From assembly GCA_019689675.1 (NCBI GenBank), contig JADGGZ010000010.1, positions 1 through 39,887 on the forward strand: a stretch of DNA of 39,887 nucleotides, written 5' to 3'. Shown in pieces: positions 1 to 39,887 of the stretch. The notes under the pieces were generated by a model. The model was not told where the DNA came from. It searched no databases and saw only the letters and a program-made list of their open reading frames with translations. Source of the DNA: Rhodospirillales bacterium. Its GTDB lineage: Bacteria > Pseudomonadota > Alphaproteobacteria > ATCC43930 > CGMCC-115725. Numbering within the stretch: position 1 is the stretch's first letter; the number at the start of each line of letters is the position of its first letter. The position numbers and the translations under genes are program-made.

Positions 1-578
1 TCGGTATCGATCCAGCCCGGCAGGATGGCGTTCACCTGGATCCCGTCCGCGGCCCACGCGGTCGCGAGCGCCTTCGTCAGCTGCACGATCGCGCCCTTGC
101 TCGCGGCGTAGGCCGGGGCGAACGGCGCGCCGAAGATCGACATCATCGATCCGATATTGATGACCTTGCCGCGGCCCGAACGTTTCAGCGCCGGATAGGC
201 CGCCTGGGCGGCGAAGAAGGCGCCCGTCAGATTCGTCTCGATCACCGCGTGCCACTCGGCGGCGGTGTAATCCTCGGGGCGCTTGCGGATCGCCATGCCC
301 GCATTGTTCACGAGTATGTCGAGCCCGCCCAGCCGCGCCTCGGTTTCGCGCACCATCGCGCGCACCGACGCCTCGTCCGTCACATCGACCGCGACGAAAG
401 CGGCCTCGGCACCGAGCGCCTTCAGCTCGGCGAGCGCCGCTTCCGCCTTGTCGGCCCGGCGGGCCGCGATCATCACCTTCGCGCCCGCCGCGGCGAACCC
501 CTTCGCCATGCCGAGCCCGATCCCTCCGTTGCCGCCGGTGACGAGCGCGACGCGCCCGCCGAGATCGAAAAGCTTCAT
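1..578 (-). CDS. SDR family oxidoreductase (3' end outside window)
   Basis: NAD(P)-dependent short-chain dehydrogenase/reductase, probably acting on a hydroxyl or ketone of a small metabolite. The first 192 residues are visible; the C-terminal part, which normally gives substrate specificity, lies beyond the left edge. The Rossmann glycine motif TGGNGGIG is at residues 14-21, NNAG at 91-94, the catalytic Ser is probably S144, and the YAASK motif puts Tyr157 and Lys161 in place. All catalytic residues are therefore present in the visible part. The ATG at 576-578 is preceded by a strong ribosome site (AGGAGG). The gene is divergent from glyQ with 204 bases between. Family assignment is sure; the substrate cannot be told. 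Confidence 0.9.
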   Translation of the reverse strand, partial: MKLFDLGGRVALVTGGNGGIGLGMAKGFAAAGAKVMIAARRADKAEAALAELKALGAEAAFVAVDVTDEASVRAMVRETEARLGGLDILVNNAGMAIRKRPEDYTAAEWHAVIETNLTGAFFAAQAAYPALKRSGRGKVINIGSMMSIFGAPFAPAYAASKGAIVQLTKALATAWAADGIQVNAILPGWIDT

Positions 579-593
579 GCCGCCTCCTGTCGC

Positions 594-622
594 TTGATCA
601 TTCAATTCGTTTCGGATATTTT
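594..622 (+). promoter_or_regulatory. possible distal promoter towards glyQ
   Basis: In the AT-rich part of the SDR/glyQ gap, TTGATC (594-599) and TATTTT (617-622) are separated by 17 bases, a sigma-70-like arrangement reading to the right. A transcript from here would carry a leader of about 155 bases into glyQ that contains the inverted repeat at 726-758. Found by eye only. Confidence 0.3.
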
Positions 623-725
623 GATGACCATATCATGCATGGACGCGAGCCCGCATTGTGTACCGCGAACGAGGTTTTGACGAGCGCTCCGTCGGCGGCC
701 GGTCCTGCATTTTCCCTGCATTTGC

Positions 726-758
726 AGGAGGCGAGCGGGCGGATTGACTTCGCCTCCT
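726..758. repeat. 9-bp perfect inverted repeat around the glyQ -35 box
   Basis: AGGAGGCGA (726-734) is the exact reverse complement of TCGCCTCCT (750-758). The 15-base interval contains the TTGACT -35 box. It could be an operator overlapping the promoter, or a hairpin in a longer leader transcript. Confidence 0.45.
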
Positions 759-771
759 CCGCCTCTATTGT
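744..771 (+). promoter_or_regulatory. candidate glyQ promoter
   Basis: TTGACT (744-749), a 16-base gap, then TATTGT (766-771). The expected transcription start lies only a few bases before the glyQ ATG at 783, so the leader would be very short. This is the best sigma-70 match in the gap. Confidence 0.45.
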
Positions 772-782
772 GCGCCGCACCC

Positions 783-1679
783 ATGCCCACCGCGCCGTCC
801 TTCCAGTCGCTCATCCTGACGTTGCAGCGTTTTTGGGCGGACCAGGGCTGCGTCGTGCTCCAGCCGTACGACGTCGAGGTCGGGGCCGGGACCTTCCATC
901 CGGCGACCACCTTGCGCGCGCTCGGGCCGGAGCCCTGGCGCGCCGCCTATGTCCAGCCGTCGCGGCGGCCGACCGACGGCCGCTACGGCGAGAACCCGAA
1001 CCGGCTCCAGCACTACTACCAGTTCCAGGTGATCCTGAAGCCGGCCCCCGCGAACAGTCAGGCGCTCTACCTCGAAAGCCTCGATGCGCTCGGCATCGAC
1101 CGCCGCCTCCACGACATCAGATTCGTCGAGGACGACTGGGAGAGCCCGACCCTCGGCGCCTGGGGCCTCGGCTGGGAAGTCTGGCTCGACGGCATGGAGG
1201 TGACGCAGTTCACCTATTTCCAGCAGGTGGGCGGCATCGAGTGCGATCCCGTCTCGACCGAGCTCACCTACGGGCTCGAGCGCCTGGCGATGTACGTGCA
1301 GGGCGTCGAGAACGTCTACGACCTCGACTTCAACGGCGTCGAAGGGCCGGGGCGAATCACCTACGGCGACGTCTTCAAGCGCAACGAGCGGGAGTTCTCG
1401 GCCTACAACTTCGAGTTCGCGAATACCGCGAAGCTCTTCGAGCATTTTCGCGACGCCGAGGCCGAGTGCCAGGCGCTCCTCGAGCGGCGCCTCGCGCTCC
1501 CCGCCTATGACCAGTGCATCAAGGCGAGCCACACGTTCAATCTGCTCGACGCGCGTGGCGTGATCTCGGTGACCGAGCGCGCTTCCTACATCGCGCGGGT
1601 GCGGGCGCTCGCGAAGGCGTGCTGCGAGGCGTGGCTCGCCGGCAGCGATTCCGCGCCGGCGCCGGGCGGGAAGGCGTAG
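783..1679 (+). CDS. glyQ: glycine--tRNA ligase alpha subunit
   Basis: Catalytic subunit of the bacterial alpha2-beta2 glycyl-tRNA synthetase, which charges tRNA-Gly in the cytosol. At 298 residues it has the normal family length. The conserved run around [20 protein letters not shown], the [18 protein letters not shown] segment (class II aminoacylation fold) and the [22 protein letters not shown] segment are all intact. An in-frame ATG at 744 would add 13 proline-rich residues and overlap the promoter; the ATG at 783 gives the usual N-terminus ([12 protein letters not shown]). The stop is one base before the glyS GTG, so the two subunits are translated from one transcript. Confidence 0.97.
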
Positions 1680-1680
1680 C

Positions 1681-3789
1681 GTGCCCGACCTTCTCTTCGA
1701 GCTCCTCTCGGAAGAGATCCCGGCGCGCATGCAGGCGCGCGCGGCCGAGGACCTCGCGCGCATCGTCGGCGCGAAGCTCGAAGCCGCGGGGCTCGGCTAC
1801 AAGGCCGCGCGGAGCTACGTGACGCCGCGCCGCCTGACGCTCGTCGTCGAAGGACTGCCCGAGGCGCAGGCCGACGTGACCGAAGAGCGGCGGGGGCCGC
1901 GGGTCGATGCGCCGGAAAAGGCGATCGAGGGCTTCCTCAAGGCAGCCGGGCTCGGCTCGCTCGCGGAATGCGAGAAGCGGGATACCGGCAAGGGCGTCTT
2001 CTGGTTGGCGGTGATCCGCAAGTCCGGGCGCCCGACCGCCGAGGTGTTGCCGGGTCTCCTGCGCGAGGCCGTCTACGACTTCCCTTGGCCGAAATCGATG
2101 CGCTTTCCGGCGGCGCCCTTCCGCTGGGTGCGGCCGCTCCAGAGCGTTCTCTGCCTCTTCGGCGGCAAGGTCCTGCCGATCGAGCTCGGCTCCGTCCCCG
2201 TCGGCGACACCACCGAGGGGCATCGCTTCCTAGCCGGGCAGCGGGTCCGCGTGAAGGATTTCGCCGACTACCGCGCGAAGCTCAGCGCCGCGAGCGTGGT
2301 CCTCGATCCCGTCGAGCGGCGGCAGAAGATTCTCGAGGGCCTCGAGCGCGAGGCCGGGCGTCGGGGGCTGCGGCTCAAGGATGATCCCGCGCTCCTCGAC
2401 GAGGTCACGGGCCTCGTCGAATACCCCGTCGTGCTCGCCGGCCGGATCGACGACGCATTCATGGACGTGCCGCCCGAGGTGCTCACCACCTCGATGCGCG
2501 CCCACCAGAAGTACTTCGCGTGCCTCGGCAGCGACGGGAAGCTGGCGCCGCACTTCCTCCTCGTCGCGAACACCACGACGAGCGACAACGGGGCCGCGGT
2601 GGTCGCGGGCAACGAGCGCGTTCTTCGCGCCCGGCTCTCCGACGCCAAGTTCTTCTGGGACCAGGACCGCAAGGTGCCGCTCGAGAGCCGGGTGCCGAAG
2701 CTCGCCGAGCGGATCTTCCACGCGAAGCTCGGCACCGTTCTCGACAAGGTGCGCCGCGTCGAGGCGCTGGCCGAGGCGCTCGTGCCGTTCGTTCCGGGCG
2801 CCGAGAAGGCGCTCGCGCGCCGGGCCGCGCTCCTCGCCAAGGCCGACCTTTCCTCCGGCATGGTAGGCGAGTTCCCCGAGCTGCAGGGCGTCATGGGGGC
2901 CTATTACGCCCGGCACGACGGCGAGGACGAGGCCGTCGCCGCCGCCGTCGCCGAGCACTACTCGCCTCTCGGCCCCTCCGACCGTTGCCCGACCGCGCCG
3001 GTCAGCATCGTGGTGGCGCTCGCCGACAAGATCGACAGCCTCGCCGCGTTCTTCTCGATCGACGAGAAGCCGACCGGGTCGAAGGATCCTTACGCGCTGC
3101 GCCGCGCCGCGCTCGGCGTCATCCGGCTCATTCTCGAGAATCGCCTTCGGGTGCCGCTCGCCGCGATGTTCGACCGTGCGGCCGAGCTCGTCGCCGGGCA
3201 GCTCGGCGGCGGCACGCTCTTCGTCCGCGCGCCGGGCTGGAGCCGCGAGCTGAGCCGCGTGGCGGTCGACCTCCTCGGCTTCTTCGCCGACCGGCTCGAG
3301 GTGCATCTGCGCGAGAAGGGCGTTCGGCACGACCTCATCGATGCGGTCTTCAGCCTCGGCGGCGAGGACGACCTCGTTCGCCTCCTGTCGCGGGTCGCCG
3401 CGCTCGGCGGGTTTCTCGAGAGCGAGGACGGCGCCAACCTGCTCGTCGCCTACCGCCGCGCCTCGAACATCGTCCGGATCGAGGAGAAGCGCGACGGGCG
3501 CTCCTACGACGAGGCCCCAGATCCGGCGCTCCTCGACTTGCCCGAGGAGAAGGCGCTCTTCGCGCGGCTCGGCGAGGCCAGGCACGCGGCCGGCGCCGCC
3601 CTCGCGCACGAGGAATTCGAGCGGGCGATGGCGGCGCTCGCGGCTCTCCGGCGGCCGGTCGACGAATTTTTCGATCGCGTGACCGTTAATGCTCCGGAAG
3701 CCGAATTGCGCGCAAATCGTTTGCGCCTCCTCTCGGAAATCCGGGCGACGCTCGGGCGTGTCGCCGACTTTTCGCGGATCGAAGGGTGA
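1681..3789 (+). CDS. glyS: glycine--tRNA ligase beta subunit
   Basis: Beta subunit of the heterotetrameric glycyl-tRNA synthetase, responsible mainly for tRNA binding; it carries an HD-type domain and a C-terminal anticodon-binding (DALR-like) region. The protein is 702 residues, typical of the family, starting with the hallmark [16 protein letters not shown] after a GTG start at 1681. The conserved segment [14 protein letters not shown] lies near residue 265 and [17 protein letters not shown] near 440. It follows glyQ after a single base and ends overlapping the reading frame of ppdK, so it is the middle gene of a three-gene operon. Confidence 0.97.
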
Positions 3790-3794
3790 AGAAG

Positions 3795-6479
<2,685 letters not shown>

Positions 6480-6489
6480 ACGCGACTTT

Positions 6490-6534
6490 CTTGCGCCGCC
6501 GCAAGTAACGCCGGAGAAAAAATCTTCGGCGTTA
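6490..6534 (+). other. two tandem hairpins after ppdK
   Basis: The first hairpin is CTTGCG (6490-6495) and CGCAAG (6500-6505) with loop CCGC. The second is a 12-bp stem from 6506 to 6534 (TAACGCCGGAGA / TCTTCGGCGTTA, one G-T pair) with loop AAAAA. Neither is followed by a T-run, so they look more like mRNA-stabilising or processing structures than terminators. Confidence 0.5.
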
Positions 6535-6554
6535 ACCAATTGTTCAGCTTAGTC

Positions 6555-6652
6555 GTCGTAGAAGAGACTTACGGTACGCGAGTGCCGTAAGTCCTTCGGG
6601 CTTTTCCTCCCTGAAAACTCGGGCCGCGGTCTCTGCGGCCCGTTTCTTTTCA
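6555..6652 (+). ncRNA. candidate small RNA or structured ppdK 3' UTR
   Basis: A long hairpin spans 6561-6597: about 16 pairs with one bulged A, closed by a GCGA (GNRA) tetraloop at 6578-6581. It is followed by an unpaired T/C-rich stretch with CCTCCC at 6606-6611, an anti-Shine-Dalgarno-like seed, and then by an intrinsic terminator. This layout (5' hairpin, exposed C/U-rich seed, terminator) is that of many trans-acting bacterial small RNAs. No convincing own promoter was seen, so it could also be released from the ppdK transcript. The 5' end is a guess. Confidence 0.4.
6620..6650 (+). terminator. intrinsic terminator
   Basis: CGGGCCGC (6620-6627) pairs with GCGGCCCG (6635-6642) over eight G/C-only pairs with a 7-base loop, followed at once by TTTCTTTT (6643-6650). 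This is the clearest rho-independent terminator in the window and closes the glyQ-glyS-ppdK transcript and any small RNA inside its 3' region. Confidence 0.85.
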
Positions 6653-6701
6653 AGCGCTTGCGGGCTGGGAACCGCGGCGCTGCTCGTCCGTTGGCGCGGG
6701 C

Positions 6702-7061
6702 ATGCTCGCCCCCGGCCTCCTCGCTCTCGCGGCTCTCCTCCTGCTCGCGCCGGCGGCCGAGGCGAGCAGCTGCGCCGAGGAAGCCGAGCTGCTCGCCCGG
6801 CAATACGGCCTCGCCGGCGCCGGCAGCACGCCCCCGCCGGAAGAGCGGGGCACCCGGCCGGCGCTCGAATCGCCCCCCTCGCCCGAGGCGCGCCGCCCTG
6901 CGGAAGGCGCGGGCTCGACCGCCCCGCCGCTCGACCCGGCGCGCCGCGCCCGCATGGAGGCTGCCGTCGCGTCCGCGCGCGCCGAGGACGACGAGCGGCG
7001 ATGCTTCGAACTGCTCGAGGAGGCGCGGTCGGCCGCGTCGGGCGCGAGCGAGGCGCGCTGA
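6702..7061 (+). CDS. small exported protein of unknown function
   Basis: 119 residues, not assigned to a named family. It begins with a typical signal peptide: a short N-terminus, a leucine/alanine-rich core at residues 4-17, and a likely cleavage in the APAAEAS region near residue 21. The mature part starts with SSCAEEAELLARQYGLAG, is proline-rich in the middle (about 40-75) and ends in a charged, probably helical stretch with a second Cys (DDERRCFELLEEAR). The two cysteines could form a disulphide in the periplasm. It starts 50 bases after the terminator and so probably has its own signal. A longer overlapping frame on the other strand has no signal peptide or recognisable features, so this frame is preferred. 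Function unknown. Confidence 0.6.
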   Translation: MLAPGLLALAALLLLAPAAEASSCAEEAELLARQYGLAGAGSTPPPEERGTRPALESPPSPEARRPAEGAGSTAPPLDPARRARMEAAVASARAEDDERRCFELLEEARSAASGASEAR

Positions 7062-7263
7062 AATCGCCTGACGGCGAAGCGCGACAACGCGCCGCAGCCG
7101 GCCTCGCGCCGTCTTCCGTGCCGGAGGCTTCGAGGTTCCGGTCCCGACGGGAAGAAGCCGCCTCGCGGCTGCGTTGTCCGCACGAGCCGGGTAGCCCTCG
7201 AAAGGGTCAGGACGGTTCAGCGCATTCTCCTTCGTCCGGCGAGTTTCCGTAGCACCTTCGTTC
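7062..7263. other. 202-base intergenic stretch
   Basis: Gap between the small exported protein and the ABC exporter. It holds a compact hairpin, AGCCGC (7156-7161) / GCGGCT (7165-7170), but no clear promoter and no obvious ribosome site before the ATG at 7264. Confidence 0.4.
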
Positions 7264-9006
7264 ATGTCGTCATCCCACGTTCCGGCGCTGCGCACCTACG
7301 TGCGCGCGCTGCGCGAGGCGCGGCCATGGTGGCCGCATCTCGGCCTCATCCTCGTCCTCGGGCTCGCCGGCGCTCCCCTCGCCCTGCTGACGCCGCTGCC
7401 GCTCAAGATCGTCGCCGACTCGGTTTTGAACGACGCGGCGCTGCCGTTTCCTGTGGGGCTCCTCGACGCAGAGCCGCTCGTCGTGGCGGTCGGGCTCGCG
7501 GTCGCTCTCGTCTTCGTCAATCTCGCGCACCGGATCGGCGAGTGGCTCTTCCGCGAATGGGTGGGAGAGAGGATGGTCGCGCGTTTCCGCGCCAAGCTCT
7601 TCGAGCGGGCGCTGATGGTCGCGGCTCCGGGGCAGGAAGCGGCGGCGACTCAGGACCTCGCCTTCCGCATCATGAGCGACGCGCCGGCGCTGCAATGGAC
7701 GGCGGTCTACGCCTTCATTCCGGTGGTGGTCTCGCTCGTTTCGCTCGGGGCGACGCTCTGGGTGACGACGGCGATCAGCCCGGCGCTCGCCCTGACGGCG
7801 CTTTTGACGACGGCGCCGGCCATTCTTCTCATTCACGTCTCGCAAAAGCGGATGCGCGGCCGCTGGCACGACGTCCGCGAGCGCGAGAGCGCAGCACAAT
7901 CCGTCGTGCAGGAGGTTCTCGGCGCGCTTCGCCTCGTTGTGACCTTCGGGCAGGAGCGGCGGGAGGTCCAGCGCTACGAGGAGGCCTACGGTACGGCGGT
8001 CGCGACCAAGCTGCGCGCGCTTCAGGCCCAATCGGCGCTGGGCGGCGCGCTCTCGCTCTCGACCGGGCTCGGCGCCGTGGTGATCCTCTGGATCGGGGTG
8101 CGCGAAGTCCAGGCCGGGCTCCTCAGCATCGGCGACCTCTTGCTCGTCATCGCCTATGTCGCGCAGCTCTACGAGCCGCTGCAGCAGATCGGGACGCACA
8201 TCACCGGACAGCAGCAGGCGATCGCCAGCGCCGAACGCGCCTTCGCGCTCCTCGACCGCGCCCCCGTCGTGGAGGACAGCGGCGCAATGCCGATGGACCG
8301 TGCCGACGGCGACGTCTCGTTCCGAAACGTCGCCTTCGCGTATCCGGGGACAGACGAGCCCGTGCTCGCCGGCGTGTCGCTCGACGTCCCGGCGGGCAGC
8401 TTCGTCGGCATCGTCGGCCGCACCGGCACCGGCAAGAGCACGCTCGTCAACCTTCTCGTCCGCCTCTTCGATCCGAAGGAGGGCCAGATCCTGCTCGACG
8501 GCACGGATCTGCGGGACTTGCGGCTTTCGGACCTTCGACGCCAGTTCGCGGTCGTGCCGCAGGATCCGATCCTCTTCTCGACCACCGTCTTCGACAACAT
8601 CGCCTATGCCAAGCCGGGCGCAACGCGGGCCGAGGTGATCGCGGCGGCGAAGGCGGCCCAGGCGCACGACTTCATCATGAAGCTGCCGGACGGCTATGCG
8701 ACCCCGGTCGGCGACCGCGGCGCGCGCCTTTCGGGCGGCGAACGGCAGCGCATCGCGCTCGCCCGCGCCTTTCTCAAGGACGCGCCGATCCTCATCCTCG
8801 ACGAGCCCACCAGCGCGATCGACACCGCGACCGAGGGCGCGATCGTCGAGAGCCTCGAACGCCTCGTCCGCGGCCGCACTACCTTCATGATCGCGCACCG
8901 GCTTTCGACTCTGCGCAGGGTCGATTTCGTGCTGCGGGTCGAGAACGGCAGGCTCGCCGTCGAGCCCCCGCCGCATCCGGCGCCGGCGTTGGCGGCGGCC
9001 GCGTGA
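7264..9006 (+). CDS. ABC exporter, fused permease and ATPase (MsbA-like)
   Basis: Inner-membrane half-transporter expected to work as a homodimer and export or flip a lipid, glycolipid or drug. The 580 residues comprise an exporter transmembrane domain (about 20-310, with hydrophobic spans such as LGLILVLGLAGAPLALL) and an ATPase domain with Walker A GRTGTGKST near 385, Q-loop VVPQDPILFS, signature LSGGERQRIALARAF near 489, Walker B ILILDEPTSAID near 509 and the H-loop IAHRLST near 544. All ATPase motifs are intact. It is followed after 38 bases by a GT39 glycosyltransferase, which suggests a role with lipid-linked sugars, but the substrate cannot be read from sequence. No clear Shine-Dalgarno precedes the ATG. 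Confidence 0.9.
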   Translation: MSSSHVPALRTYVRALREARPWWPHLGLILVLGLAGAPLALLTPLPLKIVADSVLNDAALPFPVGLLDAEPLVVAVGLAVALVFVNLAHRIGEWLFREWVGERMVARFRAKLFERALMVAAPGQEAAATQDLAFRIMSDAPALQWTAVYAFIPVVVSLVSLGATLWVTTAISPALALTALLTTAPAILLIHVSQKRMRGRWHDVRERESAAQSVVQEVLGALRLVVTFGQERREVQRYEEAYGTAVATKLRALQAQSALGGALSLSTGLGAVVILWIGVREVQAGLLSIGDLLLVIAYVAQLYEPLQQIGTHITGQQQAIASAERAFALLDRAPVVEDSGAMPMDRADGDVSFRNVAFAYPGTDEPVLAGVSLDVPAGSFVGIVGRTGTGKSTLVNLLVRLFDPKEGQILLDGTDLRDLRLSDLRRQFAVVPQDPILFSTTVFDNIAYAKPGATRAEVIAAAKAAQAHDFIMKLPDGYATPVGDRGARLSGGERQRIALARAFLKDAPILILDEPTSAIDTATEGAIVESLERLVRGRTTFMIAHRLSTLRRVDFVLRVENGRLAVEPPPHPAPALAAAA

Positions 9007-9044
9007 TTGCCTTTCCAGCAATGCGTAACTAACTTGCCGCGGCC

Positions 9045-10517
9045 ATGTCGGATTTCGCTCTCTCCGCCACGGCGGCGGAGCAGCGTCATCTCCGCATAGC
9101 GGCGATCGTCGGGCTCGTCGTCACTCTGGCGCGGCTCCTATGGCTCGCGGCGGGGACGACGGATCTTTATCCGGACGAGGCGCAGTACTGGCTCTGGTCG
9201 CGCACGCCGGACTGGGGCTATTACTCGAAGCCGCCCATGGTCGCCTGGATCATCGCGGCGACGACCGGGGTCTTCGGCGATTCGACGTTCGGGGCGAGGG
9301 CGGCCGCTCCGCTGTTCCATCTCGGCACCAGCCTTCTCGTCTATGCGCTCGCGCGGCGCCTCTACGATCCGAGGACGGCATGCTGGGCCGCGGTCACCTT
9401 CGTGACTCTCCCGGGAATCAGCGTCTCCTCGCTCATCATCTCGACCGACGTTCCGCTGCTTTTCTTCTGGGCCGCTTCTCTCTACTTCTTCGTTCGCGCG
9501 CGCGAGGCGGGCGGCTGGGGCTGGTGGCTCGCCCTCGGTATGGCACTCGGGCTCGGCCTCCTCGCGAAATACGCGATGGCGTACTGGATCATCTGCGGCG
9601 CGCTCTTCTCGATCGTCGAACGCTCGGAGCGCCGCCACCTCCCGCGGCTTCTCGGCGCATTTGCCGTGGCGCTCGCGGTCTATGCGCCGAACTTCGCCTG
9701 GAACGCCGCCAACCAATTCGTGAGCTACGCGCATACCAAAGAGAACGCGCATCTTTGGGGGCCGCTCTTCCATCCGTTGCAGCTCCTCGAGTTCCTGCTC
9801 TCGCAGGCGGGCGTGTTCGGCCCGATCCTCTTCGCAGCGCTTCTCGTGCTGCTCGCGATGCGTGCTTTCGGCGACGGGCGCGACCGTCTCCTCGCCTGGT
9901 TCTCCCTGCCCGTTCTCGCAGCCGTGACGGCGCTGAGCCTCCTGTCGCGCAGCAACGCCAACTGGGCGGCGCCCGCCTATGTCGCCGCGACGATTCTGGT
10001 CGTCGCCTGGCTGCTGCGCGGCGGGCGGACGCGGCTCGTCTCGGCCTCGGTCGCGCTTCATGTCGCCATCGGCGCGCTGCTCATGGGCGGGGCCGAGACG
10101 GCGGCGGCGCTCGGCGCGCCTCTGCCGGCGAAGTTCGACCCGTGGGTGCGCCTGCGCGGCTGGTCCGAGATCGGCGAGACGATCGGGGGGCTGCTGGCGC
10201 AACGTCCGGGCTTCGTCATCGCGTCGGACGACCGCGAGGTCCTGGCAGCGCTCGCCTACTACGTTCGGCCCGGACCGCCGCCCCTCGCGAAATGGAACGC
10301 CGACGGGATCGTCACCGACCATTTCGATCTCACGGCGGACATGCGGCCCCTGGTGGGCCGGGACTTCCTCTTCGTCACGGAGGGCGACGATCAGCACGCG
10401 GCAGAACTGGCGAGCTATTTCCGTTCAGCGGCCAAGCTGACGGTCGTCCGCACAGCCCGACGCAGCTACGCGGTTTGGGAGCTCAAGGGCTTCCGCGGTT
10501 ACGACCGGGCGTCTTGA
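9045..10517 (+). CDS. GT39/ArnT-like membrane glycosyltransferase
   Basis: Polytopic membrane protein (490 residues) of the dolichyl-phosphate-mannose/ArnT (PMT) superfamily. These enzymes move a sugar from a polyprenyl-phosphate donor to a lipid or protein acceptor on the periplasmic side. The first loop carries LYPDEAQYWLWSRTP with the acidic DE pair typical of the catalytic loop, followed by YYSKPPMVAWII. About ten hydrophobic spans follow (for example near 110-140, 150-190, 230-330), and the C-terminal 120 residues form a soluble periplasmic part. It lies 38 bases after the ABC exporter and overlaps the end of the convergent PAP2 gene by 35 bases. Probable envelope glycolipid modification; acceptor unknown. 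Confidence 0.85.
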   Translation: MSDFALSATAAEQRHLRIAAIVGLVVTLARLLWLAAGTTDLYPDEAQYWLWSRTPDWGYYSKPPMVAWIIAATTGVFGDSTFGARAAAPLFHLGTSLLVYALARRLYDPRTACWAAVTFVTLPGISVSSLIISTDVPLLFFWAASLYFFVRAREAGGWGWWLALGMALGLGLLAKYAMAYWIICGALFSIVERSERRHLPRLLGAFAVALAVYAPNFAWNAANQFVSYAHTKENAHLWGPLFHPLQLLEFLLSQAGVFGPILFAALLVLLAMRAFGDGRDRLLAWFSLPVLAAVTALSLLSRSNANWAAPAYVAATILVVAWLLRGGRTRLVSASVALHVAIGALLMGGAETAAALGAPLPAKFDPWVRLRGWSEIGETIGGLLAQRPGFVIASDDREVLAALAYYVRPGPPPLAKWNADGIVTDHFDLTADMRPLVGRDFLFVTEGDDQHAAELASYFRSAAKLTVVRTARRSYAVWELKGFRGYDRAS

Positions 10518-11166
10518 GCGCGATCTCGCCCGCTTCCTTCTCGAGGATGAGCCAGTGGAGGAGCCAGGCCGTCGCCGCGACCGCGACGCCCGAGAACACG
10601 ACGTCGGAAAGGAAATGCCCGCCTTGGGCGATGCGCGCGAGCCCGAAGAAAGCGCCGAGCGCGACCACCCCCGCGGCGGCGGCGTAGCGGCGGGGCGGCG
10701 GCAGCAGAAAGGCGAGCGAGAGAAACCAGAAGGCGATCGCGGGGTCGCCCGCGACGAACGAGCAGTTCTTCACGCACTGATCGGAGACGAGGGGGGCCGG
10801 CGTGAAGCGCTTGGTGCCGCCGAACTCGGTCACCTGCGACGGCCGTGCCCGGCCCCAATTGTCCTTGAGGCCGGTGTTGACGACGAGACCCGGGCCGAGG
10901 ACGAGCGACAGGGCGAGGCAGAGCGCGATGCGCCGACCGCGTCTGGTGCCCCGGGCGCGGAACGCGAAGGCGAGAATGCCGATCGCGATGGAGGCGGTGA
11001 GGTAGGGCGTCCCTTCGTGCACGAGCCGGAAGGCCCAGTAGTCCCGAAGAAAGAAGCCGTCGTCCGGGCGCCAGAAGAGGCGGGTCGTCCAGAGGTCGAT
11101 TTCGGGAAAGAGCCAGAAGAGGAGCGCGGCCGCGCTCGCCGCGACGGCGAAAAAGGCCGGCCTCAT
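10483..11166 (-). CDS. PAP2-family lipid phosphatase with altered motif 2
   Basis: 227-residue integral membrane phosphatase of the type-2 phosphatidic acid phosphatase superfamily, expected to remove phosphate from a lipid (lipid A, phosphatidylglycerol-phosphate or undecaprenyl pyrophosphate). Motif 1 (K-x6-RP) is present as KDNWGRARP, K101 to P109. Motif 3 (R-x5-H-x3-D) is present as RIAQGGHFLSD, R178/H184/D188. In motif 2, normally PSGH, the sequence is SFVAGD, with Asp141 where the His usually stands. Hydrophobic spans lie at about 4-20, 55-70, 80-97, 142-157 and 160-178. The start at 11166 overlaps the stop of the upstream ELM1 gene by 4 bases (ATGA), so both are co-translated. Confidence 0.85.
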   Translation of the reverse strand: MRPAFFAVAASAAALLFWLFPEIDLWTTRLFWRPDDGFFLRDYWAFRLVHEGTPYLTASIAIGILAFAFRARGTRRGRRIALCLALSLVLGPGLVVNTGLKDNWGRARPSQVTEFGGTKRFTPAPLVSDQCVKNCSFVAGDPAIAFWFLSLAFLLPPPRRYAAAAGVVALGAFFGLARIAQGGHFLSDVVFSGVAVAATAWLLHWLILEKEAGEIALKTPGRNRGSP

Positions 11167-12134
11167 GCGGCGCGGCGGGCCCGGGCAACGAGAAGGCGCT
11201 CGATCGCTTCGGCCGCGCGTCCCGTGTCGTTCACCGTCGGATAGCTCCATGTCTCGATCCGTCCGGCGAACGGCCGGGTGATGCCGGTACGCTCGAATCC
11301 CTCGTGGAAGCGACGGAATTTCGCGGATCCGCCCGGGAGATGGAGGACGTGAACCGGCTTTCCGGTGGCTGCCGCCTCGCTCACCATCGAGACGGAATCG
11401 CCGGTAACGACGATCGCGTCGGCGAGGGCGAGGAAGCCGAAATAGGGGTTGTCTCCGTTGCCGTCCCAGATGAACGCCGGCAAGCCCGAGAGCCGCTCGC
11501 GTAAAAGCCGCTCTCCTTCGGCGCCCGTCCGCCGCGACGGCGTGACGAGGAGCCCGTAGCCGGAACGGGCGAGCGCCGCGAGCTCTTCCGCGATCCGTTC
11601 CAAGGCCGCGAGGTCGAGACGGAAAACCTTGTTGTTGCCGCCGATGAGGACCGCGACTCGCGGTCGCGGAACGCCGGCGAGCCGGCTTTCCCACTCGGCT
11701 GCGCCGGCGCGGAGCTTCTCCGGCGTGACGCGGTGCACGGCGCCGCGCGTCACGAGGACATTGCGTCCGCGCAGGCGGTCGTGCTCGGGGATGACAAGGA
11801 GATCGAATCGGGCGCGCGCGAATCGGGGGTCCTGGACATGGGCGAGAATCGTGGCGCCGGCGCTCGCGCGCTTCACCGCGAGGGCCGCGACCGCGCTCTG
11901 CCGGCCGCAGCCGATGAAGAGGTCGGGCCAGGGCGGCGCGAGCCTATCGCCCCTCGGCGAGAGCGCCTGCGCCGGTTCGAGCCACGGAACGGGCGGCAGT
12001 CGGCTCCAGGGAAACCGAAGGGTGATGACCTTTTCCTCGAACGGGCGACCCAGCGCCTCGGCGAGCCCCAACACCTGGCTGCGGATTCCGACCTTCCCGT
12101 CATGCACCGCCCAGATCCGCGGCGTTCCGACCAT
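11163..12134 (-). CDS. ELM1/GtrOC1-family putative glycosyltransferase
   Basis: 323 residues resembling the bacterial family related to plant mitochondrial fission protein ELM1, whose fold is like nucleotide-sugar glycosyltransferases. Typical segments are the N-terminal WAVHDGKVGIRSQVLGLAEAL, CGRQSAVAALAVKRAS, LAHVQDPRFARARFDLLVIPEHD, LIGGNNKVFRLD and the C-terminal TGDSVSMVSEAAATGKPVHVL, which matches the sugar-nucleotide-binding region of GT-B enzymes. No signal peptide or membrane span is evident. It is translationally coupled to the PAP2 phosphatase and faces the GT39 gene, so a role in cell-envelope glycolipid assembly is likely but inferred from context. Its ATG is 45 bases from that of the divergent Lrp-type gene. 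Confidence 0.8.
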   Translation of the reverse strand: MVGTPRIWAVHDGKVGIRSQVLGLAEALGRPFEEKVITLRFPWSRLPPVPWLEPAQALSPRGDRLAPPWPDLFIGCGRQSAVAALAVKRASAGATILAHVQDPRFARARFDLLVIPEHDRLRGRNVLVTRGAVHRVTPEKLRAGAAEWESRLAGVPRPRVAVLIGGNNKVFRLDLAALERIAEELAALARSGYGLLVTPSRRTGAEGERLLRERLSGLPAFIWDGNGDNPYFGFLALADAIVVTGDSVSMVSEAAATGKPVHVLHLPGGSAKFRRFHEGFERTGITRPFAGRIETWSYPTVNDTGRAAEAIERLLVARARRAA

Positions 12135-12143
12135 GTCGCCCTG

Positions 12144-12172
12144 CTTGTAAGAAAATTGCCGGTAAGATAGTT
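12144..12172 (+). promoter_or_regulatory. possible promoter of the Lrp-type gene
   Basis: Just upstream of the ATG at 12180 the sequence reads TTGTAA, a 17-base gap, and TAGTTA. The -10 box ends only about seven bases before the start codon and no Shine-Dalgarno lies at the usual distance, so the mRNA could be leaderless. Coordinates are approximate to a base or two. Confidence 0.3.
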
Positions 12173-12179
12173 ACTCGCC

Positions 12180-12656
12180 ATGCGTCATGTGAAGCTCGAT
12201 CGGATCGATCGCCGCATCCTTCGCGACCTGCAGGCGGACGGCCGGATGACCAATGTCGAGCTGGCCCGGCGTGCAGGCATATCGGCGCCGCCCTGCCTGC
12301 GGCGCGTGCGCGCCTTGGAGGAGGCGGGCTTCATTCGCGGGTACCACGCCGATCTCAATGCCGAGCTGTTGGGCTTCGGCGTCACCGTCTTCGCGCAGGT
12401 CGGACTCACGAGCCAAGCCGAGAGCGACCTCAAGGCCTTCGAGGCGCTGATCGCGACGTGGCCCGAGGTTCGCGAGGCGAACATGCTCGCCGGCGAGACC
12501 GACTTTCTCTTGAAGATCGTGGCCGAGGACTGGGACGCCTACCAGAAGTTCCTGACCAACAAGCTCACGGCTGCGCCGAACGTCAGCCACGTCAAGTCCG
12601 CGCTGTCGATCCGGACCTCGAAATACGAGCCGGGCGTCCCCATCGAGGCGGATTGA
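12180..12656 (+). CDS. Lrp/AsnC family transcriptional regulator
   Basis: 158-residue DNA-binding regulator of the feast/famine family, which typically senses an amino acid through its C-terminal RAM domain and forms octamers. The N-terminal winged HTH covers about residues 6-55 (LDRIDRRILRDLQADGRMTN followed by ELARRAGISAPPCLRRVRAL), and the alpha/beta RAM domain covers about 70-145, with EVREANMLAGETDFLLKIVA marking the ligand face. It stands alone, divergent from ELM1 and convergent with greA, so the neighbourhood does not reveal its regulon. The next in-frame start would be the GTG at codon 4, also without a clear ribosome site. Confidence 0.93.
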   Translation: MRHVKLDRIDRRILRDLQADGRMTNVELARRAGISAPPCLRRVRALEEAGFIRGYHADLNAELLGFGVTVFAQVGLTSQAESDLKAFEALIATWPEVREANMLAGETDFLLKIVAEDWDAYQKFLTNKLTAAPNVSHVKSALSIRTSKYEPGVPIEAD

Positions 12657-12680
12657 GGCGGCTGCGGGCGCCGCCTCTTT
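12657..12680 (+). terminator. weak intrinsic terminator after the Lrp-type gene
   Basis: GGCGGC (12657-12662) pairs with GCCGCC (12670-12675) around a 7-base loop, followed by TCTTT. It begins directly after the stop codon. The T-tract is short, so efficiency is doubtful. Confidence 0.45.
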
Positions 12681-12746
12681 GCCGCGATTCGGATGTCGTG
12701 GCCGGCGCGTCGTTGCCGGCTTCGGGGCGCGGCCCGGGCTCGTCTC

Positions 12747-12770
12747 GCCGAAGGACCGCGCCCCTTCGGC
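12747..12770. repeat. 8-bp perfect hairpin between convergent genes
   Basis: GCCGAAGG (12747-12754) and CCTTCGGC (12763-12770) are perfect reverse complements with an 8-base loop, between the ends of the Lrp-type gene and greA. No T-run follows on either strand; it may act as a bidirectional 3'-end structure. Confidence 0.45.
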
Positions 12771-12790
12771 CGTGAGCGGCCGGCGGCCGC

Positions 12791-13264
12791 CTAGCCGAAG
12801 GCGACCTTCACCACCTCGTAGGATTTCGCCCCGCGCGGGGTCGAGACCTCGACGCTGTCCCCCTTGCTCTTGCCGATCAGCGCCCGCGCCAGAGGGGAGG
12901 TGATCGAGAGCCGGCCCTGGCTCACGTCCGCCTCGTCCTCGCCGACGATCTGGAAGGTCTGCTCTTCGTCCGTGTCTTCATCGGCAAGCGTCACCTTGGC
13001 GCCGAACTTCACCACCTTGCCGGAGAGCTTGGAGACGTCGATCACTTCGGTGCGGGCGATTTTGTCCTCGAGCTCCATGATCCGCCCCTCGATGAAGCCC
13101 TGCCGTTCGCGAGCGGCGTGGTATTCGGCGTTCTCCGACAAGTCGCCGTGATCGCGCGCCTCGGCGATCGCCTTGATGATATTGGGCCGCTCCGTCGTCT
13201 TGAGGCGCTTCAGCTCCTCTTGCAGACGGTTGTAGCCCTCGAGCGTCATCGGAATCTTGTTCAT
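12791..13264 (-). CDS. greA: transcription elongation factor GreA
   Basis: Binds the RNA polymerase secondary channel and stimulates cleavage of backtracked transcripts. The 157-residue length is standard. The N-terminal coiled coil (about 1-75) begins [20 protein letters not shown] and contains [15 protein letters not shown], with the acidic tip residues of the hallmark motif. The C-terminal FKBP-like domain ends with [18 protein letters not shown] and the [11 protein letters not shown] strand. It lies 85 bases downstream of carB in the same direction, so it may share the carAB transcript in part; a GC-rich hairpin lies in between. Confidence 0.97.
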
Positions 13265-13305
13265 CGTCCAGCCGATTCTGCCGGGTGATCAGACAGCAAA
13301 CACCA

Positions 13306-13332
13306 CCCCTTCCCGGGTGACTCGCCCGGGAT
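13306..13332 (-). other. GC hairpin between carB and greA
   Basis: The repeat TCCCGGG / CCCGGGA is separated by seven bases in the 85-base carB-greA gap. No T-run follows, so it is more likely an attenuating or mRNA-stability structure than a full terminator. Position is approximate to a few bases. Confidence 0.3.
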
Positions 13333-13349
13333 TCGAGGTGGCGAGGGCG

Positions 13350-16568
<3,219 letters not shown>

Positions 16569-16574
16569 CGTCGC

Positions 16575-17747
<1,173 letters not shown>

Positions 17748-17774
17748 GGGGCTTCCTGTCAGTGGATTTTGCTT

Positions 17775-17803
17775 CAGATAGACGCCCGGGGCGGCAGCGT
17801 CAA
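17775..17803 (-). promoter_or_regulatory. carAB promoter
   Basis: On the minus strand TTGACG (17798-17803), a 17-base spacer and TATCTG (17775-17780) form a good sigma-70-type promoter 28 bases upstream of the carA ATG. It lies inside the 94-base divergent gap with the YqeY gene. Confidence 0.6.
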
Positions 17804-17841
17804 TAATCCGGGGCCGTCCCCGCCGAAACGGAGAGGTTCAA

Positions 17842-18297
17842 ATGCTGCGCGAGCGGTTCACCGAGGCGCTTAAGACGGCCATGAAGGACAAGGATCAGCG
17901 GACGGTCTCGACCGTCCGCCTGATGATCTCGAAGTTGAAGGAGCGAGACATCGAGGCGCGCGCCAAGGGCAATGCGGCGGGAATCGGCGATGCCGAGATC
18001 CAGCAGATGCTCCTGGGCATGATCAAGCAGCGGCGGGAATCGATCGAGCTCTACGAGAAGGGCGGCCGCGCGGAGCTCGCGCAGCAGGAGCGCGAGGAGA
18101 TCGCGGTGATCGAACGCTTCCTTCCGCAGCAGATGGACGAGGCGGCGATGGAGGCGGCGATCAAGGCGGTCATCGCCGAGCTCGGCGCCGGCTCGGTCAA
18201 GGACATGGGCCGGATCATGGCCGTTCTGAAGGAACGCCATTCCGGAAGCATGGATTTCTCGAAAGCGGGGCCGATCGCCAAGCGCCTCCTGGGATGA
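17842..18297 (+). CDS. GatB/YqeY domain protein
   Basis: 151-residue, mostly helical cytosolic protein homologous to the tail domain of the amidotransferase subunit GatB. It is thought to bind tRNA, but its cellular role is not settled. Recognisable segments are LRERFTEALKTAMKDKDQRT at the N-terminus, QRRESIELYEKGGRAEL in the middle and the C-terminal GSVKDMGRIMAVLKERHSG, typical of the family. The ATG at 17842 is preceded by GGAGAGG. Its stop overlaps the ATG of the phosphatase gene (ATGA at 18294-18297). In many alphaproteobacteria this gene precedes dnaG and rpoD; here it does not. Confidence 0.93.
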   Translation: MLRERFTEALKTAMKDKDQRTVSTVRLMISKLKERDIEARAKGNAAGIGDAEIQQMLLGMIKQRRESIELYEKGGRAELAQQEREEIAVIERFLPQQMDEAAMEAAIKAVIAELGAGSVKDMGRIMAVLKERHSGSMDFSKAGPIAKRLLG

Positions 18298-19862
18298 GGG
18301 GCCGGGCAGGCTCTGCCGCGCGCGGCCCGGCGGCAGGGCGGCGACCCACGGGAGCGAGCCGACGCCGGTTCCTGAGGAGCCTCGGTCTCGGAGCGCCGGC
18401 CGTCCTCCTTTTCGGCTGCGCGGGCGGCGCTCGTTCGTCCGGGTATCCGTTCACGCTGGGCGTCGCCTCGGGCGACCCGACTCCGGACGGATTCGTGCTC
18501 TGGACGCGGCTCCTCCCGCCCGCGCCGCTCGACGACGCCCCGGTCGAGGTCCGCTGGGAGGTGGCCCGGGACGAGCATTTTTCGGACATCGTTCGCCGCG
18601 GCACGGTCGAGGCGCGCGCCGACGAGGCGCACTCGGTCCACGTCGAGCCGCGCGGGCTCGCGCCCGACCGCTGGTACTGGTACCGATTCGTCGCCGGCGG
18701 CGAAGCGAGCCCCGTGGGGCGCACCCGCACCGCGCCGGCGCCGGGCACCCTTCCCGCGAAGCTGCGCTTCGCGTTCGCGGCCTGCCAGCAATACGAGCAC
18801 GGTTACTACGCCGCCCATCGCGACATCGCCGAGCGCGGCCCCGATCTCGTCGCCTTTCTCGGCGATTACATCTACGAGGCTTCCTGGGGGCGCGACCGCG
18901 TCCGCAGCCATGGCGCCCCCACGGCGACGACGCTCGCCGAGTACCGCGCCCGCTATGCCCTCTACAAGTCCGACGAAGACCTCCAGGCAGCTCACGCCGC
19001 GGCGCCATGGATCGTGACCTGGGACGACCACGAGGTGGTGGACGACTATGCCGCGGACCGCTCGCGCAGGGCCTCCGGCGCCGCCTTCCTTGCCCGGCGC
19101 GCCGCCGCCTACCGCGCCTTCTGGGAGCACATGCCGCTGCCCCGCGCGGCCAAGCCCGAGGGCGCCGACGCCCGGCTCTTCCGGCGGGTCGCCTTCGGGG
19201 ATCTCGCGACCTTCCACGTGCTCGACGACCGGCAGTACCGGACGTACCAGCCCTGCTCCCTCGACGGGGGGAGCCGAGTCGTCACCCTTGCCGAGTGCCC
19301 GGCCCTGGAAGATCCTCGCGCGACGCTTCTCGGGTGGCATCAGGAGCGTTGGCTCGAGGAGGGGCTCGCCTCCAGCCGGACGCGCTGGAACGTCCTCGCG
19401 CAGCAGACGCGGATGGCGCGGCGCAGCTTCCGCCCTTCCGAGGAAGGGTATTGGAACGACGGATGGGACGGCTACTTCGCGGCCCGGCGACGGCTTCTCG
19501 ACTTCATCGGCATGCGGCGGCCCGGGGGGCCGTTGGTCGTCGGCGGCGACATCCATGCCTTTCTCGTCGCCGACCTCCGGCCCGATTTCGATCGGCCCGA
19601 GACGCCGCCCGTCGCGACCGAGTTCGTCGGCAGCTCCATCACGAGCCAGGGGCACACGCGCCCGCTCGATCCCGCCGACCCCCACATTCTGTACGAAGAC
19701 GGTGACAATCGCGGCTATGCCGAGGCGACGCTGACGCCGCGGGAGGCGGTCGTCGACCTGCGCAGCGTCGCGAACATTCGCGATCGTGCGAGCGCGGTCG
19801 CGATGTTGCGCCGCTATGTCGTGGCGGCCGAGCGTCCCGGCGCCCGGCTCGTCTCGTCCTGA
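18294..19862 (+). CDS. PhoD-like alkaline phosphatase, Tat-exported
   Basis: Extracytoplasmic metallophosphoesterase of the PhoD family (Ca/Fe enzymes that hydrolyse phosphate mono- and diesters). The N-terminus carries a twin-arginine signal (SRRRFLRS, residues 22-29), a hydrophobic stretch and a Cys at 42 (LLFGC), so it may be a lipoprotein or a cleaved Tat substrate. The PhoD N-terminal beta domain (FTLGVASGDPTPDGFVLWTR) is near residue 53. Metal-binding motifs are FLGDYIYE, WDDHEVVDDYA, VVGGDIHAF and GSSITSQG. At 522 residues it is full length. It is translationally coupled to yqeY by an ATGA overlap, an unusual pairing. No Pho box was recognised upstream. Confidence 0.92.
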   Translation: MRGRAGSAARGPAAGRRPTGASRRRFLRSLGLGAPAVLLFGCAGGARSSGYPFTLGVASGDPTPDGFVLWTRLLPPAPLDDAPVEVRWEVARDEHFSDIVRRGTVEARADEAHSVHVEPRGLAPDRWYWYRFVAGGEASPVGRTRTAPAPGTLPAKLRFAFAACQQYEHGYYAAHRDIAERGPDLVAFLGDYIYEASWGRDRVRSHGAPTATTLAEYRARYALYKSDEDLQAAHAAAPWIVTWDDHEVVDDYAADRSRRASGAAFLARRAAAYRAFWEHMPLPRAAKPEGADARLFRRVAFGDLATFHVLDDRQYRTYQPCSLDGGSRVVTLAECPALEDPRATLLGWHQERWLEEGLASSRTRWNVLAQQTRMARRSFRPSEEGYWNDGWDGYFAARRRLLDFIGMRRPGGPLVVGGDIHAFLVADLRPDFDRPETPPVATEFVGSSITSQGHTRPLDPADPHILYEDGDNRGYAEATLTPREAVVDLRSVANIRDRASAVAMLRRYVVAAERPGARLVSS

Positions 19863-19873
19863 AAAACCGCCTG

Positions 19874-20725
19874 TCAGACGAGACCGAGGGCGGCCACCCG
19901 CCGGACGATCGAAACGCCTGTGGCGATCGGCTCGTTCTGCGGCGTGCGCCACGGAAGGATCAGTCGGTCGTAATCGAAAAGCCGCGTGCCCCGCTCGGGA
20001 CAGTGCAGCTCGGCGCGGATCCGTTCGAGTCGGGGGCGGCCGGTCGCCAGCGCATCGCGATAGGCGCGGGTGACCCAGGCGATGTAGCGCCTGTCCGGCT
20101 GATTCCGCAGATCGATGCCGGCGCGGTGCATCCACGAGCTCGTCCACGGGCGTTCCAGGACGCGCGAATACTCGATGACGACGCTCTCGCTGTCAGACGA
20201 AGGGCGCGCGACGAAGATGTTGACCGCGCCGGCGCGCGACAGGAGCCGTCGGCGCATGTCGCAGTCCATCTCTCCGCCGAGCGTCTGCCATTCGGCGCTG
20301 AGCAGATGCATCTGGGCGTAGCCCTCGCCGTCGAGCTCGTCGAGCCGGAGCGGCGTGGCGTCGAAGAGCGACCAGCCGGGATCGATCGACAGCTCGCGGC
20401 AGAGCCGGCGGAGCCGAGCGATCGCGCCGGCGACGGAGGCATGAACGCTGGTGCTCCATCCATCGTCCAGGACCGAAAGCCCGACCCGGCCTACCCGCCA
20501 ACGCGCGACCTTTTGTCCGAGGCCGGCGACGGCCAGAGGCGAAATGACGCGGGGGCGGCCGGTGATGAGCAACCGGTTGTCGCGATAGCGCAGCTCGATG
20601 AAACCAAGGTCGCGGACGGCGCGGCTGATGACCCCGCTGCCGGCATCCAGTCCCAATCGTCGCTGGAGGGCTGCGGGCGTCGCAGGGAAGCTGTCGCCCT
20701 CGGGGCTGATGAGGAGATGCTTCAT
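19874..20725 (-). CDS. unrecognised protein with PAS-like C-terminal part
   Basis: 283 residues, no confident family. The N-terminal half (about 1-170) is basic and mixed alpha/beta, starting MKHLLISPEGDSFPATPAAL; the segment around residue 100 (GAIARLRRLCRELSIDPG) looks helical. The C-terminal 110 residues (VVIEYSRVLERPWTSSWMH through GTRLFDYDRLILPW) recall the divergent PAS_5-type domain common in alphaproteobacteria, including the typical YDRLILPW strand. No membrane span or HTH is evident. The ATG at 20725 has GGAAGCGG upstream; a TTG at 20773 would add 16 basic residues. It ends 11 bases from the convergent phoD-like gene and is divergent from an XRE regulator, which may control it. Confidence 0.7.
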   Translation of the reverse strand: MKHLLISPEGDSFPATPAALQRRLGLDAGSGVISRAVRDLGFIELRYRDNRLLITGRPRVISPLAVAGLGQKVARWRVGRVGLSVLDDGWSTSVHASVAGAIARLRRLCRELSIDPGWSLFDATPLRLDELDGEGYAQMHLLSAEWQTLGGEMDCDMRRRLLSRAGAVNIFVARPSSDSESVVIEYSRVLERPWTSSWMHRAGIDLRNQPDRRYIAWVTRAYRDALATGRPRLERIRAELHCPERGTRLFDYDRLILPWRTPQNEPIATGVSIVRRVAALGLV

Positions 20726-20816
20726 TCGCCGCTTCCGCGGACGAAGATAGGGGCGAAACTGCTGGTGGAACAAGGCTCTTCCCTCGGCAGTGCATATCCC
20801 CGTATTACGTCGCAGA

Positions 20817-21221
20817 ATGAAGGCGGAGAGAGTGAGGGCGGCTCAGGCGCGCCGCAGCAAGGACGAGGTCGATATCGACCGGCTCGTCGGGGCGCGTTTG
20901 CGCGAGCGCCGGCTGCTTCTCGGCTTGTCCCAGCAGCAGCTCGCCAAGGCGCTGGGGATCACGTTCCAGCAGGTGCAGAAATACGAGAACGGCGTGAACC
21001 GGATCAGCGCCAGCCGGCTTTGGGACATCAGCCGGCGCCTCGAAGTTCCGATCGAGTGGTTCTTCGGCGTCTCCGGCGCCAAGGGGCGGCCGGTGCCGAG
21101 CGCCGTGCCCGATCTCATGCGGCGCGAGACGATCGAGCTCGTGCGCAACTATTTCGCCATCCCCGATCCCGAGCTGAGGCGGGCGCTGCTCGCGCTGGCA
21201 CGCGCCGCGGGCGGCGGCTAG
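20817..21221 (+). CDS. XRE-family HTH regulator (PraR/PhrR-like)
   Basis: 134-residue DNA-binding protein of the Cro/CI type. The HTH covers about residues 24-76: VGARLRERRLLLGLSQQQLA followed by LGITFQQVQKYENGVNRIS, with the recognition helix in TFQQVQKYENG and then LWDISRRLEVPIEWFF. The ITFQQVQKYE signature and C-terminal RRETIELVRNYFAI match the alphaproteobacterial group including rhizobial PraR/PhrR, which repress genes for stress, adhesion or quorum sensing. The start is uncertain: ATG at 20817 is taken, GTG at 20790 adds nine residues, and GTG at 20832 has the best ribosome site. It lies between two probable sensory proteins. Confidence 0.88.
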   Translation: MKAERVRAAQARRSKDEVDIDRLVGARLRERRLLLGLSQQQLAKALGITFQQVQKYENGVNRISASRLWDISRRLEVPIEWFFGVSGAKGRPVPSAVPDLMRRETIELVRNYFAIPDPELRRALLALARAAGGG

Positions 21222-21230
21222 AAAATTCGC

Positions 21231-21662
21231 TCAATCCGTCCGGCGAGGAGGCTGGCTCGCCAGCTTCCGCAGCCGCTTCAGCTCTTCGAACCGCGCCGTG
21301 ACGTCGCGCAGAATTGCGGCGATCCCGTCCATGCGCCCATCCGCGTTTCGCACCGGGATGATCGTGAACTCGATCGAGATCCGGCTGCCGTCCTTGCGCA
21401 GTGCAGGGACGGAGAGGATATCGCCTTCGCCGTACCGGCTGCGCCCGGTCGCCATGGTCTGCCGATACCCTTCCCAGTGACGGGCGCGCAGGTGCTCGGG
21501 AATGATGATGTCGAGAGATCGGCCGATCGCCTCCGCGGCAGTGAAGCCGAAGATGCGCTCGGCACCCCGGTTCCAGAACCGGATCACGCCTTCGCCATCA
21601 GAGTAGACGATCGCATCGGGCGCCTCGTCGACGACGAGACGGGCAATTTCGTCGGGAATCAT
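21231..21662 (-). CDS. single PAS-domain sensory protein
   Basis: 143 residues consisting almost only of one PAS fold (about 10-125): APDAIVYSDGEGVIRFWNRG, then IFGFTAAEAIGRSLDIIIPE, and the closing strand GIAAILRDVTARFEELKRLR. No kinase, GGDEF or HTH output domain is attached, so it must act through a partner. Such short PAS proteins are frequent in alphaproteobacteria; cofactor and signal are unknown. The frame is open further upstream to 21866, but the ATG at 21662 has GAGGACG directly before it and gives the normal family length. It is convergent with the XRE gene (9-base gap) and divergent from the patatin gene. Confidence 0.85.
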   Translation of the reverse strand: MIPDEIARLVVDEAPDAIVYSDGEGVIRFWNRGAERIFGFTAAEAIGRSLDIIIPEHLRARHWEGYRQTMATGRSRYGEGDILSVPALRKDGSRISIEFTIIPVRNADGRMDGIAAILRDVTARFEELKRLRKLASQPPRRTD

Positions 21663-21813
21663 CGTCCTCGAAGTCTGCGCCCGATCGGCCGCTCGGGCCA
21701 GAAAGCATTCGTCGCACGCCTCGGGCGACGGGCGAGCGCCGGGGCGGTGCGGATCGAAGGCGCGACTCATCCGTAAGCGAGCTGCCTTTGCGGTTTCCTG
21801 CGCAGCGAGGCTG

Positions 21814-21830
21814 TGCACGCGGGGCGTGCA
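21814..21830. promoter_or_regulatory. palindrome upstream of the patatin promoter (candidate operator)
   Basis: TGCACGC-GGG-GCGTGCA is a perfect 7-bp dyad with a 3-base centre. It ends 13 bases before the TTGACA -35 box at 21844, a position typical for an activator or repressor site, and lies in the divergent region between the PAS and patatin genes. Confidence 0.45.
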
Positions 21831-21843
21831 GCGCCCTCCCTGA

Positions 21844-21873
21844 TTGACAATCTCGCCCGAGAACAAGTCTGAT
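21844..21873 (+). promoter_or_regulatory. candidate patatin-gene promoter
   Basis: A perfect -35 box TTGACA (21844-21849), an 18-base spacer and TCTGAT (21868-21873). The transcript would start about 50 bases before the chosen ATG at 21931. Confidence 0.5.
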
Positions 21874-21930
21874 CGACGGTGCTCTCTCGACAGTATCCCG
21901 CTGTCGACCAGCCGAGGGATCGAAGCCCCG

Positions 21931-22962
21931 ATGGCGGCCCGAGATCCGACGAATCAGATTCTGATCGACTTGGCGCTTCAGGGCGGGGGAGCGCACGGCG
22001 CCTTCACATGGGGCGTGCTCGACCGGCTACTGGAGGAGCCGAGCCTCCGGATCGAGGGCATCTCGGGTACCTCCGCGGGCGCGATGAACGCGGCAGTCCT
22101 CGCTCACGCTTATGCGGACGGCGAGCCCGATCAAGCCCGCACGGCGCTCGAGACGTTCTGGAGGAGCGTCTCGCGGGCGGCGCTCTATAGCCCCTTTCGG
22201 CGAGGCCCTCTCGACGTGCTGCTCGGCCGCTGGAGCCTCGACCATTCTCCCTTCTTCATCGCCGCCGAATTCATGTCCCGAGTCTTCTCGCCTTATGACC
22301 TCGGTGCGGGAAGATCCAATCCGCTCGCCGAAATCCTCGATTCGGTCGTGGATTTCCGGCGGCTCTCTCAGAGCCGCATCAAGCTCTTCGTCACCGCGAC
22401 GAACGTGCGGACCGGCCGTGGTCGGGTTTTCCGCAACGCCGAGATCACGCCCGAGGTGCTGCTCGCCTCGGCCTGTCTTCCGACGCTTTTTCAGGCCGTG
22501 GAGATCGGCGGCGAGCTCTACTGGGACGGCGGGTATTCCGGCAACCCGACCGTCACGCCGCTCGTCCGTGAATGCGCGGCCAGCGACACCATCCTCGTGC
22601 AAATCAATCCCGTGGAGCGTCCGGACGCGCCGAGGTCGGCCCGGGAGATCCTCAACCGTCTCAACGAAGTCTCCTTCAATTCGGTCTTGCTGAAGGAGCT
22701 TCGAATGATCGCCCTGTTGCGGCAGGTCTCGCAGCAGCGCGACTCCGAAGCCGCCAAATGGGCGACGATGCGAATTCACCGCGTGACGAGCGACCTCCTG
22801 ACGAGCCTCGGCTCATCTTCGAAGCTGAACGCCGAATGGGACTTTTTCCTCATGCTGCGCGATGAGGGGCGCCGGTGTGCCGAAACCTTCCTCTCGCGTC
22901 ACGGGCGCGATCTCGGCCGACGTTCGTCGCTCGACCTCGACCAGTTCCTGACAAGCGTGTGA
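21931..22962 (+). CDS. patatin-like phospholipase
   Basis: 343-residue Ser/Asp-dyad acyl hydrolase of the RssA/patatin family, expected to cleave acyl groups from phospholipids. The oxyanion glycine motif LALQGGGAHGAF lies at 14-25, the nucleophile elbow GTSAG puts the catalytic Ser at 48, and the DGG motif puts the catalytic Asp at 199 (LYWDGGYSGNP). All three are intact. No signal peptide is visible, so it is cytosolic or exported by a special route. The ATG at 21931 is preceded by GAGGGA; the open frame begins at 21844, but there the start would lie in the promoter. It is followed after about 86 bases by the DUF4105 gene. Confidence 0.93.
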   Translation: MAARDPTNQILIDLALQGGGAHGAFTWGVLDRLLEEPSLRIEGISGTSAGAMNAAVLAHAYADGEPDQARTALETFWRSVSRAALYSPFRRGPLDVLLGRWSLDHSPFFIAAEFMSRVFSPYDLGAGRSNPLAEILDSVVDFRRLSQSRIKLFVTATNVRTGRGRVFRNAEITPEVLLASACLPTLFQAVEIGGELYWDGGYSGNPTVTPLVRECAASDTILVQINPVERPDAPRSAREILNRLNEVSFNSVLLKELRMIALLRQVSQQRDSEAAKWATMRIHRVTSDLLTSLGSSSKLNAEWDFFLMLRDEGRRCAETFLSRHGRDLGRRSSLDLDQFLTSV

Positions 22963-23048
22963 CAGGATGTGCAGCCGCTCTGCAGAGAGGAGCTCTCCAA
23001 TCGACATGCCGCTGGCCGACGAGGTTCGCGCTCCGGCGCAGGTGCGAA

Positions 23049-24071
23049 GTGGCGCCAAGCCCGCGGCGTAGATTCTTTCTCGCGCCGTTCCGCTGGCTAC
23101 TGGCGGTAGTTAGCGTCCTCGTCCAGGTTCTGCTCGTCGCTTGGGCGAGCCTCGCCATCTTCTATTCGAATCTGCCGTGGCCGTGGCTGCGTCTCGCCCT
23201 GGCGCTCGCATTCGCCGGGTTCGCGGTATGGGCTTTCTGGATCGCCCCTTCGCGCCGCATGCATATGGCCTTGGGCGCCCTCTATGTCGGCGTGATCCTG
23301 TGGTGGATCGCCATCCCGCCTTCAAACGACCGTCATTGGCGGCCGGAAGTCGCGGTGATGCCGCGAGCCTTCATCGACGGCGATCGCGTGCATCTCACCG
23401 GCGTCCGCAACATCGAGTACCGCAGCCTCGACGATTTCACGGTCCGATACGAAGAACGGGACGTGCTCTTGTCACGGCTGAACGGCCTCGATTTCTACGT
23501 GTCCTACTGGAGGGAGGGACCGGTCGGCCACACGTTCTTGAGCTTCACGTTCGACGATGCGTTGCCGCTCAGCATCTCCATCGAAACGCGGCCCGAGGTG
23601 GGCGAGGAGTACGATCCGCTCGCGTCCCTCTTCAAGCAGTACGAGCTGATCTATGTGGTCGGCGACGAACGCGATATCGTCGGCGTCCGCACCAATTACC
23701 GCGACGAGAGCGTCTACCTTTATCGGCTCAACACCTCGGCCGAGAACGCGCGCCGGCTCTTCCTCGTCTATCTCGAGCGCATCAACGAGCTCGCCGATCA
23801 CCCGGAATTCTATCACCTGTTGAGCAACAACTGCACGCTCAACATCGTCCGCTACGCGAACGCCGCCGGCCGCGAAGGCCGCTTCGACATCCGCCATCTC
23901 TTGAACGGTCTCATCGACAGCTATCTCTACCACTCGGGCCGAGTGGACACGTCGCTGCCGTTCGAGGCGCTGCGGCGCCTTTCCCTCATCAACGGGCCCG
24001 CGCGGGCGGCCGACGGCGCCCCCGACTTCGCCGAGCGCATTCGCGCGGCCTTGCCGGGGCCGCATCGCTGA
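23049..24071 (+). CDS. DUF4105 domain membrane protein
   Basis: 340 residues. The first 110 form three hydrophobic spans (FLAPFRWLLAVVSVLVQVLL, LRLALALAFAGFAVWAFWIA, ALGALYVGVILWWIAIPP), followed by a large domain (about 115-320) of the DUF4105 type. Its typical elements are VYVSYW/FYVSYWREGPVGHTFLSF, and the LLSNNCTLNIVRYAN motif whose Asn-Cys resembles a papain-like or NlpC-like nucleophile site. The function of the family is unknown; a periplasmic hydrolase is conceivable. The frame is open from 22875, but an ATG there would overlap the patatin gene by 88 bases, so the GTG at 23049 is preferred with moderate confidence. It may be co-transcribed with the patatin gene. Confidence 0.85.
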   Translation: MAPSPRRRFFLAPFRWLLAVVSVLVQVLLVAWASLAIFYSNLPWPWLRLALALAFAGFAVWAFWIAPSRRMHMALGALYVGVILWWIAIPPSNDRHWRPEVAVMPRAFIDGDRVHLTGVRNIEYRSLDDFTVRYEERDVLLSRLNGLDFYVSYWREGPVGHTFLSFTFDDALPLSISIETRPEVGEEYDPLASLFKQYELIYVVGDERDIVGVRTNYRDESVYLYRLNTSAENARRLFLVYLERINELADHPEFYHLLSNNCTLNIVRYANAAGREGRFDIRHLLNGLIDSYLYHSGRVDTSLPFEALRRLSLINGPARAADGAPDFAERIRAALPGPHR

Positions 24072-24128
24072 CCCTTCCGCCGCCAGGCGAGGTGCAGGCG
24101 AATTCGAGGAGACGCTTTAGGGGAGGAG

Positions 24129-24204
24129 TGGTGCCCAGGGGCGGAATCGAACCACCGACACTGCGATTTTCAGTCGCATGCTCTACCAACTGAGCTACCT
24201 GGGC
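24129..24204 (-). tRNA. tRNA-Phe (GAA)
   Basis: A complete 76-base cloverleaf with the 3' CCA encoded. The acceptor stem GCCCAGG / CCTGGGC pairs perfectly, the D-arm TAGCTCAGTTGGTAGAGCA and T-loop GGTTCGATTCC are canonical, and the anticodon loop CTGAAAA gives anticodon GAA. It lies downstream of yacG in the same direction and has its own promoter. Confidence 0.97.
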
Positions 24205-24222
24205 GCCGGTCGCAGGCGCGGG

Positions 24223-24252
24223 CTTATAGAGGAGCCGCGGGGGTTCTGTCCA
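24223..24252 (-). promoter_or_regulatory. tRNA-Phe promoter
   Basis: On the minus strand TGGACA (24247-24252), 18 bases, then TATAAG (24223-24228). The -10 box ends 18 bases before the tRNA 5' end, the expected distance. The -35 box overlaps the spacer just after the yacG stop. Confidence 0.65.
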
Positions 24253-24257
24253 CCCCT

Positions 24258-24422
24258 TCAGCGCTCGGTCGCCTCCTCGTCCGAAGGCGCCTCGTCCGTG
24301 GGCACGCGATAGACGCCCTTCAGCCAGCGTCCGAGATCGATGTCCGCGCAGCGCTTGGAGCAGAAGGGCCGGAATTTCTCGACCGTCGCCTGGCCGCATA
24401 CGGGACAAGCCTGCTTGCTCAT
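24258..24422 (-). CDS. yacG: DNA gyrase inhibitor / zinc protein YacG
   Basis: 54-residue zinc-binding protein that in E. coli binds GyrB and inhibits gyrase. Four zinc ligands are present: Cys6, Cys9, Cys21 and Cys25 (ACPVCGQ and RPFCSKRCADIDLG), followed by the diagnostic RWLKGVYRVP. The acidic tail EASSDEEATER is also typical. It lies 39 bases downstream of the RNase E/G gene and is the last protein gene of the long minus-strand chain before tRNA-Phe. Confidence 0.95.
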   Translation of the reverse strand: MSKQACPVCGQATVEKFRPFCSKRCADIDLGRWLKGVYRVPTDEAPSDEEATER

Positions 24423-24461
24423 GGCGCCGAAGATAGGGCCTCGGCCGCCTCGTTTCGAGCG

Positions 24462-25757
24462 TCAGACGAGGTCGAACGCCTCGCGCGCGATGCCTGAAGC
24501 CGCCTCGATCGCGATCGGAACATGGAGCCGCGCTTCGAGCTCGGCTCTCGCGGCTGCCGCGGGACCGTCGAGCGCAGCGGCCACCTCCGGATGAACCCTC
24601 AGCACGGGACGCGTCCCGGCGGCGCGCTCGGCCGCGGCGAGCGCCTCGAGCGCGACGGTGAGCGCGGTCTTTCGCCGGTCGGACGGCTCGGTCAGGACTT
24701 CGAGGAGCGAGGGGTGGCGCCGTCTTCTCGTCACCTCGACGAGACCCATCCGGGTCCAGCCGAGGGCATGCGGGCGGGCGAGGTCGCCCTTGAGCGCGTG
24801 AGACAGGACGTCGAGCACCGCCTGGCGCTGGGGCGGGGCCTCCATCGACACGAAGTCGATGAGGATTTGGCCGCCGATGTTGCGGAGCCGGATCTGCCGC
24901 GCCGCCTCGCGCGCCGCCGCCTTGTTGACGTCGAGGAGGGTCTTGGCGCCGCCGCCGTCGACATCGATGAGCGTTGCGGCCCGCGTCGGCTCGATGGTGA
25001 TCGACCCGCCCCCCGGCAGGGGCACGACGGGCCGAAGCGCGGCCTCGACCGCCTCGTCGATGAGCGCGCGCGTTCCGGGCGCGACCTCGACCTCGGCAAG
25101 GCCTCGCAGCTCGGCGGCGATCCGGGGCGTATCGACCCGCACCGTCGACGGCGACCACTCCTCGATCGCCGCCTCCGCGAGTCGGCGGAGGGGCGAGGGA
25201 GGCGTCTCGAGCGGCCCCGGCACGGCCGACTCCGCGCGGGCACGGATCTCCGACCAGCGTGCGCGGAGCCGCGCGAGATCGGCCTCCAGCTCGACCATCT
25301 CGGCGCCCGCGGCGCCGGCGCGAAGATTGAGCCCCTCGTCCTCCCCGAGAAGCGGCAGAAGCGCCTGCCGGAGAACGTCGCCCTGGATCTCGGTCGGCAC
25401 CCGCACGCCGGGCCGCCCGGGGGTGAGGGCGAGAAGGGCGCCGCCGAGGGCGAGCCGTGCCGTCACCGCCGGGCCCTTCTCCGCGCGCGCCTCGCGCACG
25501 ACCTGGACGACGAGCCTCTGCCCCTCGTGAAAGGGCGCCAAAGCGTGCTTGCGCTCGAGGAGGGCGGGTCTCTCGGCGCCGATGTCGAGAAGGGCCGCCG
25601 ACATGCCGGGGAGCACGGCGACGACCCGTCCGAGGCAGACTTCGCCGGCGCGCGCCGCCGCCGCGCGCTCGATCCGGAGCTCGACGATTTCCTCGCCCTC
25701 GAGCAGCGCCGCGCGGGCTTCGCCGGGGCCTGCCGCGAGGAGCAGGACCGGGCTCAC
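24462..25757 (-). CDS. ribonuclease E/G family protein, short form
   Basis: Endoribonuclease of the RNase E/G family, acting on 5'-monophosphate RNA in rRNA or mRNA maturation. The 431 residues have an S1-like RNA-binding part (about 35-100, GEVCLGRVVAVLPGMSAALL), then the DNase I-like catalytic region with TLLDVNKAA and ILIDFVSM. Asp276 and Asp301 match the metal-binding Asp303 and Asp346 of E. coli RNase E, but lie only 25 residues apart instead of 43 because a segment between them is missing. No CPxC zinc-link follows, and there is no scaffold tail. GTG at 25757 overlaps the maf stop (GTGA) and gives the natural N-terminus; the upstream open frame is a maf shadow. Confidence 0.88.
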   Translation of the reverse strand: MSPVLLLAAGPGEARAALLEGEEIVELRIERAAAARAGEVCLGRVVAVLPGMSAALLDIGAERPALLERKHALAPFHEGQRLVVQVVREARAEKGPAVTARLALGGALLALTPGRPGVRVPTEIQGDVLRQALLPLLGEDEGLNLRAGAAGAEMVELEADLARLRARWSEIRARAESAVPGPLETPPSPLRRLAEAAIEEWSPSTVRVDTPRIAAELRGLAEVEVAPGTRALIDEAVEAALRPVVPLPGGGSITIEPTRAATLIDVDGGGAKTLLDVNKAAAREAARQIRLRNIGGQILIDFVSMEAPPQRQAVLDVLSHALKGDLARPHALGWTRMGLVEVTRRRRHPSLLEVLTEPSDRRKTALTVALEALAAAERAAGTRPVLRVHPEVAAALDGPAAAARAELEARLHVPIAIEAASGIAREAFDLV

Positions 25758-26320
25758 CGGAAGCCGCTCCCCTCGAGCAGCGAAGCGGTCTCGAAAAGGG
25801 GCAGCCCGACGACGTTGGAATAGGAGCCCGACAGCCAGCGCACGAAACGCGCCGCGCGACCCTGGATCGCGTATCCGCCGGCCTTGCCGCGCCACTCGCC
25901 CGAGGCGAGATAGGCCGCGACTTCCTCCGGCGCGAGGCGCTTGAAGGCCACGACGGTCTCGACGAGGCGGTGGGTCAGACGCCCGCCCGGCGCGACGAGC
26001 GCGACGCCGCCATGGACGCGGTGCCGGCGCCCGGAGAGGAGCTCGAGGCAGCGTCGCGCGGTCGCCTCGTCCTCGGCCTTGGGCAGCACGCGGCGGCCGC
26101 AGGCGACGACCGTGTCGGCGGCGAGGACGAAGGCGTCGGGGTGGCGGGCGGCGACGGCGAGCGCCTTCTCGCGGGCAAGCCGCAGCGCGTGCGGGCCCGG
26201 CAGCTCTCGCGGGCGAACGGTCTCGTCTATGTCGGCAGGGTCGACCGCGTCGGGACGGATCCCGATTTGCGCGAGGAGGTCCAGTCGCCTCGGGCTCGCC
26301 GAGGCGAGGATCAGGGTCAC
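25754..26320 (-). CDS. maf: Maf-family nucleotide pyrophosphatase
   Basis: House-cleaning pyrophosphatase that hydrolyses non-canonical or surplus nucleoside triphosphates (dTTP/UTP or modified pyrimidines). The 188-residue length is standard. The N-terminal [19 protein letters not shown] motif, the [10 protein letters not shown] helix (residues about 48-57), the AADTVVACG catalytic Asp segment near residue 68, and the [13 protein letters not shown] segment are intact. It overlaps infA upstream by 4 bases and the RNase E/G gene downstream by 4 bases, a tightly coupled trio typical of alphaproteobacteria. Confidence 0.94.
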
Positions 26321-26535
26321 TTGAAGCGGAAGGTGATGCGGCCCTTGGTCAGATCGTAGGGCGTCATTTCGACGTTCACCCGGTCGCCGGCGAGGACGCG
26401 AATGCGGTTCTTTCGCATCTTTCCCGAGGTATGCGCGAGCACCTCGTGGTTATTGTCGAGCTTCACCCGGAACATCGCGTTCGGAAGAAGCTCGGTCACC
26501 GTACCGGAAAACTCGATCAGATCTTCTTTCGCCAT
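26317..26535 (-). CDS. infA: translation initiation factor IF-1
   Basis: 72-residue S1/OB-fold factor that binds the 30S A site during initiation. The sequence is canonical: [20 protein letters not shown] at the N-terminus, [20 protein letters not shown] in the middle, and [12 protein letters not shown] at the end. The frame is open upstream to 26643, but the ATG at 26535 gives the invariant N-terminus, with TCAGAGGTC before it. A good promoter lies at 26569-26597, so infA-maf-rng-yacG can be transcribed independently of the upstream genes. Confidence 0.98.
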
Positions 26536-26568
26536 ATGACCTCTGAGCCGTTGCCGCCAACTGCTCAC

Positions 26569-26597
26569 TAGATCGTCGGGCACTGGTTTCCGGTCAA
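26569..26597 (-). promoter_or_regulatory. infA promoter
   Basis: On the minus strand TTGACC (26592-26597), a 17-base spacer and GATCTA (26569-26574), 34 bases upstream of the infA ATG, inside the 169-base gap after the LMW phosphatase gene. It is the only sizeable gap in this gene chain. Confidence 0.5.
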
Positions 26598-26704
26598 GTA
26601 GTTTGAAGCAAGACGGCGCGCGTCCGGTTCGGGCCGGCGGCACGCTCGGGGTCGGGGAGCTGCCGGCGCCGGAGCCGTCCGAGATCGGGGAAGGTCGCCC
26701 TTTC

Positions 26705-27148
26705 CTACGGTTGAGGGCCCGGGGCGAGGGGAAAACGCTGCAGAATGCGATCCATGATCAGGTCGCGGACGGCGCGGTAGGCTTCGAGCCGCGTCTCGCG
26801 CGACCCCTCGACGGCGGTCGCGTCGTAGGTCGGCCAGTATTCGACCTCGCAGGCCATGGTGCGGGTGAGCTCGACCGCCCTGTGCTGCGCCTCGGGCGAG
26901 AGGGAGATGACGAGGTCGTAGGAGGTGTCCTCGAGATCCTCGAAGCTCTTCGGCCGATGGCGGGACACGTCGATCCCAATCTCGTCCATGACGGCGACGG
27001 TAAAGGGATCGATTTCCTCGGGCCGAACGCCGACGGAATCGACGTAGATGCGGCGCCCGTGGAAATGCTTCAGGATCGCCTCGGCCATAGGCGAGCGCAC
27101 CGAGTTCAAGGTGCAGGCGAAAAGCACGGCCGAGGGCTGGCGCGCCAT
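26705..27148 (-). CDS. low-molecular-weight phosphotyrosine phosphatase / ArsC-like protein
   Basis: 147-residue cytosolic phosphatase of the LMW-PTP fold. The phosphate-binding loop C-x5-R is at Cys12-Arg18 (CTLNSVRS), followed by MAEAILKH. The general-acid Asp region is unusual: the C-terminal part has [20 protein letters not shown] instead of the standard DP motif, which is closer to arsenate-reductase-like members. Whether it acts on phosphotyrosine or arsenate cannot be decided. Its ATG abuts the stop of the UPF0262 gene, so it belongs to the his-containing chain. Confidence 0.87.
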
Positions 27149-27616
27149 CTACCGGATATGAAGGACGCAGACGAGCGTGAACAGCCGGCGCGCCGTGTTG
27201 TCGTCGATGGCGACCCGCTCGGCAAGGCGCTCCCGCAGCATTTCGGCGCCCTCGTTGTGAAGGCCGCGGCGCCCCATGTCGATCGCCTCGATCTGCGAGG
27301 GTGAGGCGCGGCGTATGGCGTTGTAGTAGCTCTCGCAAACGAGGAAATAGTCGCGCACGATCCCGCGGAAGGGCTGGAGCGGGACCGTAATCTTCTCCAG
27401 CGTCGTATCGGCCGTGTCGCGTATGTCGAGGACGAGCCGGTTTTCCTCGACGGCGAGATGCAGGTGGAAGGGGCCCTCGAAGCCCGCCTTCGGCTCGAAC
27501 GAGTTCTCCTCCAGAAGGTCGAAGATCGCGACCGCCCGCTCGTGCTCGACATCGGCGTTGCGACGCACCACGGTGCGCTCGTCGAGGCTGATATGGACGA
27601 TCTTCTGGCTCGTCAT
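27149..27616 (-). CDS. UPF0262 family protein
   Basis: 155-residue conserved alphaproteobacterial protein of unknown function. Typical features are the N-terminal IVHISLDERTVVRRNADVEH, ERAVAIFDLLEENSF and the central PFRGIVRDYFLVCESYYNAI. There is no signal peptide or membrane span. The start codon overlaps the hisD stop by 4 bases and the stop directly abuts the LMW phosphatase start. The fixed location between hisD and the phosphatase is a known conserved neighbourhood, but it has not revealed a job. Confidence 0.92.
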   Translation of the reverse strand: MTSQKIVHISLDERTVVRRNADVEHERAVAIFDLLEENSFEPKAGFEGPFHLHLAVEENRLVLDIRDTADTTLEKITVPLQPFRGIVRDYFLVCESYYNAIRRASPSQIEAIDMGRRGLHNEGAEMLRERLAERVAIDDNTARRLFTLVCVLHIR

Positions 27617-28893
27617 CCGAGCCGCAACGCGACCGCGCGCGCGTGCGCGTCGAGCCCCTCGGCCTCCGCGAGGGTAACGGCGGCAGGGCCGATCGCGGCG
27701 AGAGCGGACGCGTCGCAGGCGAGGGTCGAGGTGCGCTTCATGAAGTCGAGCACCCCGAGCCCGGAAGAGAAGCGGGCGCTGCGTGCCGTCGGCAGAACGT
27801 GGTTCGGCCCGCCGACGTAGTCGCCCACCGCCTCCGGGGTGAAGCGGCCGAGGAAGATGGCGCCCGCGTTCCGGACTTTCGCCGCGACCGCCTCCGGCGT
27901 CTCCAGCGCCAGCTCGAGATGCTCGGGCGCGATGCGGTCGACGAGCGGCACCGCCTCGTCCCAGGAGCGCACGATGATCACGGCGCCGTTCTTCTCCCAG
28001 CTCGCCCGCGCCGTCTCGCCGCGCGGCAGACGCGCGAGCTGTGCCTCGAGGCAGGCGACGACGCGGTCGGCGAAGGCGGCATCGTCCGTGATCAGGATCG
28101 ACTGCGCGGCTTCGTCGTGCTCGGCCTGCGAGAGAAGGTCCGCGGCGATCCAGTCGGGATCGCTCGCGGCATCGGCGAGGACGAGGATCTCCGAGGGGCC
28201 GGCGATCGAGTCTATGCCGACGGTGCCGAAGACGCGCCGCTTCGCCGCCGCGACATAGGCATTGCCGGGGCCGACGATCTTGTCGACCGGCGAGATCGTT
28301 TCAGTGCCGTAGGCGAGGGCGGCGATCGCCTGTGCGCCGCCGACGCGATAGATCTCCTCGATGCCGACGAGGGCGGCGGCGGCGAGGACGAGCGGATTGA
28401 GGCGCTCGTCGGGGGCGGGTACCGCCATCACGATGCGTTCGACCCCGGCGACCTTGGCGGGAATTGCGTTCATCAGCACGGATGAGGGATAGGCCGCCGT
28501 CCCGCCCGGCACGTAGAGCCCGGCGGCCGCGACCGGGCGCCAACGCGCGCCGAGCCGCACCCCGGCCGCGTCGACCCATTCCTGGTCGTCCGGCCGCTGG
28601 CGCTCGTGATAGGCCGTGATGCGCTCGGCCGCGAGGCGCAGCGCGTCGAGCGTCGCTTTGGAGCAGCGCGCCGCCGCGGCGGCGATCTCGTCGGGGGCGA
28701 CCCGAAGCGGCAGAGCGGAGCGATCGAAGCGCCGCGTCAGCTCGGTGAGCGCCGCGTCGCCCCGGGCGCGGACGTCGGCGATGATCGCGCCGACCGCGGC
28801 ATCGACGTCGGCGGCGGTCTCGCGCTTCAGGTCGAGAAGCGAGCGGAAGCCGGTCTCGAAATCGGCGGCGTCGGTCGAAAGCCTAACGGGCAT
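27613..28893 (-). CDS. hisD: histidinol dehydrogenase
   Basis: Catalyses the last two oxidations of histidine synthesis, L-histidinol to histidine, with NAD and zinc. The 426-residue length is standard. Conserved segments are GLYVPGGTAAYPSSVLMNAI near residue 128, IYRVGGAQAIAALAYGTETI, KIVGPGNAYVAAAKR, the Zn-binding LLSQAEHDEAAQS, APEHLELALE and GPNHVLPT. It overlaps hisG upstream by 11 bases and UPF0262 downstream by 4 bases, so translation is coupled. Confidence 0.97.
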   Translation of the reverse strand: MPVRLSTDAADFETGFRSLLDLKRETAADVDAAVGAIIADVRARGDAALTELTRRFDRSALPLRVAPDEIAAAAARCSKATLDALRLAAERITAYHERQRPDDQEWVDAAGVRLGARWRPVAAAGLYVPGGTAAYPSSVLMNAIPAKVAGVERIVMAVPAPDERLNPLVLAAAALVGIEEIYRVGGAQAIAALAYGTETISPVDKIVGPGNAYVAAAKRRVFGTVGIDSIAGPSEILVLADAASDPDWIAADLLSQAEHDEAAQSILITDDAAFADRVVACLEAQLARLPRGETARASWEKNGAVIIVRSWDEAVPLVDRIAPEHLELALETPEAVAAKVRNAGAIFLGRFTPEAVGDYVGGPNHVLPTARSARFSSGLGVLDFMKRTSTLACDASALAAIGPAAVTLAEAEGLDAHARAVALRLG

Positions 28894-29536
28894 GGACGAC
28901 CTCGCGCAGGCGGTCGATCCAGGCGCCGACCTCGTCGGGGCGAGTCTTGAGGGCCGGCCGGTTCACGATGAGGCGCGAGGTCACCTCGGCAATCCGCTCG
29001 ATCTCGACGAGGCCGTTCGCGGCGAGCGTCGCCCCGGTCTGCACGAGATCGACGATCCGCGGCGAGAGGCCGAGCACCGGCGCCAACTCCATCGCCCCGT
29101 TCAGCTTGATCACCTCGGCCTGGATGCCGTGCTGCGCGAAATGACGCCGCGTGATCTCCGGATACTTCGTTGCCACGCGCACGTAGCTCAGCCGCGAGCT
29201 GTCCTCCTCGGCGAGGTCGCGGCGCGCCGCGACCGAAAGCCGGCAGCGTCCGATCTCGAGATCGAGCGGCGCATAGATCTCGGGATAATCGAACTCCATC
29301 AGGACGTCGTTGCCGGCAACCCCTAGCTGCGCCGCTCCGAAGGCGACGAAGGTCGCGACATCGAAGTTGCGCACGCGGATGAGGTCGAGGCCCGGATGGT
29401 TGGTGGCGAAGCGGAGCTGTCGCGAGTCCTCGTTCGCGAACTCGGGCTCGGGCTCGATGCCCGCGCGTGCGAGAAGCGGGAGCACCTCGGCGAGGATGCG
29501 CCCCTTCGGCAGCGCCATGACCAGCTTCTGCGTCAC
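28883..29536 (-). CDS. hisG: ATP phosphoribosyltransferase, short form
   Basis: First enzyme of histidine biosynthesis, joining ATP and PRPP. At 217 residues it is the short form (HisG-S), which usually needs the HisZ regulatory partner for activity; no hisZ is in this window. It contains VMALPKGRILAEVLPLLARA at the N-terminus, FGAAQLGVAGNDVLME and the PRPP-binding DLVQTGATLAANGL segment. The GTG start at 29536 lies 8 bases after the DUF2948 stop; hisD overlaps its end. Confidence 0.96.
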   Translation of the reverse strand: MTQKLVMALPKGRILAEVLPLLARAGIEPEPEFANEDSRQLRFATNHPGLDLIRVRNFDVATFVAFGAAQLGVAGNDVLMEFDYPEIYAPLDLEIGRCRLSVAARRDLAEEDSSRLSYVRVATKYPEITRRHFAQHGIQAEVIKLNGAMELAPVLGLSPRIVDLVQTGATLAANGLVEIERIAEVTSRLIVNRPALKTRPDEVGAWIDRLREVVHAR

Positions 29537-29543
29537 CCTTCTC

Positions 29544-29966
29544 TCAGCCCTCGTCGATCGGATGTCTCGGGCGCCAGCGTGTCGGCCACGGCTCGCCCAG
29601 GTCCTCGATCACGGCGCGGATCCGCGGCGTCGCCAATCGAAGCCGGGCGCCCTCGGCGAACTCGAAGACGACGGCGTCGCCTTGGCGACGCAGCGCCAGC
29701 AATTCGAGGATGCGGGTACGCTCGGCGCGGCTGAACCCCTGCACCTTCACGTCCTCGACCTCGTCGAAGCAGATCCCGGCGAGGATCCGCTCGCAGGGCT
29801 CGTCCTTGCACTCCCACCGGAAGCGGTTGACGACCATGACGAAGCGCTTCTCCTCGCGCAGCCATTCCATGTCGCTGACGGGAGCCAGCGCATCCTGGAG
29901 GCAGGCGGAGAAGACGGCGAGGTCTTCCTCGTCCTCGGCGCGCAGCTTCAGCGTCGCAGGCTTCAT
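29544..29966 (-). CDS. DUF2948 family protein
   Basis: 140-residue soluble protein of unknown function, restricted largely to alphaproteobacteria. Segments seen are [20 protein letters not shown] at the start, [20 protein letters not shown] and a C-terminal [17 protein letters not shown]. The ATG at 29966 overlaps the murA stop by 4 bases; an upstream start at 29996 would add ten residues inside murA. It sits between murA and hisG, as in related genomes. Confidence 0.9.
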
Positions 29967-31222
29967 CCCTTGATCCGTTCGATCTCGGCGCCGCATGCCG
30001 CGAGCTTGTCCTCGACCCGTTCGTAGCCGCGGTCGAGGTGGTAGACGCGATTGACGACGGTATCGCCTTCGGCCGCGAGGCCGGCGAGCACGAGCGAGAC
30101 CGAGGCGCGGAGATCCGTCGCCATCACTTCGGCGCCGATGAGGCGCTTCACGCCGCGCACCATCGCCGAGGCGCCGTGGACATTGATGTTGGCGCCCATG
30201 CGCATGAGCTCCGGCACGTGCATGAACCGGTTCTCGAAGATCGTCTCGGTGATCATCGCGGCGCCCTCGGCGATGGTCATGAGCGCCATGATCTGCGCTT
30301 GAAGGTCGGTCGGAAAGCCGGGAAAGGGCTCCGTCATGACGTCGACACCGGTGAGGCGTCCGTTACGGCGGCGCACGCGCAGCCCGTCCGCGGTCGGCGT
30401 CACCTCGACTCCGGCGGGCTCGAGCGTCTTCGCCATCGCCGCGACGAGGTCGTAGGACCCGTTCACGAGCTCCACGTCGCCGTCGGTGATGGCGGCGGCC
30501 ATCGCGTAGGTGCCGGTCTCGATGCGGTCGGGCAGTATCGTATGCCGCGCGCCGTGGAGCGCGGGCACGCCCTCGATGCGGATCTTGTCGGTGCCGGCGC
30601 CGTCGATCCGGGCGCCCATGGCGACGAGGCACTTGGCGAGATCCGCGATCTCCGGCTCGCGCGCCGCGTTGACGAGCAGGGTCTCGCCTTTGGCGAGCGT
30701 CGCCGCCATCATCAGGTTTTCAGTGGCGCCCACCGAGACGATCGGGAAGACGATTTCGGCGCCGACGAGGCCGCGCGGCGCCTTGGCGTCGATATAGCCG
30801 GCGTCGAGCGTGATCTCGGCGCCGAGGCGCTCCAGCCCTTTGATGTGCAGGTCGACCGGCCGCGTGCCGATCGCGCAGCCGCCCGGCAGCGAGACGCGTG
30901 CCCGGCCGAAGCGCGCGACGAGCGGGCCGAGGACCAGAACCGAAGCCCGCATCTTGCGCACGATGTCGTAAGGCGCCGTGGTGGAGGTCACGTCCCGGGC
31001 GGTCAGCGTCATGGTCCGTTTCTGGATGACGCTCTCGACCCCGAGTTGTCCGAGCAGCGACCGCATCGTCGCGATATCGGCGAGGTGAGGCATGTTGTCG
31101 AGAACGAGCGTCTCCTCGGTGAGGAGGCTCGCCGCCATCACCTTGAGCGCGGCGTTCTTGGCGCCCCCGATCGGAATTCTCCCGACGAGGCGCCTGCCGC
31201 CGCGGATGCGGATTCGGTCCAT
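29963..31222 (-). CDS. murA: UDP-N-acetylglucosamine 1-carboxyvinyltransferase
   Basis: First committed enzyme of peptidoglycan synthesis, adding enolpyruvate from PEP to UDP-GlcNAc in the cytosol. The 419 residues form two inside-out alpha/beta domains. The catalytic Cys116 is in [16 protein letters not shown], so it is the fosfomycin-sensitive type. [16 protein letters not shown] near residue 20 and the Lys22/Asn23 pair are in place, as are the [15 protein letters not shown] loop and [15 protein letters not shown]. It is transcribed after two small protein genes and coupled to DUF2948. Confidence 0.97.
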
Positions 31223-31255
31223 GTCGGCGGTTTCTAGCGGTCGCGGCGCGGCGGC

Positions 31256-31414
31256 TCAAGCCGCGCCGGGCTCGGGCTCCTTCTCGCGTTCGGCGCGACC
31301 GCGCGCCTGCGCCTTGCGCTTCTTGAGATTTTCCCGAAGCGCCGCGGCGAGCCGCTCGTTGCGGCGCCTCTCGGCTTCCGCGCCGCGCGCGCCGAGGCTG
31401 GGCTTCTCTTTCAT
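31256..31414 (-). CDS. small basic/acidic helical protein
   Basis: 52 residues, unrecognised beyond being a short, highly charged, helix-forming peptide: MKEKPSLGARGAEAERRRNE, then RLAAALRENLKKRKAQARGR, then an acidic tail EKEPEP. It resembles small conserved alphaproteobacterial proteins of no known role. The frame is open upstream to 31576, but the ATG at 31414 has AGGA before it and starts the plausible part. It lies 33 bases upstream of murA and 35 bases downstream of another small gene, suggesting one transcript. Confidence 0.65.
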   Translation of the reverse strand: MKEKPSLGARGAEAERRRNERLAAALRENLKKRKAQARGRAEREKEPEPGAA

Positions 31415-31449
31415 GTCCTGGGATACTTGGGGGACGGCGCCCCCTTCCG

Positions 31450-31656
31450 TCAATCCTCGTCCACCCGAAGCTTGACGTTGGCGCGCAGGATGAGCGCCAC
31501 CGCCTGCTTGGCGGCGTATTCCGGAGCCTGATCGGGATAGTGATCGCGCCAAGCCTGGACTCCGGCGCGATAGCACTCGACCGGCGGCTTGCCCGCCTCG
31601 CGCGCAGCGTTGAAGGCGTTCAGCACCGCCTCCGCGACTTCCTGGGCGACGACCAC
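31450..31656 (-). CDS. small conserved-looking protein upstream of murA
   Basis: 68 residues, no known domain. Helical character: VVVAQEVAEAVLNAFNAARE, then a WRDHYPDQAPEYAAKQAVAL segment and a C-terminal strand ANVKLRVDED. The GTG at 31656 follows a very good ribosome site (GAGGAGG); the longer open frame to 31854 would run antisense through tRNA-Thr and is rejected. First gene of the minus-strand chain leading to murA. Function unknown. Confidence 0.65.
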   Translation of the reverse strand: MVVAQEVAEAVLNAFNAAREAGKPPVECYRAGVQAWRDHYPDQAPEYAAKQAVALILRANVKLRVDED

Positions 31657-31754
31657 CCTCGTGCCTCCTCGATCGTTCGGAGGGGTGAACGGCGCTCGCC
31701 GCGGAATTATCTCACCGTCCGGTCCAGGGCTCCCTGTTCGGCAGGGCGAATTCC

Positions 31755-31783
31755 TTGCGCCCCGGGCGGTGGTCGTGTATCTC
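31755..31783 (+). promoter_or_regulatory. tRNA-Thr promoter
   Basis: TTGCGC (31755-31760), a 17-base spacer, then TATCTC (31778-31783), ending 14 bases before the tRNA 5' end. Confidence 0.5.
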
Positions 31784-31797
31784 CCGGGGCCCGTCAG

Positions 31798-31872
<75 letters not shown>

Positions 31873-31917
31873 GTTTCCGCGGCGCTCGAGTCGCCGCGAC
31901 GGGGCGTCATGGGATAG

Positions 31918-32427
31918 TCAGTTTCCGTCGCGCATCCGGATCATCCGCACCGGCGTGTAGGTGAGCACCGTCGCTCCGTGCTGGTTGATCACCTTGTTGA
32001 CCGTCTTGACGATGCCCCTGCCGGGCTTGCTGGTCGGGCGCGCCTCGACCACCTCGACGTCGACATGGATCGTGTCGCCGGCGAATGTCGGGCCGGCAAT
32101 ATCGAGCTCCATCTTCAGAAAGGCGAGCCCGGTCCGCTGCAGAGTCGACTGGATCACCAGGCCCTCGGCGATCGAATAGACCAGCGCGCCTGGCGCTAGC
32201 CGCCCCTTGATGAGAGCTTCCTTCTCGACATAGTCGAGATCGGTGAAGAGAACCTCGAGCATGCCGGTGAGGCATACGAAGTTCGTGATCTCGGTTTCGG
32301 TGATCGTCCGACCGACCGTCCTGAAACGCCGGCCGACGCGGAAATCCTCGAAGTACATCCCGATGCCGACGGTCTCGACATGACGGGCATCGTCCGCGCC
32401 GGGGCGGATCTCACGGGTCTGCGACAT
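31918..32427 (-). CDS. MaoC-like hot-dog protein lacking the hydratase dyad
   Basis: 169-residue protein of the MaoC/hydratase-2 hot-dog family, normally (R)-specific enoyl-CoA hydratases. The fold signature is clear: FEDFRVGRRFRTVGRTITET, APGALVYSIAEGLVIQ and the C-terminal VNKVINQHGATVLTYTPVRM. At the catalytic site, where hydratases have a TGDxNPxH pattern, this protein reads TGMLEVLF (54-61), so the usual Asp is Met56 and the usual His is Phe61. It may be a thioesterase, a CoA-ester-binding protein or a hydratase with other residues. The gene follows tetR by 11 bases and is thus under the same control as the divergent catabolic unit. Confidence 0.85.
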   Translation of the reverse strand: MSQTREIRPGADDARHVETVGIGMYFEDFRVGRRFRTVGRTITETEITNFVCLTGMLEVLFTDLDYVEKEALIKGRLAPGALVYSIAEGLVIQSTLQRTGLAFLKMELDIAGPTFAGDTIHVDVEVVEARPTSKPGRGIVKTVNKVINQHGATVLTYTPVRMIRMRDGN

Positions 32428-32438
32428 TCTCGATCTCC

Positions 32439-33098
32439 TTAGGCTCCTGCGGGGGTCGCCCGTTCCTGCCGGACGGCCAGGCCCTCCGTCAGCAACGAGG
32501 CGAAAGTCTCGGCGACGACCGTCGCCTGCAGCGGCCCTCGCGGCTGGTACCAGTGAGCGATCCAGTTCAAGGAGCCCTCGATCGCGAAAGCGGCCATTTT
32601 GGGGTCGCAGGTCGCGATCGAGCCGTCGGCGATCCCCTCGGCGATGAGAGCTCTCACCCGCTGGTCGACGAGGCGCTTTCCCTTGCGGAATTTCCTTCGC
32701 GCCTCTTCGGACAGTTCACGATCGTCGAGGCGCACGAGGCACATTCCGAAATCGGCCGTCATGATCTTCGCCGCATATACCCGGATGAACTCGCGGACCT
32801 TGTCGAGCCCCGAGCCGTCGGACGCCTCGATCTCAGCAAGGTGCGCCTCGATCAGCTCCTGTCCCATGCGGAAGCATTCGATCAGGATGGCTTCCTTGCT
32901 CGCGAAGTAGTGATAGAGCGCCGGTTTGGTGATGTTCAGCTGCTCGGCGACGTCGCTCAGCTTGGTTCGATTGAACCCTTGCTCGAGAAACATCCGGGCT
33001 GCTGCCCTCAGAACGGCGCCGCGCTTCAGATCGCGGTCTCGCCGCCGATCCTCGAAAGGCTTCCACGGCGAACCGCTCGGGGTCGCACTTCGCGCCAA
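32439..33098 (-). CDS. TetR/AcrR family regulator of the catabolic cluster
   Basis: 219-residue repressor of the TetR family, close in style to FadR/PaaR-type regulators that bind acyl-CoA. The HTH lies at about residues 40-68 (FNRTKLSDVAEQLNITKPAL then YHYFASKEAIL), preceded by the helix AVLRAAARMFLEQG. The C-terminal ligand domain (about 75-200) is helical. The start is a TTG at 33098 with GAGGC upstream; no better in-frame start was seen. It is divergent from the CaiB gene, and the shared region carries a multi-half-site operator overlapping its own promoter, so autoregulation and control of both units are likely. The ligand is probably an acyl-CoA of the pathway. Confidence 0.9.
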   Translation of the reverse strand: MARSATPSGSPWKPFEDRRRDRDLKRGAVLRAAARMFLEQGFNRTKLSDVAEQLNITKPALYHYFASKEAILIECFRMGQELIEAHLAEIEASDGSGLDKVREFIRVYAAKIMTADFGMCLVRLDDRELSEEARRKFRKGKRLVDQRVRALIAEGIADGSIATCDPKMAAFAIEGSLNWIAHWYQPRGPLQATVVAETFASLLTEGLAVRQERATPAGA

Positions 33099-33134
33099 TG
33101 CTTCTGCCTCTTGCGCAAGCTCCGCTGCGCGGAT

Positions 33135-33163
33135 AACTTACCCGTGGGTAAGAAAAAGTCCAA
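33135..33163 (-). promoter_or_regulatory. tetR-maoC promoter
   Basis: On the minus strand TTGGAC (33158-33163), a 17-base spacer and TAAGTT (33135-33140). The palindromic operator covers the -10 box and spacer. Confidence 0.55.
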
Positions 33164-33172
33164 CGGGTAAGT
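33136..33172. promoter_or_regulatory. TetR operator with three half-sites
   Basis: A perfect palindrome CTTACCC-GT-GGGTAAG occupies 33137-33152. A further copy of the half-site, ACGGGTAAGT (33163-33172), is the exact reverse complement of ACTTACCCGT (33136-33145). The array lies 37 bases upstream of the tetR start and overlaps its promoter, in the divergent region of the catabolic genes. Confidence 0.75.
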
Positions 33173-33317
33173 TTCGGCGGAAGACGAGGCGCTCGACGCC
33201 CGCGAGAGCGCAGGCTGCGAACTCCGGACGCTGCTTCGCTGCGGCGTTCATCGCTTCAGAGTCGGGCGCAGGGAGTGACGTCGTGGGGGAGCTCACCGAA
33301 AAACCGAAAGGCTTTAG

Positions 33318-34550
33318 ATGACCGGTCCCCTTTCCGGTGTCAGGGTTCTCGATCTCACGACGGTCCTGCTCGGCCCCTATTGCACGCTGCTCCTCGGCGA
33401 TCTCGGCGCGGACGTCATCAAGATCGAGCCGCCGCAAGGCGACAGCACGCGCTTCATCGGCCCGACACGGTCGCGCGGGATGGGAGGCGTGTTCCTCAAC
33501 GTCGGCCGAAACAAGAGAAGCTGCGTCATCGACCTCAAGAAGCCGGAAGCGATCTCCGTGCTTCAACGCTTGCTCGCGACCGCCGACGTGCTCGTCTACA
33601 ACATGCGGCCCGCCGCGATGAAAAGGCTGGGCATCACGTACGACTGGGCGAAGAGCGTCAATCCCAGGATCATCTATTGCGGCGCGGTCGGCTTCGGCGA
33701 GGAAGGTCCATACGCGGGGCGCCCCGCCTTCGACGACATCATACAGGCCGCGTCGGGCATCGCCGCTTACCAGGAACGCCTTTCCGGCAGCCCCACCTAC
33801 TTCGCGACCGCGGTCGCGGACAAGGTGACGGGGCTGTTCGCGGCCAACGCCGTGCTCGCCGCGCTCTACAACCGTCAGAGCACGGGTCGCGGGCAGAAGA
33901 TCGACGTCCCGATGTTCGAGACGATGGTCGCCTTCATGATGGCCGAGCACATTACCGGCACGGCCTTCGAACCGCCTCTCGGGCCGCCCTACTATTCGCG
34001 AATCCTCTCTCCCAACCGCCGCCCCTATCGGACTGCGGACGGCTATATCGCGGTCCTCCCGTACAACGACCGGCAGTGGGCCCGGTTTTTCGAGGTGATT
34101 GGACGTCCGGAGCTGGCGAAGGATCCCCGGTACGCGGACATGGCCGCCCGGACCGAAAACATCGACTCGCTCTACGAGATCCTCGCAGACGTCATGCGCG
34201 GCAGGCCGAGCCGGGAATGGCTGCGCCTTCTGGAGGAGAGCGACATCCCGTCGGTCGAGATGAGGCGGCCAGAGGACCTCGTGAACGATCCGCATCTTCA
34301 GGCGACGAGCTTCTTCTCGATCGTTGAGCACGAATCCGAGGGCAGCATTCGGATGATGGCGCCGACGGTGCGCTTCTCGGAGACGGAAACGACGATCAGG
34401 CACCTCGCGCCGAGGCTCGGCCAGCATACCGTCGAGGTTCTCGAGGAGGCGGGCGTCGGGCGGCCCGAGATCGCGGCGCTGCGCGAGCGCAAGGTGGTTT
34501 GGTCCGAGGACGACCTTTCCGGAAGCGCGGCCGCGGCAGGGGAGGGCTAA
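33318..34550 (+). CDS. CaiB/BaiF-type (class III) CoA-transferase
   Basis: Transfers CoA from a donor thioester to a free carboxylic acid, here presumably the acid brought in by the TRAP transporter. The 410-residue length is standard for the formyl-CoA transferase family. Typical segments: LSGVRVLDLTTVLLGPYCT at the N-terminus, GADVIKIEPPQGDSTR, NKRSCVIDLKKPEA, and ATAVADKVTGLFAANAVLAA with Asp168 in the place of the catalytic aspartate. The ATG at 33318 has GAAAGG upstream. It is the first gene of the rightward unit, and its 5' region of over 140 bases contains the TetR operator. Confidence 0.92.
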   Translation: MTGPLSGVRVLDLTTVLLGPYCTLLLGDLGADVIKIEPPQGDSTRFIGPTRSRGMGGVFLNVGRNKRSCVIDLKKPEAISVLQRLLATADVLVYNMRPAAMKRLGITYDWAKSVNPRIIYCGAVGFGEEGPYAGRPAFDDIIQAASGIAAYQERLSGSPTYFATAVADKVTGLFAANAVLAALYNRQSTGRGQKIDVPMFETMVAFMMAEHITGTAFEPPLGPPYYSRILSPNRRPYRTADGYIAVLPYNDRQWARFFEVIGRPELAKDPRYADMAARTENIDSLYEILADVMRGRPSREWLRLLEESDIPSVEMRRPEDLVNDPHLQATSFFSIVEHESEGSIRMMAPTVRFSETETTIRHLAPRLGQHTVEVLEEAGVGRPEIAALRERKVVWSEDDLSGSAAAAGEG

Positions 34551-34624
34551 GGGATGGCGCTGGCGAGCGTACGAATCGGGGGCCCGCTCCGCGCGCTGTG
34601 CGGGAGTGCAGGCGCCGGGGGGAG

Positions 34625-35182
34625 ATGAAGAGGAAACCGTCCTTCGTCGATCGTGTGATCGAGCCCGTCGACAGGGTGCTCGTCGCGCTGTCGGCTGTCA
34701 CTTTGATCGCGATCATGCTGATCGTCACGACCGACGTCGCGCTCCGATACGTGTTCTCGCGCCCGCTGATATGGGCCTACGACGTGATCGGGCTCTATCT
34801 GATGGCGGCGGTGTTCTTTCTCGCTCTGCCGCATTCCCTGCGCCATCACGTCCATATCTGCGTCGACGTGATCGTGCACGTGATACCGCGCCGGGTGCGG
34901 CATGCCTTCGAGTCCATTGGCTACGCGGCGACCACGGTGCTCCTGGCGACTCTCGTCTGGCTCACCGCAGAGCGCCTCGTGACGGCCTACGTCAACGATG
35001 AGCTTGTCGACAGTGCGGTGTCTCTGCCGGCCTGGATCGCCCAGGTACCGGTCGCGGCGGGGCTCGCGGTTCTAACCGTGCACTGCTTCCTGCGTTTCCT
35101 CGCGCACCTCGTCTCGACCTTCGCCGCGTCTTCGCTGATCGAGTTTCCGCCGCAGTCCGGGTCGGGCGAAGCAGAAGCATGA
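34625..35182 (+). CDS. TRAP transporter small permease (DctQ-type)
   Basis: Small membrane subunit of a tripartite ATP-independent periplasmic transporter, which couples carboxylate uptake to a sodium or proton gradient. The 185 residues show four hydrophobic spans: LVALSAVTLIAIMLIVTTDV (about 18-38), IGLYLMAAVFFLALPHSL, ATTVLLATLVWLTAERL and VPVAAGLAVLTVHCFLRFL. RYVFSRPLIWAYDVIGLY is the family signature. The frame is open from 34499, but the ATG at 34625 directly follows GGGGGGAG and gives the normal length. It overlaps the dctM-type gene by 4 bases. Confidence 0.92.
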   Translation: MKRKPSFVDRVIEPVDRVLVALSAVTLIAIMLIVTTDVALRYVFSRPLIWAYDVIGLYLMAAVFFLALPHSLRHHVHICVDVIVHVIPRRVRHAFESIGYAATTVLLATLVWLTAERLVTAYVNDELVDSAVSLPAWIAQVPVAAGLAVLTVHCFLRFLAHLVSTFAASSLIEFPPQSGSGEAEA

Positions 35183-36468
35183 CGACCGCGACCTGCTCGC
35201 TGCTGCTGGCTGTCCTCCTTCTCGGTGGGTTTCCGGTCGCCTTCTCTCTCGCCATCTCGGGCGCGCTCGGGCTGTTCTGGCTCGGCGGTCCGGCGACGCT
35301 TCTCGGCGTGCTCAAGACGGCGCCGTTCTCGGCCGTCAGTTCCTACGAGATCATCACGATCCCGATGTTCCTCGTCATGGCCGAGTTCGTCGTCCTCTCC
35401 GGCTTCGCGGACGAATTGTTCGCCGCGGCGTCGACCTGGGTGGGCCGCATCCGTGGCGGACTCGCGATGGCGACAGCCTTGGCCGGCGCCGGCTTCGGGG
35501 CGATCTCCGGGTCGAGCACGGCCGCGGCGGCGACGCTTTCAGCGACGACGGTTCCTGCGATGCTGCGGCGCGGCTACGACCCGGCTCTCGCCGGCGGCGT
35601 GGTCGCGATCTCGGGAACACTCGCGATGCTCATCCCCCCGAGCATCGCGCTCGTGATTTACGGAATTATCGCTGATGTCAGCATCGGATCGCTGCTCATC
35701 GGGGGCGTCGTGCCGGGCATCCTGGTGACGCTCACGATCGTGCTGACGGTCGCGTTTCTCGTCTGGAGAAACCCTGCTCTGGCGCCGCTCGGCGGTTCAT
35801 TCTCGCTCAAGGAGAAGCTCCAGTCGCTCCGGACGGCTGGGCCGCTCGTCTTGTTGTTCATGCTGGTGACCGGGACCATCTACACGGGCGTGGCGACGCC
35901 GACGGAAGCGTCGGCCCTGGGGGCTTTCGGAGCGGCCGCTCTTGCGGCCTACGCCGGAAAGCTGCGCGGCCCCGGCCTGCGGCACGCCCTCACCCGCGCG
36001 GCGCACACCACTGCGATGATCCTTCTGATCATGCTCGGCGCGCAGATCTTCGGGTACTTCTTCACGCTGACCCAGACGACCCAGCAGCTGGTCCAGCTCG
36101 TCGGCAGCCTCGAGGTATCCCGTTGGGTGATCATGGCGCTGATCATCTTCGGTTATCTGATCCTCGGCTGCTTCATGGACCAGATCGCGATTCTGATCCT
36201 CACGGTCCCGGTGGCGCTGCCGGTGATCAAGACGCTGGGGTTCGATCCGGTGTGGTTCGGGGTGATCGTGGTCGTGACGGCGGAGGTCGGCATGGTCACC
36301 CCGCCGCTCGGACTCAACGTCTTCGTCGTCTCCCGGTGCACCAATCGGCCGTTGCGGGAGGTGTTCGCGGGCGTGATGCCGCATGTTGTCGCCCACATTC
36401 TCATCATCGCCGTCCTGGTCGCATTTCCGGCGCTGACTCTTTGGCTGCCGTCGACGATGAGCCATTGA
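35179..36468 (+). CDS. TRAP transporter large permease (DctM-type)
   Basis: Main membrane channel subunit of the TRAP transporter; 429 residues with about 12 hydrophobic spans. Recognisable segments are IPMFLVMAEFVVLSGFADEL, GAISGSSTAAAATLSATTVP near residue 110, MLIPPSIALVIYGIIADVS, GVATPTEASALGAFGA and the C-terminal VVVTAEVGMVTPPLGLNVFV. All are typical of DctM. It is coupled to the small permease by a 4-base overlap and followed by the binding-protein gene after 68 bases. Confidence 0.95.
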   Translation: MTTATCSLLLAVLLLGGFPVAFSLAISGALGLFWLGGPATLLGVLKTAPFSAVSSYEIITIPMFLVMAEFVVLSGFADELFAAASTWVGRIRGGLAMATALAGAGFGAISGSSTAAAATLSATTVPAMLRRGYDPALAGGVVAISGTLAMLIPPSIALVIYGIIADVSIGSLLIGGVVPGILVTLTIVLTVAFLVWRNPALAPLGGSFSLKEKLQSLRTAGPLVLLFMLVTGTIYTGVATPTEASALGAFGAAALAAYAGKLRGPGLRHALTRAAHTTAMILLIMLGAQIFGYFFTLTQTTQQLVQLVGSLEVSRWVIMALIIFGYLILGCFMDQIAILILTVPVALPVIKTLGFDPVWFGVIVVVTAEVGMVTPPLGLNVFVVSRCTNRPLREVFAGVMPHVVAHILIIAVLVAFPALTLWLPSTMSH

Positions 36469-36536
36469 GTCGCGAGGGGGCGGTCGAGGCGGCAGGTGTC
36501 TCTCGCTGCGCCGGTCACTTCATGGAGGAAGAAGCC

Positions 36537-37568
36537 ATGCATTCGAACGCCATTCGACGATCAGCCGTCGGCCTCGCGGTTCTTGCCGCCGCGCTCGCCG
36601 GCACGAGCGCCTATGCGAGCGAGATGAAGCTGCGGGTCGGCGACTCGTTTCCCGTAGGTCACTACATCTCCGAGCACGGGACGAAGGCGTGGATGGAGAA
36701 GGTGACGGCGCTCACGGGCGGGAAGGTCACCTTCGAGTACTATCCGGCCGAGCAGATGGGGAAGGCGAAGGATCTTCTCAGCCTGACGCAGGCAGGGACG
36801 ATCGACGTCGGCTACGTCGCGCCGGCCTTCGTCACCGACAAGCTGCCGCTTTCGGTCGTGGGAGAGCTGCCGCTGCCGTTCAGCAAGTCCTGCGAGGGCT
36901 CGATGGCGTTCTGGCAGCTGGCGAAGGAAGGCGGTGTCCTCGACAAGGCCGAATTCGAGCCTGCCGGGGTCCGGGTTCTGTGGTCTCTCGTGCTCGCGCC
37001 GTACCAGCTCTACATGGCGAAGCAGGAGATCAAGTCGATCGACGTCGTCCAGGGAAAGAAGATCCGCACGACCGGGGCGGCGAAGGTCCTCGCGCTCAAG
37101 AAGCTCGGAGCCGTGCCGGTCTCGATCCCGTCGCCCGAAATGCGTGAAGCGCTCCACCGCGGCACGGTGGACGGCATGCTTCTGCCTCACACCTCGGTCG
37201 CGCCTTACGGACTCTCGACGGGTTTCAAGTCGGCCACGATAGGGCACAACTTCGGAAGCTTCGTCGTGACGTACGTGATCGCCCGCGAGCGGTGGAACGC
37301 GTTCGCGCCCGAGGTGAAGAAGGCCTTCGACGAAGCCGCCGACTACACCATCCGCAAAATCTGCCAGCACACCGACGAGTCCGAGGCAAAGGACATCGAG
37401 GCGCTGAAAAAGGACGGCATCCAGTTCGTCTCTCTCGACCCCACGGAAGCGAAGAAGCTGCAAGACGTGATGGACAGCGTCTCCGCCGAGTGGGCCGAAA
37501 ACCTGGAGAAACGGAACAAGCCGGCGCGGCAGGTGCTTCAGGCCTTCCGGGACGCGCTTTCGAAGTAA
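36537..37568 (+). CDS. TRAP transporter solute-binding protein (DctP-type)
   Basis: Periplasmic receptor that captures the substrate and hands it to the permease. 343 residues with a signal peptide (RRSAVGLAVLAAALAGTSAYA, probable cleavage after residue 27). The mature part starts MKLRVGDSFPVGHYISEHGT, the DctP-type opening. GKKIRTTGAAKVLALKKLGA near 180 holds the Arg that normally binds a carboxylate, followed by VSIPSPEMREALHRGTVDGM. The substrate is thus likely a monocarboxylate or aromatic acid, but it is not identifiable. The ATG at 36537 has a perfect GGAGGAAG upstream; the open frame from 36123 belongs to the dctM shadow. Confidence 0.95.
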   Translation: MHSNAIRRSAVGLAVLAAALAGTSAYASEMKLRVGDSFPVGHYISEHGTKAWMEKVTALTGGKVTFEYYPAEQMGKAKDLLSLTQAGTIDVGYVAPAFVTDKLPLSVVGELPLPFSKSCEGSMAFWQLAKEGGVLDKAEFEPAGVRVLWSLVLAPYQLYMAKQEIKSIDVVQGKKIRTTGAAKVLALKKLGAVPVSIPSPEMREALHRGTVDGMLLPHTSVAPYGLSTGFKSATIGHNFGSFVVTYVIARERWNAFAPEVKKAFDEAADYTIRKICQHTDESEAKDIEALKKDGIQFVSLDPTEAKKLQDVMDSVSAEWAENLEKRNKPARQVLQAFRDALSK

Positions 37569-37764
37569 GGCGGCCCGTTCCGCTGGGCATCGGCGGGCGT
37601 TCGGGATCGCGAGACCGCATCGGCCCTCGGCCGGCGACGGCCCCGCGGCCCCGAACCGCTCGACCGTCCGGGGTCAAGGATTGGCGCTTCGGGGCAGAGC
37701 CGGCCGCGCGGTGCACGGCGAGGTCGTCCACGAAGCGGTGCGAGAAAGCGCGAGGGAGGCTCGA
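37569..37764. other. 196-base intergenic stretch after dctP
   Basis: Very GC-rich, with short inverted repeats around 37620-37660 but no T-run. The reading frame of the next gene is open back to 37681 without a ribosome site. It could stabilise the dctP mRNA; nothing else was seen. Confidence 0.4.
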
Positions 37765-38922
37765 TTGCTCGACTTCAACATCAGGCTTCGCCCGGAGCCG
37801 CTGCCGGACGCCTGCATCGCCCTTCGCCGGGAGGTTCGGGCGTTTCTGAAAGACGAGCTCGAGGCAGGCTCGTTCGAACCGATGATCGACAGCTGGCTAC
37901 GCGGCTTCGATCGGGATTTCAGCCGACGGCTGGGCAGCCGCGGCTGGGTCGGCATGACGCTTCCGGGCCGCTACGGCGGCCACGACCGCAGCCAGATAGA
38001 GCGCTTCGTGGTTGTCGAGGAGCTGCTCGCGGCCGGCGCTCCGGTCGCGGCCCATTGGATCGGCGACCGGCAGGTCGCGCACAGCATCCTTCGTTTCGGC
38101 TCGGAGGAGCAGAAGCAGAAGTTCCTGCCGCGCATCGCCCGGGGCGATTTCGTCGTCGGAGCGGGGTACAGCGAGCCGGACGTCGGCTCGGACCTCGCGT
38201 CGGTGCGGACGCGGGCCGAGCGCATCGACGGCGGGTGGCGGCTCTTCGGCACGAAGGTCTGGAACAGTCACGGGCATCACGCGGATATTTTTGTCGTCCT
38301 GTGTCGCACGTCCCCGCGCGGCGAGCAGCGGCATGCCGGCCTGAGCGTCCTCATCGTCGAGATGCCGAACCCGAACGTTCAGGTTCGGCCCATCCTCTTG
38401 ATGACCGGCGAGCATCACTTCAACGAAGTCGTGTTCGACGGCGTCGAGGTTCCGGACGAGATGGTTCTGGGCGAGGTCGGGCAGGGGTGGCGAGTCATCA
38501 CCTCCGACCTGGCGCTGGAGCGCAGCGGCCCGGAGCGCTTTCTCAGCACCTACCGGCTTCTGGTCGAGATGCAGAGACGCGCCGATGAAACGGGTGCGCA
38601 ATCGGCTCGCCGCGCCGTTGCCGAGCTTTTCGCCCGGCTGTGGACGCTGCGTTCGATGTCCCTTGCGGTCGCCATCAGTATGGATCGCGGGCACACCCCC
38701 GAGCTCGAAGCCGCAATCGTCAAGGAGATGGGGACCCGCTTCGAGAAGGACGTCGGCGAGGTCGCTCGCCAGATCTTCCCGGCCGAGCCATTCCTCGATT
38801 CGACCGATCCGTTCGTGAGGCACCTCGCCGTGGCGGTCATGCACTCGCCGGCCTACACGCTGCGGGGCGGCGCGAACGAGATCCTGCGTGGAATTATTGC
38901 GAGGGGGATCGGTCTGCGATGA
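37765..38922 (+). CDS. acyl-CoA dehydrogenase, FAD-binding subunit type
   Basis: Flavoenzyme expected to introduce an alpha,beta double bond into the CoA ester made by the CaiB-type transferase. 385 residues from a TTG at 37765, which follows GAGGGAGG by 5 bases; a TTG at 37681 opens the frame but has no ribosome site. The N-terminal helical domain covers about 1-120. The FAD/substrate segment AGYSEPDVGSDLASVRTRAE and GGWRLFGTKVWNSHGHHADI form the beta domain. The C-terminal end AYTLRGGANEILRGIIARGI is of the GGxxEI class common in FadE/PimC-type enzymes. It overlaps the next gene by 4 bases. Confidence 0.92.
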   Translation: MLDFNIRLRPEPLPDACIALRREVRAFLKDELEAGSFEPMIDSWLRGFDRDFSRRLGSRGWVGMTLPGRYGGHDRSQIERFVVVEELLAAGAPVAAHWIGDRQVAHSILRFGSEEQKQKFLPRIARGDFVVGAGYSEPDVGSDLASVRTRAERIDGGWRLFGTKVWNSHGHHADIFVVLCRTSPRGEQRHAGLSVLIVEMPNPNVQVRPILLMTGEHHFNEVVFDGVEVPDEMVLGEVGQGWRVITSDLALERSGPERFLSTYRLLVEMQRRADETGAQSARRAVAELFARLWTLRSMSLAVAISMDRGHTPELEAAIVKEMGTRFEKDVGEVARQIFPAEPFLDSTDPFVRHLAVAVMHSPAYTLRGGANEILRGIIARGIGLR

Positions 38923-39887
38923 GCGATTCGACATCCGGAATGCTGATCGAGTCGCTGCGCCGGCTGCTCGAGACGGAAATCGCTTCGGGCGAAGGCGGCG
39001 CCCTCGAGCCCGGCAACTGGCATTCGGCCCTATGGGGCCGGATGGCCGGGCTCGGGATGACCTCCGTCGCCTCCGACTACGAGGAGGAAGGGCTTGCTCT
39101 CGCCGCCGGTGTTCTCGTCGAGATCGGTCGTGCGGCGGCGGTCGTTCCGCTCCTCGAGCATGACGTGCTCGCCGGCTGGATACTCGCGCAGGCTGGTGTC
39201 GAGCGGCCCTCGGAGGGGATTCTCTCCGCGGCGGCGGGTGTCGGCGTCGGCGAGCTCGGGATTCGCCGCATCGGCGGGAAGTGGCGGCTGGAAGGCAGGA
39301 TCCCGAGAGTGCCCTTCGGGCGGCATGCCGCCGAGATCGTCCTGGTAGCCTCCGTCGATCGGAGCAACTGGGCGATCCGCGTTCCGGTGGCGGAGGTCCG
39401 TCTCGTCGAGGAGCGCAATCTTGCGGATGAGCCGCGCGACCATGTCTATCTCGACGGCGTCAGCATCGAGCCCGCGCGGGTGGCGCTCCTGCCCCCGACG
39501 GTGACGCCGGATCGGGTGTTCGCCCGCGGCGCCTTGGGGCGCTCCTTTCAGATGCTCGGCGCGATGGAGCGCGCGTTCGCGATGACCCACGAATACGCGC
39601 GTACGCGTGTGCAGTTCGGACGGTCGCTCTCGCAGTTCCAGGTCATTCAAGGTTACTTGGCTGAAATCATCGGGGAGATTGCCGCAACGCGCGCGATGTG
39701 CGAGGTCGCCCTGGAGGCTGCCCGCGAGGGCGCCGCCCTCGAGGAGATCGCCGCCGCGAAGATCCGGGCGGGCCAAGCCGCCCGCGTTGTCGCCGACCGC
39801 AGCCATCAGATCCATGGTGCGATCGGCTTCACGCGCGAATATGAGCTCCAGCTCGCCACGCGGCGGCTGTGGTCGTGGCGGGAGGAG
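38919..39887 (+). CDS. second acyl-CoA dehydrogenase subunit (3' end outside window)
   Basis: The first 323 residues are visible; the stop lies beyond the right edge. Starts with the ATG inside ATGA at 38919-38922, so it is translated with the preceding dehydrogenase. The N-terminal helical part is shorter, and where active dehydrogenases carry a TEPxxGSD-like motif this protein has only AAAGVGVGELGIRRIGGKWR, so that FAD contact is missing. The C-terminal helical domain is well conserved: EYARTRVQFGRSLSQFQVIQ and HQIHGAIGFTREYELQLATR followed by LWSWR. This pattern suits the partner subunit of heteromeric acyl-CoA dehydrogenases. A functional homomer is less likely. Confidence 0.88.
   Translation, partial: MSDSTSGMLIESLRRLLETEIASGEGGALEPGNWHSALWGRMAGLGMTSVASDYEEEGLALAAGVLVEIGRAAAVVPLLEHDVLAGWILAQAGVERPSEGILSAAAGVGVGELGIRRIGGKWRLEGRIPRVPFGRHAAEIVLVASVDRSNWAIRVPVAEVRLVEERNLADEPRDHVYLDGVSIEPARVALLPPTVTPDRVFARGALGRSFQMLGAMERAFAMTHEYARTRVQFGRSLSQFQVIQGYLAEIIGEIAATRAMCEVALEAAREGAALEEIAAAKIRAGQAARVVADRSHQIHGAIGFTREYELQLATRRLWSWREE

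Follow-up and report, generated by a model that had tools for sequence, protein, structure and literature searches.

The pim operon of Rhodopseudomonas (pimFABCDE) serves the breakdown of pimelate and other dicarboxylates. A second system, the itaconate/methylsuccinate cluster of Pseudomonas aeruginosa and Cupriavidus necator, is comprised of ict-ich-ccl, mcd, and ictPQM (PMC12599236, PMC12290011). In the 3,3'-thiodipropionate cluster of Variovorax, two enoyl-CoA hydratases are needed, and CoA transfer and an acyl-CoA dehydrogenase (ACAD) have been proposed (PMC6370202).

The window examined here is a Rhodospirillales contig of 39,887 nucleotides (JADGGZ010000010.1). Its right part probably carries an accessory catabolic operon that joins TRAP import, CoA transfer, heteromeric desaturation, and hydration under TetR control. 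A preliminary description, made from the DNA alone, had not recognised the combination as a characterised pathway; the part of the literature covered on TRAP, CaiB, and ACAD clusters likewise contained no description of it. The gene set is coherent and widely distributed (alphaproteobacteria, betaproteobacteria, and conjugative plasmids).

Gene content and organization

Eight genes formed two divergent units around a palindromic operator, in the places given by the preliminary description. The minus-strand unit contained maoC (31918..32427), encoding a MaoC-like hot-dog protein of 169 aa (Pfam PF01575), and tetR (32439..33098; start codon TTG), encoding a TetR-family regulator with TetR_N (59.3 bits) and TetR_C_24 Pfam domains. 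The end of tetR lay 11 nt from the start of maoC. The plus-strand unit contained: caiB (33318..34550), a CaiB/BaiF class III CoA-transferase (Pfam CoA_transf_3); dctQ (34625..35182), a TRAP small permease (Pfam DctQ, 80.1 bits); dctM (35179..36468), a TRAP large permease (Pfam DctM, 296.8 bits; TIGR00786 above cut-off); dctP (36537..37568), a TRAP solute-binding protein (Pfam DctP, 110 bits); acd1 (about 37765..38922, or from a TTG at 37681), a PimC-like ACAD with three Pfam ACAD domains; and acd2 (38919 to beyond 39887), an incomplete PimD-like second ACAD subunit (Pfam Acyl-CoA_dh_1, 80.9 bits). Pfam scores were far above cut-off for every protein except MaoC (34.3 bits against 27). The three dct genes are consecutive, each over its Pfam cut-off, and together make up a TRAP transporter.

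Of the five junctions within the plus-strand unit, two were 4-base overlaps (dctQ/dctM and acd1/acd2), and the other three measured 74, 68, and 112-196 nt. The earlier wording, mostly short gaps or 4-base overlaps, was slightly generous. The widest gap, between dctP and acd1, would have room for a separate promoter, which counts against a single operon.

The contig ends at position 39887 and cuts acd2, so nothing to the right could be read. The cluster had been said to continue beyond the right edge; the incomplete acd2 agrees with this, and the continuation itself falls outside the readable sequence. Three genes elsewhere in the same genome were considered as continuations: a crotonase on contig C70 (59% identical to that of locus L115), a paralogue of acd1 on C23, and, on C190, a gene resembling acd2. 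All three lie inside other contigs and therefore none is shown to continue the cluster.

Operator and proposed regulation

The putative operator shared by both units (33135..33173, no strand assigned) was confirmed in the sequence; it lies upstream of each unit, at a distance of 37 nt from tetR and 145 nt from caiB. The stretch AACTTACCCGTGGG...CCAACGGGTAAGTT spans the whole interval. Its core is a 14-nt inverted repeat around TTACCCGTGGGTAA (33138-33151), and a third half-site, GGGTAAG, occupies 33165-33171. Across the 4.2 Mb genome, the palindrome occurred without mismatch only here; a search for a second TetR site returned just one site with one mismatch, on contig C303.

The operator TTACCCNNGGGTAA was also found upstream of the three closest TetR homologues, which in other genomes are preceded by TTACCCATGGGTAA. 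Because these homologues have the same operator upstream, the TetR control proposed in the preliminary description is well supported at the sequence level. The operator was absent from the own promoters of plasmid TetR homologues at 45-50% identity. In Novosphingobium aromaticivorans, one operator copy lay 1.8 kb away, within the same gene group. TetR would sit on the intervening operator and keep both units repressed until the acid or its CoA ester releases it; the exact putative operator could serve as a readout for induction. No tetR occurred in the 80 loci with a related DctM described below, where IclR-type regulators were usual, so that its TetR control sets this locus apart from its relatives.

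Recurrence in other genomes

Eighty loci with a related DctM from alpha- and betaproteobacteria, mutually related so that their counts are not independent, were compared with a control of 20 random unrelated alphaproteobacterial TRAP loci. A class III CoA-transferase (CaiB) was encoded in 63 of the 80 related loci and 2 of the 20 control loci, CaiB together with an ACAD in 54 and 1, and the acd1-acd2 pair in 13 and 0, respectively. All 13 loci with the pair contained CaiB, and 12 contained a crotonase. The order dctQ-dctM-dctP-acd1-acd2-crotonase was found in L111, L112, L114, L115, L123, L125, L126, L128, and L157; L114 and L115 additionally carry caiB and maoC. As a crotonase nearly always comes next after acd2 in these relatives, the gene beyond the contig end is predicted to be a crotonase.

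On the DctM tree, the acd pair showed at least eight gains or losses and was more clustered than in 500 of 500 shuffles; the link therefore arose or was kept repeatedly. On Roseobacter plasmids, homologues of MaoC (63%), acd1 (49%), and acd2 (38%) occurred together beside a TAXI-type TRAP transporter.

Co-occurrence of the homologues in other genomes had been set beforehand as a test that could refute a common pathway, and the proposal withstood it. The homologues occurred together far above the TRAP background in alpha- and betaproteobacteria, which supports the proposed single pathway of uptake, CoA transfer, and desaturation. This result bears on the idea that an accessory site beside a tRNA gene gathered unrelated neighbors. 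A tRNA-Thr gene (anticodon ggt; 31798..31872, plus strand; ARAGORN and Rfam) bounds the cluster on the left, where its linkage to murA is kept in relatives. The right flank of this tRNA differed in every relative read, and the sampled relatives from the same family had no related DctP, both in keeping with such a site. Against it stand the recurrence of the same gene types across both classes, the shared operator, and the gene overlaps. The 20-locus TRAP control led to the rejection of pure chance clustering, leaving this reading largely refuted and highly improbable.

Proposed uptake, CoA transfer, and desaturation

In the proposed pathway, DctPQM would import a carboxylic acid, for which branched or cyclic dicarboxylates are the favored, still tentative class. 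CaiB would then move CoA onto the acid from succinyl-CoA or a pathway thioester. CaiB matched CoA_transf_3 at 395.5 bits over the full profile (1-366 of 366), placing it in class III, and was closest to dicarboxylate CoA-transferases. Its best PDB relative was the succinate--hydroxymethylglutarate CoA-transferase 9br7. Asp168, at the active-site Asp position, lined up with its counterpart in 9br7, 10uh, and 4ed9.

Acd1 and Acd2 would form a heteromeric dehydrogenase that makes the alpha-beta double bond, with the catalytic Glu on Acd1. The genes encode two adjacent unlike subunits, each matching one subunit of the known heterotetramers 6wy8 and 4x28. Acd1 keeps the catalytic-Glu position (Glu254 of P0003, aligned with Tcur3483 and 4x28_A), and Acd2 aligned with the partner subunits Tcur3481 and 4x28_D.

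DctP offers a handle for finding the substrate. It contains an invariant Arg180 (P0002 numbering; alignment A1), and its closest solved relatives, all distant, were 5im2, 4n6d, and 4nap/4pgn. Presumably 5im2, 4nap, and 4pgn bind aromatic acids and not aliphatic dicarboxylates, which counts against a dicarboxylate. This would fit an aromatic or alicyclic acid pathway, with a ring carboxylate as the ligand of DctP and the ring or its side chain as the site oxidised by Acd1-Acd2. The nearest ACAD models, PimC (163 of 623.85 bits) and PimD (63.7 of 652.7 bits, scored on the incomplete Acd2), also belong to a pathway downstream of ring cleavage. However, these scores missed equivalog cut-offs of about 624-653 bits, the ligands of the PDB relatives are presumed ones, and the cluster contains no ring-specific enzyme; we consider an aromatic or alicyclic substrate quite improbable. 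No enzyme of the cluster reached an NCBIfam equivalog cut-off.

The MaoC-like protein and hydration

In alignments with PaaZ and 1q6w, Met56 and Phe61 of MaoC occupied the positions of the hot-dog hydratase Asp/His dyad. None of the 22 subfamily sequences aligned had the dyad, whereas Glu58 and Phe61 were invariant. The AlphaFold model (pLDDT 87) had fold matches in the PDB, and among 20 subfamily members 11 matched PF13452 and 6 matched HadA. The maoC label of the preliminary description was thus borne out as to fold (PF01575, 34.3 bits) and failed as to a normal (R)-enoyl-CoA hydratase, which is defined by the dyad. The routine hydratase annotation of this hot-dog subfamily is doubtful, given that none of its aligned members has the standard catalytic residues. 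On the same grounds, a crotonase or heteromeric hydratase is the more likely agent of hydration. The crotonase predicted directly right of the contig end would take this step; alternatively, MaoC may be the substrate-binding partner in a heteromeric hydratase.

More tentatively, the Glu58/Phe61 subfamily, acd1-acd2, and CaiB could form a so far undescribed, CoA-dependent route for an acid that is common in nature. MaoC would then either catalyse something different from ordinary hydration or belong to a new heteromeric hydratase, and DctPQM and TAXI transporters would be interchangeable. This broader idea is possible, though doubtful.

A crotonase could also act differently. If the substrate were a hetero-substituted acid, such as an ether or thioether, hydration of the Acd1-Acd2 double bond would give a hemiacetal-type intermediate that breaks down to a semialdehyde and an alcohol or thiol. 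In its favor are the Variovorax cluster (PMC6370202), the semialdehyde dehydrogenase that accompanies acd1-acd2-crotonase-CaiB in Rhizobium and in Peribacillus, and the scarcity of beta-ketothiolases (9 of 80 related loci). Such substrates are nevertheless unlikely: just 2 of the 80 TRAP-linked loci contained a semialdehyde dehydrogenase, and the cluster in the window has no sulfur-handling genes.

The loss of the dyad bears equally on a diverged itaconate/methylsuccinate pathway, in which CaiB would be Ict, MaoC Ich, the ACAD methylsuccinyl-CoA dehydrogenase, and the transporter IctPQM. The logic and gene classes are those of P. aeruginosa PA0878-PA0886 (PMC12599236, PMC12290011), and a CitE-type lyase occurred in 40 of the 80 related loci. 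But the MaoC type beside that lyase is a different one, and MaoC here scored 51.2 bits with the Ich/RipB model (cut-off 340). There are two heteromer-type ACADs and not one, and no citramalyl-CoA lyase was among the genes read in this cluster, which is cut at the contig end. A diverged pathway of this type is distinctly unlikely. The IctP-like structures 9HT3/9HT4 were not among the 35 PDB matches of DctP at E<=1e-8, in a PDB copy that may or may not include 9HT3.

Comparison with known systems

The Acd pair resembles the heterotetrameric ACADs Tcur3481-Tcur3483 (6wy8) and 4x28 in matching two different subunits and in keeping the catalytic Glu position in Acd1. It differs in being distant in sequence, TRAP-linked, and apparently non-steroid in context, and its complex is a putative one. 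HadA and ChsH2, non-catalytic hot-dog subunits of heteromeric (de)hydratases, share with MaoC the fold without the His/Asp dyad; MaoC has its own invariant Glu58/Phe61 motif, and a place as heteromer partner is a candidate role only. The 3,3'-thiodipropionate cluster of Variovorax paradoxus TBEA6 also combines a CoA-transferase, ACADs, and crotonases (the crotonase here being predicted), but contains the sulfur genes mdo/act/acdA, which have no counterpart here (PMC6370202).

Judged by sequence, the itaconate/methylsuccinate cluster and the pim operon come nearest among characterised systems, and the locus belongs to neither. With the former it shares TRAP uptake (in P. aeruginosa), a class III CoA-transferase (succinyl-CoA-using there), an ACAD, and a MaoC-fold protein (a hydratase there); it differs in the two-subunit ACAD pair, the dyad-less MaoC, TetR control, and the lack of a visible citramalyl-CoA lyase. 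With the pim operon it shares a PimC/PimD-like large and small ACAD pair, but the scores are far under the PimC and PimD cut-offs, and CoA-transferase and TRAP genes replace the rest of the pim set.

Gene organization and operator

The window spanned one entire contig of a draft assembly totaling 4.2 Mb in 423 pieces, with position 39887 being the contig end. All eight genes of the cluster (31918-39887) were assigned to Pfam families. The cluster started 46 nt after tRNA-Thr(ggt), the leftward unit comprising tetR followed after 11 nt by maoC, and the rightward unit comprising, in order, caiB, dctQ, dctM, dctP, acd1, and acd2, the last broken off by the contig end after about 323 codons. The "mostly short gaps or 4-base overlaps" of the preliminary description are slightly generous: dctQ/dctM and acd1/acd2 had 4-nt overlaps, and the remaining rightward-unit junctions measured 74, 68, and 112-196 nt. 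Its two divergent units around a shared operator were recovered: AACTTACCCGTGGG...CCAACGGGTAAGTT lay between tetR and caiB at 33135-33173.

Inside this operator was the near-perfect palindrome TTACCCGTGGGTAA, and a motif search of the genome returned one mismatch-free copy of TTACCCNNGGGTAA. Among 385 alphaproteobacterial genomes, the three closest TetR homologues (54% identity) had TTACCCATGGGTAA directly upstream of their own genes; two more distant homologues had TTACTGATCAGTAA and TTACTGTCCAGTAA. Within 3.8 Mb of loci, the motif occurred only at those TetR genes, the window copy, and a single additional locus encoding a TetR homologue. This conservation is a phylogenetic footprint of a putative TetR binding site, and we infer repression by TetR. 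The two neighborhoods read for the three closest homologues were unlike the window's, containing acyl-CoA ligase, thiolase, SDR, and acyl-CoA dehydrogenase (ACAD) genes; since these TetR homologues adjoin CoA-ester metabolism, an acid or acyl-CoA ligand would fit. A third half-site, GGGTAAG, was located at 33165-33171, 19 nt from the second; the operator may be bound by two TetR dimers or have a spacing for cooperative binding.

Conservation of the gene grouping

A DctM alignment was used to scan 84,980 species genomes, and the neighborhoods (within 8 kb) of the best 80 loci were compared with those of 20 alphaproteobacterial TRAP loci picked with the general DctM Pfam model. The 80 loci being related to one another, the following ratios are not probabilities: CaiB-type genes occurred at 63 of the 80 loci and 2 of the 20 controls, CaiB with an ACAD at 54 and 1, MaoC-type genes at 44 and 0, CitE-like lyases at 40 and 0, and acd1 with acd2 at 13 and 0. 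The homologues thus kept company elsewhere, and the refuting condition set in the preliminary description, homologues lying apart in other genomes, did not hold. On the DctM tree, no fewer than eight gains or losses were needed to explain the acd pair, which clustered more strongly than in every one of the 500 shuffles; this points to repeated linkage. Polaromonas and Rubrivivax were among the genomes with the order dctQ-dctM-dctP-acd1-acd2-crotonase; two such loci (L114 and L115) also had caiB and maoC after the crotonase, and thus all window enzymes. Azospirillum oryzae (L119; DctP 60% identical) carried the full set of parts and, in addition, genes for a crotonase, an MFS carrier, and a second CoA-transferase. 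By gene content, the cluster is a real, conserved catabolic module.

TetR control, also proposed earlier, agreed with the motif preceding the closest TetR homologues, but tetR was found at none of the 80 related loci, where the usual regulators were IclR-type; for this reason the TetR switch is read as a local feature of the window cluster.

Related modules occurred on plasmids. Conjugative plasmids of Paracoccus, Sagittula, and Sulfitobacter (L053, L055, L056) shared one island of CoA-transferases, ACADs, TRAP, and citryl-CoA lyase with identical protein accessions, pointing to recent transfer. The acd1-acd2 pair also recurred as a cross-phylum module on Rhizobium, Azospirillum, Rhodococcus, Pseudonocardia, Peribacillus, and Sphingomonas plasmids (L098-L103), in most cases accompanied by crotonase and CaiB and in some by a semialdehyde dehydrogenase. 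The window's own genome was TRAP-rich (20 DctM matches), and three separate contigs encoded a second acd1 (C23, L237; 80% to Azospirillum acd1), an acd2 (C190, L238; 61%), and a crotonase (C70, L235; 65%).

Genomic setting

The tRNA-Thr(ggt) beside murA was a conserved boundary (window 31798-31918; L222, L226, L228-L231, L234). This linkage was retained, where both were readable, in seven relatives from other genera of the same family, with different genes to the right of the tRNA in each; the right side is a putative accessory-gene hotspot. Related DctP was found in none of the sampled genomes of the family. Because of these two observations, the cluster was probably gained horizontally at a variable site; up to the contig end, neither an integrase nor a repeat was seen. 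The cluster's GC content was 64-67%, versus mostly 67-72% leftward.

Predicted enzymes and binding protein

CaiB retained the active-site Asp position (Asp168). Its nearest PDB relative was succinate--hydroxymethylglutarate CoA-transferase, and its nearest NCBIfam models were formyl-CoA, succinate-glutarate, and mesaconate CoA-transferases, all below cut-off; from these relatives, the best guess is a dicarboxylate acceptor and succinyl-CoA donor. Acd1 aligned with Tcur3483 and with chain A of 4x28; the aligned residues included the ER-motif Glu (Glu254 of P0003, the Acd1 numbering), which we take to be the catalytic base. Acd2 aligned with the partner subunits, Tcur3481 and 4x28 chain D. Unlike subunits encoded side by side suggest a heteromeric dehydrogenase. 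DctP retained the invariant Arg180, a position presumably holding the ligand carboxylate, as is usual in TRAP binding proteins; its nearest solved relatives were 5im2, 4n6d, 4nap, and 4pgn, whose ligands we take to be aromatic acids.

Hot-dog hydratases carry the motif G-D-x-N-P-x-H or a variant. The MaoC model was a confident AlphaFold hot-dog (pLDDT 87.4) matching 1q6w, 4ffu, PaaZ, and HadAB, and about half of the subfamily members scored to a FAS1/HadA-type domain. The motif region of the window protein read L-T-G-M-L-E-V-L-F, with Met56 and Phe61 at the Asp and His positions of PaaZ (LSGDHFYAH) and 1q6w (LTADFFPLH). Across 22 aligned subfamily sequences, mostly from the same kind of cluster (relatives with 43-60% identity to the window MaoC), Glu58 and Phe61 were invariant and Asp occurred in none. 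In ChsH2, which has lost the dyad, substrate is bound by ChsH2 and hydration is carried out by ChsH1 (PMC11321319). Because of the same loss here, an ordinary hydratase role for MaoC should not be assumed from annotation alone. Crotonase, accompanying 12 of the 13 acd pairs in the 80-locus set, would be the better hydration candidate.

The closest MaoC relatives (62-63%) were on Roseobacter conjugative plasmids, where their neighbors were a TAXI-type TRAP transporter, MmgE/PrpD, and genes of the acd1 and acd2 types, MaoC and a regulator being divergent from the ACAD-transporter unit as in the window. In three comparison loci (L315, 5004-5486; L316, 5001-5483; L317, 6019-6501), a dyad-less MaoC adjoined an IclR-type regulator, with a TAXI-type TRAP transporter and two ACADs encoded divergently, followed by a second, acd1/acd2-type pair and MmgE/PrpD. 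A second MaoC type (MTMNPQPLH; L147, L054, L161, L121, and others) kept the His, the Asp apparently being replaced, and neighbored a CitE-type lyase.

Comparison with known systems

In Pseudomonas and Cupriavidus, itaconate/methylsuccinate clusters combine a CoA-transferase using succinyl-CoA, an ACAD, a hydratase, and a lyase, with TRAP uptake in P. aeruginosa (PMC12599236, PMC12290011). The window cluster would follow the same logic, but its MaoC fell short of the Ich cut-off, and no such lyase occurred among the window genes read up to the contig end. PimC/PimD were the nearest ACAD models for the window pair, at scores far below cut-off. The window cluster is assigned to neither the itaconate/methylsuccinate nor the Pim system and would function like both.
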